The translations under genes and the position numbers were made by a program. This document shows, in pieces, positions 1 through 64,000 of a stretch of 64,000 nt of DNA. The notes below the pieces were generated by a model. It worked only from the letters and a program-made list of their open reading frames with translations, ran no database searches and was not told where the DNA came from. The stretch covers positions 558,001 through 622,000 of the forward strand of contig NZ_JONU01000007.1 of assembly GCF_000711985.1 (NCBI RefSeq). The letters are read 5' to 3'. The number at the start of each line of letters is the position of its first letter. Within the stretch, counting starts at the first letter, position 1. This DNA comes from Rheinheimera texasensis DSM 17496 (lineage in GTDB: Bacteria > Pseudomonadota > Gammaproteobacteria > Enterobacterales > Alteromonadaceae).

Positions 1-772
1 TAACGTCAACCACTGTGGTTAAACCGCCAAGACCCTGCGCACCAATGCCGAGTTTGTTCACTTTTTCATAGAGTTCAAGGCGCAGTTTTTCTTCGCCAGT
101 CTCTGCACCTTTTTCCAGCAGGTCCTGAATGTCTACGGGTTCCATCAGTGCTTCTTTGGCCAGTACTGCCGCTTTTTCTGCGGTGCCGCCAATACCGATA
201 CCGAGCATGCCAGGTGGACACCAGCCAGCGCCCATTTTTGGTAATGTTTCCAGCACCCACTCAACGACGGAGTCAGATGGGTTTAACATCACCATTTTGG
301 TTTTATTTTCACTGCCACCGCCTTTGGCGGCGATAGCAACTTCAACATGATGGCCAGCGACCATGTTGATATGCACTACAGCCGGCGTGTTGTCTTTGGT
401 GTTTTTGCGCGAACCGGCCGGGTCCATGACTATAGAGGCGCGCAGCGGGTTTAACGGGTTCATGTAAGCACGGCGTGTGCCTTCATCCACCATCTCTTGC
501 ACTGTCATGTCGGTTTTGTCCCACTTGACGTCCATGCCGATATTAACGAAACAAGTCACGATGCCAGTATCCTGACAAATAGGCCGGTGGCCTTGCGCTG
601 ACATCCGCGAGTTAATCAGAATTTGTGCAATGGCGTCTTTGGCGGCCGGATTTTGTTCTTTGTGATAGGCCTTTTCTAAGGCCTGAATAAAATCCAGCGG
701 ATGATAATAAGAGATGTATTGCAACGCATCTTCGATGCTGTCGATAAAGTCTTGCTGGCGAATAACCGTCAT
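1..772 (-). CDS. Class I fumarate hydratase, N-terminal part (runs off the window)
   Basis: The 257 visible residues match the N-terminal half of the oxygen-sensitive, [4Fe-4S] class I fumarases of the FumA/FumB type, which interconvert fumarate and malate in the TCA cycle. The reading frame is open from the start codon (complement of 770-772) to the window edge. A cysteine lies in the conserved stretch RPICQDTG, the usual first cluster ligand, followed by a KGGGSENKT-type segment. The 3' half lies outside the window, so the other two cluster cysteines cannot be checked. The gene is divergent from pabB, with about 210 bases between them in which I see no other gene. Family assignment is firm; the exact paralogue (fumA, fumB) is not decided. 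Confidence 0.9.
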   Translation of the reverse strand, partial: MTVIRQQDFIDSIEDALQYISYYHPLDFIQALEKAYHKEQNPAAKDAIAQILINSRMSAQGHRPICQDTGIVTCFVNIGMDVKWDKTDMTVQEMVDEGTRRAYMNPLNPLRASIVMDPAGSRKNTKDNTPAVVHINMVAGHHVEVAIAAKGGGSENKTKMVMLNPSDSVVEWVLETLPKMGAGWCPPGMLGIGIGGTAEKAAVLAKEALMEPVDIQDLLEKGAETGEEKLRLELYEKVNKLGIGAQGLGGLTTVVDV

Positions 773-981
773 AGGGTGCCCTTCTGCGTGGTTACAGGCA
801 GTCAGTGTGCTGGCTGCCAGGGTATTTATACAGCACCCGACCCTTGCCCGGTCTGGCACTGCTTCTCATTTTAAGCAGGGCTGCTATCATAACGCGCATC
901 CTGTCGAGGCGGCTAGTCAGTTGATACTGAATTCATCGGTTCTGTGCCCAAAGCCGCCGCTTATTGTTTGAGTTTTATGTC

Positions 982-2388
982 ATGTCCTTACAGTGTCTTG
1001 TCGCATCACAGGTTACCGATTTAACCGGTTATTTTCAGGCGGTTGCCGCAGAGCCTTTTGCCATGTTGCTCGATTCCGCCGCACCAGAGCATCCAAACAG
1101 CCGTTATGACATTCTGGTGTGCCGACCACTGGCCACGCTGACTGCTGTTGGCCGGCAATGCACTGTCAGTCGAATTGATGGCGACGGACTTTGGTCAGAA
1201 CAGCAACAAGACGCCGATCCTTTTCTATTACTCAAAGAACTACAGCAGCAAATGCTTCCGGCCTTACCAGCCGATAGCAGCCCCTTACCATTCACCGGCG
1301 GTGCTGTTGGTTATTTTGGTTATGACCTGGGTCGGGTTATCGAGACATTGCCGGAACAGGCCAGCGCCGATATTAAGCTGCCCGATCTGGCCGTAGGTCT
1401 CTACAGTCAGGCGCTGGTGCTGGATAAACAGCTGCAGCAGCTTTGGTTTGTTGATTGCTACGGCGCTGCGGAAACATCTTCTTCCGGCTATTTGACTCAG
1501 TTCAAAGAGCCCCCGGCGGCAGCTCAGTCCAGCGCTGCGTTCACGCTCACCAGCGACTGGCAGGCCAACATGAGCCGCAGTCAATACCTGCAAAGGTTTG
1601 ATAAAATTCAGGCCTATCTGCAAAGCGGTGATTGCTACCAGATTAATCTGGCGCAGCGTTTCAGCGCCGGCTTTGCCGGTGATGCATTTGCCGCTTATCT
1701 GCAACTGCGGCGCAGTAATCAGGCACCGTTTTCGGCCTTTATCCGCTTGCAGGATACTGCGGTGCTGTCGATTTCACCGGAACGTTTTATCGAAGTGAAA
1801 AATACGCAGGTTGAAACCAAACCTATTAAAGGCACCCGGCCGCGTTTCGCTGACCCGGCACAGGACGCGCAAAGCGCAACGCTCTTACAGCAATCGCCAA
1901 AAGATCGCGCCGAAAACGTGATGATTGTCGATTTGCTGCGTAACGACTTAGGTAAAGTCTGCCGACCTGGCACAGTGCGGGTGCCGGCGTTATTTGCCAT
2001 TGAATCTTTCCCGGCCGTACATCATCTGGTCAGCACTGTTACTGGTGAGCTGGATGCGCAATATCAACCGATCGATGCGCTGCGCGCCGCGTTTCCGGGA
2101 GGCTCTATTACCGGAGCGCCGAAAGTGCGTGCCATGCAAATCATCGAAGAGCTCGAGCCGCACCGGCGCAGCGTCTATTGTGGCGCCATTGGTTATATCA
2201 GCCAACACGGCCATATGGACACCAATATTGCTATCCGTACTTTGGTGGTGGCTAACCAGCAGATTTATTGCTGGGCCGGCGGCGGCATTGTCGCCGACTC
2301 CCAAGGCGAAGCCGAATATCAGGAAACATACGACAAAGTCGGTAAAATTCTGCCGGTGCTGCAACAACAAAACGACAATCAGCCATGA
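982..2388 (+). CDS. pabB: Aminodeoxychorismate synthase component I
   Basis: PabB makes 4-amino-4-deoxychorismate from chorismate with ammonia from the PabA glutaminase, the first step of p-aminobenzoate and folate synthesis. The 468-residue protein has the anthranilate-synthase-I N-terminal region and a chorismate-binding domain. Visible motifs are the catalytic-lysine segment PIKGTRPR, followed by DLLRNDLG, GSITGAPK and the C-terminal GGGIVADS. The ATG at 982 is preferred because the next residues align with E. coli PabB; a TTG at 964 would add six residues. The stop overlaps the nudL start (ATGA), so the two are translationally coupled. The order pabB-nudL-sdaA is the same as in E. coli. 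Confidence 0.95.
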   Translation: MSLQCLVASQVTDLTGYFQAVAAEPFAMLLDSAAPEHPNSRYDILVCRPLATLTAVGRQCTVSRIDGDGLWSEQQQDADPFLLLKELQQQMLPALPADSSPLPFTGGAVGYFGYDLGRVIETLPEQASADIKLPDLAVGLYSQALVLDKQLQQLWFVDCYGAAETSSSGYLTQFKEPPAAAQSSAAFTLTSDWQANMSRSQYLQRFDKIQAYLQSGDCYQINLAQRFSAGFAGDAFAAYLQLRRSNQAPFSAFIRLQDTAVLSISPERFIEVKNTQVETKPIKGTRPRFADPAQDAQSATLLQQSPKDRAENVMIVDLLRNDLGKVCRPGTVRVPALFAIESFPAVHHLVSTVTGELDAQYQPIDALRAAFPGGSITGAPKVRAMQIIEELEPHRRSVYCGAIGYISQHGHMDTNIAIRTLVVANQQIYCWAGGGIVADSQGEAEYQETYDKVGKILPVLQQQNDNQP

Positions 2389-2957
2389 CTGAATCTCAGG
2401 CCGATCTTTGGCTCAGCCGTTATCTGCTGCAGCCACCGCCAAATGGAAAAACCGCTGGCACGGCCAATGCTGCGGTGTTATTGCCGCTATTTCGCCACGA
2501 TGGTGAATGGACCTTGTTGATGACGCGCCGGGCTTTACACCTGCGCCATCATCCCGGTCAGCTTAGTTTTCCGGGCGGCCGGATAGAAACCGGCGAAAGC
2601 AGCGCCGCTGCGGCGCTGCGCGAAACTTTTGAGGAAACCGGCATCGCCCCCACGGCGGTCCGCTTACTGGGCCAGCTGCCGGCGATTAATACCTCCACCG
2701 GTTTTATCGTGCAGCCGTGGATTGGTTTATTAGATCAGCTACCGGCACTGCAGCTGCAACCCGATGAAGTCGATTCGGTGTTGTTATTGCCGCTGCACGA
2801 AGCGCTGTCGGCACGGCGCCGGCAAACTGAAATCTGGCCACTCAGGGGGAAAAAGCAACGCCTGCATTTTATCCCGTGGCAGCAGCATCTTATCTGGGGT
2901 GCCAGTGCTGAAATTTTGTATCAGCTGGCACAACAGCTTGCTGCGACTTCACGTTAA
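2385..2957 (+). CDS. nudL: Nudix hydrolase NudL, probable CoA pyrophosphatase
   Basis: This 190-residue Nudix hydrolase probably cleaves coenzyme A or related nucleoside diphosphates to 3',5'-ADP and phosphopantetheine. The Nudix box is complete at about residues 64-86 (GGRIETGES followed by RETFEETG), with the metal-binding REXXEE glutamates in place. The preceding LRHHPGQLSFPGG segment is the extra CoA-type signature found in the YeaB/NudL/NUDT7 group. The start overlaps the pabB stop by four bases. It matches the E. coli gene between pabB and sdaA. Substrate is inferred from the family. Confidence 0.92.
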   Translation: MTESQADLWLSRYLLQPPPNGKTAGTANAAVLLPLFRHDGEWTLLMTRRALHLRHHPGQLSFPGGRIETGESSAAAALRETFEETGIAPTAVRLLGQLPAINTSTGFIVQPWIGLLDQLPALQLQPDEVDSVLLLPLHEALSARRRQTEIWPLRGKKQRLHFIPWQQHLIWGASAEILYQLAQQLAATSR

Positions 2958-3095
2958 CCACCTGACTGTATATCAACACGATGCGTTGGCGCTCCCATTT
3001 TGTAAGCAACACTGACCAGTGACAGCATCAGTTACACAATGCCGGCACATCCGGTACAATCCCGCTTATTCTAATAAGGCAAAAAAGACCACCCT

Positions 3096-4478
3096 ATGAT
3101 TATCAGCGCTTTTGACATGTTCAGTATTGGCATAGGCCCATCCAGTTCACACACTGTAGGCCCGATGCGTGCCGCTAAGTTATTCACCGAAAACCTCGCC
3201 GCGAGCGGCCGGCTTGCCGACGTCGCCAGTATTAAAACCGAACTCTATGGCTCTTTGGGTCAGACCGGCATTGGTCACGGCACCGGCAAAGCAGTCATTT
3301 TGGGCCTCTGTGGTTACTTACCGGAAAACTGCGACCCCGATCTGGTGCCGGGCATCCTGAAACAAGTGGATGAACAGGAGCAAATCAGGCTGGCGTCAGG
3401 CCATGTCGTCAGTTTCCCACGGGAAGGCGCAATTGTGTTTCACCGGCGCAAAACCTTAAAAGAACACAGCAACGGCATGGAGCTGATTGCCTATGATGCC
3501 AATAAAGAAATCGTGTTCAGTGAAATTTACTTCTCGATTGGTGGCGGTTTTATCGTCAAGGCCGAAGATTTTGCCAGTGAGAAAAAAGCCGCCAGTCAGT
3601 TTGCCGCCGACAATCCACCACCGTTTCCATTCAACACTGGTGCTGAATTACTGAAACTATGTAAAGAAAACGGCCTGTCGATTGCCGCGCTGATGATGGA
3701 AAACGAAAAGGTGCTGCGTAGTGAAAGCCAAATTGAAACCGAACTCGGCCTGATTTGGCAAACCATGTACAACTGCGTGCAGCGCGGCATGAAGACCGAA
3801 GGTATTTTACCGGGCGGTCTGAAGGTAAAACGCCGCGCCCCGGCGCTATATCGCCGCCTCTGCGCCGAAAAAAGCTCAGATCCGCTGCAGGTGATGGACT
3901 GGGTGAATTTATTTGCGCTCGCCGTCAATGAAGAAAACGCTGCCGGTGGCCGCGTGGTCACTGCGCCGACCAATGGCGCTGCCGGGATTATTCCGGCGGT
4001 GCTGATGTATTACGACAAATTTATCCAGCCAGTAACGCCCGACATCTATACCCGCTATTTGTTAACCGCAGCGGCTATCGGCATTTTGTACAAGAAAAAT
4101 GCCTCGATTTCCGGCGCTGAAGTCGGCTGTCAGGGCGAAGTCGGTGTGGCCTGCTCGATGGCGGCCGGCGCTTTAACCGAAATTCTTGGTGGCTCCGTCG
4201 ACAACGTTGAAAACGCCGCTGAAATTGGTATGGAGCATAATTTAGGTCTCACATGCGACCCGGTCGGTGGTCTGGTACAGGTGCCTTGTATTGAACGTAA
4301 TGCGATGGGCGCCGTGAAAGCTATCAACGCCTCGCGCCTGGCACTGCGTGGTACCGGTGAGCATAAAGTTTCGCTGGATAAAGTGATTAAAACCATGTGG
4401 GACACTGGCCGCGATATGCAAAGCAAATACAAAGAAACTTCGCGTGGTGGTTTGGCGGTCAATATTATCGAGTGTTAA
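3096..4478 (+). CDS. sdaA: L-serine ammonia-lyase, iron-sulfur dependent
   Basis: The enzyme deaminates L-serine to pyruvate and ammonia using a [4Fe-4S] cluster rather than PLP. The 460 residues are full length for the single-chain SdaA/SdaB type. The N-terminal beta domain (about residues 1-165) begins with [18 protein letters not shown]. The C-terminal catalytic alpha domain carries the cysteines expected to hold the cluster ([18 protein letters not shown] and VPCIERNA). It follows nudL after about 140 bases, so it may have its own promoter. A rho-independent terminator follows at 4501-4532. Confidence 0.96.
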
Positions 4479-4500
4479 ACCGCCGCTGTTGTGCGTGATA

Positions 4501-4532
4501 AAAACGGGTGCTCAATAAGCGCCCGTTTTTTA
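4501..4532 (+). terminator. Rho-independent terminator after sdaA
   Basis: An 11-bp stem (AAAACGGGTGC pairing with GCGCCCGTTTT, one G-T pair) with a 7-base loop runs into six or more T residues just after the sdaA stop. The rest of the gap, 4533-4800, holds no convincing gene; a 72-codon minus-strand frame there has no family features. Confidence 0.85.
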
Positions 4533-4800
4533 TTCAACAGCTGATGGCAGATAAACCTAAAAATTTCAGCTGCGCCAACCGAAGTTCCGTCATCCAGGCT
4601 GTTGTCGCGCGAAGTCCTGCTTCTCAAGGCCATCAGGCGGACCACTACGCCTTCTTCGCTGCAGGGCGCATACGTTTTCAGTAGCAATCCCACTGTCGTG
4701 TCATGTTGTTGTCAAACAGACTATGCTAGTTTTGCTGCAGAGCTTAAAGCCCGCGGAACTTGCGGTGCTCGTGGATTTATTAGCATAACGGAGTGACATC

Positions 4801-5103
4801 ATGGCAATCAGCAAGCAATATCTGAAGACTAAACCAGCCTGTAAAGTGACGTTTGTTGTCCCGGCCGAACAGGCCGCCAGTGCAGAATCTGTGGTGCTGG
4901 TCGGTGAATTTAACGACTGGCAGGACAATGCGATGAAAAAGCAGAAAAATGGCGATTTCAGCCTGACCCTGACTCTACCGAAAGACAGCAGCTATCAATT
5001 CCGCTACCGCTTAGGCCACAACGACTGGCGCAATGACGAACAGGCCGACGACTATGTACCATCGCCGGTATCTTATGAGCAGAATTCGCTGTTGCGTTTG
5101 TAA
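4801..5103 (+). CDS. Stand-alone CBM48/isoamylase early-set domain protein
   Basis: A 100-residue protein consisting of one carbohydrate-binding module 48 (glycogen-recognition, isoamylase N-terminal) fold. The signature is VVLVGEFNDWQDNAM at about residues 31-45, followed by GDFSLTLTLPKDSSYQFRYRL and a C-terminal WRNDEQADDYVPS. No catalytic domain is attached. In other proteins this module binds alpha-glucans; here it may act as a separate glycogen-binding or regulatory subunit, which is inference. A good ribosome site (GGAGTGA, 4790-4796) supports the ATG. No glycogen genes lie in this window. Confidence 0.8.
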   Translation: MAISKQYLKTKPACKVTFVVPAEQAASAESVVLVGEFNDWQDNAMKKQKNGDFSLTLTLPKDSSYQFRYRLGHNDWRNDEQADDYVPSPVSYEQNSLLRL

Positions 5104-5141
5104 CAGGTCAAAGCCAGATACCGACAGCAGATTTTGCAGCA

Positions 5142-5177
5142 AAAAAACGGCAATCCCATTTGAGTTTGCCGTTTTGT
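5142..5177. terminator. Bidirectional terminator between CBM48 gene and FabH-like gene
   Basis: A 10-bp stem (AAAACGGCAA with TTGCCGTTTT, 12-base loop) has an A-run on its left and a T-rich run on its right. It can end the rightward CBM48 transcript and the leftward ketosynthase transcript. Confidence 0.75.
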
Positions 5178-5194
5178 TTTAAAATGACCGTCGT

Positions 5195-6316
5195 TTAACG
5201 TGCGCGTTTGAGCATCAGGCAACCAATTGAATAACCGGCACCAAAAGAGCACAACACGGCGTGGTCATTGAGCGCCAGCCCTTGTTTGTTCTGGTGAAAC
5301 GCAATAATAGAACCGGCAGATGCGGTATTGGCATAAGTATCCAACACTAATGGTGCTTCACCCGGCTCTGGTTCGCGGCCCAAAATCTTTCGCACGGCAA
5401 AGATGTTCATATTGATATTTGCCTGGTGCAGCCACAGGCGTTTTAAATCAGACGCGGTCAGGCCACAGGCGGCCATTTCGCCTTCAATCACTTCAGCTAC
5501 CAGCGGCAGCAACTCTTTAAATACTTTGCGGCCCTGCTGGCGGAAAAACGGCACCAAGGGTTCTGCATCCGGGTAACAGTGCTCCACATAGCTCACGTCA
5601 CAGCGGATGTTATTCGAAAATTCAGTTTTTAACCGCATGCCGACAATTTCAAAACTATTGTCGGCAGTTGCGGTGTCGGCGGCTTCAATGATAGTGGCGC
5701 TACAGACATCACCAAAAATAAAGTGGCTGTCGCGGCTGGTGTAATTAACCTGTGGCGAAGCGAATTCCGGATTCACCACCAACACCACAGAAGCGGTACC
5801 ACCCCGGATGGCATTGACTGCATTACTGATAGCAAAAGTGGCACTGGAGCAGGCCACATTCATATCAAAGGCGTATCCTTTGGCACCTAACTGCTGTTGC
5901 AATTCAATCGACAGCGCCGGATAAGGCCGTTGTAAATTCGAGGCGGCACAAATAATTAAATCAATTTGCTCCGGAGTCTTGCCGGCCTGGGCTATTGCTT
6001 CTTTCGCGGCCGCTAAAGCCATTTCAACCATTTCCGGTAATTCGTCTTCGCCACGGCGGCGGAATACCGGCTGCATCACTTGTGGGTCCAGAATACCGTC
6101 TTTGTAAAGCACATGGCGCGATTTGATGCCTGAGGCCTTTTCAATGAACTCGCAGCTGGAGTATTCCATTGAAGCCACTTCACCAGCCGCAATGGCTTCG
6201 GCATTCTCGGCATTAAATAAGTCAACATATTGATTAAAACTGGCGACCAGTTCTTCGTTAGTGACGGTTGCTTCTGGCGTAAATACACCGGATCCGGTGA
6301 TCAGAATTGATTTCAT
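5195..6316 (-). CDS. Beta-ketoacyl-ACP synthase III family protein
   Basis: This 373-residue thiolase-fold enzyme belongs to the FabH-like condensing enzymes, which join an acyl-CoA or acyl-ACP primer to malonyl-ACP. The catalytic triad is visible: Cys156 in NVACSSATF, His297 in WLHQANINMN and Asn330 in YANTASAGS. It is longer than housekeeping FabH (about 317), mainly from an N-terminal insert around residues 28-60. This suggests an alternative paralogue, not the essential initiating enzyme. The ATG whose complement is 6314-6316 is chosen because GGAG lies six bases upstream; a GTG twelve bases earlier is possible. It sits alone, with no other fatty-acid synthesis genes adjacent. Confidence 0.88.
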   Translation of the reverse strand: MKSILITGSGVFTPEATVTNEELVASFNQYVDLFNAENAEAIAAGEVASMEYSSCEFIEKASGIKSRHVLYKDGILDPQVMQPVFRRRGEDELPEMVEMALAAAKEAIAQAGKTPEQIDLIICAASNLQRPYPALSIELQQQLGAKGYAFDMNVACSSATFAISNAVNAIRGGTASVVLVVNPEFASPQVNYTSRDSHFIFGDVCSATIIEAADTATADNSFEIVGMRLKTEFSNNIRCDVSYVEHCYPDAEPLVPFFRQQGRKVFKELLPLVAEVIEGEMAACGLTASDLKRLWLHQANINMNIFAVRKILGREPEPGEAPLVLDTYANTASAGSIIAFHQNKQGLALNDHAVLCSFGAGYSIGCLMLKRAR

Positions 6317-6444
6317 GAAGAGCTCCACTACGCCGGATCAGTCGGATTGGATCTGGTCGGATGGGTTAGAAAAATTGCAGTATAACTCAGCTGCAGACAC
6401 AAAGGCAGTAGCCTGCAGCAGAGCATGCATTGATACAAGCGGCC

Positions 6445-7482
6445 TCAATGAGTCAGCGGCCGTTTTTCTCTGCCAAGCCGGATTACCACAGTCGACGCGA
6501 CTTTATCCTGAATTGCCTGGCGGTTTGGGTCCCACAATATCTGCAGAAAACCTAACAAGCCTGTGGCGAGACCCGCGCCATAACCGCCCTGGCGGCTGAA
6601 TGCAGTTAACAGATTCAGTTCTTTGCCATCCAGCTGGATCACTTTGATCCGCATCAGTTTTTTACCGATAGTCTGGCCGTGGCACCAGGCAATAGTCGCG
6701 GTGAAATAAAACACCGCCCAGCCCACGCCGATGCCCAAATCGGCAAAAATGCCTTTAACCCAAGCCACCACACTGTGGGTATTTTCATCAGGAATGTACC
6801 AAGGTAAGGCTGGGGCTTCCGGCTGCGCCGGTTTCGCTTCTACCGGCTTTTGCGGGGCAACTGCAGGAAAATCATCAAGCAGCGCGTCCCGATACAGCGG
6901 CCATTGCTCAGCCGGGAAATCAGAGCCATCAACTAAACTGTCCATCATCTCGACCGCTGCAACTTTATCGACGCCGGCTTTTCGCAGCATTTTTGTGGTT
7001 TTTTCCAGCTCTTTTTTCATACAACCAAGCTCGCAGCTCTGCGCCTGAATTTTCAGTGCCGTGGCAGCAAGCACCATGGCCTGATCCGCGCTTAAGGACT
7101 TATTTGCCACATTCAGATCGGCGTCCTGCTCAACAATCAGCTCCGGCATCCAGGTGGCCGACGCTGCCAAAAACGCCGTTGCCAGCAATAACAGGATGAC
7201 ATGATTAAATTTTTTCGCCTGTAGCCGGAACCAGATGAGATAAGTCATCACCGGCAAAATCAGTAGCAAACTGGCCTTGGCCAGGCCTGAAATGATAATG
7301 CCATCAATCCCCATCGCGATTGCCCGGCGTAGTGGATGCGCGGTCGGTACGCCAAGCAGATTCGGGCATACTTCAAAGGCATAAGGCGTGACAATTTCAC
7401 GACTTTCCTGCCGGGTAAGCGGCGCACCGGTTTCCCCTTGCGGCGGCGGCGTAGCCGGCAGTTCATATTTATTAGTGGGCAT
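6445..7482 (-). CDS. RDD family integral membrane protein
   Basis: A 345-residue inner-membrane protein with an RDD domain split by a long insert. The first RDD part (HPLRRAIAMGIDGIII, residues 48-64) leads into two transmembrane helices (about 68-115). A soluble region of about 110 residues follows, with two cysteines (SCELGCMKKE) and a proline-rich linker (PVEAKPAQPEAPALP). The second RDD half (about 250-345) has the GQTIGKKLMRIKVI motif. The function of this family is mostly unknown; some members are transporters. It lies downstream of the AAA+/VWA pair on the same strand and may belong to that transcription unit. Confidence 0.8.
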   Translation of the reverse strand: MPTNKYELPATPPPQGETGAPLTRQESREIVTPYAFEVCPNLLGVPTAHPLRRAIAMGIDGIIISGLAKASLLLILPVMTYLIWFRLQAKKFNHVILLLLATAFLAASATWMPELIVEQDADLNVANKSLSADQAMVLAATALKIQAQSCELGCMKKELEKTTKMLRKAGVDKVAAVEMMDSLVDGSDFPAEQWPLYRDALLDDFPAVAPQKPVEAKPAQPEAPALPWYIPDENTHSVVAWVKGIFADLGIGVGWAVFYFTATIAWCHGQTIGKKLMRIKVIQLDGKELNLLTAFSRQGGYGAGLATGLLGFLQILWDPNRQAIQDKVASTVVIRLGREKRPLTH

Positions 7483-7547
7483 AGCTCAGGCTCAATGGAA
7501 GGGAGTTTACCTGATACTAACAATCGATTGCAGATGCAGCAACGGTT

Positions 7548-8726
7548 TCAGTACTTGTGCTTTAACTGATTGATAGCACTGGCTAAACCGTCCAGTGTAA
7601 GACCAAACATCCGGCCAGAACAGATTTTGTTGATCTGTCCAATCGAAGCATAATGCGACCACCAGTCCTCTGGCTGTGGATTCAGCCAGACCGCTTGCGG
7701 AAACTGTGCAAGTAAACGCTGCAGCCAGACCTCACCGGCTTCGCTGTTAAAATGCTCCACGCTGCCCCCAGGATAACTGATTTCATAAGGCCCCATTGTC
7801 GCATCACCGACAAAAATCAGCTTGTAATCATGGCCATAGGTATGCAGAAGCTGCGTGGTGGACACAGCATCCTGTGGCCGGCGTTTTTCATCGCGCCATA
7901 GGGTTTCATAAACACAATTATGGAAATAAAAAAATTCCAGATGCTTAAATTCGGCGCGCACCGCATTAAACAGCTGCCGGCATTCATGAATGTAATCATC
8001 CATCGAGCCGCCGATATCAAACAGCAGCAACAACTTCACGGCATTGTGCCGCTCGCGCTGATAACGTAAATCAAGCAGCCCCGCTTGTTTGGAAGTGGCG
8101 CTGATAGTGTCGTTTAAATCCAGCTCACTCTGCGCGCCGCTTCTGGCAAAACGGCGTAATTGCCTGAGCGCCAGCTGCAGACTGCGGTTATTCAGCACTT
8201 CGTCGCTACTCAGGCTCTGAAACTGGCGCTCGTCCCAGACTTTGACCGCCCGCCGTGCGCCACTGCCCTGCTGACCAACACGGATACCTTCCGGGTGAAA
8301 GCCATAAGCGCCAAAAGGCGAGCTACCACCAGTCCCTATCCATTTATTGCCGCCGGCATGACGGCCTTGCTGCTCGGCAAGGCGTTCGCGAAATGCTTTC
8401 AGTAAAGCCTCCAGCCCGCCGAGGCTTTGCAGGGCTGCTTTATCTTCTTCTGAGAGCTGGCGCAACAAACCAGGCGTCAGCCAGTCGTCGGGAATAGCGC
8501 TGATTAGATCCAGCTGTTCAACACCGTCGAAATATTCACTGCAGGCGCGGTCGAATTTGTCATAGTCGGTTTCGTTTTTCACCCAGCACAGCCGCGCCAG
8601 CTGATAAAACTGTTCCAGATCAGCGAACACCAGCTGTTGCTGTACTGCGCGTAGCAAATCCAGATACTCGGTGATGCTGACTTTGACGCCATGGCGGCGT
8701 ACCGTCAGAAAAAAACCACTGAACAT
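7548..8726 (-). CDS. VWA domain protein, CoxE-like
   Basis: A 392-residue cytoplasmic protein with a C-terminal von Willebrand A domain of the CoxE type. The metal site begins LLLFDIGGSMDDY at about residue 240, so the canonical DxSxS is DxGGS here, as is common in this subgroup. The N-terminal 200 residues are helical, with a glycine-rich stretch (GTGGSSPFGAYGF) before the VWA part. The start codon overlaps the stop of the upstream MoxR-type ATPase (TGATG), so the two are coupled. AAA+/VWA partners of this type act as chaperones that insert metals or remodel target proteins. The target here is not evident. Confidence 0.85.
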   Translation of the reverse strand: MFSGFFLTVRRHGVKVSITEYLDLLRAVQQQLVFADLEQFYQLARLCWVKNETDYDKFDRACSEYFDGVEQLDLISAIPDDWLTPGLLRQLSEEDKAALQSLGGLEALLKAFRERLAEQQGRHAGGNKWIGTGGSSPFGAYGFHPEGIRVGQQGSGARRAVKVWDERQFQSLSSDEVLNNRSLQLALRQLRRFARSGAQSELDLNDTISATSKQAGLLDLRYQRERHNAVKLLLLFDIGGSMDDYIHECRQLFNAVRAEFKHLEFFYFHNCVYETLWRDEKRRPQDAVSTTQLLHTYGHDYKLIFVGDATMGPYEISYPGGSVEHFNSEAGEVWLQRLLAQFPQAVWLNPQPEDWWSHYASIGQINKICSGRMFGLTLDGLASAINQLKHKY

Positions 8727-9568
8727 CAGCGCGCCCGCTTTGCCATAAATAGCAGTTTTTCCACCAGCGCGACGTCTTGTTCGTTTTTCAGCAAGGCGCC
8801 AAACAACGGCATTAAGCCGCCGGTCTCCCGGCTCTGTTTCAGCTGTTCCGGTGTCACTTGTTCCGCCAACAATAAACGCAGCCAGTCGATCAGCTCAGAA
8901 GTCGATGGTTTTTTCTTCAGCGCCGGCAGTTCGCGTAAACCAAAAAAGCTTTGTAGTGCTTCGCTCAGCAGCTGTTTGGATAAACCAGGTAAATGCACGT
9001 CGACAATGCGCTCCAGCGCATCAGCATCGGGGAAGCGGATGTAATGGAAAAAACATCGGCGCAAAAACGCATCCGGTAACTCTTTTTCGTTATTGGATGT
9101 GATGATCACCACAGGGCGTTGCAACGCGCGTACCGTTTGACCGGTTTCATACACATCAAAAGCCATCTGGTCCAGTTCGTGCAGCAGGTCGTTGGGGAAT
9201 TCGATATCAGCTTTGTCGATTTCATCAATCAGCAGCACGGGGGGTTTCGCTGCCGTAAACGCCTGCCATAACTTACCCGGTTTGATGTAATTGGCAATGT
9301 CATGCACGCGGGCATCACCGAGCTGGCTGTCACGCAAACGCGAGACAGCATCATATTCATATAAGCCCTGCTGGGCTTTAGTAGTGGATTTAATGTGCCA
9401 TTGCAGCAAGTCAGTATCGAGCGCAACAGCCAGGGCTTTGGCCAGTTCGGTTTTACCGGTGCCCGGCTCACCTTTGATTAATAACGGTTTTTGCAACGTC
9501 ACTGCGGCGTTGACTGCGAGCGCCAGCTCAGGGGTCACTATATATGAGTCATTACTTTGAAAACGCAT
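8726..9568 (-). CDS. MoxR-type AAA+ ATPase, partner of the CoxE-like protein
   Basis: A 280-residue AAA+ ATPase of the MoxR group. Walker A is GEPGTGKTE at about residues 37-45, Walker B is LLIDEIDKAD, and the sensor 1/arginine-finger region is ITSNNEKELPDAFLRRCFFHYI. Such ATPases work with VWA proteins as substrate-remodelling chaperones. It is the first gene of a leftward pair or triplet with the VWA gene (one-base overlap) and perhaps the RDD gene. It is a different subfamily from the MoxR at 43856. Confidence 0.88.
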   Translation of the reverse strand: MRFQSNDSYIVTPELALAVNAAVTLQKPLLIKGEPGTGKTELAKALAVALDTDLLQWHIKSTTKAQQGLYEYDAVSRLRDSQLGDARVHDIANYIKPGKLWQAFTAAKPPVLLIDEIDKADIEFPNDLLHELDQMAFDVYETGQTVRALQRPVVIITSNNEKELPDAFLRRCFFHYIRFPDADALERIVDVHLPGLSKQLLSEALQSFFGLRELPALKKKPSTSELIDWLRLLLAEQVTPEQLKQSRETGGLMPLFGALLKNEQDVALVEKLLFMAKRAR

Positions 9569-9596
9569 AGAAGCCTCAAATTCGCGTCAAACGCTT

Positions 9597-9620
9597 ATAA
9601 CATTAAGTAATATAAGTTAT
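9597..9620 (+). promoter_or_regulatory. AT-rich interrupted inverted repeat upstream of cysK
   Basis: ATAAC at 9597-9601 and GTTAT at 9616-9620 flank an AT-rich centre in the divergent gap between the MoxR gene and cysK. The position, about 75-95 bases before the cysK start, would suit an activator such as CysB. That identity is a guess from location only. Confidence 0.3.
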
Positions 9621-9693
9621 ATCAAAACGCTACTTTCGTTTTTTACATCAGCGGTTATGCTGAGCCAAATTCTTTGTCTGTCTGGAGCTCTGT

Positions 9694-10662
9694 ATGGCAA
9701 ACATTTATGAAGACAACTCATTGTCAATCGGCCGCACACCGCTGGTCAAATTAAAACGCGTCACCACTGGTAACGTTTACGCCAAAATCGAATCCCGTAA
9801 CCCAAGTTTCAGCGTCAAGTGCCGCTTAGGTGCCGCGCTGATTTGGGATGCTGAGAAAAAAGGCTTACTTGGCCCAGGCAAAGAACTGATTGAACCTACA
9901 TCCGGTAACACCGGTATCGCGCTGGCTTTTGTTGCAGCAAGCCGCGGTTATCCGTTAACTCTGACCATGCCAGCGACTATGAGCTTAGAGCGGCGTAAAC
10001 TTCTCAAAGCCTTAGGTGCTAATCTGGTACTGACCGAAGGCGCCAAAGGTATGAAAGGCGCCATTGAAAAAGCCAAAGAAATTCAGGCGTCTAATCCTGA
10101 CAAGTATCTGTTACTGCAGCAGTTTGAAAACCCGGCCAACCCGCAAATTCACTTTGATACCACAGGCCCGGAGATCTGGAACGACACAGACGGCAATATC
10201 GATGTGTTTGTCGCCGGCGTCGGCACTGGCGGGACTATCACCGGGGTGAGCCGCTACATCAAACTGGAGAAAAAACATCCGCTGATTAGCGTCGCGGTAG
10301 AACCGGCCGATTCACCGGTGATCAGCCAGAAACTGGCCGGCGAAGAAATCAAACCGGGCCCGCACAAAATTCAGGGTATTGGTGCTGGTTTTATTCCGGG
10401 CAATCTGGATTTGGAACTGCTTGACCGCGTCGAGAAAGTCAGTAATGACGATGCCATTGCGATGGCACACCGCCTAATGAAAGAAGAAGGCATCCTGGCA
10501 GGTATTTCTTCAGGTGCCGCTGTAGTTGCAGCGAAACGCCTGGCGGAGTCGCCGGAATTTGCCGGCAAAAACATTGTGGTGATCCTGCCGTCTTCCGCTG
10601 AACGTTATCTGTCCAGCGCGCTGTTCGCGGATGTCTTTACTGAAGCTGAGCTGCAAGCCTGA
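9694..10662 (+). CDS. cysK: Cysteine synthase A (O-acetylserine sulfhydrylase)
   Basis: CysK uses PLP to combine O-acetyl-L-serine and sulfide into L-cysteine. The 322-residue protein is close to E. coli CysK throughout. PLP lysine is Lys42 in NPSFSVKCR; the substrate loop is [10 protein letters not shown]; the phosphate-binding loop is [10 protein letters not shown]; the C terminus has [12 protein letters not shown]. Its C terminus, ELQA, is not the usual CysE-like end. The gene is monocistronic: a clear terminator follows at 10681-10708. It is the only cysteine biosynthesis gene here, but lies 10 kb from the cysteine desulfurase fusion. Confidence 0.97.
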
Positions 10663-10680
10663 ACTTAATGCTTTCAGAAT

Positions 10681-10708
10681 AAAAAGGCTGCCTGTTGCAG
10701 CCTTTTTT
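10681..10708 (+). terminator. Rho-independent terminator after cysK
   Basis: AAAAAGGCTGC pairs with GCAGCCTTTTT across a five-base loop, followed by further T residues, 19 bases after the cysK stop. Confidence 0.9.
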
Positions 10709-10770
10709 GCTTTACAGCAAAAGCGCAGCGCAGCAAACTGCGCAGACATGCAGCAAAAGGTAGTAGCAAA

Positions 10771-11268
10771 GTGAACTTTAAAAATTGGCGTATTCTCAGC
10801 AGCATCGCTGCGGTGATTTATCTCACTGGCTGTGGCGACTCCACTCCGGCGGCCGACACAGAACCTGCGGTGCAAGCGGCGGCAGGCTCAGCGGCAACAG
10901 CCACGGATTCACCCGAGCTGACTGCCGTCGATTTTTTCGAAGCCATTTTGATAGATAACGACATCAAAGAAGCCAAACGCCATGCCATGCCGTCGCTGCG
11001 CCGGGTACTGGATGGTTATGCGTCGGGTAAAGCGGTCGGCCGAACTTTACTCAATATGAGCTTTGATAAAGTCGAAATTACTATCGAAGACACCAACAAA
11101 AACGTCCGCGAGTTTTATACCGACAAGGCCGATGTCATGCTGATTTTCACCGGAATGAAAGATGACGCCAAAGTCGTAAATATGCGGATGGTCAAAATGG
11201 AAAAACATGGTGGTAAATGGCAGGTCGCCGTGATTAAAGACGACCCTTTTGCCAGAACCGATATCTGA
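10771..11268 (+). CDS. Predicted lipoprotein of unknown function
   Basis: A 165-residue protein starting at GTG, with a short signal peptide ending in the lipobox LTGC (Cys at about residue 21), so it is probably anchored in a membrane. After an alanine-rich low-complexity linker (about residues 25-48) comes a compact alpha/beta domain. This resembles DUF4878/NTF2-like domains in layout: a helix with AVDFFEAIL, then strands ending GGKWQVAVIKDD. I do not recognise the family for certain. It lies just after the cysK terminator and ends ten bases from the convergent enoyl-CoA hydratase gene. Confidence 0.7.
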   Translation: MNFKNWRILSSIAAVIYLTGCGDSTPAADTEPAVQAAAGSAATATDSPELTAVDFFEAILIDNDIKEAKRHAMPSLRRVLDGYASGKAVGRTLLNMSFDKVEITIEDTNKNVREFYTDKADVMLIFTGMKDDAKVVNMRMVKMEKHGGKWQVAVIKDDPFARTDI

Positions 11269-11278
11269 ACCAGGTCAC

Positions 11279-12016
11279 TTACCGCTGGAAAAACCGTTTC
11301 AGCGCTGTTTTACATTCCTCACTGTGCAACAACTGTTCAAATTCAGCCAGCTCCTGATGCAGCACGTGCTGGATTTGTTGTTGTAATGGTTGTTTCAGCA
11401 GGCGCTTGGATTGTTGCACGGCCGCGGCAGGCAAGGCGGCCAGCTGCCGGGCTTTTTGCCGCGCTAGTGCCAATAGATCTGCTGCTGCAACTACTTCGTT
11501 CACCAGCCCCATCTGGTGAGCCTGCCCGCCGTCAAAAGCTTCACCGAGCAATAAATACTGCGCCGCACGCTGATAGCCGACCAATTTTGGCAGCAACAAA
11601 CTGGACGCAGCTTCCGGGCACAAGCCTAAGCTGGTGAACGGCATTTGAAAGCGCGCATCGGCAGTGGCATAGACCAAATCACAATGTAACAACGCTGTGG
11701 TGCCGATACCGATGGCAAGGCCAGCTACGGCGGCAATCAACGGCTTATCAAACTGCGACAAAACATGTAAAAACTGCACAGTCGGATGTTCATGATTCAG
11801 GCTGCCACCCGCGAGGAAATCCGCCAAATCGTTGCCGGCACAGAAACAGTCCGGGCCACCGGTCAAAAGCACCACGCGGCACTGCGGATCGGCGGAAGCT
11901 TGTTGCAGCGCCTGGCTGAGTTGCTGATACATCTGCGCCGACAACGCATTTTTTTTATCCAAACGGGATAACGTCAGCGTCATCACGCCGTCCGCCTGTG
12001 CAATCATCACTGTCAT
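11279..12016 (-). CDS. Enoyl-CoA hydratase/isomerase family protein
   Basis: A 245-residue crotonase-fold protein. The oxyanion-hole segments are CFCAGNDLADF at about residue 58 and AAVAGLAIGIGTT at about residues 97-109. The usual hydratase glutamates are not both evident: the region after the oxyanion hole reads FTSLGLCPEAASS, which keeps the one glutamate used by isomerases. Delta3-delta2-enoyl-CoA isomerase activity is therefore as likely as hydratase activity. It is just downstream of ggt on the same strand. Its exact substrate cannot be told from the sequence. Confidence 0.82.
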   Translation of the reverse strand: MTVMIAQADGVMTLTLSRLDKKNALSAQMYQQLSQALQQASADPQCRVVLLTGGPDCFCAGNDLADFLAGGSLNHEHPTVQFLHVLSQFDKPLIAAVAGLAIGIGTTALLHCDLVYATADARFQMPFTSLGLCPEAASSLLLPKLVGYQRAAQYLLLGEAFDGGQAHQMGLVNEVVAAADLLALARQKARQLAALPAAAVQQSKRLLKQPLQQQIQHVLHQELAEFEQLLHSEECKTALKRFFQR

Positions 12017-12049
12017 CAGTTAGTTCCCATCATACAAACGCATCAAATA

Positions 12050-13807
12050 TTATAGGCCTTTGGCCATCCCTTCACGCCGCGGATCTGCTCCGGCCTGCCA
12101 TTCTGCTCCAGCGCGTTTAATCAAATGCAGGCCGCTGTTCAGCTCACCTGTGCGCACCTGATAGCCCATTTCCTGCAGCTTGCCACTCAGGTGCACCAAC
12201 GGCGTGCCAGCTTCAATCGCCAATACATCATTGCGATGGGTAAATTTCGGGAGGTCCGCAGCTTGCTGTGGCCCCATCTGCCAGTCAATCATCGCGATCA
12301 GCGACTGCGCGACATAATTGATGATGCGGCTGCCACCCGGCGAGCCTGCAATCATTTGCAACTGCCCTTGCTGATTAAACACCAGCATCGGCGCCATCGA
12401 TGAGCGCGGCCTTTTGCCGGCTTCAACCCGGTTAGCCACCCATAAACCTTTGTCTCTGGCCTGTAACGAGAAATCGGTCAGCTGGTTATTCAGCAGGTAG
12501 CCATTGACCATCAGCCCGGAACCAAAGGCGTTTTCGATACTGGTGGTCATACTGACCGCATTGCCTTCTTTATCCACCACTGACAAATGGCTGGTGTTGG
12601 CATATTCCGGCGCTTTGGCTTCACCCAATGGCACGGCACCTTCCGGCACACCTGCGGTGATTTGGCCGTTATCCGCCTTCAGATCAATTTGCGCAGCACG
12701 CTGTTTTAAATAATCCGTCGCCAGCAGGCCTTGTACCGGCACCGGACTAAAGGCCGGATCGGCGGCGTAACGCTCCCGATCGGCAAAAGCCAGCCGGCTG
12801 GCCTGACTTATTAAATGCACAGCTTCGACCGACTCAGGCTTGAGTTTGCTCAAATCAAACTGATGTAAAATACCGAGCATTTGCAACACCGCAATACTGC
12901 CGGAACTGGGCGGTGCCATGCCACAGACTTTATAACTGCGATATGGCGCACAGACCGGGTCGCGCCAGACTGGCTGGTAACCGCTGATATCGGCGAGTGT
13001 CATAGCACCGGGATTGATACTGGCTTGATTGACTGTCTGCAAAATCGCTTTGGCATTCTCGCCCTGATAAAAGGCCTCAGGCCCTTTTGCTGCAATTAAC
13101 GTCAGTAAAGCGGCATAAGCCGGGTTTTTGCGCACAAAGCCAATCGGTAGTGGCTTGCCGTCCGGAAAAAAATACTCCCGGCTGCTGCTGAACTGCTTTA
13201 AGCCGGGATGCTGGCTGCCGGCCAGCAACATATGCAGACGCGGCGATACTTTAAAGCCTTGCTCAGCAAGTAGGATCGCCGGCTTAAATAAGTCGGCCCA
13301 GGCTAATTTGCCAAATTTTTGATGCGATTGCGCCAAAGAGGCAATGACGCCCGGCGTACCCACAGCTTTGCCGCCGACAAAAGCTTGTGGCCAGCTTAAT
13401 AACTTACCATTTTGCACAAACCAGTCCGGCGTCGCTGCTGCCGGCGCAGTTTCCCGGCCATCCAGCGTATGCAGTGTTTTGGTTTTATCCTGCCAGGCCA
13501 GCATAAAGAGCCCGCCACCGATACCTGAACTTTGCGGCTCAACCAGCCCCAGCACCAGTTGTACGGCAATAGCTGCATCCACGGCGCTGCCGCCTTGCCT
13601 GAGCATCTGATAACCGGCCTCTGTGGCATAAGGATTGGCCGATACCACCAGAAACTCTTTGGCGCTGACCTGCTGTTTACGGATGATGCCGGTAGCGGCT
13701 TCCGGATCCTGTTGTCCGGCAGCCAGCGCTGCGGCATTCCAGCTGACCATATTTGTGGCAATAACGCTGAAAAACACCAGGGTTCGGGCACGACGAAAAT
13801 AAGACAT
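12050..13807 (-). CDS. ggt: Gamma-glutamyltransferase, periplasmic
   Basis: The enzyme hydrolyses glutathione and other gamma-glutamyl compounds or transfers the gamma-glutamyl group. From the ATG complementary to 13805-13807 it is 585 residues with a signal peptide (MSYFRRARTL onward, cut after about AALAAG). An upstream ATG at 13843 would add twelve residues before the signal and is less likely. The precursor is expected to self-cleave before the nucleophilic threonine in YANTSHLSVVD. The substrate-binding segments RSSMAPM and GSPGGSRIINY are present. No GlyGly-CTERM tail is visible, so it is not an obvious substrate of the neighbouring rhombosortase. Confidence 0.93.
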   Translation of the reverse strand: MSYFRRARTLVFFSVIATNMVSWNAAALAAGQQDPEAATGIIRKQQVSAKEFLVVSANPYATEAGYQMLRQGGSAVDAAIAVQLVLGLVEPQSSGIGGGLFMLAWQDKTKTLHTLDGRETAPAAATPDWFVQNGKLLSWPQAFVGGKAVGTPGVIASLAQSHQKFGKLAWADLFKPAILLAEQGFKVSPRLHMLLAGSQHPGLKQFSSSREYFFPDGKPLPIGFVRKNPAYAALLTLIAAKGPEAFYQGENAKAILQTVNQASINPGAMTLADISGYQPVWRDPVCAPYRSYKVCGMAPPSSGSIAVLQMLGILHQFDLSKLKPESVEAVHLISQASRLAFADRERYAADPAFSPVPVQGLLATDYLKQRAAQIDLKADNGQITAGVPEGAVPLGEAKAPEYANTSHLSVVDKEGNAVSMTTSIENAFGSGLMVNGYLLNNQLTDFSLQARDKGLWVANRVEAGKRPRSSMAPMLVFNQQGQLQMIAGSPGGSRIINYVAQSLIAMIDWQMGPQQAADLPKFTHRNDVLAIEAGTPLVHLSGKLQEMGYQVRTGELNSGLHLIKRAGAEWQAGADPRREGMAKGL

Positions 13808-13987
13808 AAGCGGATACAACTCAGAAACAGAAAAAAGTAACATAACGTACTCGTAGCGGCTTTCGCAATGCCAGCGGCCAGTTTGCTCTTGTCATTGACC
13901 GCAGACTGGCGCATTGTGCGTAAATCAGTTAAAACCATTGCCACAATTGCGTTACACTGCTGACTGTTTTTGCACCGGGGATTGATT

Positions 13988-14584
13988 TTGAAGTTTTCTG
14001 CTTTGCTTTCTGCCTGTTATGCACCTGTTGCCCTCGCACTTTTGATGTGCGTTTTTGCTGTCTTTAACGATGAAGTCTCGCCTTGGTTACAGTTTGACCG
14101 TCAGGCCATTCTGGCTGGGGAGTGGTGGCGGCTCTGGAGTGCGCACCTGCTACACACCAACAGCTGGCACTTACTGATGAACCTGGCTGGCCTGATTGTC
14201 ATCATCATGCTGCACGGCAATTATTACCGCTCGGGCACTTTTGCCTTTTTACTGTTTGCCGGTTTTGTGCTGATTAGCCTCGCCTTGCTGTTCTGGAGCC
14301 CGGCAATTAGCCTTTATGTCGGTTTGTCCGGCTGGTTACACGCCTTGCTGGTGTACGGTGCCTGTGAGGATGTGCGCCGGCACTGGTCCAGTGGTTGGCT
14401 CATCCTGGCCGGGGTAGCGGCGAAAGTGAGCTGGGAACAATGGCAAGGCGCCAGCAATGATTTAGTGATGTTGATTGAAGCAGACGTGGCTGTCGACGCG
14501 CATTTGTATGGCGCGATCACCGGCCTGACATTATTTGTGTTGGTACTGACTGTTCAGCAGTTTTTTCCTGGCAAATCGAGTTAA
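13988..14584 (+). CDS. rrtA: Rhombosortase (rhomboid-family intramembrane protease)
   Basis: A polytopic membrane protein of about 198 residues with the rhomboid serine-protease layout. The serine motif is VGLSGWLHALL and the catalytic histidine is in VDAHLYGAITG. The short six-helix form and the GxSGxxH signature fit the rhombosortase subfamily, which cleaves GlyGly-CTERM tails of exported proteins sent through type II secretion. The TTG at 13988 is preferred because GGGGA precedes it by six bases; a TTG at 13970 lacks a ribosome site. No protein in this window ends with a GlyGly-CTERM segment, so its substrates are encoded elsewhere. It overlaps the convergent rluA gene by four bases. Confidence 0.85.
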   Translation: MKFSALLSACYAPVALALLMCVFAVFNDEVSPWLQFDRQAILAGEWWRLWSAHLLHTNSWHLLMNLAGLIVIIMLHGNYYRSGTFAFLLFAGFVLISLALLFWSPAISLYVGLSGWLHALLVYGACEDVRRHWSSGWLILAGVAAKVSWEQWQGASNDLVMLIEADVAVDAHLYGAITGLTLFVLVLTVQQFFPGKSS

Positions 14585-15249
14585 AACGGCGCTGCAAACT
14601 CGTATTGACACCACTCGCCGCTGGCCGGGTGCTGGAAACGGATCTGGCAGGCATGCAGACACAAGCGCTTTGCCGCCTGACGCACTGGTTCTGGTGCGTA
14701 AAACTCGTCGCCTAAGATAGGATGGCCCAGACTTGCAAGATGCAGACGTAACTGGTGCGAGCGGCCGGTTACAGGTTCTAACTGCACCCGGCTGACATTT
14801 TGCTCTACATCATAGTGCAGGCGCTGAAATAACGTCCGCGATGGTTTGCCACTGCGCTGGCAGATTTTATACAAAGGACGATGCTCCGCATCCGGTGCAA
14901 TGGGCAGGTCAATCTCGCCCTGCAACGGCATCTCACCAGTCACCAGCGCCTGATAATACTTCTCGATTGTACGGGCCTGAAACTGTTTACTCAGATGCGA
15001 CAAGGCTCTTTTATTTAGCGGCAGCAGCACTATCCCTGAAGTGTCATAATCGAGCCGGTGCACCACCTGCGCGCCCGGAAACTCAAGCTGCACACGACTT
15101 ATCAGGCAATCGCGATTTTTCGGGTGGCGGCCCGGCACCGTCAGTAGCTGCGCTGGTTTATACACCACCAGTAAATCCTCATCCTGTGCCAGCAGTTGCC
15201 AGGATTCATTTGTCGCCGGCAGTATCGCGAGGTCAGTCAAATCAGTCAT
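14581..15249 (-). CDS. rluA: RluA-family pseudouridine synthase (RluA-like)
   Basis: A 222-residue pseudouridine synthase, the size of E. coli RluA (219), without an S4 domain. The catalytic aspartate is in VVHRLDYDTSG. Other family motifs are VVYKPAQLLTVPG, EPVTGRSHQLRLHL and HPILGDEFY. RluA modifies 23S rRNA U746 and tRNA U32; that specificity is inferred from length and similarity. The ATG complementary to 15247-15249 is chosen because the long upstream extension is not family-like. It is divergent from a second RluA-type gene at 15356. Confidence 0.87.
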   Translation of the reverse strand: MTDLTDLAILPATNESWQLLAQDEDLLVVYKPAQLLTVPGRHPKNRDCLISRVQLEFPGAQVVHRLDYDTSGIVLLPLNKRALSHLSKQFQARTIEKYYQALVTGEMPLQGEIDLPIAPDAEHRPLYKICQRSGKPSRTLFQRLHYDVEQNVSRVQLEPVTGRSHQLRLHLASLGHPILGDEFYAPEPVRQAAKRLCLHACQIRFQHPASGEWCQYEFAAPF

Positions 15250-15355
15250 GTAAAATTCCACAGCACAGGAAAACACGGCATTATAAAGGTCGGCGCTTTT
15301 AATGCGCCAGAAAATCGCTAAAATCCGTTTCTTTTTCGCAAGGGGACATTTGCGC

Positions 15356-16087
15356 TTGAGCACTGCAATCTCGTACCTGCCACCCGGTGCGCCCTGGCCA
15401 AAAATCATCTACCAGGATAAAGATGTACTGGTAGTGGAAAAACCTTCCGGTTTATTAAGTAACCCGGGGCGTGCGCCCGGGCTGCAGGACTCCGCAGAAA
15501 ATCGGTTAGCCACGCAATTTCCTCAGCTTTATTTGATCCACCGGCTGGACATGGCAACCTCGGGCCTGATGGTATTTGCCCTGCGCAGAAAAGCAGAAGC
15601 AGCCTTAAAACAACAGTTTGCCAGCCGCACTATCGACAAAACCTATCTGGCCCGCGTCGCAGGCGTGCCAATGCCTGCAGCCGGTTGTATTGATGTGCCG
15701 CTTGGCCCCGTACCCGACTTACCAGCCGGCAGCGTACCACGCCATCAGGTTTGTTTTACTGGCGGCAAAGCTGCAGTCACTTGCTACCATACTTTATGGC
15801 ACAATAATGACTCAGCGCTGCTGCAGCTCAAGCCGATCACCGGCCGCTCACATCAGCTGCGGGTACATTTGTCACATCTCGGCCATCCGATCCTGGGCGA
15901 CGCCATTTACGCGGATCCAGCGCAGCAGCAGGCCGCACCGAGATTGTTATTACATGCGACAAAACTGGCATTTTTCCAGCCGTATAGCGGTGAACGTTTA
16001 GAGTTTTTTTGTCCGCCGGATCTCGCCGATTTTGGCATTGAGACGCTGCCTGCACTAATCAGCGATGAGAAGATGTTAGAGCTCTGA
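15356..16087 (+). CDS. RluA-family pseudouridine synthase, second copy
   Basis: A 243-residue pseudouridine synthase related to its divergent neighbour. It carries the same motifs: VVEKPSGLLSNPG, LIHRLDMATSG with the catalytic aspartate, KPITGRSHQLRVHL and HPILGDAIY. The TTG at 15356 has AAGGGGA about nine bases upstream and makes the protein begin close to the domain. An ATG at 15302 would add 18 residues unlike the family. The target uridine is unknown. Sequence divergence from the neighbour suggests two specificities rather than a recent tandem copy. Confidence 0.82.
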   Translation: MSTAISYLPPGAPWPKIIYQDKDVLVVEKPSGLLSNPGRAPGLQDSAENRLATQFPQLYLIHRLDMATSGLMVFALRRKAEAALKQQFASRTIDKTYLARVAGVPMPAAGCIDVPLGPVPDLPAGSVPRHQVCFTGGKAAVTCYHTLWHNNDSALLQLKPITGRSHQLRVHLSHLGHPILGDAIYADPAQQQAAPRLLLHATKLAFFQPYSGERLEFFCPPDLADFGIETLPALISDEKMLEL

Positions 16088-16110
16088 CAGTCTGTTTCTC
16101 AGGTACAAAA

Positions 16111-16136
16111 AAGCCCTGCATTGCAGGGCTTAGCTT
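16111..16136. terminator. Bidirectional terminator
   Basis: AAGCCCTGC pairs with GCAGGGCTT over a short ATT loop, with an A-run on the left and a T-run soon after on the right. It lies between the convergent pseudouridine synthase and S9 peptidase genes and can serve both. Confidence 0.85.
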
Positions 16137-16144
16137 TTTATGCT

Positions 16145-18601
16145 TTACAGCGTCCGATCAAACAATTTTTCTATCCGGCGGTATTCATCCAGCCAGCTGC
16201 TGGGCTGGCGGAAACCATGCGGTTCAACCGGGAAAATCGCCGTTTCAAAACTATTGATTTCATGCTCAATCAGCCGCTGCACTACGCGAACCGAATCCTG
16301 GAAAAATACGTTATCGTCAACCATCGGCGAGTTAATCAATAACTGACCTTTTAAGCCTTGAGTGAAATAAATCGGCGAGCTGCGCTCGTAGGCGATTGGG
16401 TCTACATCCGGCGTGTTCAGGATGTTCGAGGTATATGGGTGGTTGTAATAGGCCCAGTCGCCCACCGGACGCAGCGCCGAGCCGGCTTTAAACAGCTCTG
16501 GTTGCTTAAACATCGCCATAAAAGTCATAAAACCGCCGTAAGAACCGCCATAAGTACCAATCCGGTTGCGGTCGACATTAGCGTTTTCTACCAGCCAGTT
16601 GACGCCGTCAGCCAAATCCTCAATTTCTGGTGTGCCCATCTGGCGATAAATGGCAGTTCGCCAGTCACGGCCATAGCCTTTTGATGCCCGGTAATCCATA
16701 TCCAGCACCACATAACCTTTTTGCGTCAGCAGGTTATGAAAAAAGAACTCGCGGAAATAACTCGACCAGCCCAAATCGCTGTTTTGCAGATAACCGGCGC
16801 CGTGGTTAAAAATCACCGCGCGGCGTTTTTCGCCTTGTTTATAGTCTTTAGGCAGATACAACTTGGCATAAACCGGTGCTTTGCCGTGGCTGGACGGCAC
16901 AGCAATAACTTGCGGAGCCTGCAGCGCCATTTGCTTAAGCTCGTTGGATACTGTGTAAGTCAGCTGCTTTAACGCAGCATTCGGCTGGTTATCCATCACG
17001 TACAGCTCTTCCGGCTGCAGCGAGGTGGAATATCGCACCAGTAATTTGCTTTCGTCCGGTGAGAGTTTAAAACTCAGATTACCTGTCAGCTGTGTCAGCG
17101 CCTGTGACTTACCGCTGTCGAGCGCCACTTTAAAAACATTGTAAATACCCGGATGCTGAGCATTGGCACGGTAATACACAGTGCGGCCATCGCGGCTTAG
17201 CACCGGCTGACTGACTTCGAAACTGCCGCTGGTCAGCTTCTTCGCCTCGCCTTTTAATGGCTTCAGATATAAATGCGAATAACCGCTTTGCTCGGACAGG
17301 AAATACAGCTGGTTATCATAAGCCCAGCCAAAGTTGTTGAAGTCGTAATTAATCCAGGCATCGTCGTGCAGACGGTGCTGCTCAACAAAACTGGCTTTAT
17401 TCAGGTCAACCGTGGTCAGCCAGCGGTCTTTGTTGTCCCAGGCTTTGAGCATCAGCGCCACCTGGCTGCCGTCGGCGTTCCAGCGAATGGCGGATTGATC
17501 CCAGCTCCAGTCGTTAATCAACGTAATGGCGCGGGCTTTTTTCTCTGACTTATAGGTTTTGCCGGCGCGTTTGGCGTTTTCGGCTTTCACCGCCGCCAGC
17601 ACATCTTCGTCAAAACCAGACAATACTTCTTGTTTCAGTTCAGTTGCCTGGGCCTTGGCCAGGTCTATCAGGAAAAACTGCTCTGGTTCCGGCTTTTGGT
17701 CATGCACGCGGCGTCGCACCGGCTGCGCAGCAATATCACCGTTGTCGGTGATGTAATTTGGCATGATGTCACGCTCGTCATTCCAGCGCGTTTTGGCAGC
17801 AACAGCAGCGATTAGCCGGCGGCCGTCCGGTGATAAAGCGGCGTCAGAGATCTGTTTATCTTTGCCCAGATAAACCGGCTGCACCGCGACAGTACTGTTA
17901 TTTTTGCGGATGGCTTCCTGCTGTTGATGCAAATCCAGCGCGTTTTTATGCTCAAGCGCAACAAACTGAATCAATTTATGCTGTTCCTGCGCAAGATATC
18001 CTTCCGGTACTGCCGGTGCCTTCGGGGCATCATCCAGTTTCAGACTAGCAACCTGGTTCACCAGTCCGGACTGTAGATCCACAGCGTAAAAATCCCAGCC
18101 CTGACGCCAGGCCACGCGACCATCGGTTAAAAACTGCAACGCCTGACGGTTGTCATTCGAACGGGTCAACTGACTGATTTTGCCGTTGGCTAAGGCTTTG
18201 ATGAACACATTACCTTCGAAAATCCAGCCGGCGAACTGGCGGTCTTTGGAAAAAACCTGCTCACCAGCACCAATATCATCGAGATTGTTAAGTGCAACCA
18301 CAGTACTCTGGCCACCACTGACCGGCACCTGATGCCAGTCACGCAATTCATTACCTGCCTGCTTGCGCTGGTAAATCACCGACTGGCTGTCCGCCGCCCA
18401 ATAAGCCAGTTCCGGCTGACGACCTAACCAGTCCGGATGCGCCATGGCTTGTTCTATTGTCATCAGCGTCTGGCCGGTCTGGCCTTGAATTTGTTGAGTT
18501 TGCAGGTTGTAACTGGCGTTTTCACGAGCTGCCATTACCGGGCCTGACAACAGCACAGCGCTGAGAGCCAGCGCGACAGCGGTATATCGGATTGTTTTCA
18601 T
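16145..18601 (-). CDS. S9 family peptidase, prolyl oligopeptidase/DPP-like, exported
   Basis: An 818-residue exported peptidase. A signal peptide (MKTIRYTAVALAL, cut after VMA) precedes a long beta-propeller region of DPP IV type (about residues 60-550) and a C-terminal alpha/beta-hydrolase domain. The serine nucleophile is in GTYGGSYGGFMT; the acid is in INSPMVDDNVFF and the histidine in VEPHGFRQPSS. Such enzymes remove dipeptides or cleave near proline in peptides, here probably in the periplasm. An ATG at 18616 is the alternative start; the later ATG gives the cleaner signal peptide. It stands alone and ends at a shared terminator. Confidence 0.88.
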   Translation of the reverse strand: MKTIRYTAVALALSAVLLSGPVMAARENASYNLQTQQIQGQTGQTLMTIEQAMAHPDWLGRQPELAYWAADSQSVIYQRKQAGNELRDWHQVPVSGGQSTVVALNNLDDIGAGEQVFSKDRQFAGWIFEGNVFIKALANGKISQLTRSNDNRQALQFLTDGRVAWRQGWDFYAVDLQSGLVNQVASLKLDDAPKAPAVPEGYLAQEQHKLIQFVALEHKNALDLHQQQEAIRKNNSTVAVQPVYLGKDKQISDAALSPDGRRLIAAVAAKTRWNDERDIMPNYITDNGDIAAQPVRRRVHDQKPEPEQFFLIDLAKAQATELKQEVLSGFDEDVLAAVKAENAKRAGKTYKSEKKARAITLINDWSWDQSAIRWNADGSQVALMLKAWDNKDRWLTTVDLNKASFVEQHRLHDDAWINYDFNNFGWAYDNQLYFLSEQSGYSHLYLKPLKGEAKKLTSGSFEVSQPVLSRDGRTVYYRANAQHPGIYNVFKVALDSGKSQALTQLTGNLSFKLSPDESKLLVRYSTSLQPEELYVMDNQPNAALKQLTYTVSNELKQMALQAPQVIAVPSSHGKAPVYAKLYLPKDYKQGEKRRAVIFNHGAGYLQNSDLGWSSYFREFFFHNLLTQKGYVVLDMDYRASKGYGRDWRTAIYRQMGTPEIEDLADGVNWLVENANVDRNRIGTYGGSYGGFMTFMAMFKQPELFKAGSALRPVGDWAYYNHPYTSNILNTPDVDPIAYERSSPIYFTQGLKGQLLINSPMVDDNVFFQDSVRVVQRLIEHEINSFETAIFPVEPHGFRQPSSWLDEYRRIEKLFDRTL

Positions 18602-18769
18602 TGTTGGTCGCCGCATAAAACTGAAGGGTTAACAGAAGCTGTTGTTATACAAAGCAGCCAGTAGAATTTCAATCTTCTGCGGCGTAATCGCCAAAGACTG
18701 GGATCAACGACCCGATCTTTGTTCTGCGCCCGATGCCATGAAGCATGGCTCCGGGTGTCTGAGGTTGGC

Positions 18770-19375
18770 TTAAGCCGCTAAATCTGCTGTTAAACTTTGG
18801 ATTTGCGCAGCAGCTGCACTGAGCGCCTGCGCAGCGCTGTCCGGTCCCATATTCAAACCTTCAGCATAAACAAAATGCACATTTTTCAGGCCGATAAAGT
18901 TCAGGAAACTTTTCAGGAATGGGGTTTGCGAATCGGCTGGCAGGTCCTTATAAATGCCGCCCCGGGTGGCAAACACAATCACTGGTTTGTCCGCTAATAA
19001 ACCAACCGGGCCTTGTTCAGTGTATTTAAATGTGATGCCAGCACGCGCCAACCGGTCAAACCACGCTTTCAGCTGGCTTGGCACACCAAAATTGTACATT
19101 GGCACGCCAAGCAAAATGACGTCAGCAGCGGTTACCTGCGCAATCGCTTCATCAGACAAAGCCGCCAGTGCAGCCTGCTCCTGAGTGCGGCTATCTGCCG
19201 GCGTCATCCAGGCGGCGATTTCTGCCATCGCGAGGTGTGGATAGTTTTTGCTGATTAAATCGACGTCGTTCCGGTTAAAACCGGCCGGCAACGAGGCAAT
19301 AAATTGTTCAATTAACTGATTTGACTGGCCTTTTTCGCCGCTGACTGAACTTTGTACCACTAAAACATTTTTCAT
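18770..19375 (-). CDS. azoR: FMN-dependent NADH:quinone/azo reductase
   Basis: A 201-residue flavodoxin-fold enzyme, the same length as E. coli AzoR. It reduces quinones and azo compounds with NADH and protects against thiol-reactive electrophiles. Visible motifs are VVQSSVSGEKGQSN for FMN phosphate binding, VPMYNFGVPSQLKAWFD and FATRGGIY. The start complementary to 19373-19375 has GAGGA eight bases upstream. An inverted repeat lies about 70 bases upstream at 19441-19476 and may be an operator. The gap 18602-18769 below the S9 gene holds no visible gene. Confidence 0.93.
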   Translation of the reverse strand: MKNVLVVQSSVSGEKGQSNQLIEQFIASLPAGFNRNDVDLISKNYPHLAMAEIAAWMTPADSRTQEQAALAALSDEAIAQVTAADVILLGVPMYNFGVPSQLKAWFDRLARAGITFKYTEQGPVGLLADKPVIVFATRGGIYKDLPADSQTPFLKSFLNFIGLKNVHFVYAEGLNMGPDSAAQALSAAAAQIQSLTADLAA

Positions 19376-19440
19376 CGCTGAATTCCTCGCAGGTTTGGAT
19401 TTGGTTTGAAGCAATGAATACAGCTTAAATAACAAATATC

Positions 19441-19476
19441 AGAACGTATATCGCATTAAAACATGCTAAACGTTCT
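19441..19476. promoter_or_regulatory. Inverted repeat in the azoR / ECF sigma intergenic region
   Basis: AGAACGT (19441-19447) and its exact reverse complement ACGTTCT (19470-19476) are separated by 22 AT-rich bases. It lies between azoR and the divergent sigma gene and could be a repressor site for azoR. The regulator is unknown. Confidence 0.45.
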
Positions 19477-19507
19477 AATTTTTAGAAATATATTTTTTTG
19501 GTCTGAT

Positions 19508-19536
19508 TGAACCAACCACCACCTAACTGCGTATAA
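19508..19536 (+). promoter_or_regulatory. Candidate ECF-type autoregulatory promoter
   Basis: TGAACC at 19508-19513 and TATAA at 19532-19536 are separated by 18 bases. This resembles the TGATCC-N18-TAAGA type described for RpoE/ChrR systems and sits 34 bases before the sigma gene. It is a match by eye with mismatches in both elements. Confidence 0.35.
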
Positions 19537-19569
19537 AGCAGCAGATTCTGTTTTTAGGATGCATGAACG

Positions 19570-20241
19570 ATGGATTTAGTGATGACAGCACGGCATCATG
19601 GGCCTGAACCTTCCACACAGGGAATGCATGATTTGACAGGCACTGACACTTTGACAGGCACTGAGCTAAAGACTCGCGATGTGGGCCAGTGGGAGCAGGC
19701 ACTTGCTCTGGTTGCGTTGAGTCGCGACAAACAGGCTTATCAGGAGTTGTTTGGTTACTTCGCGCCACGGTTGCGGGCTTTTGGCATCAAGATGTTTGGC
19801 AATGAACAGCAAGCGTTGGAGATGGTGCAGGATACTTTGCTGAATGTCTGGCAAAAAGCGGCGTTGTTTGATCCTAATCGCGGCTGCGCCTCTACGTGGA
19901 TTTTTACCATTGCGCGCAATGTGCGCTTTGACATGCTGCGGAAAAAACAAAGCCGCAAAGATGATATTTCCGCTGACGATTTATGGGCTGACGGTGATTA
20001 CCCGGAAGCTGAAGATCATCAGACGCAAAAATGGGAACTGTGGCTGATCACCGAAAAACTGGCACCACATTTCGCCGCACTGCCACCCGCTCAGCGGCTG
20101 GTGATGGAAAAGGTATATCTGGAAGAGATGTCCCATCAGGAAGTTGCTGAATTACTTGGTATTCCGCTGGGCACTGTTAAATCCCGGATCCGTTTGGCTT
20201 TAGACCGTTTAAGAGAGGCGCTGGATGACTCAGAGCGTTAA
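19570..20241 (+). CDS. ECF sigma factor of the RpoE/ChrR type
   Basis: A 223-residue sigma-70 family protein with region 2 (about residues 58-122, including QDTLLNVWQKAALFDP and STWIFTIARNVRFDMLR) and region 4 (about 165-215, SHQEVAELLGIPLGTVKSRIRLAL). It is preceded by a non-conserved N-terminal segment of about 45 residues containing a short tandem repeat (TGTDTLTGT). Downstream starts at residues 5 or 19 are possible. The next gene is a ChrR-type anti-sigma factor overlapping by 17 bases, which places this sigma in the group that responds to singlet oxygen and organic peroxides. That role is family knowledge, not shown here. Confidence 0.9.
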   Translation: MDLVMTARHHGPEPSTQGMHDLTGTDTLTGTELKTRDVGQWEQALALVALSRDKQAYQELFGYFAPRLRAFGIKMFGNEQQALEMVQDTLLNVWQKAALFDPNRGCASTWIFTIARNVRFDMLRKKQSRKDDISADDLWADGDYPEAEDHQTQKWELWLITEKLAPHFAALPPAQRLVMEKVYLEEMSHQEVAELLGIPLGTVKSRIRLALDRLREALDDSER

Positions 20242-20911
20242 TCATCACCCGAGCATCAGCTTGCTGGAGCTGTATTGCGATGGCAGCCTGAATGCAGAAG
20301 TGGCTTTGTTAATCGCCACCCATTTGGATTATTGTCCGCACTGTCAGCAACTGCGCCGTGATATCGAGACTGATTTGGGTGCTGAACTGGCTGCAACCAA
20401 TCCGGCAACAAGTGTGACAGAAGTACACAGCACCGACTGGCTGGAAATGATGAATAAAATCACGGCGACCCCGCAGTTACCGCAGGCAACACCCGCGGTG
20501 CAGCCAGACAGTCAGCTGAGCATCGGCGGTTATCAGTTCGAATTGCCGCGCAGCCTGCGCCGTATCGCCGGTAAACGTAGCAAGTGGCTCAGTATGGGCG
20601 GCATCGCTACAGCCCGCCTGCCCTCTGGTGAGCCGCATCATGCTTCTTTGCTGTTTATCGACAAGCAAACGGATGTGCCACTGCATACCCACCAGGGTCT
20701 GGAAATGACATTGGTGCTGTCAGGCGAAATGGTCGATGAGAATGGTCGTTATGTTCCTGGCGATTTGATTATTAATTCGCCGGACGATACGCACAAACCG
20801 CGCAACATCAGCGACGAGCCTTGTTTATGTTTGTCGGTATTAAGTGCGCCGCTGCAGTTTAAAGAGGGCCTCACGCGCTGGCTGAATCCGCTACAACGAT
20901 TTTTTTATTAA
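20225..20911 (+). CDS. chrR: ChrR-type zinc/cupin anti-sigma factor
   Basis: A 228-residue anti-sigma factor. The N-terminal zinc anti-sigma domain has His33, Cys37 and Cys40 (HLDYCPHC) plus an N-terminal His7/His8, matching the ligand set of Rhodobacter ChrR. The C-terminal cupin domain keeps HTHQGLE and a later histidine in DTHKPRN, the expected second metal site that senses singlet oxygen or peroxides. It overlaps the sigma gene by 17 bases, so production is coupled. In known systems the cupin signal leads to ChrR release or breakdown and frees the sigma factor. Confidence 0.92.
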   Translation: MTQSVNHHPSISLLELYCDGSLNAEVALLIATHLDYCPHCQQLRRDIETDLGAELAATNPATSVTEVHSTDWLEMMNKITATPQLPQATPAVQPDSQLSIGGYQFELPRSLRRIAGKRSKWLSMGGIATARLPSGEPHHASLLFIDKQTDVPLHTHQGLEMTLVLSGEMVDENGRYVPGDLIINSPDDTHKPRNISDEPCLCLSVLSAPLQFKEGLTRWLNPLQRFFY

Positions 20912-20932
20912 GCCCGCATGATCAGAAACAAT

Positions 20933-20960
20933 GAACCCCGCAGCTGCGGGGTTTATTTTT
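20933..20960 (+). terminator. Rho-independent terminator after chrR
   Basis: AACCCCGCAG pairs directly with CTGCGGGGTT, followed by TATTTTTG, just after the chrR stop and before the convergent fusion gene. Confidence 0.8.
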
Positions 20961-20974
20961 GCGGCAAGGCCAAT

Positions 20975-23224
20975 TTAACTTAGCAGCGCCACGCCACCTT
21001 TGAGGTTATAAACCTGGTCAAATCCCAGCCGGTTTAAGATCTTCGCTGCCAGCAAACTGCGGTTGCCTGAACGGCACACCAGCAGTAACTGCTGTGATGG
21101 TTCAATGGCTCCACTCATCAATGCCCAGGCCAGCTGTGACAAAGGCCAGTGTTGCACTTTCGCACCTGTCGGTAGCAGCGGTTCAATTTCACCAGCGATC
21201 TGTTCATGCGGCTCCCGCACGTCGACGATCTGTAACTGCGGATACTGGCGAAGTAACGCCGCGATGTCAGCAGGACCGATCAGCGCTTTGGCATCGGAAT
21301 AACTGACTTCAACAATGCCACACTGATATTGCTGCTGTTGCTGTAACTGCTGACTTTGCTCAGCCAGTTTGTCGCGCCAGGTCGAAGATAAGCCACCCGC
21401 TTGCAGCACTGCTGTGATCTCCGGATTTTCGGCGGTCATTAAACGCCAGGTGGTGAAAAACCGTTGGGCATAGTCATGGCTGCTCAGTAACAGAGTGTCG
21501 GCGGCCAGCACTTTTCCTAATTGTGTCAGGCTTTGCACAAATGCCTGACTGTCAGAGCCGGTTAAGTCCAGCCGGCCAAAACCACCCGGCAGCACTAGAT
21601 CACCGACAAAAGCCGCCAGCAGCTGCTGGCCACGGTATAACAGGAAACTGTGGCTGTCCGCGCTATGCCCGGGCGTTGCCAGCGTTTGCAGCACAAAAGC
21701 ACCGACTTTGAGTTCAGCCACTGCAGGCCAGCCATTGTCATCAATCGCGACTGGCTGATGCATGCCGAGGGCATTGAGGAAATCGACCCGCACTGACGGA
21801 TGATCCTGATGCTGGTGAGTTTCCAGCACCGCCTTCAGCTGCAGCCCCTGCCCCTGTACCAGCTGCACCAATCGATTCATCAGCGGCTCTACCGGGTCAA
21901 TTACCACTGCTTCGCGGCTTTGTGGGCAAACCAGCAAATAGCTGCATAAATCTTCATACTTCAGCTGCGTCAGACCGGCTAGTGGCGGCGCCATTGAGTG
22001 CTGCGCGTCGTTGAGTACCAGACAGCAATTGCGCACCACCGGCACCAGCCGGCGAATGGCTCTGCAGGCGGCGTCAATTTCGGCCGCAGACATCGCCGGA
22101 CCAAAGGACAATCGCACCGCCCCCTGACTGCGCCATTCTTCGAGCCCCATCGCATCGAGCACAAAACTACCGCTGGCTTTGGAACTACAGGCAGAGCCGG
22201 CACTAACACGAATATTACCGGCATCAAACAAATCGAGTATATCTTTGCTGAGAAATCCCGGCACCGAGAAATTGATGGTGGTCGGCACAATATAAGGCGC
22301 GTCACTATTCAGCACTAACTGTGGGAACAGCTCGGTCAGCGCGGCCAATAACTGCTGACGGTACGACCATAACGTGTCGACACTATGAAACACTGAACCG
22401 GCAGGTTTGAGTAATTCGGTGAAAATCGCATGCAGTGCTGCGATGCCGGGTAAGTTTTCAGTGCCGGAACGTAAACCACTTTCCTGGCCTCCACCGGCGA
22501 TAAATGGCTGATAAGGCGCACCTTCGCGCACGTATAAAAAGCCTATGCCTTTGGGTGCGTAAAGTTTATGACCGCTAAAGGGCGCGTAATCAATGCTGCT
22601 GTTGGCAATATCGAGCGACATTTTGCCAAGCGCCTGTACACAATCAACCATCCAGCGCACGCTGGGATTGACCTTGCGGATCAGCGTTTCCAACTTTGCT
22701 AAATCCTGCTTGACGCCGGTTTCATTATTGGCGGCCATAGTACAAATCAGCGCCGCTTGAGGCAGCAGTTCAGTCATTACCTGTTCGTTCAGAATACCAT
22801 GTTGGTCGACCGGAATAGCTTTGATAGTAGCACCAAGCTGAAGGACCTGATTCCAGTGTTTCAGGCTTTCCGGTACCGCCTTGTGTTCGGTCGCGCCATA
22901 TAACAACAAGGTTTGCGGACCGGTTTGACCGCGGCTGCGCGCGTCAAGCAATGCCGAAACAATCGAAGTCTGGATACCTTCGGTTGCACCTGAGGTGAAT
23001 ACTATTTGCCCCCGGCTCGCACCAATGACTTGTCGCGCCAGCTGTCGGGTTAATTCCAGTTCGACTTTGGCTTTAATTCCGGTGCTGTGGCTGCTACTCG
23101 GGTTGCCAAAACAGGTTTGCATATGGTGCAACACTGCTGCTGCGGCGCATGGCAACACAGCTGTAGTGGCATTGTTGTCCAGATAGACTTCCGCCGGGCA
23201 ACGGTCATTGCGGGATTGAAACAT
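20975..23224 (-). CDS. Cysteine desulfurase / metallo-beta-lactamase-fold / rhodanese triple fusion
   Basis: One 749-residue chain joins three sulfur-handling modules. Residues 10-395 are a class V PLP cysteine desulfurase of NifS/IscS type with His114, PLP Lys220 (FSGHKLY) and active cysteine Cys346 (SAGSACSSK). Residues 415-610 are an MBL-fold domain with HxHxDH at 470-475, His520 (TPGH), Asp542 (VGD, followed by GGFGRLD) and His583; it most resembles ETHE1-type persulfide dioxygenases. Residues 650-749 are a rhodanese with Cys717 in VCRSGNRS. All three sites look intact. This suggests that persulfide made from cysteine is passed on internally to oxidation or transfer; that is inference. 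The gene is monocistronic, has a palindrome 25 bases upstream of its start, and faces the ECF/chrR pair. Confidence 0.9.
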   Translation of the reverse strand: MFQSRNDRCPAEVYLDNNATTAVLPCAAAAVLHHMQTCFGNPSSSHSTGIKAKVELELTRQLARQVIGASRGQIVFTSGATEGIQTSIVSALLDARSRGQTGPQTLLLYGATEHKAVPESLKHWNQVLQLGATIKAIPVDQHGILNEQVMTELLPQAALICTMAANNETGVKQDLAKLETLIRKVNPSVRWMVDCVQALGKMSLDIANSSIDYAPFSGHKLYAPKGIGFLYVREGAPYQPFIAGGGQESGLRSGTENLPGIAALHAIFTELLKPAGSVFHSVDTLWSYRQQLLAALTELFPQLVLNSDAPYIVPTTINFSVPGFLSKDILDLFDAGNIRVSAGSACSSKASGSFVLDAMGLEEWRSQGAVRLSFGPAMSAAEIDAACRAIRRLVPVVRNCCLVLNDAQHSMAPPLAGLTQLKYEDLCSYLLVCPQSREAVVIDPVEPLMNRLVQLVQGQGLQLKAVLETHQHQDHPSVRVDFLNALGMHQPVAIDDNGWPAVAELKVGAFVLQTLATPGHSADSHSFLLYRGQQLLAAFVGDLVLPGGFGRLDLTGSDSQAFVQSLTQLGKVLAADTLLLSSHDYAQRFFTTWRLMTAENPEITAVLQAGGLSSTWRDKLAEQSQQLQQQQQYQCGIVEVSYSDAKALIGPADIAALLRQYPQLQIVDVREPHEQIAGEIEPLLPTGAKVQHWPLSQLAWALMSGAIEPSQQLLLVCRSGNRSLLAAKILNRLGFDQVYNLKGGVALLS

Positions 23225-23249
23225 GATGCAGCCTATTTATAACCAAATG

Positions 23250-23264
23250 GAATATCTTATATTC
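23250..23264. promoter_or_regulatory. Palindrome upstream of the desulfurase fusion
   Basis: GAATAT and ATATTC flank a three-base centre (CTT), a perfect 6-3-6 inverted repeat 25 bases upstream of the start codon. Its AT-rich GAAT/ATTC form recalls sites of sulfur-sensing ArsR-family repressors (BigR, SqrR), but no such regulator gene is nearby. Confidence 0.45.
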
Positions 23265-23363
23265 TATAATGATATGAAGATCAGTCTGCTCTGACAAGTC
23301 ATTATTGACGGCCGCATCGCAAAACGCGAATCAACGGCAGGCTTCGGCTTTAGTTGATAAAAC

Positions 23364-23394
23364 TAAAAAAAAACGCCGCGATTAAGCGGCGTCT
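23364..23394 (-). terminator. Rho-independent terminator after fadR
   Basis: On the minus strand GACGCCGCTTAATCGCGGCGT forms a strong stem followed by nine T residues (the A-run at 23365-23373 on the plus strand), a few bases after the fadR stop. Confidence 0.88.
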
Positions 23395-23399
23395 AAAGT

Positions 23400-24116
23400 T
23401 TATTCAACCAGATCTTTTGGGATATCCGGCCGTAACTCCGACCAGACTTTGCCAGACTCTTTACCGTATTTGCGCACCGCCATCACGACTTCATCATGTT
23501 TGCCGGCTTCAGCGTAGAGTTTCAATTGGTGGTAATAACGACGTGCCAGTTCGCGGGATTCCGGCTGCGAAAAATAAAAAGTGGCGATTTTACGGTACAG
23601 ACCACGGAAACCATTGAGGATCAGCACATAAATGCGGTTGGCTGAATGCAGCGCCAGTTCATGGTTTAAGTTGTAGTCAAAATCAGCGAATGCTTCTGGC
23701 GTGTCTTCCAGACGTTCAGCACCGGCGAAGGCGGAGATCGCTTCTGCCTGATGATTTTTGATAGCGCCGCGGATATAAATGGCGCTGATGTTGGTGCGGG
23801 CAGATAACAGTTCGTCAACCAGCTCCGGCATGCGTTCTTCATCTAAACGGGCCAGAGTTTCCAGAATGTTTAATCCTGAAGTTTCCCAGAAATTGTTCAC
23901 GCGGGTCGGTTTACCGTGCTGAATGGTCAGCCAGCCATCGCGGGCCAGGCGCTGCAACACTTCACGCAAGGTAGTCCGGGTAACCCCAATCAGCTCAGAC
24001 AGCTCACGCTCAGCGGGTAAGATAGAGCCTGGCGCAAATTTGCCGTTCCAAATCGATTCGACGATATATTCTTCAGCGAAGCCTGCAGGGCTCTGAGCTT
24101 TGATCAGGTTTGTCAT
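23400..24116 (-). CDS. fadR: Fatty acid metabolism regulator FadR
   Basis: A 238-residue GntR-family regulator, the length of E. coli FadR (239). The N-terminal winged helix contains the recognition segment [29 protein letters not shown]. The C-terminal helical acyl-CoA-binding domain includes the [29 protein letters not shown] and [18 protein letters not shown] regions. Long-chain acyl-CoA releases FadR from operators, relieving repression of beta-oxidation genes and ending activation of fabA/fabB. A start 21 codons upstream is open but not family-like. A FadR-like palindrome occurs upstream of fadI at 43665-43679 in this window. Confidence 0.95.
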
Positions 24117-24300
24117 CCGGATTTGTCCGTTGTAGTTGTAATGAATGGTAAATTTGGCACTGATTGTACCAGACGCCATTCAGTTAACAAGCCATGTGCG
24201 GAAAATTGCGGCGCAGTGGGAGCCAGCGGTAGTTGTGTAAAAATTTAATTTGGCTTAGATTGTGCGCTGGAAATAAGTCCTTCTTGATAAAGGAAATCAG

Positions 24301-24834
24301 ATGTTTGCCGCTGTTTCACGCTTGCCTTTTAAAGCCTGGCCCTGGCTACTGATGTCAGCACTGGCTGGCGCTTTATTGATTGCCGCCTTGTATTTTCAAT
24401 ACATCATGGGGCTGGCGCCTTGCATGATGTGCGTGTACCAGCGCTTTGCGATTTGCGGTATTTTACTCAGTGGCTTAGTCGGTGCTTTTGGTTGTCAGCA
24501 AGCATTGCTGCGGTGGCTGGCTTATATAGGTTGGCTTGTCAGCAGTGGTTGGGGCTTAAAAATTGCCCATGACCAGGTGTTAGAAGAACAATTAGTCCAG
24601 AGCGGCGGCTTCTCCAGTTGCGGCATTTTCCCGGATTTTCCGGCCTGGTTACCGTTACACGAATGGATCCCGGCGCTGTTTAAACCTACCGGTATGTGTG
24701 GCGAAGTGGTTTGGACTTTCCTTGGCTATTCGATGCCATTCTGGATGCGGATCACCTTCGCGCTGTTCTTCATTGCTGGTTTAGTGGTAATTGCCAGCCA
24801 GCTGAAGAAACACAAATACAATCCTTACGACTAA
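24301..24834 (+). CDS. dsbB: Disulfide bond formation protein B
   Basis: A 177-residue inner-membrane protein with four transmembrane helices. It reoxidises periplasmic DsbA and passes electrons to quinone. The first periplasmic pair is the CMMC motif at about residues 41-44; the second pair is the cysteine in FSSCGIFP and the one in GMCGEVVW, both spaced as usual. A strong ribosome site (AAGGAAAT) precedes the ATG. It is divergent from fadR and ends at a terminator shared with fklB. Confidence 0.95.
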   Translation: MFAAVSRLPFKAWPWLLMSALAGALLIAALYFQYIMGLAPCMMCVYQRFAICGILLSGLVGAFGCQQALLRWLAYIGWLVSSGWGLKIAHDQVLEEQLVQSGGFSSCGIFPDFPAWLPLHEWIPALFKPTGMCGEVVWTFLGYSMPFWMRITFALFFIAGLVVIASQLKKHKYNPYD

Positions 24835-24851
24835 ACACCGGATTTGGATAT

Positions 24852-24880
24852 AAAAAAACCGCCATCCGGCGGTTTTTTTA
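24852..24880. terminator. Bidirectional terminator between dsbB and fklB
   Basis: AAAAAACCGCC pairs with GGCGGTTTTTT over a short ATCC loop, with A- and T-runs on the two sides, between convergent genes. Confidence 0.9.
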
Positions 24881-24903
24881 TGACGAAATATCCCGTCAAA
24901 ATC

Positions 24904-25518
24904 TTACAGGATATCCAGTAATTCCACGTCGAAAATCAACGCGCTGTATGGCTTGATAGCACCACCAGCGCCCCGCTCGCCATAGGCCAGATTGTGCGGG
25001 ATATACAAACGGTACTTCGCACCTACCGGCATCAGTTGCAGTGCTTCAGTCCAGCCAGCGATCACGCCTGACACCGGGAACTCTGCCGGCTGACCGCGGT
25101 TATATGAACTGTCAAACACAGTGCCGTCAATGAGCGTGCCGTGGTAATGCGTACGAACTTTATCAGCACGGCTTGGTTTTGCACCTGAGCCGGCAGTCAA
25201 CACTTCATATTGCAGACCTGATTCAGTCACAGTGACGCCAGCTTTTTTCGCATTTTCAGCGAGGAACGCTTCGCCCGCTGCTGCAGCTAACTGCGCCTTG
25301 GCAGCTTCAGCTTCCTGCATCCGGCCGCTGATCACCTGAAAAGCTGAGCGGATCTGGTCTTCACTGACTTCAGGCTCGTCACCATAAAAAGCAGCTGCCA
25401 AACCTGCCGCTACAGCGGCGATATCCAGACCATCAAACGGATTGTCGGCAAGTTGTTGACCCATTTGCAGGCCAATGCCATAACTGGCGTGTTGTTCTAA
25501 CGTAGTCAGATTCGACAT
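24904..25518 (-). CDS. fklB: FKBP-type peptidyl-prolyl isomerase FklB
   Basis: A 204-residue protein with the FkpA/FklB arrangement. An N-terminal dimerisation helix region (HASYGIGLQMGQQL) is followed by a linker helix and a C-terminal FKBP domain (about residues 110-204: VRTHYHGTLIDGTVFDSSYNRG, AELQ-type core, YIPHNLAYGERGAGG). There is no signal peptide, so it acts in the cytoplasm like E. coli FklB. A GTG three codons earlier is an alternative start. It lies about 90 bases after yfcL on the same strand. Confidence 0.93.
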   Translation of the reverse strand: MSNLTTLEQHASYGIGLQMGQQLADNPFDGLDIAAVAAGLAAAFYGDEPEVSEDQIRSAFQVISGRMQEAEAAKAQLAAAAGEAFLAENAKKAGVTVTESGLQYEVLTAGSGAKPSRADKVRTHYHGTLIDGTVFDSSYNRGQPAEFPVSGVIAGWTEALQLMPVGAKYRLYIPHNLAYGERGAGGAIKPYSALIFDVELLDIL

Positions 25519-25608
25519 AAAGTTCACTTTTAGTTGAGGCGCACAGTCAGTGCAATGACGCTGTACGCAGGGTTCGGGCAGCGAACTGCCAAAAGTTGTT
25601 ATGCTAGC

Positions 25609-25905
25609 TTAAACCGCCAGGCTTGTCTTGCCTGCCAGAGCAAGCGCTGACCAGATCTGCCGTACCAAAGCGGCATCAGTGTCATTCAGTTCGCCGCCCT
25701 CTATTGCCTGCACCAGGCTTTGATCTACTGCCTCAATCAGCTGCTGCTCAGTAAAAGGTTGCTCTTCGACCAAAAAACGACCGGCAGCGAGGTCAAGATG
25801 CCCTCTCAAATAGCCTTGGGCAAACAATTCGTCATCGCTGGCAGTAGCGACTGCAGTGTCAAAAAAGTCCGCGCAGTGGCGGATAAAATCCTGTGCTTGT
25901 TGCAT
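25609..25905 (-). CDS. yfcL: YfcL family protein
   Basis: A 98-residue protein matching E. coli YfcL, with the family core ASDDELFAQGYLRGHLDLA and a C-terminal DQSLVQAIEGGELNDTDAALV. It is predicted cytoplasmic and helical; its function is unknown. Its start overlaps the stop of the ATP-NAD kinase-like gene by one base (TAATG), so the two are probably co-translated. In E. coli yfcL also lies in the neighbourhood of aroC, prmB, smrB, sixA and fadIJ. Confidence 0.88.
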   Translation of the reverse strand: MQQAQDFIRHCADFFDTAVATASDDELFAQGYLRGHLDLAAGRFLVEEQPFTEQQLIEAVDQSLVQAIEGGELNDTDAALVRQIWSALALAGKTSLAV

Positions 25906-27035
25906 TAGTCTTCGGCCCCCAGCCGGTACATCACATAATCGTTATAACCACACAAAATACGCAGCATGCCACTGAGTTCCTGGTCCAGTTCAGGGTCACC
26001 ACTGTCACTGATCAGCGGCCGCCCGTCTAAGGCCTGAATTTTGCTCTTAGTGGCAAGCAAATGAATATTATGGCGGCCGATGGCGCGGATCACCGCCGGA
26101 GATAACTGTTGGTTTCCGCGACCAAAGATGTGGCCCTGACCGCCAATTAACGTGATCACCAGCCGCGCAGGATGCTGCTGCACTAAATCCAGCAGCTGGG
26201 CGGCCGTAACGTCGGCGGCAATCACCTCGCCGTTTTCAACGACATCCACGCCCAATAAAGTATTCGGTAACCCCAGCTCCTGCATCACTGCCGCCACTGT
26301 GGTGCCAGAGCCCATCACATAACGCACATCCTCTTCCATCTGGCTGACAAAATACGCAGCGAGGTCATCCAAGACCAATGCTTCAGACTCTTTGCCAGCC
26401 GACTTCACGCTCTGCACATACCGCAGCGCCGTTGGGATCTGCATCTCGCCATAACGTTTGGCCCGCACAGTGCCCTGACGAAACGCCACTTCGTCGATAT
26501 CCATCACCAGTGCTTCCTGCACAGAGATGAGCTCACCGCGCACCATCTGCGCCACGACTTTGCCGGCGGCCGCCGGGGTGATGGCATAGACGCCGGAATG
26601 AATTTTACAGCCGGCCGGAATACCCAGCACTGTCACCTTGTCGCCAACGGCACTGCAGATATTGCGCGCGGTACCATCACCACCGGCAAACAACAACAAA
26701 TCAATACCGGCTGCGGCCAGCTGCTGTGCGGCGCGCTCACTGTCCTCAGCGGTCGAAGGCTGCTGCGCCGCCTGGCAAATCACTTCGGTGTTAAAACCTA
26801 AAGTGCGGGCAATATCTTCGCCCATAGCACAGGCGACTGTGCGGACCACAATCTGTGTCTGCCAGGGAATCAGTTCAAGTAGCGCCTGCTGTGCGCGCTG
26901 CTGCGCCATCGGCACGGCGCCAAGCGCCAGTGCCTGCTCCGCAACGCCATCGCTCCCTTTGAGGCCAACTGCACCGCCAAGCCCGGCATAGGGATTGATG
27001 ATAAGACCAAGACGAAACATAGCTGAGGTACTCAT
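25905..27035 (-). CDS. ATP-NAD kinase family protein (AcoX-like)
   Basis: A 376-residue member of the ATP-NAD/diacylglycerol kinase superfamily. The GGDGT motif is intact in LLLFAGGDGTARN at about residue 117; the N terminus has GLIINPYAGLGGAVGLKGSDG and GIPAGCKIHSGVYA lies further on. These features fit the AcoX-like subgroup, separate from the housekeeping NadK. The phosphorylated substrate is unknown. It is coupled to yfcL and divergent from the aldehyde dehydrogenase gene. A second start five codons in (MFRLGLIINP) is equally possible. Confidence 0.82.
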   Translation of the reverse strand: MSTSAMFRLGLIINPYAGLGGAVGLKGSDGVAEQALALGAVPMAQQRAQQALLELIPWQTQIVVRTVACAMGEDIARTLGFNTEVICQAAQQPSTAEDSERAAQQLAAAGIDLLLFAGGDGTARNICSAVGDKVTVLGIPAGCKIHSGVYAITPAAAGKVVAQMVRGELISVQEALVMDIDEVAFRQGTVRAKRYGEMQIPTALRYVQSVKSAGKESEALVLDDLAAYFVSQMEEDVRYVMGSGTTVAAVMQELGLPNTLLGVDVVENGEVIAADVTAAQLLDLVQQHPARLVITLIGGQGHIFGRGNQQLSPAVIRAIGRHNIHLLATKSKIQALDGRPLISDSGDPELDQELSGMLRILCGYNDYVMYRLGAED

Positions 27036-27181
27036 TGCTCACTCCAAACTGCAAGCGGTACATGGGCCGGAAAAAACGCGGCATTGTAACTGGCCCGTCA
27101 CAGCTTGCCCAGCATCTGATTGAACTTGTCGGCGTGCTCCAGTAGATTAGAGGCATCTCTAAGTTGGCCGGACCAGTCACA

Positions 27182-28642
27182 ATGTCGCTTGAAACGCAGT
27201 TTGCTCAGTTACGAAAAGATTTTTTCCGCAATCCTTTACCCGGCGTCAACCAACGCAAGGCCTCGCTCAAGGCGTTGCGCCAGCAACTTTTATCCATGCA
27301 GGCTGAGCTGTATCAGGCCGCTGCAACAGACTTCGGCCAGCGCTCGGCGTCCGAAACGCGACTACTTGAAGTACTGCCCAGTATCAACAGCATCGATTAC
27401 AGCCTGCGCCGGGTCAAAGGCTGGATGAAACCGCAGAAACGCCACGTCAGCCCGCTGTTTTGGCCGGCAAGTAATCAGGTGGAATATCAGCCGCTTGGTG
27501 TGGTTGGCATCATAGTCCCCTGGAACTATCCGATTTTTCTGGCACTGGGGCCTTTAGTCGCCGCTATCAGTGCCGGCAATAAAGTGATGCTGAAACTGTC
27601 GGAATTCACGCCGGCCATTAATCAGGTGTTAAAACAGCTGATTGAAAAAGCCTTGCCGGATTGCGCGCTGGTGATTGAAGGCGAAGCAGATGTCGCGGCC
27701 GCATTCAGCAAGCTGCCGTTTGATCATCTGCTGTTTACCGGCTCCACAGCGGTCGGCCGCCACGTGATGCAGGCGGCTGCGCAAAACCTGACACCAGTGA
27801 CGCTGGAACTGGGCGGTAAATCTCCGGTGTTGTTTGGGCCAGACTTACACCTGAACGACTATGCCGACCGCATCATCTTCGGCAAATGCGCCAATGGTGG
27901 CCAGACCTGCGTCGCACCGGATTATCTGTTGGTACCGGCCGGCAAAGAACAACGCGCAGCCGAAAAGCTTAAAGCGCATTATCAGCAGATGTTTCCGCAA
28001 GGTCGGTTGAGCCAGGACTGGACTTCTGTCATCAATCCTCGACAGTGGCAACGCCTGCAACAAGGTTTGCAACAGGCAGCTGCTGCCGGCGCTCAAGTCA
28101 TCTCCTGTGGTGACGCTGTGGACGTGAGCGACCCGCTGCGCCGGATGGATTTACATTTGGTGCTGGGTGCCCCGCTTGACTGCGAGCTGTGGCAACAGGA
28201 AATTTTTGGCCCTGTGTTGCCGATTTACGGCTACCGCAGTACCAAAGAAGCCATCGAATTTGTTCAGGCACGGCCGCGGCCACTGGCCTTTTACCTGTTC
28301 AGCAACGACAAAGAACTGCAACAACGCTGTCGCGAGCAGATCCACGCCGGTGGCCTTTGTATCAATGACACCCTGGTGCATGTCGGGCAAGATGATTTGC
28401 CATTTGGCGGCGTCGGTCCATCAGGTATGGGTCACTATCATGGCAAAGAGGGTTTTTTAACTTTCAGTCACGCCAAAGCGGTACACCGCAAAGGCCGTTT
28501 CTCCAGTGGCATATTTGGTTATCCGCATATGCGCAGCCGTCTACTCGATAAAGTGTTAGATCTTTGGCTGGGTTACCGCATCACTGACGCCAATAGGCCG
28601 GATGACACGCGGCAAGCCCTGCACCAGCGCGAAGGCAACTAA
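27182..28642 (+). CDS. Coniferyl-aldehyde-dehydrogenase-type aldehyde dehydrogenase
   Basis: A 486-residue NAD(P)-dependent aldehyde dehydrogenase. The NAD-binding segments are VGIIVPWNYPI and LLFTGSTAVGRHV; the catalytic glutamate is in VTLELGGKSP and the catalytic cysteine in ANGGQTCVAPDY. Features such as the short N terminus and the C-terminal DLPFGGVGPSGMGHYHG fit the coniferyl/long-chain aldehyde dehydrogenase branch. The physiological aldehyde is uncertain. The ATG at 27182 is preferred to a TTG at 27164. The last 87 bases overlap the convergent MFS gene. Confidence 0.88.
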   Translation: MSLETQFAQLRKDFFRNPLPGVNQRKASLKALRQQLLSMQAELYQAAATDFGQRSASETRLLEVLPSINSIDYSLRRVKGWMKPQKRHVSPLFWPASNQVEYQPLGVVGIIVPWNYPIFLALGPLVAAISAGNKVMLKLSEFTPAINQVLKQLIEKALPDCALVIEGEADVAAAFSKLPFDHLLFTGSTAVGRHVMQAAAQNLTPVTLELGGKSPVLFGPDLHLNDYADRIIFGKCANGGQTCVAPDYLLVPAGKEQRAAEKLKAHYQQMFPQGRLSQDWTSVINPRQWQRLQQGLQQAAAAGAQVISCGDAVDVSDPLRRMDLHLVLGAPLDCELWQQEIFGPVLPIYGYRSTKEAIEFVQARPRPLAFYLFSNDKELQQRCREQIHAGGLCINDTLVHVGQDDLPFGGVGPSGMGHYHGKEGFLTFSHAKAVHRKGRFSSGIFGYPHMRSRLLDKVLDLWLGYRITDANRPDDTRQALHQREGN

Positions 28643-29737
28643 ACAGGCCACGGCAGCCCAGCTGAAACTGAGCTGGCTGCCGGCGCCGTCCTGCCAGGTC
28701 CAGCCAGCGATATAAGCACCCAAAGCGCCACCGCCACCATAAATCAAACCGGCATACAGTGCCTGACCGCGGCCACGCTGTGCCGGAGGGAAAAACTGCT
28801 GAATAAACTGCATAGCGCAACTATGCGCTACGGCAAAACTAAAGGCATGTAACAACATTGATGCTGCCAGTATCCATGGCTCCTGACCAAACCAACCTAC
28901 CACCGCCCAGCGCAGCGCTGTCAACAGATAACAAAGCCCCAACAGCACACTGTAACTGCGCTGGCCCAAAATCTTGCCGGCATAATAAAAAGCGACAATT
29001 TCAGCCGCCACTGCTAAAGCAATCAGCAGCCCTGACGCAGTGCCGCTATAGCCTAAATCCCGGCAGTACAAGGTAAAAAAGCCATAAAAAGGCGCAAAGC
29101 TCAGCTGTAGCAAAAATGCCGCCAGCATGAAAAGCACAAAAGGCCGGTGTACCCACAGAGTACGAAACTTGATGGCAATTTCCGCTGGCGCCGCCTTTAG
29201 CGAAAAGGCCGGCAGTTGCCACAGTGCCAGCAGCATCAGTAGTAAAAACAACAAAGCGCCGCCGGGTAAAAAACCTGGGCCTAATTGTTCCAGCGCCATG
29301 CCGCTGCCAACCACCAATAAAATGTAACCAACACTGCCCGCTGAGCGCACTTTGCTGTACCGGCCGGTATCATTGTTCAGATAAAAAAATGCAGCAGATT
29401 CAAGCTGCGGCAAAATCGCTGTCCAGCACAGACTGTAAAGCACCAGCCCAAGTAGCAGCAGACTATAACCGGCGTCGATAAATGTACTGCACCAACCAAG
29501 CGCAGCCAGAACAGCTCCCAGACGCATCACCCCCACCGGATCGCCGCGCCTCGCGGCCAGCAGGCTCCACAGATTGGGCCCAACTATGCGCATCGCCGTG
29601 ACAATCGCCAGCAGCGTACCTATTTGCTGCGAATTGAGGCCCCGGTGGTCGAGGAAAATACCGATGTAAGGCACGAACACACCTAACACAGCGAAATACG
29701 CCAGATAAGCCAGGCTCAGACTTTGAGTGGGTTGCAT
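28556..29737 (-). CDS. MFS transporter, HcaT/nucleoside-proton-symporter-like
   Basis: A 393-residue major facilitator with about twelve transmembrane helices. It begins SLSLAYLAYFAVLGVFVPYIGIFL and has the loop 2-3-like segment SLLAARRGDP and the central FRTLWVHRPFVLF junction. These features fit the MFS_1-like group that includes HcaT (3-phenylpropionate) and LacY/NupG-like symporters. The substrate is not known. The ATG complementary to 29735-29737 has GGGA upstream; a longer 26-residue extension is unlikely. Its 3' end overlaps the aldehyde dehydrogenase gene by 87 bases in antisense. Confidence 0.82.
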   Translation of the reverse strand: MQPTQSLSLAYLAYFAVLGVFVPYIGIFLDHRGLNSQQIGTLLAIVTAMRIVGPNLWSLLAARRGDPVGVMRLGAVLAALGWCSTFIDAGYSLLLLGLVLYSLCWTAILPQLESAAFFYLNNDTGRYSKVRSAGSVGYILLVVGSGMALEQLGPGFLPGGALLFLLLMLLALWQLPAFSLKAAPAEIAIKFRTLWVHRPFVLFMLAAFLLQLSFAPFYGFFTLYCRDLGYSGTASGLLIALAVAAEIVAFYYAGKILGQRSYSVLLGLCYLLTALRWAVVGWFGQEPWILAASMLLHAFSFAVAHSCAMQFIQQFFPPAQRGRGQALYAGLIYGGGGALGAYIAGWTWQDGAGSQLSFSWAAVACLVAFALVQGLPRVIRPIGVSDAVTQPKI

Positions 29738-29779
29738 AGAGATCCCGGGGAAAACAAAAAAGCAACGCGACAAAGCGCG

Positions 29780-29812
29780 ATAAAAAACAACGGCTGATTC
29801 TTCAGCCGTTGT
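29780..29812 (-). terminator. Rho-independent terminator after aroC
   Basis: On the minus strand ACAACGGCTG pairs with CAGCCGTTGT across a six-base loop, followed by a T-run, about 30 bases after the aroC stop. Confidence 0.88.
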
Positions 29813-29840
29813 CATTAACCAAGTTCAGCCGGCCAAATTA

Positions 29841-30953
29841 TCAGATGTCTTGTTGACGGCTAATCGCCGCGATATCCGGCGTACTGACCTGCACCTGATG
29901 ATTCTGCGCATGATGGCGCAGGAAATGGTCCATCAGCACAATCGCCAGCATCGCTTCGGCAATTGGTACCGCGCGGATCCCCACACAAGGGTCGTGCCGG
30001 CCTTTAGTCACCAGCTCGACGGGCTCGCCGCTGGTATTGATGCTCTGACCCGGGATACTGATACTCGACGTTGGCTTTAACGCCATGCTGACGCGGATGT
30101 CCTGACCCGAGGAAATTCCGCCCAGAATACCGCCGGCATGGTTGGCAGTAAAACCTTGCGGCGTCAGCGCATCGCGGTGGGTCGAACCTTGCTGTTCCAC
30201 CACCGCAAAACCATCACCAATTTCTACTGCTTTGACCGCATTAATGCTCATCATCGCATGCGCGATATCGGCATCGAGCCGGTCAAACACCGGCTCGCCC
30301 CAACCCACCGGCACATTGCTGGCCACCACATTGACGCGCGCGCCGACAGAATCGCCGGATTTTTTCAAATCACGCATGAAAGTATCCAGCGCCTCGATTT
30401 TGTCCGGATCCGGGCAAAAGAAATCGTTTTGCTCCACTTGCGACCAGTCGAGTTTTTCGGCTTTGACTGGCCCAAGCTGCGCCAAATAACCACGCACTTC
30501 GATACCAAAACGTTGTTTCAGATATTGTTTGGCAATAGCACCTGCTGCCACCCGCACTGCGGTCTCGCGCGCCGATGAGCGGCCACCGCCACGATAATCA
30601 CGGATGCCGTATTTATGGTGATAGGTGTAATCAGCATGACCCGGGCGGAATAAATCTTTGATATTGGAGTAATCCTGCGAGCGCTGATCGGTGTTTTCAA
30701 TCAGCAAACCGATCGATGCGCCTGTGGTCACGCCTTCGAATACGCCGGATAACAACTTCACCACGTCATCTTCCCGTCGCTGCGTGGTATACCGCGACGT
30801 ACCGGGTTTACGCCGGTCCAGATCGTGTTGAATAGCGTCCAAATCCAGTTTTAAACCCGGCGGGCAGCCATCAACAATACCGCCGATCGCCGGGCCATGG
30901 CTTTCGCCAAAAGTGGTTAAACGGAACAATTCACCAATGCTATTGCCGGCCAT
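29841..30953 (-). CDS. aroC: Chorismate synthase
   Basis: AroC converts 5-enolpyruvylshikimate-3-phosphate to chorismate with reduced FMN as cofactor, the last shared step of aromatic synthesis. The 370 residues are full length. Signature segments are [17 protein letters not shown] at the N terminus, [14 protein letters not shown] with [12 protein letters not shown], and the C-terminal [18 protein letters not shown]. It follows prmB after three bases and is probably in one operon with it. Its product, chorismate, is the substrate of PabB encoded at 982. Confidence 0.97.
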
Positions 30954-30956
30954 GGC

Positions 30957-31943
30957 TTACTCCTGAAAAAAGGCCTGATACTGCTTTAACTGGGCTTTGG
31001 TCAGGGCAAACACACCGTGACCACCATGTTCAAACTCAATCCAGTCAAAAGGAACCTGTGGGAAACGTTCGGACAGTGCCACCATGCTGTTGCCCACTTC
31101 ACAAATCAGCACGCCGTCATCATTCAGATGCGCTGCCGCTCCGGCCAGAATGCGTAGGGTCAGTTCCAGCCCGTCTTCGCCGGACGCCAACCCAAGTTCT
31201 GGCTCGTGACGGAATTCATCCGGTAAATCGGCCATATCTTCAGCATCGACATAAGGCGGATTGGTGACAATCAAGTCATAGGTCTGGCCCGGAATGGCGT
31301 CATAGCCATCAGACAGAATTGGGAAAACCCGCTGATACAAACCGTGCTGGTCAATATTGATGTCCGCGACTGTCAACGCATCTTCGCTGATATCAATGGC
31401 GTCGACTTCTGCCTCGGGCAGATAGTGCGCACAGGCAATAGCGATACAGCCAGAACCGGTGCATAAATCCAGAATACGCGACGGTGGATTCTGCGGGAAC
31501 CAACGGGAAAATTGTTGTTTGATCAGTTCACCAATCGGCGAGCGCGGCACCAGCACCCGTTCGTCGACATAAAAAGGCAAATCGGCAAAATAAGCGTGAT
31601 GGGTCAGATAAGCCGCAGGAATACGCTGTTCAATGCGCTGTTGCAACAAGGCGGCAAACTGGCGTTTTTCACTGCGGGTCAGCCGGGTGGTTAACAACAC
31701 GGGGTCCGCGATATGGGTCATGTGCAGCGTGAAGGCCATCAACAGGCCGGCTTCATCCCATGGATTGTCGGTACCATGGCCGAAATAAAGGTCAGCGGCG
31801 TTGAATTGGCTGACCGCAAAACGCAGCCAGTCGTGAATACTGTGTAAATCGGCTACGGCTTCGTCGATTAATTCCGCGGTCAGCGGAGAAGTTTGTGCTT
31901 CAGTCATTTCTTTCAGTGTGCTCATTGGATAGACTTGCGCCAT
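30957..31943 (-). CDS. prmB: Ribosomal protein L3 N5-glutamine methyltransferase
   Basis: PrmB methylates a glutamine of ribosomal protein L3 using S-adenosylmethionine. The protein is about 322-328 residues. The N-terminal helical domain contains [10 protein letters not shown]; the methyltransferase domain has [14 protein letters not shown] and the catalytic [10 protein letters not shown]. Two starts are possible: 31943, whose ATG overlaps the smrB ATG on the other strand, and 31925. The pair prmB/smrB is divergent and prmB-aroC is collinear, as in E. coli. Confidence 0.94.
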
Positions 31944-32472
31944 GCGAAAGACACCGCCTTTAACCGACCAGGATATTCAGCTGTTCCGTGATGCGATCTC
32001 GGGTGCCCGCCCTATGGCGCAGGACAAGATAACGCTGACCCCGCCACGCAGCAAGAAAAAATCTGCCATCAAGACGTCTGAAAGTCAGCCGGCCGCCAGT
32101 TTATTCTATTTTTCTGATCAATACGAAGGTTATCAGTTCGACGGCGGTACAGTCAGTTATGTCCAACCCGGCGAAGACCTGCATTTGGCCAAAAATTTAA
32201 AACGCGGTGAGTTTCAGCCCGGCGTCGTACTGGACTTACATGGCCTTAGTCAACAGGATGCCAAACATGAACTGGCGGGGTTATTGGATTATTGCCAACG
32301 CGAACATTTTAATTGTGCTTGCGTGGTGCATGGCAAAGGCAGTGGATTGCTGGCGCGCAAAGTACCGAACTGGCTGATCCAGCACCCGAATGTGCGCGCC
32401 TTTCACACCGCCCCCACCCACTGGGGCCGCGACGGCGCTTTGCTGGTGTTACTGAAAACGCCAGACAAATAA
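31942..32472 (+). CDS. smrB: SmrB, Smr-domain ribosome rescue endonuclease
   Basis: SmrB cleaves mRNA between collided ribosomes in E. coli. The 176-residue protein has the N-terminal tail with [17 protein letters not shown] and the C-terminal Smr domain with [16 protein letters not shown] and [10 protein letters not shown]. Its ATG overlaps the divergent prmB ATG on the other strand. Its stop abuts the stop of sixA with no base between them. Confidence 0.92.
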
Positions 32473-32961
32473 TCAGGTACTGATCAGCTGCAAATCAGCC
32501 GGGGCGATTTTTTCCAGCAGAACTCCCTGACCACCCGGCGCGTATTCAATACAAGCCAAAGCTGCGGTATCAAAAATCGGCGTGTTGCCGCTACGGGTAA
32601 AAGTCTCGACTAAAAAGCTGACCAATGGCATGTGCGAGACTAACAAAATTCTGGCGCCTGGGTTTTGTTCCAGCAGCGCGTCGACATAGAGCTGCACCTG
32701 ATGGCTGTCACCGTCCGGCACCAGTTCAGGCAATGTCTGTAATTGTGTCGCAGGCCCCTGTTGTGCCAACATCAACCCCGCAGTTTGCTGGGTGCGGACA
32801 TAAGGACTTGCCAGAATATAATCGAAATGGGCATAAACTTTCGTCAGCCACATCGCCATTTGACTGACTTCGGCATCCCCGCGGGCATTCAGTTGCCGTT
32901 GACTATCCTGACTGCTTTGCGCCACCGCTTCGCCGTGCCGCATGATAACCAGATTGACCAT
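32473..32961 (-). CDS. sixA: Phosphohistidine phosphatase SixA
   Basis: A 162-residue histidine phosphatase with the RHG signature (LVIMRHGEAVA) and the second catalytic histidine in LLVSHMPLVSFLVE. E. coli SixA dephosphorylates histidine-phosphotransfer proteins such as ArcB and NPr. The ATG complementary to 32959-32961 gives a start close to E. coli SixA; two earlier in-frame starts exist. It converges exactly on smrB. In E. coli sixA lies between fadJ and smrB; here fadIJ is 8 kb away. Confidence 0.92.
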   Translation of the reverse strand: MVNLVIMRHGEAVAQSSQDSQRQLNARGDAEVSQMAMWLTKVYAHFDYILASPYVRTQQTAGLMLAQQGPATQLQTLPELVPDGDSHQVQLYVDALLEQNPGARILLVSHMPLVSFLVETFTRSGNTPIFDTAALACIEYAPGGQGVLLEKIAPADLQLIST

Positions 32962-33133
32962 TATGTACACCATCAACAACTTCGCGCCCAACGCGAAAAG
33001 AGTGCGCTATGATAATGAAAGATCTTTGCCACAGTAACTGATAATAAAGCATAGATTTTATTCTTTATATTCCTTAATCGTATGATGAGCTGCAGTGAAA
33101 CTCGTCGCATTTTGCCTGACAATGAGGCCTGAT

Positions 33134-35908
33134 TTGAAAAAAACTCAACTCGTACAAAGCCCTGCCGACCATCGCCATTATCAGGCTCTGACACTTAACA
33201 ATGGTTTGCGGGTGCTGCTAGTCGAACAAACGGACGCAGAAAAAAGCGCAGCGGCGATGTCGGTCAACGTCGGGCATTTTGACGACCCGGCCGATCGTGA
33301 AGGTCTGGCCCATTTCCTCGAGCATCTGGTGTTTCTTGGCTCAGTGAAGTTTCCGCAAGCCGGTGACTATGCGCAATTTATCAGCAGCCACGGCGGCAGT
33401 CACAACGCCTGGACCGGCACCGAACACAGCTGTTTTTATTTCGATATTGAAGATAATGCCTTTGCCGATGGACTGGAACGTTTTGCCGACATGCTGGGTG
33501 CTCCGCTGTTTGCCGAAGAGTCGGTACAAAAAGAACGGCAGGCGATTGAAGCCGAGTTTTCGATGAAACTCAAAGATGATGGCCGGCGCATTTATCAGGC
33601 ACACAAAGAAACCATCAATCCGGCACATCCCTTTGCCAAATTTTCGGTCGGCAATCTGCAAACGCTGGATGATCGGCCCCATCAAAGTGCGCGCGATGCG
33701 GTCCGGCAGTTTTATCAACAGCAATACTCCGCCAGCCGGATGTGCCTGGTGTTGGTGTCTGCGTTACCGCTGGCGCGCCAACAGCAGCTGGCCGAGCAGT
33801 ATTTTATGCAGCTCCCGTCGCACCTGCCGGCAAAAACCGCCTTAACCACACCGTTGTATCAGGCTGAACATCTCGGCATCCAGCTCAACATTCAGCCGCA
33901 TAAACCAACCCAACGCCTGGTGCTGAGTTTTGCGCTTCCAGACATTCAGCCCTGGTATCCGTATAAAGTGGTCAGTTTTCTCGCCCATCTGATTGGCGAT
34001 GAAGGGCCTGGCTCGTTATTAAGCGGCCTCAAACAACAAGGGCTGGTGAACGCACTGAGCGCTGGCGGCGGCATCGACGGCAGTAACTATAAAGATTTCA
34101 CACTGGCTTTTGAGCTGACTCACGCGGGTATGGCGCAGCGCGATTTCATTCTGCAAAGTTGTTTTGCTTATTTTGCCCTGCTGCGCAAAGAAGCCTTCCC
34201 ACTTTATTTGTTCCAGGAGCGCCAACGCCTGATCCAGTGGAGTTTTACTTATCAGGAACCGCGCGCCAGCCTGCAACTGGCCAGTGATTTGGCGATTAAC
34301 CTGCAACATTATCCGGAACATGACTACATCTTTGGCGACTACCGCATGGAAACGCCGTCCGAATCGCTGTACCGCCAGCTGCTGAGTTATTTCCGCGCCG
34401 ATAACTTGCGGGTCATGCTGATAGCGCCGGAAGTCACTGCCAGCCGTCAGGCACGCTGGTATCACACACCATACAGTGTAGAACCGCTGGGGTCAGAACT
34501 GCTGGCAAGTCTGGCGGAGCAGCAACCGATGCCGGGATATCGGTTGCCGGAGCCCAATCCCTACCTGGTTGGACAATTGCAACTGATACCATTGAATGCA
34601 CATCAACAGCAGCCGGAGCATTTGGTCAACACCGAACATTTATCGCTGTGGTTTAAAGCTGATACCGATTTTCATTCGCCCAAAGGCCATATTTTTGTCC
34701 AGCTGACGTTACCGAACACCGTACAGGACCTGACACAACTGGCGCTGACCAAATTATGGCTGGAGTTATTTCTCGACCGGATCAATGAACAATTCTACCC
34801 GGCAACCACTGCCGGGCTCAGCTACAACCTCTACGTGCAGCAACACGGCCTGACGCTGCACAGCAGTGGTTTGTCAGCCAACCAAATCGCTTTGCTGCAG
34901 GATTTACTCAATGAACTGACCGATCTGCAGTTCAGCGAGCAGCGCTTTACCGAATTGCAGTTCCAGCTGGTGCGGCACTGGCGCAGTCAAATCAGTGGTA
35001 AACCTATCAGCCAGTTATTCAGCCAGTTGTCGACACTGCTGCAGCCATTAAATCCTGATACACAGCAGCTGGCACAGCTGTTGGAACAAACTGATTTCGC
35101 GGCCTTCAACCAATTTAGCGCCTCAGCACTGCAAAAAGTGCATATTGATGCCCTGATGATTGGTAACTGGCACAAAACCGACGCCCATTTGCTGGAGCGC
35201 ATGTTAACGCAGTGGCAACAGCAGCTTGATACACCAGGCCAACGTCTGCCACGGCAGAGTTTCTCCGTACAGGGCAGCGGCCCGGTCTGGCTGCAGCAGC
35301 AGCTGACGCATGACGATCAGGCGCTGGTGATCTATCTGCCGGCCAAGGATCGCAGCGCAGCCGCCATGGCCAAATTTATGCTGGCCAATCATTTGATTTC
35401 GCCAGAGTATTTTCATGCACTGCGCACCGAACAACAACTGGGTTATCTGGTCGGGACCGGTTATGTGCCGATGAATTTAAAACCGGGCATGGCATTTTAT
35501 GTGCAGTCGCCAAAAACTGTGGCTGCCGATTTATATTATGCGACAGTGATTTTCTACCGTAAGTTTCTCGAAGAACTGCCGGAAATTCCGGCGGACGATT
35601 TTAGCCAAATCAAATCAAGCCTTATCGCGCAAATCCGTGAGCGTGACACCAGCCTCGCCAGCCGGGCGAAGCGGCTGTGGCTGGCTATTGGTCAGGGCGA
35701 TTATCAATGCTCGTTGTCGCAGCGCATACAGGATGAGCTGGAAGCGCTGTCGCTGCAGGATTTCTGCAATTTCTGTTATGAATTGCTTGCTCCGGATTAT
35801 GATGCGATTTTCATGGCAACCGGGCCGGCACCCGAGCATAGCCTGATGCGCAGTATGACCACGGCGGAACTGGCGTCACAGCTGGATTTGCAGACAGATT
35901 GGCTTTGA
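33134..35908 (+). CDS. M16 family zinc metalloprotease, pitrilysin/insulinase-like
   Basis: A protein of about 924 residues with the four-lobe M16A clamshell architecture. The inverted zinc motif HFLEH is at about residues 60-64, and the distal glutamate lies in ERQAIEAEFSMK. The C-terminal half has the RTEQQLGYLVGTGYV segment that completes the substrate chamber. There is no clear signal peptide, so it is probably cytoplasmic or exported by an uncertain route. The TTG at 33134 is chosen because GAGG lies six bases upstream; ATG at 33122 and GTG at 33095 are alternatives. Substrates are likely short peptides. Confidence 0.87.
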   Translation: MKKTQLVQSPADHRHYQALTLNNGLRVLLVEQTDAEKSAAAMSVNVGHFDDPADREGLAHFLEHLVFLGSVKFPQAGDYAQFISSHGGSHNAWTGTEHSCFYFDIEDNAFADGLERFADMLGAPLFAEESVQKERQAIEAEFSMKLKDDGRRIYQAHKETINPAHPFAKFSVGNLQTLDDRPHQSARDAVRQFYQQQYSASRMCLVLVSALPLARQQQLAEQYFMQLPSHLPAKTALTTPLYQAEHLGIQLNIQPHKPTQRLVLSFALPDIQPWYPYKVVSFLAHLIGDEGPGSLLSGLKQQGLVNALSAGGGIDGSNYKDFTLAFELTHAGMAQRDFILQSCFAYFALLRKEAFPLYLFQERQRLIQWSFTYQEPRASLQLASDLAINLQHYPEHDYIFGDYRMETPSESLYRQLLSYFRADNLRVMLIAPEVTASRQARWYHTPYSVEPLGSELLASLAEQQPMPGYRLPEPNPYLVGQLQLIPLNAHQQQPEHLVNTEHLSLWFKADTDFHSPKGHIFVQLTLPNTVQDLTQLALTKLWLELFLDRINEQFYPATTAGLSYNLYVQQHGLTLHSSGLSANQIALLQDLLNELTDLQFSEQRFTELQFQLVRHWRSQISGKPISQLFSQLSTLLQPLNPDTQQLAQLLEQTDFAAFNQFSASALQKVHIDALMIGNWHKTDAHLLERMLTQWQQQLDTPGQRLPRQSFSVQGSGPVWLQQQLTHDDQALVIYLPAKDRSAAAMAKFMLANHLISPEYFHALRTEQQLGYLVGTGYVPMNLKPGMAFYVQSPKTVAADLYYATVIFYRKFLEELPEIPADDFSQIKSSLIAQIRERDTSLASRAKRLWLAIGQGDYQCSLSQRIQDELEALSLQDFCNFCYELLAPDYDAIFMATGPAPEHSLMRSMTTAELASQLDLQTDWL

Positions 35909-35963
35909 CAGCTCCGGATAATTTCTATAAGTTAGCCAAAAGCCCCAAAAGCTGCGTAGATGT

Positions 35964-38213
35964 GTGAAAAATAATAAGAAATACATAAATTCCCGGCACT
36001 TACTGTTGCCGGCTTTATTAAGCATGCCGGCCAACGCGGTTGATTTCAACCATGCTATGCCTTATGTGTTGTCGTCGATATTGTTATTTTCATTTGGCGC
36101 GTTGTTGCTCGCGCATTTGTCGATCCTGAAAATGCGTCGTTATCAGAGCCGGCTGGAACAAAGTGAAGAGCGTCTGCGTTTATCTTTGTGGGGCAGCGGT
36201 GACGAACTGTGGGACTGGAACATCGCTTCCGGCAGTTTATACCGCTCCAGTTCCTGGCAACATCCGGTTGAACTGAAACCGGAGACGAATCAGTTTCCGC
36301 CAAACCGCGACCAAATCCATCCTCGTGATATTGAACGGGTCACCGAACAGCTGTATCAGCATCTTGCAGGTGAAACCCCATATTTTGAAGCCGCCTACCG
36401 TCTGCGCGCTTCTGATGGCGGCTGGGTCTGGGTACTGGACCGTGGCAAAGTGGTTTCCACAGATGCCGAGGGTGTCGCCACCCGGATGACCGGTACGCTG
36501 AAAAATATCCAGCTATTGAAACAAACTGAAGAGCGTCTGGAACTGTTTGCCCGCTGCCTGGAGAATATCTCCGACGCTGTGGTGATTTGTGATACCAATT
36601 TTATCGTACTGGAAGTCAACCATTCATTCAGCACTATCACCGGCAAAAGTCGTGATCAGGTGATTAAAAAGCCGTTTGATTTGTCGATGTACCCGAGTCG
36701 TTTTTTACAGGAGATCGGCCATGCGCTGCAGACCTGCGGCACCTGGCAGGGTGAAATTCAGGACCAGCGCATCAGTGGCGAGGTTTATCAGGCTGAGCTG
36801 AATTTTGACATAGTGCGGGACGATCACGGTGTTTTGACGCAGTACGTCGCCGTATTCTCAGATATTTCTGAACGGAAAAAACGCGAAGCGGAACTAAGTC
36901 GCCTGGCCAATTCCGATACCCTCACCGGCCTCCCCAACCGCGCGATGTTTTCAGCTGAACTGGGCCGGTTGGTCGACAGAGAAGTCAAACATGCCTTACT
37001 GGTGTTTGATTTAGATAACTTCAAAAAAATCAATGACTCATTAGGCCATCAGCTGGGTGACTCCCTGCTGATCAAGCTGGCGGAGCGTTTAAGTCAGCTG
37101 ACCCGGCAGAAAGAACGTTTATACCGGCTCGGCGGCGATGAATTTGCCATCCTGCTGGAAAACACCAACGATATTCATACCATCACCACAATGGCAAAAG
37201 AGCTGATTAAACAAATCAATCTGCCATTTTTTATCAGCCAGCACGAACTTGCGGTCACCAGCAGTATTGGTATCGTTTTGTACCCGGAAGACGGTCGTGA
37301 TCCGGAAGCTTTACTGCGTAACGCCGACACAGCGATGTACCATGCCAAAAACGACGGCGCCAATCGCTACCTGTTTTTTAATGACAGCATGAATAAACTC
37401 GCCGTCAAACGCTTGCAGCTGGAAAACCTGATCCGCCACGGCCTGAAAGAAGATTTTTTTACCGTCTATTACCAGCCCAAAATGGACATCCTCAGCGGCC
37501 AGCTGGTGGGGATGGAAGCGCTGGTCCGTTTTATCACGCCAAAACGCGGTCTGATTAGCCCCGCCTCTTTTATACCGGTATCTGAAGAAACAGGTCAGAT
37601 TGTCGAGATTGGCGAAGTGGTGCTGCGTAAAGCTTGTCTCGATGTGAAACGCTGGATTGACCAGGGACTATTCCATGGCCGGGTTGCTGTCAACCTGTCA
37701 GTCAAACAGTTTATGTTGCCTTATCTTTGTGAACAGATTGACGATGTACTGCAACAAACTGAACTTCCCTCTTACCACCTGGAGCTGGAGATCACCGAAG
37801 GCACCGTCATGCAATCGCCGAAAATGGCGATAGATACGATGAAAAAACTGCGCGCCCGCGGCATTCATCTGGCGATGGACGACTTTGGTACCGGCTATTC
37901 GTCGCTGGCTTACTTAAAACAATTTCCGCTGAATACCCTGAAGATTGACAAAGCTTTTATCGACGATATGAATACCGCCCGTGGCCGCAATATGGTGGAT
38001 ACAATCGTCACTATCGCGCACAACCTCAGCCTGACGGTGGTGGCTGAAGGTGTGGAACAAGCAGAGCAACTGCAGCAACTGAAGCAACTGCGCTGTGAAA
38101 TTATTCAGGGCTATTATTACAGTAAGCCATTATCTGCCGCCGATTTCACCCAGTTCCTGCTCGACCAGAAACAAAACAAACCACGGCTGGCTGCAGTGCC
38201 GGCGTCGCTGTAG
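35964..38213 (+). CDS. Membrane-anchored PAS-PAS-GGDEF-EAL cyclic-di-GMP protein
   Basis: A 749-residue signalling protein starting at GTG. A short N-terminal segment and one membrane helix (about residues 30-52) are followed by two PAS/PAC modules (about 65-185 and 190-310, the second ending SDISERKKREAEL). Then come a GGDEF domain with an intact RLGGDEFAIL site and an EAL domain with intact GMEALVRF, DDFGTGYSSL and EGVEQ motifs. Both a cyclase and a phosphodiesterase could therefore be active; in many such proteins one dominates. It stands alone and ends before a terminator at 38300. Confidence 0.92.
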   Translation: MKNNKKYINSRHLLLPALLSMPANAVDFNHAMPYVLSSILLFSFGALLLAHLSILKMRRYQSRLEQSEERLRLSLWGSGDELWDWNIASGSLYRSSSWQHPVELKPETNQFPPNRDQIHPRDIERVTEQLYQHLAGETPYFEAAYRLRASDGGWVWVLDRGKVVSTDAEGVATRMTGTLKNIQLLKQTEERLELFARCLENISDAVVICDTNFIVLEVNHSFSTITGKSRDQVIKKPFDLSMYPSRFLQEIGHALQTCGTWQGEIQDQRISGEVYQAELNFDIVRDDHGVLTQYVAVFSDISERKKREAELSRLANSDTLTGLPNRAMFSAELGRLVDREVKHALLVFDLDNFKKINDSLGHQLGDSLLIKLAERLSQLTRQKERLYRLGGDEFAILLENTNDIHTITTMAKELIKQINLPFFISQHELAVTSSIGIVLYPEDGRDPEALLRNADTAMYHAKNDGANRYLFFNDSMNKLAVKRLQLENLIRHGLKEDFFTVYYQPKMDILSGQLVGMEALVRFITPKRGLISPASFIPVSEETGQIVEIGEVVLRKACLDVKRWIDQGLFHGRVAVNLSVKQFMLPYLCEQIDDVLQQTELPSYHLELEITEGTVMQSPKMAIDTMKKLRARGIHLAMDDFGTGYSSLAYLKQFPLNTLKIDKAFIDDMNTARGRNMVDTIVTIAHNLSLTVVAEGVEQAEQLQQLKQLRCEIIQGYYYSKPLSAADFTQFLLDQKQNKPRLAAVPASL

Positions 38214-38299
38214 CGGCAAAGTAACTCATAAAATGTCGCGAACACTCTGGTGCCTGCGACCTTCATCGGGTCGGCCTTAACGGCCTTAAATTTTTGCGT

Positions 38300-38328
38300 A
38301 AAAAAAGCGCCAATAAGCGCTTTTTTTA
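38300..38328 (+). terminator. Rho-independent terminator after the GGDEF-EAL gene
   Basis: AAAAAAGCGC pairs with GCGCTTTTTT over a six-base loop with extra T residues, about 90 bases after the stop codon. Confidence 0.8.
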
Positions 38329-38362
38329 ATCAACAGACTCATGATGTGTCGCGACACAGAGC

Positions 38363-38521
38363 TCAATCCCGTCGTGCATCAGGATCTATACCCTGCCGAA
38401 TTTTTTCCATCCGTTCCTGGTGTTTTAACCACATGCTGAAACCGCCAATTGCGATACCAGCTAACGGAATTAAAAACACCAATACTGCCGGGTTTAATAA
38501 GCTTTGTATAATACCGTCCAC
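38363..38521 (-). CDS. Small membrane protein, 52 residues
   Basis: A short minus-strand gene starting at GTG (complement of 38519-38521) with GAGGAA about eight bases upstream. It encodes one hydrophobic helix (PAVLVFLIPLAGIAIGGF, about residues 11-28). A charged cytoplasmic tail follows (KHQERMEKIRQGIDPDARRD). The tail with its MEKIRQG motif resembles small membrane proteins found in many gammaproteobacteria, but I cannot name it. It lies just downstream of maoP on the same strand. Confidence 0.65.
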   Translation of the reverse strand: MDGIIQSLLNPAVLVFLIPLAGIAIGGFSMWLKHQERMEKIRQGIDPDARRD

Positions 38522-38560
38522 AGCAAACTTCCTCTGTCGCGACCGGTGACTCCGGTTGTG

Positions 38561-38908
38561 TTAATCGTTGTCGGTTTCGACGTAAGAAAAGTCATCGCTG
38601 CCATCAGCAATACGCTTTTTGCCGAATACCGTGTGAAACTTGCGCTTTTCCTGCACCCGCTGTTTGTATTTCAGCCAGGCTTTCTCATAAACGGTTTCCG
38701 CTTCCGCTTCACCGCGCATAACCTGTAAAAAGCGTTGCTCTTCTTCGTTCACCGGCTGGCGCTGGCCTTCTTCCAGCTCCTGCATCGATGCCCCGTGCTT
38801 CTCCAGCAGATTACCCTCTGCTAAGGTGAAGCGTCCTGACCGGGTAAACCCTTTCGGGAAATTGCGGTCATCAAAAAAGCGACGTTTAGCCACAAAACTT
38901 TGCTGCAT
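38561..38908 (-). CDS. maoP: DUF413 family protein, MaoP-like
   Basis: A 115-residue protein matching E. coli MaoP (YifE), which with the maoS site helps organise the Ori macrodomain. The family core is RRFFDDRNFPKGFTRSG, LLEKHGASMQELEEG and QPVNEEEQRFLQVMRGE. AGGGGAAAA precedes the start region; ATG (38908) and an adjacent GTG (38911) are both possible. It is divergent from hdfR, the same arrangement as in E. coli. A maoS site was not searched for. Confidence 0.9.
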   Translation of the reverse strand: MQQSFVAKRRFFDDRNFPKGFTRSGRFTLAEGNLLEKHGASMQELEEGQRQPVNEEEQRFLQVMRGEAEAETVYEKAWLKYKQRVQEKRKFHTVFGKKRIADGSDDFSYVETDND

Positions 38909-39037
38909 CACTTTTTTCCCCTGATCTCGTTGAATCTTAAGCTATCCCAATTAAACTGTGCGGAGTATGGTAAACAAAATTCCGCACGTAAAACAAATAT
39001 TTTTTATCGTCACAAACAAAAATACTAAGGTCACTCT

Positions 39038-39814
39038 TTGGACACCGAACTGCTAAAAACCTTTCTCGAAGTGCAGAAAACCCGCCATTTTGGCAAAGCC
39101 GCCGAACACCTTTATCTGACTCAGTCTGCGGTCAGTTTCCGTATTCGGCAATTAGAACAGAGCCTTGGCGTTGCGCTGTTCAGCCGTCACCGCAATAACA
39201 TTCAGCTGACCGAAGCCGGCGAACTGCTGCTGCCCCATGCGCAGGCCGTGATCAGCGCCCTGCAGGCTGCTAAAACACAATTACAGCAGCAAAGCAGCCT
39301 AGCACAGCGTCTGACCGTGGCAGTAGAACCGGGTTTGCAATTTCTGGCCGCAGAGTTGCTGGAGATGCTTGTCGTCAATGTGGAGACTGCTGTGCATTTG
39401 CAAGTCAGTGATGCGCAAGTGGCGCTGTACCGGCATGCCGATGTAATTTTAACGACCAGTGCTGACAAACCAGCAGAGCCTGGTTATCTGCAACAGCAAT
39501 GGCGCAGCTTAAGCCTGTCAGCGGTTGGGCCGGTCGGAAATACCGCACAAGCGGAGGGACGGCTGGACTGGGCCGGTAAATTACCGCAATTATCAAAAGC
39601 TCCACTGGCTTTTTGCTGCAGCGACCCAAGATTGTTACGACAATGGCTGCTGCGCAGCAATGGCACCGCCTTTTTGCCGACGACCTTTAGTCAGGAATTA
39701 TGTCAGTCCGGTTTGTATCAGTTGTTGGCTTTGCCAGAGCAACAAGTGTCAGTGCAGCTTTGGATTGCTGAAAATGCGCCGGTGCAATGGCAACCACCGG
39801 AAAAAACAAAATGA
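39038..39814 (+). CDS. hdfR: LysR-family regulator HdfR
   Basis: A 258-residue LysR-type regulator. The N-terminal helix-turn-helix (DTELLKTFLEVQKTRHFGKA and LYLTQSAVSFRIRQLEQSLG) is nearly the same as E. coli HdfR, which represses flhDC. The C-terminal effector domain is shorter and diverged. The start is TTG with AAGG seven bases upstream. Divergent pairing with maoP supports the name. Whether flagellar genes are the target here is not shown. Confidence 0.87.
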   Translation: MDTELLKTFLEVQKTRHFGKAAEHLYLTQSAVSFRIRQLEQSLGVALFSRHRNNIQLTEAGELLLPHAQAVISALQAAKTQLQQQSSLAQRLTVAVEPGLQFLAAELLEMLVVNVETAVHLQVSDAQVALYRHADVILTTSADKPAEPGYLQQQWRSLSLSAVGPVGNTAQAEGRLDWAGKLPQLSKAPLAFCCSDPRLLRQWLLRSNGTAFLPTTFSQELCQSGLYQLLALPEQQVSVQLWIAENAPVQWQPPEKTK

Positions 39815-39845
39815 CCCGTGCGATCTCTGCACATGATTGAAAAAA

Positions 39846-40040
39846 TCAGGGCAGAAAACACACAGCGTCGCGCCCGCCGAGCTTACGGTAGACCATGCGA
39901 CGATGATTTAAAAACAGCGGCACTGACACGGGCCCGGTCAATAGCGCCAGTAGGACCCATGGCCAGCCACGCAAGCCAGCTTGTTTGGCTTTGAGAAAGC
40001 ACCACAAACTCACCAAAGGATGCAGAAGTAACCACAACAC
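39846..40040 (-). CDS. Small predicted membrane protein, 64 residues
   Basis: A minus-strand gene starting at GTG with GGAG seven bases upstream. It encodes two hydrophobic segments (LWLLLHPLVSLWCFL and PWVLLALLTGPVSVPLFL) joined by a basic loop (KAKQAGLRGW) and a basic C-terminal tail. I do not recognise the family. It lies between hdfR (convergent) and the fadJ terminator. Confidence 0.6.
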   Translation of the reverse strand: MLWLLLHPLVSLWCFLKAKQAGLRGWPWVLLALLTGPVSVPLFLNHRRMVYRKLGGRDAVCFLP

Positions 40041-40150
40041 AACTATGCTCCGCTGTAAAAACGGGCAAGGTTATATAAAAAAATTAGCTGGTGCAATTTT
40101 AAACCACACAAATTTTCAGCCTAAAGGGTAACTTTCAGGGGTAGAGCAAA

Positions 40151-40182
40151 TAAAAAAACCGCAGCAAACTGCGGTTTTTTCA
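40151..40182 (-). terminator. Rho-independent terminator after fadJ
   Basis: On the minus strand AAAAAACCGCAG pairs with CTGCGGTTTTTT over a four-base loop and is followed by T residues, about 20 bases after the fadJ stop. Confidence 0.9.
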
Positions 40183-40203
40183 CATTACCTGAATACATTG
40201 GCC

Positions 40204-42330
40204 TTAATAAAAGGATTTGTCCTGCTCTGCCATCGACAACAACAGCTGGGCCGGCGCAAAGCGGGCACCAAATTGCGCTTCAAAGCGGCGTAAATCCGCC
40301 ACCAGATTGCCGGCGCCTAAACTATCGATATAACGGAACGGGCCACCGAGGAACGGCGGGAAGCCAATACCAAAAATGGCGCCGATATCGCCGTCGCGCG
40401 CCGAGGCTATAATTCCCTCTTCCAGGCAACGCACCGCTTCGTTCAGCATCTGCACCATACACCGTTTGCTGATTTGCTCGCTGCTCAGGCGACCATTCGG
40501 TTGCACGCCCAGCAGGCTGTATACGCTGCTATCGACTTCTTTGCGGCCTTTTTTGGCGTTTTTGCCATAGAGATAAAAACCTTTTTCGACTTTTTTGCCT
40601 TTGCGGCCATCAGCGATTAACTTGTCAAAAGCGGCTGGTGCCTGGAAGCGCTCCCCCAGCTCTTTTTGCAGAATAGGCGAAATTTTGGCGCCCACGTCAA
40701 TACCAACTTCATCCAGCAGCGTAATGGGTCCAACCGGAAAACCGAAGCGGGTCAATGCTTTGTCCAGTTTTTCCACCGACTCACCTTCAAGCAGCAGGTT
40801 CGCTGCTTCGTTCATATACAGCGCGAGGATGCGGTTGACATAAAAGCCGGCGCCGTCTTTGACCACAATCGGCGTTTTACCTTGTTTGCGGGCAAAAGCC
40901 ACAGTGGTCGCGATTGTCTCAGCTGAGGTTTTTTCATGCGCAATGACTTCCACCAGCGGCATTTTGTCGACCGGCGAGAAATAATGCAGGCCGATGACAT
41001 TTTCCGGCCGCGCCGCTTTGGCCGCGATCTGCCCAATTGGCAAGGAGCTGGTATTGGAGGCGAACACAGTGTGTTCACTGCAATGCTGTTCGATATCCGC
41101 CACCATTTGTTGTTTCAGTGCCAAATCTTCAAACACCGCTTCAACCACCAGATCCACATCGTGGAAGCCGGAATAGTCCGTGGTACCGGTCAGCAGCGAC
41201 ATTTGTTTTTGCAGCTCGGTTTTGCTGATAAAACGTTTTTTGTACTTTTTATTCAGCAGGCTGAAGCTATATTTCAGCGCATTGCCAATGCCAGTCTGAT
41301 TAATGTCTTTGATGCGCACAGGCACGCCGGCTTTGCCCGCAGTGACATTAGCGATACCACCGCCCATCAGACCGCCACCGAGCACTGCTGCTTTTTTCAC
41401 TTTGCGTGGTTTGGCATCACCAGCACCACTCTCTTTTTTCATCTGCGTCGTGGCGAAAAACAAGTTGCGCAGGTTCGCCGACACCGGCGTCATACACAGC
41501 TCACCAAAATGCTTCGCTTCGACTTCCAGACCTTTTTGCATGCCGCCAAAAACACCGGTTTTAATCGCATCAATAATTTTCAGTGGCGCCGGGTAATGGC
41601 CCTGCGTTTTTGCCAGTGTTTGTTTTTGCGCCTGACTAAACAAAATGCCACGACCAATTGAAGTAAACTCCAATAGCTGCCCCACTAACGGCAGTTTCAC
41701 CGGTTTCGAACGGTCTGGTTTGCCGGCTAACGCCATTTTTACTGCAGCTTCTAATAGGATACTACGCGGCACCACGACATCGACTAACCCGGCTTTTTTC
41801 GCCTGTACGGCGCGCAGTTGTTTGCCGGTCAGCATCATATCCAAGGCTTTTTGCAGACCAACCAGCTTAGGCAAACGCTGCGTACCACCACTGCCTGGTA
41901 ACAGTCCGAGCTGAACTTCCGGCAGGCCTAACACTGTTTTGGCATCGTCAGTCGCAACCCGGCCATGACAAGCCATTGCCAATTCCAGACCGCCGCCTAA
42001 ACATGGGCCATGAATGGCTGCAATCAAAGGGATATGCAGCTTTTCCAGCTCGTTAAACATTTGCTGGCCCATGCTGGCAATGGCAGTAGCTTCCGCTGCA
42101 GTTTTGCATTTATCCAGCATGCTGATGTCAGCACCGGCGATAAAGGAATCCGGCTTGCCACTGATGATCACCACACCTTTAATACTTTTATTGCTGCGGA
42201 CCTGTTCCAGTACCGCGTTGATTTCATCAGCAAATTCAGCTTTAAGCACATTCATGCTTTCGCCGGCGATGTCCATGGTAATAACCGCGACGCCATCATC
42301 GCGTTGGCTTAATGTAAAAGTCGGCTGCAT
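40204..42330 (-). CDS. fadJ: Fatty acid oxidation complex alpha subunit FadJ
   Basis: A 708-residue bifunctional enoyl-CoA hydratase / 3-hydroxyacyl-CoA dehydrogenase. The N-terminal crotonase domain has [18 protein letters not shown] and [13 protein letters not shown], with both catalytic glutamates. The dehydrogenase domain starts [14 protein letters not shown] and has the NTSSLP and [15 protein letters not shown] motifs. It pairs with FadI to degrade acyl-CoAs. Its start overlaps the fadI stop by one base (TAATG). Domain order and partner place it in the FadJ (not FadB) branch. Confidence 0.95.
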
Positions 42331-43640
42331 TATTCAGTCTCCACAATCATCGCGGCGCCGAGGCCACCCGCCGCACAGGCTGTGGTCAGGCCGACACCGC
42401 CGCCGCGGCGTTTTAATTCGTGTAACGTTTGGGTGATTAAGCGGGTGCCGGTGGCTGCAAACGGGTGACCATAAGCCAGCGAACCACCGTTGACGTTAAA
42501 TTTCGCCATATCAATGTCACCAATCGCTTCAGTGCGGCCTAATTTTTCTTCGGCGAATTTTTTCGAACCAAACATTTTCATATTGGCCAGTGCCTGCGCA
42601 GCAAATGCTTCGTGCATTTCGATTAACGTCAGATCTGACAGCTTCATGCCCGCGCGGTCCAGTGCTAAAGGTGTGGCATAAGACGGCCCCATCAGCATGT
42701 CTTCCCATACATCAATAGCGGCAAAAGCGTAGCTGCGCACATAACCCAGAATTTCATAGCCAAGCGCCTTCGCGCGGCTTTCGGTCATCATCAGCACCGC
42801 AGAAGCACCGTCTGTCAGAGGCGTTGAAGTAGCAGCAGTGACAGTGCCGTAGGTCCGGTCAAAGACTGGCTTTAATTTGGTGTAAGATTCAAGTTTCGAA
42901 TCAAGCCGGATGTTATTGTCTATATCAAGGAATTTGTTGTATGGCTCGACATGTGCGGCCATCACTTCCTCTTTCATCAGGCCATTTTGCCAGGCTTGCG
43001 CGGCTAGTGAATGTGAGCGATGCGCCATCGCATCCTGGTCGGCGCGGCTGATGCCGTGGGTCTTGGCCATTTGCTCTGCCGTATCGCCCATTGACAAGCC
43101 GGTGGTGTACTCAGCAACCGCCGGTGGCACCGGTAGTAAATCTTTCAGGCCTAAGCGGCGGAAAATAGCCAGCTTCTGGCCGAAGGTTTTCGCTTTATTC
43201 AGGTCAACCAAGGCACGCGCTAAAGCTTTGCTGACGCCAATCGGTAACACTGAACTGGAATCGGCGCCGCCGGCGATAGCGATTTCGGTGATGCCGGCCA
43301 TCATACTTTCAGTTACGCTGACCACCGACTGAAAGCTGGTGGCACAGGCGCGGGTGACGCTGAATGCGTCGGTGTGTACGTTCATGCCGGTGCCTAACAC
43401 AATTTCGCGGGCGATGTTTGGTGCTTCCGGCATCTGCACAACTTGACCATAAACAACCTGATCAATTAACTTGGGGTCCAGTTCACTGCGGATCAGCAGT
43501 TCGTTCACGACCAGTTTGCCTAACTCCAGCGCCGAAACCCCGTGGAATTCGGTGGCCTGCTTGGCAAATGGCGTGCGTAAGCCGCGGACGATAGCGATAC
43601 GATCGCCCTGCCGGGTCCTGAGTTGAATTGGGTTGGCCAT
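42330..43640 (-). CDS. fadI: 3-ketoacyl-CoA thiolase FadI
   Basis: A 436-residue thiolase, beta subunit of the FadI/FadJ complex, which releases acetyl-CoA from 3-ketoacyl-CoA. The acylated cysteine is in [10 protein letters not shown]; the second half has [25 protein letters not shown] and the C-terminal cysteine in [15 protein letters not shown] precedes the ATG. Two palindromes in the upstream region (43665-43679 and 43712-43731) suggest control by fatty-acid regulators. Confidence 0.96.
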
Positions 43641-43664
43641 ATAAGTCCTCTGTTGCTGCTCGTT

Positions 43665-43679
43665 ACAGGTCTGACCTGT
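43665..43679. promoter_or_regulatory. fadI: FadR-like operator upstream of fadI
   Basis: ACAGGTCTGACCTGT is an inverted repeat containing the GGTCNGACC core of the known FadR operator consensus. It lies 25 bases before the fadI ATG and just downstream of a possible -10 (TACAAT on the minus strand, 43690-43695). That position suits repression. Confidence 0.65.
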
Positions 43680-43711
43680 GTTTTTCCCGATTGTAGCGAG
43701 AGTCTGACGAA

Positions 43712-43731
43712 ATTAAAACAGTTGTTTTAAT
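43712..43731. promoter_or_regulatory. Perfect 20-bp palindrome upstream of fadI
   Basis: ATTAAAACA and TGTTTTAAT flank a two-base centre. It covers the expected -35 region of the fadI promoter. The AAAC-N4-GTTT form recalls PsrA-type sites of fatty-acid regulators in some gammaproteobacteria; the match is by eye. No psrA gene lies in this window. Confidence 0.5.
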
Positions 43732-43855
43732 CTGCGCCGCCCATATATCTGCGAAGCTGGTCTTAGCCTAGCCGCATTTCATCGGATACGCCTGTGAAAT
43801 CTCTCGTGATTTCATATAAATAACGCTGTTTAACCAGAGCCAGAGAGTATTGTTT

Positions 43856-44806
43856 GTGAACGCATTTAACCGGTTAAAATCCTATCTCGACAGTCAGGTG
43901 GTCGGCCAACCAGCCCTGACCGAAGGCATTCTGCTGGCGCTGTTAGCCAATGGCCATTTGCTGGTGGAAGGCCCGCCAGGCCTCGCCAAAACCCGCGCCG
44001 TCAATGCGCTGGCCCATGGTGTCGAAGGTAGTTTTCATCGTATTCAATTTACGCCGGATTTATTACCAGCCGATTTAACCGGTACCGACATCTACCGGCC
44101 GGAAACCGGCAAATTTGAATTCCAGAGCGGTCCGCTGTTTCACCACATTATTCTCGCCGACGAAATCAACCGCGCACCGGCTAAAGTGCAGTCAGCATTG
44201 CTCGAAGCCATGGCGGAAAAACAAATTACTGTGGGCCGCCACAGCTATAAATTGCCAGAACTGTTTTTAGTAATGGCGACACAAAACCCGCTGGAACAGG
44301 AAGGCACTTACCCGCTACCGGAAGCACAGCTCGACCGCTTTTTATTGCACTTGAAAGTGGATTATCCGGATGCAGCCACTGAGCTGCAGATCCTGCGCTT
44401 AACCCGCGGCGAGGCCTTATCGCAGCAAAGCGAAACCCCGCCCCGTATGACGCAGGCCGATATTTTTGCCGCCCGCCAGAGTATTCTGCAACTGCATATC
44501 GCCGAAAGTCTGGAGCAATATATAGTGCAGCTGGTGATGGCAACGCGCCATGCCGGCAATTATGGCGCAGAGCTTGGCCGCTATATCGCTTATGGTGCCA
44601 GCCCACGTGCCACTATTGCGCTGGAACGCTGCGCCCGCGCCAAAGCCTGGCTTAGTGGCCGGGATTTTGTCACGCCGGACGATGTACAGGCGGTGTTCCA
44701 TAATGTGCTGCGCCACCGGCTAATTTTAAGTTATGAAGCCGAAGCTGAAGGCGTCAGTACTGACCAGGTGCTGACGGAGCTGCTCAAACGCGTGCCGGTT
44801 GCCTGA
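43856..44806 (+). CDS. MoxR-family AAA+ ATPase, first gene of a Bat-type operon
   Basis: A 316-residue MoxR ATPase. Walker A is VEGPPGLAKTR, Walker B is IILADEINRAPAKVQ and the sensor region is VMATQNPLEQEGTYPLPEAQLDRF. MoxR proteins of this group remodel or mature partner proteins together with VWA proteins. The GTG at 43856 has AGAGAG about eight bases upstream; a TTG at 43850 is possible. It starts a run of six overlapping genes ending with BatD. The stop overlaps the next start (TGATG). Confidence 0.92.
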   Translation: MNAFNRLKSYLDSQVVGQPALTEGILLALLANGHLLVEGPPGLAKTRAVNALAHGVEGSFHRIQFTPDLLPADLTGTDIYRPETGKFEFQSGPLFHHIILADEINRAPAKVQSALLEAMAEKQITVGRHSYKLPELFLVMATQNPLEQEGTYPLPEAQLDRFLLHLKVDYPDAATELQILRLTRGEALSQQSETPPRMTQADIFAARQSILQLHIAESLEQYIVQLVMATRHAGNYGAELGRYIAYGASPRATIALERCARAKAWLSGRDFVTPDDVQAVFHNVLRHRLILSYEAEAEGVSTDQVLTELLKRVPVA

Positions 44807-45798
44807 TGTCCACCCAGCAAAGCAAACAAACTGTCGCGGCCCAGCTCGAAGCGCTCAGTACCGATGGCGTGCATTTGGATTTGCCGCAACTGCTGCAATA
44901 TCAGCACCATACCTATTTACTTGATTTGGCACCAAAACAAGTGATACAGAGCAAACTGGCGGGCAGCTATCTGGCGCGCAGCAAAGGCCGCGGCATGGAG
45001 TTTGATGAAGTGCGGCATTATCAGCCGGGCGATGATGTACGTACCATCGACTGGCGTGTCACGGCCCGCACCGGCAAAGTGCACACCAAGTTATTCCGCG
45101 AAGAAAAAGAGCGGCCGGTATTTGTGCTGACCGACTTAAGCCCGGGCATGCATTTTGGCTCTGTGCTGCTGACCAAAGCAGTACAAGCGGCACATTTAGC
45201 TGCACTCGTAGGCTGGCATGCGAAAAACCGCGGCGATAAATTCGGTGGCATTTTATTCAACGGCAGCCAGATCCGCGAATTAAAACCAGCCAGTCGCAGC
45301 GTGGCGGTGCTGCGTTATTTGCAGCAATTGCTGGAGCTTGGTATCCCGGCGAAAGCGCCGGCGACGACACAATATAGCCTCGCAGAAGCAGTAGGACAGC
45401 TGCGCCGCCTGGTGCGCCCCGGCAGTCTGATTTATATCATTTCTGATTTCTTTGCCCTGGACGGCAATGTAATGCGCCATTTGCAATCGATGCGGCAGCA
45501 CAATGAGATCCGGCTCTGCCAAATCCTCGACCCGCTGGAACAACAGCTGCCGATGCAAGTTCAGGGACAACTCAGGGTGCAAAGCACGCAAGAAGTATTG
45601 CAACTGGATTTAACGCCGCAGGCGATTAAGCAGCAGTACCAGCAGCAACAGCAGCAACTGCTGCAACAACAACAGACGTTCTGGCGTAGCCTCGGCTTAC
45701 GCCATGTGCAAATCAGCACAGCTTTGCCGCTTCGCCAACAATTAAGCAGCACTGATGCGCCATCGGGCATGATGACGCAGGGAGCCGCGCATGGCTGA
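44806..45798 (+). CDS. DUF58 domain protein
   Basis: A 330-residue protein with the DUF58 signature GRGMEFDEVRHYQPGDDVRTIDWRV-type core at about residues 64-86 (seen as KGRGMEFDEVRHYQPGDD followed by IDWRVTAR). A degenerate VWA-like C-terminal half follows (VFVLTDLSPGMHFGS, YIISDFFAL). A glutamine-rich helix (about 270-290) precedes the end. It always accompanies MoxR and is thought to be part of the same chaperone assembly. It overlaps the DUF4381 gene by eight bases. Confidence 0.9.
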   Translation: MSTQQSKQTVAAQLEALSTDGVHLDLPQLLQYQHHTYLLDLAPKQVIQSKLAGSYLARSKGRGMEFDEVRHYQPGDDVRTIDWRVTARTGKVHTKLFREEKERPVFVLTDLSPGMHFGSVLLTKAVQAAHLAALVGWHAKNRGDKFGGILFNGSQIRELKPASRSVAVLRYLQQLLELGIPAKAPATTQYSLAEAVGQLRRLVRPGSLIYIISDFFALDGNVMRHLQSMRQHNEIRLCQILDPLEQQLPMQVQGQLRVQSTQEVLQLDLTPQAIKQQYQQQQQQLLQQQQTFWRSLGLRHVQISTALPLRQQLSSTDAPSGMMTQGAAHG

Positions 45799-46270
45799 GA
45801 CGTCGTCAATGACCGACAATTTAAAAGCCGCACTGGCCGATATTCAGCAGCCGCCGCTGCCGGATGAATTTTATCTGGCGCCAGGCTATCTGCTACTCAG
45901 CACGTTGATATTGGCTCTTGTGGGCTGGTTTGGCTGGCGCCTCGTTCAGCACTACCGCCGTAACAGTGCCCGCCGTCTGGCGTTGCAATTGCTTGAAAAA
46001 ATTAATCTGCAGCAACAAGATGCTGCCAATCAGATTTTGTTGTTGTTAAAACAATATCTGCAGACAAAAAAACCGGGCCATCCGGCGCTGGCGCTGCAAA
46101 GTGCGCAATTTGTCGCGTTTTTACAGCAAAGTGCAGCGCTGGATACGCCGCAGCCTGAACTTGATCCTTTGCTGTACGGCCCGGTGCCAAATCCTGCAGC
46201 TGTGACAGCCTGGCATTTGTTTGCCAAACAATGGCTCATCAAACATAAGGAGCTGTCGCTTTATGTTTGA
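45791..46270 (+). CDS. DUF4381 domain membrane protein
   Basis: A 159-residue protein with one transmembrane helix (about residues 37-54, YLLLSTLILALVGWFGW). The family motif IQQPPLPDEFYLAPGY lies just before it and a helical cytoplasmic domain follows. This small protein is the usual third member of gammaproteobacterial moxR/Bat operons; its role is unknown. It overlaps the genes on both sides by eight bases. Confidence 0.85.
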   Translation: MAETSSMTDNLKAALADIQQPPLPDEFYLAPGYLLLSTLILALVGWFGWRLVQHYRRNSARRLALQLLEKINLQQQDAANQILLLLKQYLQTKKPGHPALALQSAQFVAFLQQSAALDTPQPELDPLLYGPVPNPAAVTAWHLFAKQWLIKHKELSLYV

Positions 46271-47237
46271 ATTTGCCCTGCCCTGGATTTTTTTACTGGC
46301 GCCACTGCCTTGGTTGCTGCGCCGGCGCACCCAACCAAGTGGCAACCCTTTGTATTTCCCGCCCCTCGCAACACTGGCGGCGCAGCAACAACAAAACCAG
46401 ACGCGGGCACAATGGCGGCGTCCGGCCTTGTTGCCATTATTATTCTGGCTTTGTTTACTTTGTGCCGCGGCAGAACCGCGCTGGCTCGGTGAGCCGGTTA
46501 CGCTGCCACAGCAAGGCCGCGACATGATGCTGGCGGTTGATTTGTCCGGTTCGATGAATATTAACGATATGGTGATTGAAGGCCAGTCCTATAACCGACT
46601 GGATGCGGTCAAACATGTACTGGGACAATTTATTGCCAAACGTCAAGGCGACCGGCTTGGGCTGATTTTGTTTGCCGACGCCGCGTATCAGCAAACGCCG
46701 CTGACCTTCGACCGCACCACAGTGCAAAAAATGCTGGATGATGCGGTGTTAGGTCTGGTCGGTCAGCGCACGGCCATCGGCGAAGCCATTGGCCTGAGCG
46801 TGAAGCGTTTTAATACCTACCAGAGTTCAAACAAAGTGCTGATCCTGCTCAGTGACGGGGCTAACACTGCCGGGAATATTCAGCCTCGTGAAGCGCTGGA
46901 ACTCGCCAAAGCAGCCGGTGTGAAAATTTATGCAGTGGGCGTCGGTGCAGAGCAAATGGTACAACAGGGTATTTTTGGTCCACAGCTGGTGAACCCTTCA
47001 GCAGATCTGGACGAAAAACTGTTGACCGAGCTTGCCAGTGAAACAGGTGGTCGTTATTTTCGCGCCCGCAATCTGCAGGAACTTAGCGAAATTTATCAGA
47101 TGCTGGACCAGCTTGAGCCGATTGAGCGCGACCAGCTGAATTACCGGCCGCAACAAAGTCTTTTGCACTGGCCATTAGCAGGTGCGCTATTGCTGTTTGC
47201 TATAGCGTTATGGCGCCGGAGTCGTTATGCCGTTTGA
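46263..47237 (+). CDS. VWA domain protein, BatA-like
   Basis: A 324-residue protein with N-terminal membrane helices (about residues 5-20 and 60-75), a VWA domain with an intact metal site DLSGSMNIND, and a C-terminal helix (LLHWPLAGALLLFAIALW). Residues with TAIGEAIG and LLSDGANTAG complete the MIDAS fold. The start at 46263 follows AAGGAG and overlaps the DUF4381 stop. BatA-type proteins of Bacteroides and spirochaetes were linked to aerotolerance; here the function is inferred from the operon. Confidence 0.9.
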   Translation: MFEFALPWIFLLAPLPWLLRRRTQPSGNPLYFPPLATLAAQQQQNQTRAQWRRPALLPLLFWLCLLCAAAEPRWLGEPVTLPQQGRDMMLAVDLSGSMNINDMVIEGQSYNRLDAVKHVLGQFIAKRQGDRLGLILFADAAYQQTPLTFDRTTVQKMLDDAVLGLVGQRTAIGEAIGLSVKRFNTYQSSNKVLILLSDGANTAGNIQPREALELAKAAGVKIYAVGVGAEQMVQQGIFGPQLVNPSADLDEKLLTELASETGGRYFRARNLQELSEIYQMLDQLEPIERDQLNYRPQQSLLHWPLAGALLLFAIALWRRSRYAV

Positions 47238-49080
47238 GATCCATTTTTTAAGGCCTTATGCGCTGTTGCTGTTGCCACTGGTGCTGCTGTGCTGGCTGCT
47301 GCTGCGCCGGCTACCGCTGACCGATGCCTGGCAACAAATGCTGGCGCCGCACTTGTATCAGCAACTGCTGAGCGCACAGACGGTCAAGCGCCGGCAACAC
47401 TGGTTATGGCCGCTGCTGTTACTGCTGGGCATTATGGCTGCAGCAGGCCCGAGCTGGCAAAAACTGCCGCAACCGGCGTTTCAGCTCAAGCGTGCGACCG
47501 TGCTGGTGCTGGATATGTCGATGTCGATGCGCGCGACCGACATCAAACCAAACCGGGTGACGCAGGCACGGTTTAAGGCGCTGGACTATGCCAAAGCGCA
47601 GCTGGAAGGTGAAATGGCACTACTCGCCTTTGCCGGTGACGCTTATGTGATTTCGCCACTGACGCCGGACCACAACAACATCAGCCTTTTACTGCCGGAC
47701 TTAAAACCGGAGATTATGCCGGTACAAGGTTCTGATTTTGCCGGCGCGTTGAAACTGGCAGACCAGTTGCTGCAGCAGGCCGGGTATGTCAAAGGAGACA
47801 TTATCTTTTTTACCGATGGTTTTGACAGTCAGCAATTCACCCAAATCCGCGACCAGCTCAATGGCTTTCGCCATCGTGTATCTGTACTGGCGTTTGGCCA
47901 GACCGACGGCGCGCCTATCCAGCTGGAAAACGGCGAACTGCTCAAAGACTCCCGTGGCGGCATTGTGCTGCCAAAAGTGCCGCTGAGCCAATTGCGTGAA
48001 CTAAGTGCGTTAACCGGCGGCGCCTTTGCCCAAAGTAGTTTTGACAACAGTGACATCAGCAAGCTATTGGCACTGCCGGCTTTAACTTTAAATGAAGATG
48101 CCGCGCCCTCAGCCATGCAAGGCGACCAATGGCAGGACGCTGGTGTTTATCTGTGTTATTTGTTACTCATTCTGGCCCTGTTGGCGTTACGTCAGCAGCA
48201 ACTGCTGGTACTGCCATTGTTGCTGATGCTGTGGCCGCAGCCTGTTCCGGCGGCAGACGAGCACAGCAGCCAAAGCCAGCCCGCAGAAAGTGCTGCGCCA
48301 TCCGGCTGGCAGTGGCAGGATTTATGGCAAAGCCGGAATGAGCAGGCCAGTAAGGCCTACGACGCCGGCGATTACGCTGCTGCGCAGGCAAAATTCACAG
48401 ATCCTTTATGGCAAGGCAACGCCGCCTATCGCGCTGGCGACTACGCGGGCGCAGCAAGCCTGTTCGCGCAGGACAAATCTGCCGCCGGATTATTTAATCT
48501 CGGCAACAGCCTGGCGCTGCAACAGCAATATCAGCAGGCATTAGCGGCTTATCAGCAGGCAGCACAGCAACAGGCGGATTTGCCGGGTCTGCAGGACAAT
48601 ATCAGGCTGATGCAAAAACTGCTGGAACAGCAACAAGACCAGCAGGAAAAACAATCCAAAGACCAGCAGCAATCCCAGGATCAGCAGCAGGACGGTGAAC
48701 AAAAAGACGGCGAGCAAAAAGACAGGCAGGAGCAGCAAGACCAACAAAATCAGCAGCAGTCACAGGAACAGCAGCAGGACGAACAAAATAAACAAAACGG
48801 CGCCGAATCTGATCCGACTCAGCAGCAACAGACCGAGCAGCAAAAACAACAGCAACTGCAACAAGCTGAGGCTGAACAACAAAGCGAACAACCGGACCAG
48901 CAACAGCAGGCCATTGAACAAGCTTGGCCCAATGCCAGTCCGGAGCAAAGCCAACAACTGGAAAATTTACTGCGTAAAGTTCAGGATGAACCCAGTTTAT
49001 TATTAAAAAACAAGATGTTGCTGGAGTATCAGAAACGTCAGCAGCAAGCGGTCCCGCGTGGAGTTCAACAAGAATGGTAA
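47227..49080 (+). CDS. VWA-TPR protein, BatB/BatC-like fusion
   Basis: A 617-residue protein joining a BatB-type VWA domain (metal site DMSMSMRATD at about residue 97) with membrane helices on both sides. A BatC-type TPR segment follows (about 370-470: SKAYDAGDYAAAQAKF, AYRAGDYAGAASLF, GNSLALQQQYQQALAAYQQA). The tail of about 150 residues is extremely rich in glutamine and charged residues, mostly QQ, KD and EQ repeats (48610-48930). The second half of such tails is common in this family. It overlaps batA by 11 and batD by 7 bases. Confidence 0.9.
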   Translation: MPFEIHFLRPYALLLLPLVLLCWLLLRRLPLTDAWQQMLAPHLYQQLLSAQTVKRRQHWLWPLLLLLGIMAAAGPSWQKLPQPAFQLKRATVLVLDMSMSMRATDIKPNRVTQARFKALDYAKAQLEGEMALLAFAGDAYVISPLTPDHNNISLLLPDLKPEIMPVQGSDFAGALKLADQLLQQAGYVKGDIIFFTDGFDSQQFTQIRDQLNGFRHRVSVLAFGQTDGAPIQLENGELLKDSRGGIVLPKVPLSQLRELSALTGGAFAQSSFDNSDISKLLALPALTLNEDAAPSAMQGDQWQDAGVYLCYLLLILALLALRQQQLLVLPLLLMLWPQPVPAADEHSSQSQPAESAAPSGWQWQDLWQSRNEQASKAYDAGDYAAAQAKFTDPLWQGNAAYRAGDYAGAASLFAQDKSAAGLFNLGNSLALQQQYQQALAAYQQAAQQQADLPGLQDNIRLMQKLLEQQQDQQEKQSKDQQQSQDQQQDGEQKDGEQKDRQEQQDQQNQQQSQEQQQDEQNKQNGAESDPTQQQQTEQQKQQQLQQAEAEQQSEQPDQQQQAIEQAWPNASPEQSQQLENLLRKVQDEPSLLLKNKMLLEYQKRQQQAVPRGVQQEW

Positions 49081-50720
49081 AATTGTGTTTTCGCCTGCTG
49101 CTGGTTGGCTTTGCTCTGCTGTGGCAGGCGCAGGCTGCCACGCAACTGAAGGCAAGCGTTGATAAAAACCCGGCGATGTTTGGTGAAGCCATTGTGCTGC
49201 AACTGGTACTTGATGAAAAAGTCGACGCTGGTATGCTGGACTTCGCGGTACTGGAAAGCGACTTTCGCGTCTCAGGCCCCTCGGTCAGCCAAAGTATGCA
49301 AATTATCAATGGTCAATCGAGCCAGAGTACCGCCTGGCAATTGAGCTTGTTCCCACGCCGTACCGGCACTTTAACGATCCCGGCATTTACTGTCGGCAAT
49401 ATCAGCAGTGCCCCAATCAGCATCGAAGTCCAGCCGGCGAGCCAAAGCAGCGGCAAAGGCGCAGAACTCTTCCTGGAAAACAGCTTCAGCCATGACACAG
49501 TGCATGTGCAACAAATGCTGTATTACGAAATTAAAATCTACTTTAAAGGTGAATTGCAACGGGGCAACTTAAGCCAGCCAGAGCTTGCCGGGGCTGAAGT
49601 TGAGCAAGTCGGTAAAGACGTTGAGAACAGCGAAATCGTCAATGGTGAGCGCTACCAGACCATCACCCGCCGTTACAGTGTGGTGCCGCAAAAAAGTGGC
49701 AATTTAACGCTGAGTGCGCCGTTTTTTAACGGTGAAATGATTGACCGGGATAATTCACGTTATGACTATTTTGCCCGCACCAAAGCAGTGTCTGCAGAAG
49801 GCAAGCCGCTGACCTTAACAGTCAATGCAATTCCCGACGGTCAGCAACATCATTGGCTGCCCTCAGAACTGGTGGCATTGACGGAAGAGTGGTCGCCTTC
49901 GACACAGCAGTTGGTACAAGGCGAGCCTGTTACCCGCACAATCACCCTGACAGCGCTGGATTTGGCCGACCATCAATTGCCGGACCTGCAGTTAGGGACA
50001 GTGAATGGCGCCAAAATTTATCCGGAACAACCACAAAGCCATAAAGCCGAACGCAGGGGACGCATCGTCGCGCAGAAGGTGTTCAGCTACGCTATTATCG
50101 CCGATAAAAGCGGCACTCTGACCATGCCGGAAGTCCGGGTGCACTGGTGGAATACTAAAACCAATCAACCGGACGTTGCCATTTTACCAGCGGTTATTTT
50201 GCAGGTCAGTCCCAACCCGCAACAAGCCGATACCGACGTCGACGTGGCGCCGGAGCAAGCTGTCGCTACAGTGACAACTGAGCCGGTCTCAGACTGGTAT
50301 TTCAGTTACAGCAGCTGGCTGTTGCTGGTATTGTGGTTAAGCACGATAGCGATGTGGCTGTTGCAACAGTGGTATCAGCGCCCGCCAACAGTCGATCTGC
50401 CGGTCGCAGACTCTGCAGTGCGCTTTAATGCGCGCAAGCTGAAACAAGCCTGCCAGCAACATGACGCAGCACAAGCCCGTGAACAGCTGCTGCGCTGGTC
50501 CCGGCAGTTGATCGACCCGCAAATCGCCACACTGTCTGACATTCTGCCGCACCTGCCGGATGGTGCGTTAAAATCACAAATCCAGCAATTGAGTTATCAG
50601 GGCTACCAGGCAGCCGGGAACACCTGGCAAGGCCATGGCCTGCTGGAAGCCTGGGCGCATTTTCAGCATCAACCGGCCCCGACACCGGCCGGACTTGCCC
50701 CGCTTTACCCCAACCGGTAA
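49074..50720 (+). CDS. BatD/oxygen-tolerance family protein
   Basis: A 548-residue protein with a signal peptide (cut after about QAQAAT), a long periplasmic region of beta-sandwich repeats and one C-terminal membrane helix (about residues 415-435, LLLVLWLSTIAMWLL). A cytoplasmic tail follows. The N-terminal LKASVDKNPAMFGEAIVLQL and SVSQSMQIINGQSSQSTAW are typical BatD segments. It is the last gene of the moxR/Bat operon; the ECF sigma gene follows after 75 bases. Confidence 0.9.
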   Translation: MVKLCFRLLLVGFALLWQAQAATQLKASVDKNPAMFGEAIVLQLVLDEKVDAGMLDFAVLESDFRVSGPSVSQSMQIINGQSSQSTAWQLSLFPRRTGTLTIPAFTVGNISSAPISIEVQPASQSSGKGAELFLENSFSHDTVHVQQMLYYEIKIYFKGELQRGNLSQPELAGAEVEQVGKDVENSEIVNGERYQTITRRYSVVPQKSGNLTLSAPFFNGEMIDRDNSRYDYFARTKAVSAEGKPLTLTVNAIPDGQQHHWLPSELVALTEEWSPSTQQLVQGEPVTRTITLTALDLADHQLPDLQLGTVNGAKIYPEQPQSHKAERRGRIVAQKVFSYAIIADKSGTLTMPEVRVHWWNTKTNQPDVAILPAVILQVSPNPQQADTDVDVAPEQAVATVTTEPVSDWYFSYSSWLLLVLWLSTIAMWLLQQWYQRPPTVDLPVADSAVRFNARKLKQACQQHDAAQAREQLLRWSRQLIDPQIATLSDILPHLPDGALKSQIQQLSYQGYQAAGNTWQGHGLLEAWAHFQHQPAPTPAGLAPLYPNR

Positions 50721-50795
50721 TTTATTTGTGCTGGTCTGCACAAAAATCGCAGGCCAGCCGGTCTTTGTGGTGATGTTTTATTTTGCGGAGCGCAA

Positions 50796-51305
50796 ATGAG
50801 CCACGCCCAACAACGTTATGAAGCGCTGGTCCGTGCTTACACGCCGGATTTATATCGCTACGCCTACTGGCTATGCCACTCTAAAAGCATCGCCGAGGAT
50901 CTGGTGCAGGATACCCTGCTCCGGGCCTGGAAAAATCTTTCACAACTGCAGGAAGCCAAGGCAGCCAAAGCCTGGCTGTTAACCATATTGCGCCATGAAA
51001 ACGCCCGACGCTTTGAACGTAAGCAGTTTGAGTACAGTGATGTCGAACAGGATAGCCTGGAGGACCTGCATCAATCGCCGGAACAGAGTGTCGCCACCGA
51101 TCGACTGCACCGGCTGATCCTTGGACTACCGCAAGACTATCGGGAGCCCTTAGTGATGCAGCTATTGCTGGGTATGACCGGCGACGAGATAGCGACTGTA
51201 CTGCAACTCAATCTGAACACTGTGAATACCCGACTTTTTCGCGGCCGCGCTCAGTTACGCGCCAGACTGCAACCTGAAGCCGCAGGAGTACCATCCCATG
51301 GATAA
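50796..51305 (+). CDS. ECF sigma factor (second)
   Basis: A 169-residue ECF sigma factor. Region 2 contains YAYWLCHSKSIAEDLVQDTLLRAWKN and region 4 contains LLGMTGDEIATVLQLNLNTVNTRLFRGR. It is unlike the ChrR-linked sigma at 19570. GGAG about eight bases upstream supports the ATG. Its stop overlaps the DUF3379 gene by eight bases, which suggests that protein is its regulator. Target genes are unknown. Confidence 0.9.
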   Translation: MSHAQQRYEALVRAYTPDLYRYAYWLCHSKSIAEDLVQDTLLRAWKNLSQLQEAKAAKAWLLTILRHENARRFERKQFEYSDVEQDSLEDLHQSPEQSVATDRLHRLILGLPQDYREPLVMQLLLGMTGDEIATVLQLNLNTVNTRLFRGRAQLRARLQPEAAGVPSHG

Positions 51306-52008
51306 GCTTTCGTTACGCCGGGCTTTATATGAAGACCCACGCAGTGTCAGCGCTGAGGAATTACTGGACCAGCCGCAGCTGCAACAGCTACAGCAGGAAC
51401 TGCAGGCACTTGATGACAACTTGCGCCAACAATTAGCCATCGAAGTGCCACCACAACTGGTTGAGCGGGTGCTGTTAAATCAGCGCATGTTGCCGATGCA
51501 AAAGCGCTGGTACCAACGGCCTTTGCCGTACGCAACTGCTGCAGCACTGCTCGTCAGTGTCTTGTATTGGCAGCAGCCGCTGCAAAACGGGCCGACCGAC
51601 CTCGGACAACATGCGCTGTCCCATGTCTACCATGAGATGGCGGCGCTGCGGGCAGAAGCGTTGTTAAGCCAGGCGGATATAAGTCCGATGTTCAGTCAGC
51701 TCGGCATCCACGCCGAATTCCCTGTGCCGGTCCGATATGCCCGTTTCTGTGACTTTGACGGTGTCCGTTCTTTACATCTGGTGCTCGACATCGATGGGGC
51801 AGCCGTGACACTGTTCGTTGTGCCAGGATCTGCACAACCAGGCCTTATCACGCCAGAGCAGATAGAACCTGCGCAGTTCGCCGATGCGCGTTTTTTTGGT
51901 CAGGCGGTAACGAAGTTGCAACACCGCCTGGTGCTGGTCGCGGAGCAACCGCAACTACTGGCAGCGACGAGTGCGATGCTGGAGAAGTCACTTCGTTTTA
52001 ACATTTGA
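51298..52008 (+). CDS. DUF3379 membrane protein, probable anti-sigma factor
   Basis: A 236-residue protein with an N-terminal cytoplasmic domain (helical, about residues 1-75), one membrane helix (about 78-92, LPYATAAALLVSVLYW) and a periplasmic domain of about 140 residues. This is the layout of a transmembrane anti-sigma factor. No zinc motif is present. The sigma-binding role is inferred from topology and the eight-base overlap with the sigma gene. A possible hairpin without a T-run follows at 52027-52055. Confidence 0.75.
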   Translation: MDKLSLRRALYEDPRSVSAEELLDQPQLQQLQQELQALDDNLRQQLAIEVPPQLVERVLLNQRMLPMQKRWYQRPLPYATAAALLVSVLYWQQPLQNGPTDLGQHALSHVYHEMAALRAEALLSQADISPMFSQLGIHAEFPVPVRYARFCDFDGVRSLHLVLDIDGAAVTLFVVPGSAQPGLITPEQIEPAQFADARFFGQAVTKLQHRLVLVAEQPQLLAATSAMLEKSLRFNI

Positions 52009-52164
52009 CCGCTATTGGTAGCAGCCAACCAGCAGTTCACAGAAAACTGCTGGTTCTGTGCATGGACTATTGTTAGCATGGCGGCGCCAAGAGCTGCGGC
52101 GCTGCCCCACTTTGCATACACCGCAACGGCACCAAAACAATAATCAACAGGTCGAGGAATTTCA

Positions 52165-53655
52165 GTGGAAACAGGTACCATCCTTGCACTTGCGATCTAT
52201 TTCATCGCAATGCTCGCTATCGGACTTTATGCCTATCGGCAGTCCAGCAGTAACTTGTCCGAATATATGCTGGGCGGACGTAAATTGGGCCCTGGGATCA
52301 CAGCGTTATCCGCCGGCGCTTCAGATATGAGCGGTTGGCTGTTAATGGGTTTGCCCGGCGCCCTGTACGCCGCGGGGATCTCACAAATCTGGCTGGCCGT
52401 TGGTCTGATTTTAGGCGCTTGGGCGAATTATTTGTTCTTAGCCCCCCGCTTTCGCCTCTACACCGAAATCGCTAACGACTCTATTACGCTGCCAGATTAC
52501 TTCGAACACCGATTTGCCGACAAAACCCGCTTGCTTCGGCTGATTTCCGCATTGGTTATTGTCGTGTTCTTCACGCTGTATACCGCATCTGGCGTAGTAG
52601 CCGGCGGCAAACTATTTGAAAGTGTGTTCCAGCTGGATTATTTCTACGGGCTGGCACTGACCGTCTCGGTGGTGATTGCCTATACCCTGCTGGGTGGCTT
52701 TCTGGCGGTCAGCATGACCGACTTTGTGCAAGGCATCATTATGTTTCTGGCGTTGGTGATGGTACCGATGGTGGCATTAAACGTGGTCGGCGATTTCAAC
52801 ACCACTTTAACTATTGTCGAGTCGCTCAATCCGAACCATCTGGACCTGTTCACCGGCACCAGTGCTCTGGGTATTGTTTCGCTGCTCGCCTGGGGTTTCG
52901 GTTATTTTGGTCAGCCTCATATCATCGTACGCTTCATGGCTATCCGCTCAGTGAAAGACTTTCCGGTGGCGCGCCGGGTTGGCATGTCCTGGATGATCAT
53001 TTCGTTGCTGGGCGCTGTGGCGACTGGCTTTGTCGGTATTGCCTATGTGCATCAAACACAGCAACCATTAAAGGACCCTGAAACCATTTTTATTATGCTG
53101 TCGCAGGTGCTGTTTCATCCCTTTATCACCGGATTTTTACTGGCGGCTCTATTGGCTGCTGTGATGAGTACCATTTCCAGCCAGCTGTTGGTAACCTCGA
53201 GTGCCCTGACGCAGGATTTCTACAAAACCTTTTTGAATCAGCAAGCTTCTGACAAAACTCAGGTGATGGTGGGCCGTTTGTCGGTGTTATTGGTGGCTGT
53301 AGTTGCCATTGCTATCGCGCTGGATCGCAGCAGCTCGATTCTGGATTTGGTCGGCAATGCTTGGGCAGGATTTGGCGCTGCCTTTGGCCCGGTGATCCTG
53401 ATAAGTCTCTATTGGCGTCGGATGACCACAGCCGGTGCACTCGCTGGGATGGTCGTTGGTGCCGGCACCGTGCTGTTCTGGGTGTTTAGCCCACTGCAGA
53501 TTCAAGGGCAACAACTGAATGACTATCTTTATGCCATGGTGCCCGGAGTCTTCTTTGCCACTTTAGCTGTACTGATAGTGAGTCTGTTAACCAAAGCACC
53601 GGCTGCTGTCGTCAACCAGCATTTTGCCATGCTGGAAAAGCAGCTTACTGAGTGA
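52165..53655 (+). CDS. putP: Sodium/proline symporter PutP
   Basis: A 496-residue sodium:solute symporter with about thirteen transmembrane helices. The N-terminal NLSEYMLGGRKLGPGITALSAGASDMSGW and the later ASGVVAGGKLFE and FGQPHIIVRFMAIRS segments match PutP closely. It imports proline with sodium. The start is GTG with GAGGAA seven bases upstream. No putA gene lies in the window. Confidence 0.94.
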   Translation: METGTILALAIYFIAMLAIGLYAYRQSSSNLSEYMLGGRKLGPGITALSAGASDMSGWLLMGLPGALYAAGISQIWLAVGLILGAWANYLFLAPRFRLYTEIANDSITLPDYFEHRFADKTRLLRLISALVIVVFFTLYTASGVVAGGKLFESVFQLDYFYGLALTVSVVIAYTLLGGFLAVSMTDFVQGIIMFLALVMVPMVALNVVGDFNTTLTIVESLNPNHLDLFTGTSALGIVSLLAWGFGYFGQPHIIVRFMAIRSVKDFPVARRVGMSWMIISLLGAVATGFVGIAYVHQTQQPLKDPETIFIMLSQVLFHPFITGFLLAALLAAVMSTISSQLLVTSSALTQDFYKTFLNQQASDKTQVMVGRLSVLLVAVVAIAIALDRSSSILDLVGNAWAGFGAAFGPVILISLYWRRMTTAGALAGMVVGAGTVLFWVFSPLQIQGQQLNDYLYAMVPGVFFATLAVLIVSLLTKAPAAVVNQHFAMLEKQLTE

Positions 53656-53662
53656 TTCTTCA

Positions 53663-53693
53663 AGTGCTCAGTCCTTACGGCTGAGCACTTTTC
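53663..53693 (+). terminator. Rho-independent terminator after putP
   Basis: AGTGCTCAG pairs with CTGAGCACT over a loop of about ten bases, followed by TTTT, just after the putP stop. Confidence 0.8.
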
Positions 53694-53783
53694 CCCCAAC
53701 AAAAAGCCACAAATTTTATTAGCCAGCCCTCGTGGTTCTTTGCTACATTGCTCAGTGAGCAAATGCCGAGGACACAAGCAGTT

Positions 53784-55007
53784 ATGTACTTTTACGCCGC
53801 CCGCCAGCCCATTCTTGATCGGGAAAAAAACCTGTACGCCTACGAGTTATTATTTCGTGACGGCCTGGCCAATGTCTTTCCGGACATTGATGGTGACGAA
53901 GCCACGTCAAAGATGATTGCCGGCAGTCAGTTTAATTTCGGCCTTGACGATTTTCTGGGTGACAAACCTGGTTTTATTAATTTCACTCTGGAAACGCTGC
54001 TGAAAAAGTTCCCAAGCCTGCTGCCACGGGAACAGGTAGTCGTTGAAATCCTGGAGACGGTGCAACCCGGCAAACGTTTGCTGTCCGAAGTGCAACAGTT
54101 AAAAGAACAAGGTTATGTGATTGCGTTGGATGACTATATCCATCAACCGGTCTGGCGCCACTTCTATCCTTTTATCGACATCATCAAAATCGACTTTCGC
54201 AGTACCGACGCTGACACTATTCAGCAAATCTTACAGGCTGTGACGCCATTTCCGCACATCAAATTACTGGCTGAGAAAGTAGAAACCAACGCTGAATTCC
54301 AGAACGCATTAGATATGGGATTCAGCTATTTTCAGGGCTATTTCTTCTCCAAACCTGAGATGCTGCAGAGTAAGGCATTATCCCCGGCCCAGATGACGTT
54401 AGCAGAGCTGTTGTACGAAACCTCCAAATCAGAGATGGATCTGGCTCAGATCACCAGCATCTTTGAACGCGACGTTCATCTGTCGTACAAACTGCTGCGT
54501 TACTCCAACAGTGCGGTGTTTAAACGGCGTTCTGAAATCGAAACCATTAAACAGGCATTGGTGGTGCTCGGCCAGGCGGAATTGAAGAAGTTTCTGTCGG
54601 TGCTGTTCACTGCGCAGGTCTCCAGTGAAAAACCAGCAGAATTGATGCGGCTGGCGATGACCAGAGCCAAGTTTGCTGAAGGTATCGCGACTTTGCACCG
54701 GCAAACCGATACCGCAAAAGCCTTTTTAACCGGCATGATGTCATTAATGGACGCTATTCTGGATGAGCCAATGTCTTCTGTACTGACCAAATTGCCTCTG
54801 TCCAAAGACATTAAAGATGCATTAGTTGGCGAACCTGGCTTATTGACCGAGTATCTGGCGCTGGTCAAGTGTTATGAACGGGCGGAATGGCAACAATCAA
54901 ATGATGCTATTGCGAAGCTCAAGCTCGACCCTAAAGTGTTGCCGGACAAGTACCATGAGGCCGTGCAATGGGCAAACGAGCAAATGCGCGTGTTAGGTGA
55001 TGAATAA
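53784..55007 (+). CDS. HDOD domain protein with degenerate EAL domain
   Basis: A 407-residue YuxH-type signalling protein. The N-terminal EAL-like domain (about residues 1-195) has YAYELLFRDG where active enzymes have EALxR, INFTLETL in place of the NLS asparagine segment, but keeps ALDDYI, IIKIDFR and YFQGYFFSKP. Phosphodiesterase activity is therefore doubtful. The C-terminal HDOD domain (about 200-385) lacks HD-GYP metal ligands. Such proteins often act as c-di-GMP-linked regulators of motility. Start codons at 53748 and 53763 are alternatives. Confidence 0.85.
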   Translation: MYFYAARQPILDREKNLYAYELLFRDGLANVFPDIDGDEATSKMIAGSQFNFGLDDFLGDKPGFINFTLETLLKKFPSLLPREQVVVEILETVQPGKRLLSEVQQLKEQGYVIALDDYIHQPVWRHFYPFIDIIKIDFRSTDADTIQQILQAVTPFPHIKLLAEKVETNAEFQNALDMGFSYFQGYFFSKPEMLQSKALSPAQMTLAELLYETSKSEMDLAQITSIFERDVHLSYKLLRYSNSAVFKRRSEIETIKQALVVLGQAELKKFLSVLFTAQVSSEKPAELMRLAMTRAKFAEGIATLHRQTDTAKAFLTGMMSLMDAILDEPMSSVLTKLPLSKDIKDALVGEPGLLTEYLALVKCYERAEWQQSNDAIAKLKLDPKVLPDKYHEAVQWANEQMRVLGDE

Positions 55008-55104
55008 CAAATGACCGCCGTGTCGCAGGTCCACGGCGGTGAACAGTCACAGATCAGTAAATTGATGGCCCCCCGACAATCAATACTGTCTGGCTGCGAT
55101 TCAG

Positions 55105-55425
55105 CTAACTGAAACTGACATAATTGGCGATGCGATCTGCCATTTTTTCACCAATTCCTTTCACTTCCATCAGCTGCTTTTTGTCTTTGATTGGCCCGTT
55201 TTGCTTAATATAGTCCAAAATAGCCTGCGCTTTTTTTGCACCAATTCCGGGAATAGCTTCTAACTGTTGCTGATCGGCTTTATTTAACGCCAACTTCGCG
55301 GCAACCACGGCATTCACGGTTTTCTGATCAGAGCTGACCGGGTTATTGAGGGCCGCACTCGCTTGCTGAGTGCAGATACAGGCGAGCGTTGCACAAAGTG
55401 CAAACCACAATGATTTCATGTTCAT
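55105..55425 (-). CDS. ComEA-like helix-hairpin-helix protein, exported
   Basis: A 106-residue protein with a signal peptide (cut after about QQASA) and a double helix-hairpin-helix domain (LNKADQQQLEAIPGIGAKKAQAIL, then LMEVKGIGEKMADRI). Members bind DNA in the periplasm, for example during natural transformation. AAGGA seven bases upstream supports the first ATG. A hairpin without a T-run at 55014-55040 lies between it and the HDOD gene. No other competence genes are nearby. Confidence 0.88.
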   Translation of the reverse strand: MNMKSLWFALCATLACICTQQASAALNNPVSSDQKTVNAVVAAKLALNKADQQQLEAIPGIGAKKAQAILDYIKQNGPIKDKKQLMEVKGIGEKMADRIANYVSFS

Positions 55426-55645
55426 CAGACTTTCCTTGCTGTTCAGAGCATGTTAAAAGGAGCCGGCAAATTCGTCTGCCGACGTTGTGGACCAGACGGG
55501 ACCACTGACGACGTCTGGTTTATTCAACTTAGTATTTATTTACCATTTTGCAACTTTTTGTTTAATTTTAATGCAATTTATAATTCAGCTAAAGTTAAGC
55601 TGGCGGACGCTAAGGTCAGTCCATCATCCAGTCGGAGAATTTCAT

Positions 55646-56146
55646 ATGCGTTATTTGCTGTTGTTATTACCTTTAATCACCGCCTGCTCTGGCCATTACG
55701 GCAAAAAACAATACGTGATGGCAAATGTCACAAAATCAGAACCCGTATATAAAACCATTGAAATTCATAAACCTAAACGCGTCTGTGAAGAGCGTCAGGT
55801 CGTTCAGCGCGAAGCGGATTCCGCTACACCGACTATCGTCGGCGCTATCATTGGCGGCGCACTCGGTAATGCCATTGGGCATAACAGTTCAAATAAAAAA
55901 GTCGGCATGGCTGCCGGTGCTGTGTTAGGTGGTTCGATCGGCCATGACGTAGGCAAACAAAATGGTCAGGACGTCGTGCACCTACAAACGGTTTGTTACC
56001 AGGCCGGTACTGAAGTTGAATATCAAAGTGTGGTTGATGGCTATCGGGTTACTTATATCCTGAATAACCGCGAATATACCACTTTGATGGACCGCGACCC
56101 GGGTGCTCAAATGCCTGTTGTGGTAGAACCACCACGCAATCAATAA
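55646..56146 (+). CDS. Glycine-zipper lipoprotein (17 kDa surface antigen-like)
   Basis: A 166-residue lipoprotein. The signal peptide ends in a lipobox (LITAC, cysteine at about residue 14). The glycine-zipper 2TM segment reads IVGAIIGGALGNAIGHNSSN then GMAAGAVLGGSIGHDVG (about residues 65-105). The C-terminal part contains a cysteine in TVCYQAG. This resembles YcfJ and the Rickettsia 17-kDa antigen; such proteins sit in the outer membrane or at the envelope interface. The ATG at 55646 has GGAG eight bases upstream. The 220-base gap before it holds no gene, only an AT-rich probable promoter and a small hairpin (55492-55518). Confidence 0.87.
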   Translation: MRYLLLLLPLITACSGHYGKKQYVMANVTKSEPVYKTIEIHKPKRVCEERQVVQREADSATPTIVGAIIGGALGNAIGHNSSNKKVGMAAGAVLGGSIGHDVGKQNGQDVVHLQTVCYQAGTEVEYQSVVDGYRVTYILNNREYTTLMDRDPGAQMPVVVEPPRNQ

Positions 56147-56228
56147 CTTCTGTCGGATCAGGCCTTGCGCCTGATCTGCACTGCTTTACACTGTGAACAC
56201 TAATTTTTACTGAAGATAAGGATATGCC

Positions 56229-56909
56229 ATGCGTGTGCTGGTTGTTGAAGATGAAACGCTACTTGCTGAACAAGTGAAAAATCACCTGATGCAGCAGCAA
56301 TTTTCAGTAGATTTATCCCATGATGGCTCAGATGGTTTTTTTAAAATCAGTGAGTATCCTTATGATCTTGCGATCATCGATATCGGGCTGCCAAAGCTTG
56401 ATGGTTTGTCTCTGATCCGCAAAGCGCGCCAGCAAGATATTAAAACGCCCGTCATTGTACTGACAGCCCGCGGCAGCTGGCAGGAAAAAGTACAAGGCTT
56501 AGACGCCGGCGCCGATGATTATCTGACCAAGCCTTTTCATATGGAAGAACTGCTGGCGCGTTGTAATGCGCTGATCCGGCGTGCGGCTGGCCAGCCAGAT
56601 CCGACGCTCAGTGCAGGCCCGATTAGCCTCAACAGCCGGACCCAACAAGTCTGGTGCCACGGTGAAGAAGTGCCGTTAACAGCTTATGAATACAAAGTCC
56701 TCGAGTATTTCATGCTGAATCCAACCAAAGTGATCTCGAAAACTGAACTGACTGAGCATATTTACGATCAGGATTTTGACCTCGACAGTAATGTCATCGA
56801 AGTATTTGTGCTGCGTTTACGCAAAAAACTCGACCCGGATGGTGAACTGAAACCGATTGAAACACTCAGAGGCCGCGGTTATCGCTTTAACCTGGCGGTT
56901 GGTGCATGA
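56229..56909 (+). CDS. PhoP-like response regulator
   Basis: A 226-residue OmpR-family regulator. The receiver domain has the acid pair VEDE, phosphoacceptor Asp51 (LAIIDIGLP) and the lysine in DDYLTKPFH. The winged-helix domain has LTAYEYKVLEYFM and RLRKKL followed by RGRGYRFNL. Sequence is nearest to PhoP. It overlaps the kinase gene by four bases. A hairpin without a T-run (56156-56176) separates it from the lipoprotein gene. Whether it senses magnesium, as PhoPQ does, is unknown. Confidence 0.9.
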   Translation: MRVLVVEDETLLAEQVKNHLMQQQFSVDLSHDGSDGFFKISEYPYDLAIIDIGLPKLDGLSLIRKARQQDIKTPVIVLTARGSWQEKVQGLDAGADDYLTKPFHMEELLARCNALIRRAAGQPDPTLSAGPISLNSRTQQVWCHGEEVPLTAYEYKVLEYFMLNPTKVISKTELTEHIYDQDFDLDSNVIEVFVLRLRKKLDPDGELKPIETLRGRGYRFNLAVGA

Positions 56910-58225
56910 CACTATCGCTGAAGCTGCGCCAGGCAATCGTCTGCCTGGTTCTGCTGGTGTTTATCCTGCCGGCGTCTTTTCTGGCAATTGAACGGGCATT
57001 TTTTGCCCAATTACTGACCAGTACCGAGCAAAAACTGGAAGTACACCTCTATTCATTCTTGTCGGAACTCTCCAGTAAAAATGATGTAGTCGAAATCAAT
57101 AACAGCATTCTGCCGGCCGATTTTTTGCGCACTGATTCCGGGACCAGTGCTTACATAGTGTCGGAAGATAAACTGATCTGGCAATCCGACTCCTCGCTGA
57201 ACCAAGCTTTCACCCCTCCGGTCCATGAAATGCTGCCGGGCAAACACGAGTTTGTCGCGCTGGAACAAGATGGTAAAACCTATTGGGTCCTGTCCTTTGC
57301 CTTGTTGTTTGATATGGGTGAGCGCAGTATGCCGCTGACAATTCATATTTTGCAGGATGACCGGCTATTAGAAGCGCCGATGCAAAGTTTCCGTAAAACG
57401 CTGTTGCGCTGGTTTGTTGGCATAGGGCTGGTGCTGGCGTTTATTATGTTGCTGGCATATTACTGGACGACCCGGCCGTTGTCGGCCCTGGACCATGAGA
57501 TCCGCCAGGTGGAAAGTGGCCAGCAACAGCAGCTGACACAGCAATATCCCAGCGAACTACAAACCATCAAAGAAGATTTAAACTTACTGCTCGATAACCA
57601 GAACCGGCAAAAGCAACGATATCGCCATCATCTCAGCGACCTGGCACATGCGTTAAAAACCCCGGTCGCTGTGCTCAAAACTTCAGCCATGGCGGAACAA
57701 CCTGAACTGAGGGACCAGATTGACCGCATCACGGCGATGATTGAGCATCAGCTTAAAAGAGCCAGCAGCTCAGGACAGGACATCTGGCAAAAACAAATCC
57801 CGGTCAGCCCTGTGGTTGAGCAGCTGAAAAGTGCACTTCAGAAGATCTATCGCGATAAACAGATCAGCTATCAGCTTGACTGCCCGCCGCAGGTGATGTT
57901 TCGCGGCGACGAAACAGATTTGATGGAAATGCTTGGCAATTTGCTGGATAACGCCAGCAAAGCGTGCCGGCAGCAAGTGCGCTTGTCAGTGCAGGTCAAG
58001 CCGCTGCAGCTGTGCGTGGAGGATGATGGCCCTGGTGTGCCGGCTGACAAAAAAGCCCAGCTGCTCAATCGCGGCACCCGGCTGGACACATACACCGATG
58101 GCCATGGTGTCGGACTGTCTATCGTCGATGAACTGACGCAATCCTATCAGGGCCGTCTTGAGATAACGCAAAGCGCATTGGGCGGCGCCTGTTTCACATT
58201 GGTCTTCCCGCAGCATCAGTATTAA
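56906..58225 (+). CDS. PhoQ-like sensor histidine kinase
   Basis: A 439-residue membrane kinase. Helix 1 (about 8-27) and helix 2 (about 168-187) enclose a periplasmic sensor of about 140 residues. HAMP-like and dimerisation segments follow, with His248 in LAHALKTPVAV, and an ATPase domain with NLLDNASKA, DDGPGVP and GHGVGLSI. HALKTP with lysine instead of arginine is typical of PhoQ-like kinases. The sensor lacks an evident acidic cluster, so its signal is uncertain. The start overlaps the regulator stop (ATGA). Confidence 0.9.
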   Translation: MTLSLKLRQAIVCLVLLVFILPASFLAIERAFFAQLLTSTEQKLEVHLYSFLSELSSKNDVVEINNSILPADFLRTDSGTSAYIVSEDKLIWQSDSSLNQAFTPPVHEMLPGKHEFVALEQDGKTYWVLSFALLFDMGERSMPLTIHILQDDRLLEAPMQSFRKTLLRWFVGIGLVLAFIMLLAYYWTTRPLSALDHEIRQVESGQQQQLTQQYPSELQTIKEDLNLLLDNQNRQKQRYRHHLSDLAHALKTPVAVLKTSAMAEQPELRDQIDRITAMIEHQLKRASSSGQDIWQKQIPVSPVVEQLKSALQKIYRDKQISYQLDCPPQVMFRGDETDLMEMLGNLLDNASKACRQQVRLSVQVKPLQLCVEDDGPGVPADKKAQLLNRGTRLDTYTDGHGVGLSIVDELTQSYQGRLEITQSALGGACFTLVFPQHQY

Positions 58226-58361
58226 TAGCGGCTTGTTGCCGGACCTGACAACAATGAGCAAATTGACCACTTGGTGCTCTGTGTACTGACTGCTAATCTC
58301 TTGATCTGTCTGGCAGGTTTTGCCGTACCTTGCGGCAGTTGCTTTTATGCGGGAGATACCT

Positions 58362-59255
58362 ATGCGAATTCTGCTCACCGGTGCTACTGGCCTCATCGGC
58401 AGTGCTTTATGCCAGCGCTGGCAACATCAGCATCAGCTGATTGGACTGAGCCGGGACGTCGGGAAGGCGCAACGTCAGTCTGTCCCGGGGCTGCACTGGG
58501 TCAATAATCTCAATGACGTAGATTTCAATCAGCTGGATGTTGTCGTAAACCTGGCCGGTGAGCCGATTGCAGCGAAACGCTGGACTGCAACGCAAAAAGA
58601 GCGGATTTGCCAAAGCCGCTGGCAACTGACCGAGCAGATCGCCGGCGCTATTCTGCAGGCAACAACACCACCACAGCTGTTGATTAATGGCTCAGCGATT
58701 GGGTTTTATGGCAGACAAAATCCGGGTTGCATAGATGAGAGCTTTAGCGGCTTTTATCCCGATTTCAGTCATGATATCTGCGCGCGTTGGGAGAACCTGG
58801 CGATGCGCGCGCAGACCGATAAAACCCGAGTCTGCATTTTACGCACAGGCATTGTACTGTCGGATCACGGCGGCGCTTTGGGCCGGATGCTACCGGCGTA
58901 TCGGCTGGGTCTTGGTGGTAAACTCGGCGATGGCCAGCAATATATGTCGTGGATCCATCTGGAGGACATGCTTGGGATCATCGACTTTGTACTGCAACAG
59001 ACTGAATGTCATGGGATTTACAATGCAACAGCACCGATGGCGGTGACGAACCAACAATTCAGTAAGTTGTTGGCAGAGCGATTGCACAAGCCTGAATTGC
59101 TGCCATTACCGGCCTTTGCGCTGCGTTTACTGTTTGGCGAAATGGCGGACTTGTTGCTGTTTGGTCAGCAAGTTTATCCAAAACGGTTGCTCGATGCCGG
59201 TTACAGTTTCCATTACAACCAGCTCAGAGCGGCGCTGGCCGCCCTGAAACTGTAG
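58362..59255 (+). CDS. yfcH: TIGR01777 family NAD-dependent epimerase-like protein, YfcH-like
   Basis: A 297-residue short-chain dehydrogenase-fold protein. The N-terminal Rossmann motif is LLTGATGLIGSAL, followed by VVNLAGEPIAAKRW and the family segment INGSAIGFYG. The C-terminal half has GGKLGDGQQYMSWIHLEDM. The molecular function of this family is not established. The ATG at 58362 has GGGAG upstream; an in-frame start 14 codons earlier is less likely. It converges on ybbP. Confidence 0.9.
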   Translation: MRILLTGATGLIGSALCQRWQHQHQLIGLSRDVGKAQRQSVPGLHWVNNLNDVDFNQLDVVVNLAGEPIAAKRWTATQKERICQSRWQLTEQIAGAILQATTPPQLLINGSAIGFYGRQNPGCIDESFSGFYPDFSHDICARWENLAMRAQTDKTRVCILRTGIVLSDHGGALGRMLPAYRLGLGGKLGDGQQYMSWIHLEDMLGIIDFVLQQTECHGIYNATAPMAVTNQQFSKLLAERLHKPELLPLPAFALRLLFGEMADLLLFGQQVYPKRLLDAGYSFHYNQLRAALAALKL

Positions 59256-59262
59256 CGTTGTG

Positions 59263-61806
59263 TTAGTTATGCAAGGCACGCCGGATCAGACTCGCCGGCG
59301 TGGGTTGCAATATTCCCCGAAGCAACAGAGCCCCGAGTACCGTCAACAGCACAACCCCCGTGACAGGCCCAAGGCCCCACAGACTTTGATGCAAGTTAAA
59401 CGGCAACTGGAACATCCGCATCTGCACTATCGCCAGCAGTACCTCTGCCAATATGGTGGCAAAGACTCCTGCCAATAGACCTAAAGCGGCAAATTCATAC
59501 AACACGGCCTGGCGTAGAAAGCGCCCACGGGCGCCGAGCGTGCGCAAGATTGCTAACTCCTGCTCGCGCTGTTCTACAGTTGCCTGCACCTGCGCCACCA
59601 GCACCAATACTGCGGCCGCAAAAACCAGGATCAGGATCAAAGTCAGCGCTAACGACACCTGGTCAATGATTGAAGTCACTTGCTGTAAAATCACCGCCAC
59701 TGAAATTACCGACACGGTCGGAAACTGTTTAAGTAATGCGGTCAACACCGATTGCTGCGTTTCAGGCAGATAAAATGCGGTAAGATAAGTGGCCGGAAAA
59801 TGTTCCATCAGGTCCGGACTCAGCAGCATAAAGAAATTAGGCTGCAGGCTGTTCCAGTCCACTTTGCGAAAACTGCTGACTGTGGCGTCAAATTGCTGAC
59901 CGCCGATAGCAAAAGTCAGCTTGTCACCGAGTTTCAGCTGCAGCCGCTCAGCTTGCTGCTGTTCTACCGACACTTGCGCCGGGCCATCAAACCACTGGCC
60001 AGCCGTGATTTGGTTATTGGCCGGCAGTTCAGACAACCAACTCAGATTCAGCTCGCGACCAAAGCCCTGGCGCCCGGATGCCGGCTCAGCTGTACTCTGC
60101 TGCGCTGCTGATTGCTCAGAAGATTGCTGCTTCGACGCTTGATTGCTGCGAGATGCTGCACCATCATCTTGCTCCGGCTCCTGCAGCATTTCCCCATTGA
60201 CCGCCAATACCCGACCGGAAATCATCGGATAAAAAGTACCAGTCGCTAAACCGGCTTGCTGCAGCTGCTGCGCAATCTGGTCTTTTTCAGTCGCAGTCAT
60301 ATTGACCAAAAACTGATTGGGCGCATTTTCCGGCACTTGTTGTTTCCATTGTTCCAGTAATTCAGCACGCAGGAAATACAGCACCAGCGTTAAAAACAAC
60401 GCCAGGCTAAAAGTCATCAGTTGAAAACTATTTTGCCACAGGCGCCGGCGCAGGTTCGCAAGCGCCAGTTTTAACGCACTGCTTTGCCCGGCGGCCATCG
60501 GTTTTGCCACCCGTACCAACACTGCGGCAAACCCAAGTAAACATAAACCGAAACCAGCACAGGCAAGAAACAACATGCCCGACAGCCAGATGTCGCCGCT
60601 AAATAGCCACATCAATGCCAGCACAGCCACAGAGCCACTGAGTAGCTGCCAGTAATCAATGCGACTGTCGCCATTTTGCTGACGCAGGACCTCGATAGCT
60701 GGCACCGCGGTTAAACGCCAGACCGGTCGCAGCGAAAACAGCAAGGAGCAAATCAGCGCGGTAGAAATGCCTAACCAGGCGGATTTGCTGCTGAATACGG
60801 CCTGATAACCTTCTATCCACTGACCAAGAATGCCCTGCACGGCAAAATTCGCCAGCAAACCGAGCAATAAACCGCACAGACTGGCAAAGCCGGTCACCAA
60901 TGCCAGATGGCTGAAATAGATTTTCCGTGCCAGCGGCGCCGTCACACCGAGAGCTTTAATCACAGCGACCGCCATCTGGTGGCGCTGACTATAGCGATTC
61001 GCCGCAACTGCAGCTGCCGCGGCAGCCAGAACTATGCCCAGCAGGCCAGCTAACAACAAAAAGCGTTCGGCCCGATCCAGCGCACTGCCAACCGCACTTT
61101 GCCGGTCCAGTTGCTGCCATCGGTCATTGGCATTCAACAGCGGCTTGATATCGGTCTCGAGCTGTTTGAGCTTGACTTCACTACCAGCAAACAGATAACG
61201 ATAAGAAATGCGGCTACCCGGTTGGATGACTTCTGTCGCAGCAACGTCAGACAGATGCATCATTACTCTGGGCTGACCACCAAACAAATTCAGTGGTGCA
61301 TCAGGCTCTTCCAGAATGATACCGCCCACTTTAAGCTTCGCTGCACCGACATCAAGCAGGTCCCCGACCCGCACCGCCAGAATTTGCGCCAACCGCGCTT
61401 CCAGATAAACGCTCCCAGGCGCGACAATCGAATTTTGGCCCGCCGCAGTATCGAGTAACAACTCTCCCCGTAACGGGTACTGCGAAGAGACTGCTTTAAC
61501 GTTCACCAGCTGCATATTGTCGCCGGCAAACAACATAGTATTAAACTGGATTTGCTGTGCCGTTTGCAGGCCAAGCTGCTCAGCCTGCTGCAGAATTTCC
61601 GGCTGAAATGGAGAACTCGAGCGCAACACTTTGTCAGCAGCGGTGAAGTTACTGCTGCGCTGCATCAGTGCACTGCGCACGCTATCAGTAATACCACTGA
61701 GGCTAACTACCGTCAGCACGGCCAGCATCAGCGCAAAAGCGATAACCCACAATTCGCCATTTTTTAATTCACGCCAGAACAGGCGCCATGCCACTTTAGC
61801 CCACAT
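59263..61806 (-). CDS. ybbP: ABC transporter permease YbbP, FtsX type
   Basis: An 847-residue permease with an N-terminal helix, a periplasmic domain, two blocks of FtsX-type helices and a C-terminal triple helix (about ten transmembrane segments). ATP-binding partner YbbA is encoded immediately upstream with an 11-base overlap, and tesA is divergent, as in E. coli. A serine/glutamine-rich stretch of about 35 residues (residues 545-580, coordinates about 60070-60174) interrupts the second periplasmic region before GRELNLSWLSELPANN. Its function is proposed to be mechanical or export linked, not proven. Confidence 0.9.
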   Translation of the reverse strand: MWAKVAWRLFWRELKNGELWVIAFALMLAVLTVVSLSGITDSVRSALMQRSSNFTAADKVLRSSSPFQPEILQQAEQLGLQTAQQIQFNTMLFAGDNMQLVNVKAVSSQYPLRGELLLDTAAGQNSIVAPGSVYLEARLAQILAVRVGDLLDVGAAKLKVGGIILEEPDAPLNLFGGQPRVMMHLSDVAATEVIQPGSRISYRYLFAGSEVKLKQLETDIKPLLNANDRWQQLDRQSAVGSALDRAERFLLLAGLLGIVLAAAAAAVAANRYSQRHQMAVAVIKALGVTAPLARKIYFSHLALVTGFASLCGLLLGLLANFAVQGILGQWIEGYQAVFSSKSAWLGISTALICSLLFSLRPVWRLTAVPAIEVLRQQNGDSRIDYWQLLSGSVAVLALMWLFSGDIWLSGMLFLACAGFGLCLLGFAAVLVRVAKPMAAGQSSALKLALANLRRRLWQNSFQLMTFSLALFLTLVLYFLRAELLEQWKQQVPENAPNQFLVNMTATEKDQIAQQLQQAGLATGTFYPMISGRVLAVNGEMLQEPEQDDGAASRSNQASKQQSSEQSAAQQSTAEPASGRQGFGRELNLSWLSELPANNQITAGQWFDGPAQVSVEQQQAERLQLKLGDKLTFAIGGQQFDATVSSFRKVDWNSLQPNFFMLLSPDLMEHFPATYLTAFYLPETQQSVLTALLKQFPTVSVISVAVILQQVTSIIDQVSLALTLILILVFAAAVLVLVAQVQATVEQREQELAILRTLGARGRFLRQAVLYEFAALGLLAGVFATILAEVLLAIVQMRMFQLPFNLHQSLWGLGPVTGVVLLTVLGALLLRGILQPTPASLIRRALHN

Positions 61807-62512
61807 GACTGCGCCCCTCCGCCATTGGCAGGGCTTCAGTCAGCCGGCCGGCGTCCATCAGAAACTGGCGCTGACAACGCGCCGCCAACTGCGGATTATG
61901 CGTCACCAGCACCAGGGTCGTGCCCTGGCTTCGGTTCAGTTCAAACAATAAATCCTCCACGCGCCGCCCGGTCGCACTGTCGAGGTTGGCTGAAGGCTCA
62001 TCGGCGAATAAAATCGCAGGCTGGGTAATAAAAGCGCGGGCTATGGCGACCCGCTGCTGCTCGCCCCCAGATAACTGCGCCGGGAAAAAGTGCATGCGTT
62101 CGCTGAGCCCAACTAACTCCAGCAATTGTTTACCGCGAGCGGTGGCGTCGCGCTGCCCCGCCAGCTCGGCCGGTAAAGTGACATTTTCCAGCGCAGACAA
62201 TGCCGGCAATAATAAAAATGACTGAAAAACAAAGCCGACATGCTGCGCCCTGAGTTCAGCCCGGGCATCGTCATTCAAGGTGTCAATCCGCTGCCCAGCC
62301 AGCACAACTTCACCGCTGCTTGGTACATCCAAACCGGCTAAAAGTCCCAGCAATGTAGACTTGCCTGAGCCCGAAGCACCGACGATAGCCACACTGTCAC
62401 CGCGGTTGATTGTCAGATTGATATCCGTCAGGATATTCAGCGTATTACCCGGTAACGCGACTTGTTTACAAAGTTGGCGGGTCTGAATAAACAACTCAGG
62501 TGTAACTGACAT
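61796..62512 (-). CDS. ybbA: ABC transporter ATP-binding protein YbbA
   Basis: A 238-residue ABC ATPase of the LolD/MacB group. Walker A is VGASGSGKST, signature LSGGEQQRVAIARA and Walker B ILFADEPSANLD, followed by the switch histidine in VLVTHNPQ. It pairs with YbbP. The ATG complementary to 62510-62512 overlaps the tesA ATG on the opposite strand. AGGAAG about nine bases upstream, inside the tesA coding region, supports this start. Confidence 0.93.
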   Translation of the reverse strand: MSVTPELFIQTRQLCKQVALPGNTLNILTDINLTINRGDSVAIVGASGSGKSTLLGLLAGLDVPSSGEVVLAGQRIDTLNDDARAELRAQHVGFVFQSFLLLPALSALENVTLPAELAGQRDATARGKQLLELVGLSERMHFFPAQLSGGEQQRVAIARAFITQPAILFADEPSANLDSATGRRVEDLLFELNRSQGTTLVLVTHNPQLAARCQRQFLMDAGRLTEALPMAEGRSHVG

Positions 62513-63119
62513 GCGATTGTTCTTCCTATTTTTTGTACTGTTGATATCTGCTGTGCAGCCGGCATTTGCCGCCGCCACAAAAACATTACTCATTGTTGGC
62601 GATAGCCTGAGCGCCGGATACGGATTGCCACAACAACAAAGCTGGCCGGTGTTATTGCAGCAACGCCTCGTTGATAAAAAATCCCCGTGGCGTATTCAGA
62701 ATGCCAGCATCAGCGGCGAAACCAGTGGCGGTGCGTTAGCCCGTTTACCTGCGCTGTTACAGCAACATCAACCGGCCGTTGTACTAATCGAAATCGGCGG
62801 TAATGACGGCTTACGCGGTTTCCCAGTGCCACGCCTGCGGCAAAACCTGGAGCAGTTGATCAAGCTCAGCCAGAACGCCGGTGCTACGCCGGTGCTGATG
62901 CAGATACGCATTCCACCGAATTACGGACCACGTTACACTGAACAGTTTGTCGGCGTGTATGCTGACATTGCGCAAAAGCATCAAATCAAACTCTGGCCGT
63001 TCTTTATGGACAAGATTGCCGTACAGCCAGAGTTGATGCAAGCCGACGGCATTCATCCCAACGCTAAAGCTCAGGGCATTATCCGCGATTTGATGCTGCC
63101 GTATATCGAAGAAATGTAA
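62511..63119 (+). CDS. tesA: Multifunctional acyl-CoA thioesterase / lysophospholipase TesA
   Basis: A 202-residue SGNH-hydrolase with a signal peptide (cut after PAFA), so it acts in the periplasm. The catalytic block I is LLIVGDSLSAGYG, block III IEIGGNDGLRG and block V DGIHPNAKAQ. E. coli TesA hydrolyses acyl-CoAs, lysophospholipids and esters. Divergent from ybbA with overlapping start codons. AGGTG about eight bases upstream supports the ATG. The gap to the tRNA cluster, 63120-63276, shows no gene and no clear terminator. Confidence 0.94.
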   Translation: MRLFFLFFVLLISAVQPAFAAATKTLLIVGDSLSAGYGLPQQQSWPVLLQQRLVDKKSPWRIQNASISGETSGGALARLPALLQQHQPAVVLIEIGGNDGLRGFPVPRLRQNLEQLIKLSQNAGATPVLMQIRIPPNYGPRYTEQFVGVYADIAQKHQIKLWPFFMDKIAVQPELMQADGIHPNAKAQGIIRDLMLPYIEEM

Positions 63120-63276
63120 TGAGATATTGGCAGAATTGACAAAACCCTGACACTGCATCACACCGATGTGGCGGCAGGGAAGTGAAATTTTGGTTTCAGA
63201 AAAGATATCGAAAAATCGCGCCAAATACATTTATGCGCATCAGTACACTGTAGGAGAATAAACTGCTGATTTGATT

Positions 63277-63352
<76 letters not shown>

Positions 63353-63377
63353 ATCCGCTGAACTGACGTTCAAAAGA

Positions 63378-63453
63378 TGGCGTCCCTTAGGGGATTCGAA
63401 CCCCTGTTACCGCCGTGAAAGGGCGGTGTCCTAGGCCTCTAGACGAAAGGGAC
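63378..63453 (-). tRNA. tRNA-Glu (anticodon TTC)
   Basis: A 76-nt tRNA beginning GTCCCTTTCGTCTAGAGG with encoded CCA. The anticodon stem CCGCC/GGCGG encloses TTC. It is identical by eye to the other two copies in this cluster. Confidence 0.95.
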
Positions 63454-63478
63454 ATCTGGAAATAACGGTGACAATCTG

Positions 63479-63554
63479 TGGCGTCCCTTAGGGGATTCGA
63501 ACCCCTGTTACCGCCGTGAAAGGGCGGTGTCCTAGGCCTCTAGACGAAAGGGAC
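63479..63554 (-). tRNA. tRNA-Glu (anticodon TTC)
   Basis: Second identical copy of the 76-nt tRNA-Glu, 25 bases from each neighbouring tRNA-Glu copy. Confidence 0.95.
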
Positions 63555-63578
63555 ACAGTAGACTGTCGAGCATATCAT

Positions 63579-63654
63579 TGGCGTCCCTTAGGGGATTCGA
63601 ACCCCTGTTACCGCCGTGAAAGGGCGGTGTCCTAGGCCTCTAGACGAAAGGGAC
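63579..63654 (-). tRNA. tRNA-Glu (anticodon TTC)
   Basis: Third identical copy of the 76-nt tRNA-Glu, with CCA encoded. Confidence 0.95.
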
Positions 63655-63668
63655 ACATACAGAAATCT

Positions 63669-63744
<76 letters not shown>

Positions 63745-63792
63745 ACATCAACAACGCTGGCTGTATAAGCTTTGCGTTACAGAACGAGGCGC

Positions 63793-63821
63793 ATTCTATG
63801 GGGCAGCCCCAGGAGTGTCAA
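63793..63821 (-). promoter_or_regulatory. Strong sigma-70 promoter of the tRNA operon
   Basis: On the minus strand TTGACA (63816-63821), a 17-base spacer and TAGAAT (63793-63798) lie upstream of the tRNA genes. A GCGCC-type G+C-rich discriminator follows, the kind found at stable-RNA promoters under stringent control. A T/A-rich tract just upstream could act as an UP element. Confidence 0.85.
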
Positions 63822-64000
63822 CATTTTTTTCGGCACTGTGTTTCAATCGGGCAAAAATTAATCTTGATGCGCAAAAACAACACAATACAGTGCTATTTAT
63901 CGAAAAAACAATGAGCTAGCGAAGGCACATTATCAGGTTAACCTGGTGGCTATACCCTGAGAAGTCTCGTTATGCTACCCTAGCCTCTAATTCGCATGTA
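63822..64000 (+). other. Right-hand end of the window, probable upstream region of the next gene
   Basis: No open frame of note is visible. It contains the 12-base palindrome CAGGTTAACCTG (63934-63945) and AT-rich sequence. It is probably the promoter region of a rightward gene beyond the window. Confidence 0.35.

Follow-up and report, generated by a model that had tools for sequence, protein, structure and literature searches.

A conserved cysteine desulfurase, metallo-β-lactamase and rhodanese fusion in Rheinheimera texasensis with a possible role in cysteine overflow

Why would a single polypeptide combine a cysteine desulfurase (CD), a metallo-β-lactamase-fold (MBL) domain and a rhodanese (Rhd), and what might such an enzyme do with the sulfur of cysteine? 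The question is raised by a gene in the 64,000-nucleotide stretch of Rheinheimera texasensis DSM 17496 DNA analysed here, which we call the window. Its uninterrupted, ATG-initiated reading frame encodes 749 residues on the minus strand (Table 1), and the plus strand over the same positions carries numerous stops. A domain search returned Aminotran_5 (13–385), Lactamase_B (427–475) and Rhodanese (660–745), all above their Pfam gathering scores, which confirms the preliminary description of three enzymes fused in one chain; Lys220, Cys346, His520, Asp542, His583 and Cys717 are likewise found where it had placed them. The full-length AF2 model reached a mean pLDDT of 85.0 and a pTM of 0.81, with an inter-domain geometry that is not usable.

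Table 1. Features of the fusion gene, its flanks and the cysK region in the window.
Feature	Position	Strand	Basis
CD-MBL-Rhd fusion gene, 749 aa	20975..23224	-	ORF, translation, Pfam, AF2
Cysteine desulfurase (CD) domain, residues ~13–395	22040..23188	-	Pfam PF00266 13–385, Foldseek
MBL domain of persulfide dioxygenase kind (predicted), residues ~405–645	21290..22012	-	profile, alignment, Foldseek
Rhodanese (Rhd) domain, residues ~660–749, catalytic Cys717 in CRSGNR	20978..21247	-	Pfam PF00581 660–745
Conserved operator-like element AATATAAGATATTCCATTTGGTTATAAA, CysB-type by resemblance	23236..23263	-	profile from 96 upstream regions
Sigma-70-like promoter TTGTCA-17-TATCAT	23269..23297	-	consensus match
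Intrinsic-terminator-like hairpin after fadR, between fadR and fusion gene	23371..23394	-	consensus match only
Terminator-like hairpin just 3′ of fusion gene	20934..20953	-	consensus match only
Second match of element profile, upstream of cysK	9587..9636	.	12.3 bits on -, 5.5 on +
cysK, cysteine synthase A	9694..10662	+	TIGR01139 461.4 bits, cut-off 350.95

The fusion is real and conserved beyond chance. It was recovered from 195 loci, some of them from genomes fetched twice, as 166 distinct continuous proteins, and 71 of 196 genomes of the window's own family hold a match at E ≤ 1e-60. Among the 80 named loci of the 293 stretches encoding a relative, 78 span all three domains, and the remaining two (L009 and L043) are truncated where their contigs stop. 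These two were set aside in later counts together with L193, which contains a run of N; L043 was accordingly not scored as lacking the MBL, and the CD tree was built without L043 and L193. A sequencing error joining separate genes was among the possible refutations named in the preliminary description; the continuous architecture across so many genomes refutes an assembly or sequencing artefact, for which no evidence was found and whose probability we regard as negligible. Only three of 72,556 plasmid records matched at E ≤ 1e-40, all of them Pseudoalteromonas replicons of 0.8–1.3 Mb. A literature search that took in little of the subscription literature yielded no published description of the three-domain fusion.

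Both ends of the protein carry the expected catalytic residues throughout. Lys220, the PLP lysine by family resemblance, and Cys346 on the catalytic loop of the CD domain are each present in 166 of 166 distinct proteins, and the rhodanese motif CRxGxR in all 163 rows that reach it, the CRSGNR of the window protein (717–722) fitting the CxxGxR active-site loop of single-domain rhodaneses. By Foldseek the CD domain is closest to the NifS-like structure 1ecx (TMt 0.91), and it shares fold, PLP lysine and the cysteine loop GSAC with the NifS/IscS enzymes, as expected of a group I cysteine desulfurase in the broad sense. It differs from them in being fused and in remaining under every listed NCBIfam desulfurase cut-off (NifS 266.9 against 530.75 bits, IscS 188.8 against 643.2, DndA 213.7 against 480), and no isc or nif genes stand among the annotated neighbours of the window gene.

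Two identities were weighed for the middle domain, a persulfide dioxygenase (PDO) and a thioester hydrolase resembling glyoxalase II. A profile search of PDB sequences ranked the Burkholderia phytofirmans PDO-rhodanese fusion BpPRF highest (152 bits), followed by MxPDO (125), Beggiatoa PDO (113) and ETHE1 (106–108). The best glyoxalase II scored 68.5 bits, with the PDO 4ysk just under it at 67.9. Nine distinct PDO or PDO-like sequences outrank the first glyoxalase II, labels taken partly from PMC6060420 and partly from structure titles. Foldseek agrees, with 5ve3–5ve5 as top matches and the first glyoxalase II at rank 23. NCBIfam does score GloB above Blh (60.3 against 24.1 bits), but the GloB value falls far below its cut-off of 200.8, and among relatives the second-metal positions D474 and H475 drift while the iron triad stays fixed. 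The glyoxalase II identity was rejected on the PDB profile ranking and appears to us very improbable; by sequence kinship the window MBL is of the PDO/ETHE1 kind, as the preliminary description had proposed.

The presumed iron ligands H470, H520 and D542 are all present in the window copy, as are the further PDO-type residues H472, D474, H475, R551, D553, H583, D584, Y585 and C635. In the 118 catalytically complete MBL domains, defined by the triad and thus containing it by definition, H472, H583, D584 and C635 are also invariant. D474 (87/118), H475 (78/118), R551 (95/118) and D553 (58/118) drift, so the HxHxDH motif claimed for residues 470–475 holds for the window copy without being a family-wide trait; nine PDO-type residues tested together occur in 76 of the 118, the window included. 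PMC6060420 gives H57, H113 and D130 as iron ligands of the A. caldus PDO, the latter two matched to the window by motif. The second-shell network of that enzyme (T56, H59, D61, H62, R139, D141, H171, Y173) has all of its counterparts in the window (T469, H472, D474, H475, R551, D553, H583, Y585), and the same source reports alanine variants of D61, H62, R139 and D141 to be inactive, where R139 and D141 were paired with R551 and D553 by motif. Their drift among relatives tells against PDO chemistry, a point softened for H475 in that type III PDOs are without the third histidine. The C-terminal region holding the glutathione-contact lysine of known PDOs (K212/K216) gave no clear alignment to the window MBL. 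The window genome also encodes a separate Blh-like PDO, scoring under its family cut-off.

Compared with the type I PDOs of human (4chl), Arabidopsis (2gcu), M. xanthus (4ysb) and Beggiatoa (8zbd), the iron triad, HxHxDH and HDY align, whereas GRTD is replaced by GRLD, D474 and H475 drift among relatives, and the MBL is fused at both sides. In the alignment a C-terminal CG motif is shared with 8zbd and BpPRF, and it presumably matches C247 of hETHE1. BpPRF (5ve3–5ve5), an MBL followed by a rhodanese, is matched over both domains, with its iron-ligand, GRxD, HDY and CG motifs aligned, yet it is devoid of the N-terminal CD, and its whole arrangement does not superpose on the window model (TM 0.48–0.49, rmsd 16.4–17.9 over 361–376 columns).

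The family does not keep this middle domain at all costs. Of the 163 proteins that could be assessed, 45 are without a working copy, 38 because the metal site has been lost and seven because there is no MBL at all, with CD and Rhd kept throughout, and the CD tree carries four changes between live and not-live and four between present and absent MBL. In the family designated f213, four relatives of 510–534 residues pass directly from CD (Cys338–360) to Rhd (Cys478–502), the two cysteines standing 140–143 residues apart. Such two-domain proteins have already been described and assayed: PMC8931425 reports a CD-Rhd of Pseudorhodoferax sp. Leaf274 (WP_056898193.1; 54 kDa) in which sulfur moves from Cys334 to Cys466, a distance of 132 residues, that works without an MBL and is the fastest desulfurase in the table of that paper. 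Its end domains, each with a catalytic cysteine, and their order are those of the window fusion, which differs by some 270 residues, mostly MBL, between them; the Pseudorhodoferax protein probably belongs to the same clade as the f213 relatives.

Selection on the MBL was compared between live and dead copies. Median dN/dS was 0.73 for dead f213 MBLs against 0.34 for CD (487 pairs), and live MBLs are under purifying selection at 0.09 against 0.045 for CD (105 pairs). Because synonymous change seems compressed in G+C-rich genomes, we relied on the MBL/CD dN ratio alone, which is 3.0 for dead and 2.0 for live domains. As CD and Rhd outlast the MBL, its chemistry is not the core function of the family; judged from the sequences, the outer two domains form the core and the MBL is a dispensable part. 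The closed route from cysteine sulfur to sulfite drawn in the preliminary description is thus neither a universal job nor a constant output of the family, and it is plausible for the window protein.

Control of the gene was approached through its flanks. An operon with fadR was rejected, a terminator-like hairpin separating the two, and no homologue of the window FadR was seen in loci outside Rheinheimera, Alkalimonas and their MAG kin. The annotated neighbours contain no adjoining isc, suf or tRNA-thiolation genes, in line with the preliminary description; a conserved sulfur-gene neighbourhood was not found in Alteromonadales, where neighbours vary with genus. From reading of the sequences we named AI-2E-transporter-like, nqr, malic-enzyme-like and YhcH-like neighbours, and DsbB and FKBP genes in the window. 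TauE-family exporter genes adjoin the fusion in three lineages, an adjacency noticed post hoc.

What is conserved is an element just downstream of the −10 box, read from the sequence as covering about +1 to +28; in 26 of 27 Rheinheimera/Alkalimonas rows the −10 begins 11 nt before it. The profile was built on 96 upstream regions, the window's own included, so that only its specificity and tests outside the fusion promoters carry weight. Across the whole window the fusion promoter scores best (27.7 bits), followed among independent sites by the cysK promoter, where the match lies, again as read from the sequence, upstream of the promoter. At 14 bits or more the element is found at 126 of 195 fusion promoters, plus four where the ORF start had been called too far upstream, and truly elsewhere at four places in 1.9 Mb; 15 of the 96 Alteromonadales upstream regions lack it or score no higher than 8.9 bits. 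When 69,844 positions of E. coli were scored, the cysP, cysD and cysJ promoters ranked first to third. These operons are CysB targets; the region upstream of E. coli cysK gave no score (−5.4), and the comparison of seven cys with 18 control gaps is statistically weak (p = 0.055). A strict-pattern search of the R. texasensis genome turned up, apart from the site at the fusion gene itself, a single poor match and no second good site, and a large set of near-identical sites is therefore without support. By its resemblance to CysB sites the element may be a CysB-type operator.

The f213 loci lack the element (0 of 42) and carry another cysteine-related signal. A DecR/CyuR-like gene lies divergent and adjacent to the fusion relative in 34 of 38 genomes, and in all 37 loci with such a gene the product matches DecR (median 49%) better than it does Lrp or AsnC. 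The two best Lrp-like genes of the window genome are Lrp-like, not DecR-like. According to PMC7767077, YbaO/DecR drives cysteine-induced breakdown of cysteine. Read together, the promoter element and the regulator gene point to cysteine control of the fusion gene.

The account that we lean towards, with slightly better than even confidence, is a cysteine-induced, single-chain overflow enzyme turning cysteine into alanine and a persulfide that ends as sulfite. The PLP domain would desulfurate L-cysteine, releasing alanine and leaving a persulfide on Cys346, from which the sulfur would move to the rhodanese Cys717, a relay proposed by analogy to the one demonstrated biochemically in the two-domain CD-Rhd (PMC8931425). 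Cys717 would pass the sulfur to a thiol such as glutathione, and the PDO-type domain, with iron probably bound, would oxidise the thiol persulfide with O2 to sulfite, avoiding a build-up of sulfide. As its own transcription unit the gene would be switched on when cysteine is plentiful, in Alteromonadales probably once a CysB-type operator overlapping the transcription start is freed, with CysB as the likely repressor, and in f213 through the divergent DecR/CyuR-like cysteine-responsive activator. Against this account stand the decay or loss of the MBL among relatives, the drift of D474, H475, R551 and D553, the separate Blh-like PDO of the window genome and the gaps in the distribution of the element.

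The strongest competitor, less probable in our judgement though a serious one, sees the protein as essentially a CD-Rhd machine for transpersulfidation. Its products would be glutathione persulfide, H2S or persulfidated proteins, and the MBL would be an accessory, either trimming what is made or merely spacing the ends. The invariance of both ends beside repeated decay and loss of the middle domain is what such a machine would predict, and the Pseudorhodoferax enzyme (PMC8931425) does without an MBL. Against this, four residues beside the triad are invariant in the complete MBLs, which are also held by purifying selection; complete MBLs therefore do something that needs the metal site.

BpPRF serves sulfur assimilation, and its closeness to the MBL-Rhd half over both domains, together with the likeness of the element to CysB sites, would also suit an assimilatory enzyme, one making sulfite from thiosulfate or persulfides to feed cysteine synthesis and activated by CysB when sulfur runs short. 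A cell poor in cysteine would have little use for an N-terminal cysteine desulfurase, however, and the element, by our reading of the sequence, occupies a repressor position at the fusion gene but lies upstream of the promoter at cysK. DecR-like regulators, moreover, go with cysteine excess (PMC7767077). We consider the assimilatory role improbable.

If cysteine overflow is the correct reading, it may, more tentatively and at somewhat less than even confidence, represent a third bacterial route for excess cysteine beside H2S-releasing desulfhydrases and cysteine dioxygenase: a one-chain desulfurase-sulfurtransferase-dioxygenase leading to sulfite under a CysB-type operator, passed between orders, whose dioxygenase was shed repeatedly to leave hyperactive CD-Rhd enzymes. 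The fusion is a ready-made test of substrate channelling among three sulfur enzymes, and the natural series of complete, dead and absent middle domains can show what the dioxygenase adds. A cysteine-degrading enzyme under an apparent regulator of cysteine synthesis would be a testable piece of wiring. The overflow reading would also account for the existence of natural CD-Rhd fusions and for the speed of the assayed one, as they would derive from, or stand next to, an enzyme for cysteine disposal once equipped with a safety valve for sulfide.

The preliminary description had proposed a single chain of cysteine desulfurase (CD), metallo-β-lactamase-fold (MBL) and rhodanese (Rhd) domains, and this triple fusion is borne out, as one open reading frame encodes all three, Pfam detects each of them and the architecture is conserved across genomes. 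The gene has promoter-like and terminator-like signals of its own by consensus matching. AlphaFold2 modelled the full chain with a mean pLDDT of 85.0 and a pTM of 0.81 (alignment of 53 sequences) and the MBL-Rhd half with 89.2 and 0.90 (38 sequences). Foldseek matched the full-length model to NifS/IscS desulfurases, while the C-terminal half retrieved BpPRF, the persulfide dioxygenase (PDO)-rhodanese fusion of Burkholderia phytofirmans, followed by other MBL-rhodanese and ETHE1 structures. A gene pair encoding a sigma-70-family factor and a ChrR-like cupin partner is convergent to the fusion gene, and its homologues adjoin the fusion in about 30 Rheinheimera/Alkalimonas-type loci.

Coordinates of the fusion, its domains and further features
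Feature	Position	Strand	Basis or remark
Fusion ORF	window 20975-23224	minus	749 residues
Aminotransferase class V domain	residues 13-385		Pfam
MBL, core only	residues 427-475		Pfam
Rhodanese	residues 660-745		Pfam
Sigma-70-family factor and ChrR-like cupin	window 19570-20911		convergent to fusion gene
AAA ATPase, VWA/CoxE-like and RDD-family proteins	window 6445-9568	minus	adjoin cysK
Matches to operator-like element	window 9587-9636		two, upstream of cysK
cysK	window 9694-10662
Gamma-glutamyltransferase	window 12050-13843		about 1.4 kb past cysK
Blh-like persulfide dioxygenase (L210)	G000:C5:148624-149475		window genome

The middle domain had been described as persulfide dioxygenase-like, with clustering among the glyoxalases II as the alternative, and the comparisons uphold the former. 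A profile built from 38 MBL-Rhd sequences scored BpPRF at 152 bits (both domains), the PDOs of M. xanthus and Beggiatoa at 125 and 113, and plant and human ETHE1 at 108 and 106 bits, versus 68.5 bits for the best glyoxalase II, with another PDO (4ysk) just below at 67.9; in Foldseek the first glyoxalase II appeared at rank 23. Judged by sequence, the kin of the domain are the persulfide dioxygenases. Residue roles were taken from the A. caldus PDO, some matched by motif (excerpts of PMC6060420). The presumed iron ligands H470, H520 and D542 occur in 118/118 complete members, by construction, since this triad defines completeness; outside the definition, H472, H583, D584 and C635-G636 are likewise found in 118/118. 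D474 (87/118), H475 (78/118), R551 (95/118) and D553 (58/118) drift, and all nine tested residues coincide in 76/118, including the window copy, which reads GRLD where the usual motif is GRTD. Because the mononuclear site is kept while the second-metal side drifts, the pattern speaks for a one-metal enzyme. As counterparts of the four drifting residues are each required for activity in the A. caldus PDO (same excerpts), members lacking them may act slowly or otherwise differ. The window genome also encodes a separate Blh-like persulfide dioxygenase, which matches the Blh model at positions 143-423 alone, with a score below the cut-off.

Relatives of the fusion were found in 71/196 genomes and 17/52 genera of the same family (E <= 1e-60), with named loci including Rheinheimera, Alkalimonas, Thalassotalea, Pseudoalteromonas, Shewanella and Colwellia. 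At E <= 1e-70, an order-wide draw gave 32/295 genomes, family members and the window genome included, a class-wide draw 1/369, the window genome itself, and a phylum-wide draw 9/398, just one of them (G1078) outside the order. The family of that genome (f213, at a guess Burkholderiaceae) carries relatives in 38/145 genomes and 9/44 genera (E <= 1e-60); median G+C of 26 of its loci is 66%. An MBL-less member, used as query against these 145 genomes at E <= 1e-60, recovered the same 38 genomes and revealed no further CD-Rhd clade.

Among 163 assessable distinct proteins (L009, L043 and L193 excluded), the MBL is complete in 118, lacks the metal triad in 38 and is absent in 7. Of the triad-less proteins, 33 belong to f213 and 5 to the window's family, where they are split between genera g27 and g29 (5 fetched out of 13 genomes); the absent cases are 4 in f213 and 3 in g11, another genus of the window's family. 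No f213 protein has a complete MBL. Because all 38 triad-less regions still match the complete-MBL profile (E 6e-55 to 5e-7), while neither three shuffles of each nor the 7 absent-MBL proteins match at E <= 10, they are decayed relatives rather than other domains. On a midpoint-rooted desulfurase tree of 81 rows, the three labels require 7 changes, live/not-live 4 and present/absent 4; the tree by itself cannot decide between gain and loss of the MBL, which the decayed remnants can. One clade (100/99) unites the f213 rows with a single live CD-MBL-Rhd protein from the window's order (L141, genome G232), a placement that reads as a sign of transfer between orders.

The CD and Rhd residues never decay alongside the MBL (K220 and C346 in 166/166, CRxGxR in 163/163), and these two domains are the constant part of the family. 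Seven loci (L169-L172, L133, L134 and L202) encode natural CD-Rhd proteins without recognisable MBL, the last three with about 110 residues of unrecognised sequence in its place. The four MBL-less f213 members (510-534 aa, Cys338-360 and Cys478-502) are close in build to the Pseudorhodoferax CD-Rhd protein, which we infer to have descended from the fusion family. According to the portions of PMC8931425 and PMC12319549 consulted, that protein was assayed to pass cysteine sulfur via Cys334 and Cys466 to thiols, with the top desulfurase rate in the table of PMC8931425.

Upstream of the fusion gene lies a conserved operator-like element, suspected to be a CysB box before it was tested. For its 28-column profile, 96 dissimilar loci were taken from 152 in Alteromonadales, and their upstream regions served as the training set; within this same set, hence with partial circularity, 73/96 scored at least 19 bits, with 81 above and 15 not above the shuffled 99th percentile (8.9). 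At >= 14 bits, the element marks the fusion promoter in 126/195 loci and in 0/42 f213 loci; of 8 matches outside the distance rule, 4 also lie at the fusion gene, so that 4 remain in 1.9 Mb. The 4 at the fusion gene, in L022 (5943), L029 (5943), L096 (3751) and L097 (1446), are strong copies that escape the rule since the ORF start was called far upstream. Across 63-70 kb around cys and other genes of E. coli K-12, the best three positions were the cysP, cysD and cysJ promoters, with low scores of 6.4-7.1; the cysB promoter (3.4) was about level with the best control gap (3.1), cysK gave no score, and the comparison of 7 cys with 18 control gaps yielded p = 0.055. Counting against the CysB reading, a strict pattern search of the window genome yielded, beyond the site at the fusion gene, a single poor match.

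The element starts directly past the -10 of fusion promoters. Counting rows of at least 15 bits without near-copies, the -10 begins 11 nt before it in 26/27 Rheinheimera/Alkalimonas rows; the distance is 8 nt in 5/9 Pseudoalteromonas and 14 nt in 10/18 Shewanella-group rows, and no fixed spacing was found in 6 Thalassotalea-group rows. Because of this start right past the -10, the position appears to be a repressor's place. The next independent match in the window (12.3 bits) lies upstream of cysK, and the matches there suggest that cysK and the fusion gene may share a cysteine regulator; at cysK, in contrast to the fusion gene, the element would stand upstream of a putative weak promoter. The fusion gene may be under CysB control. 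Shewanella-group upstream regions (e.g. L060, L065, L078) contain a conserved TGATCTTGATCA palindrome upstream of the promoter, resembling a CRP/FNR-type site. Three genes adjoin cysK, and their AAA ATPase has a weak MadB match below cut-off.

In f213, a Pfam Lrp/AsnC-type gene is divergent to and adjoins the fusion in 34/38 genomes, or 37/42 loci with four genomes counted twice. Among the four genomes without this neighbour, G1254 ends at a contig border, and the stretches around the fusion in G1256, G1167 and G1176 contain none. All 37 proteins are nearest to E. coli DecR (median identity 49%, versus 36% for Lrp and 27% for AsnC, where aligned), described in the sections of PMC7767077 and PMC11408624 drawn on here as a cysteine-responsive activator of cysteine breakdown, also named YbaO or CyuR. 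Though different, this arrangement agrees with the element in direction and points to putative cysteine control. In the window genome, the two best homologues resemble Lrp (identities of 66% and 54%) more than DecR (35% and 33%). TauE-family exporters, spotted post hoc, adjoin the fusion at 4 loci of one Pseudoalteromonas group and in two other genomes, G088 and G101, against a background of 1-8 matches per genome in 12 hand-chosen genomes.

Both halves of the fusion are known kinds, and our literature search found no description of the triple fusion, of recurrent dioxygenase loss or of the regulatory wiring. On the best-supported reading, the fusion is a cysteine-overflow enzyme whose CD domain would take sulfur from cysteine and pass it to the rhodanese, a relay well supported by the residues and by the published work on the two-domain form; in window-like members, the PDO-type MBL may additionally oxidise the relayed sulfur and thereby finish it as sulfite.
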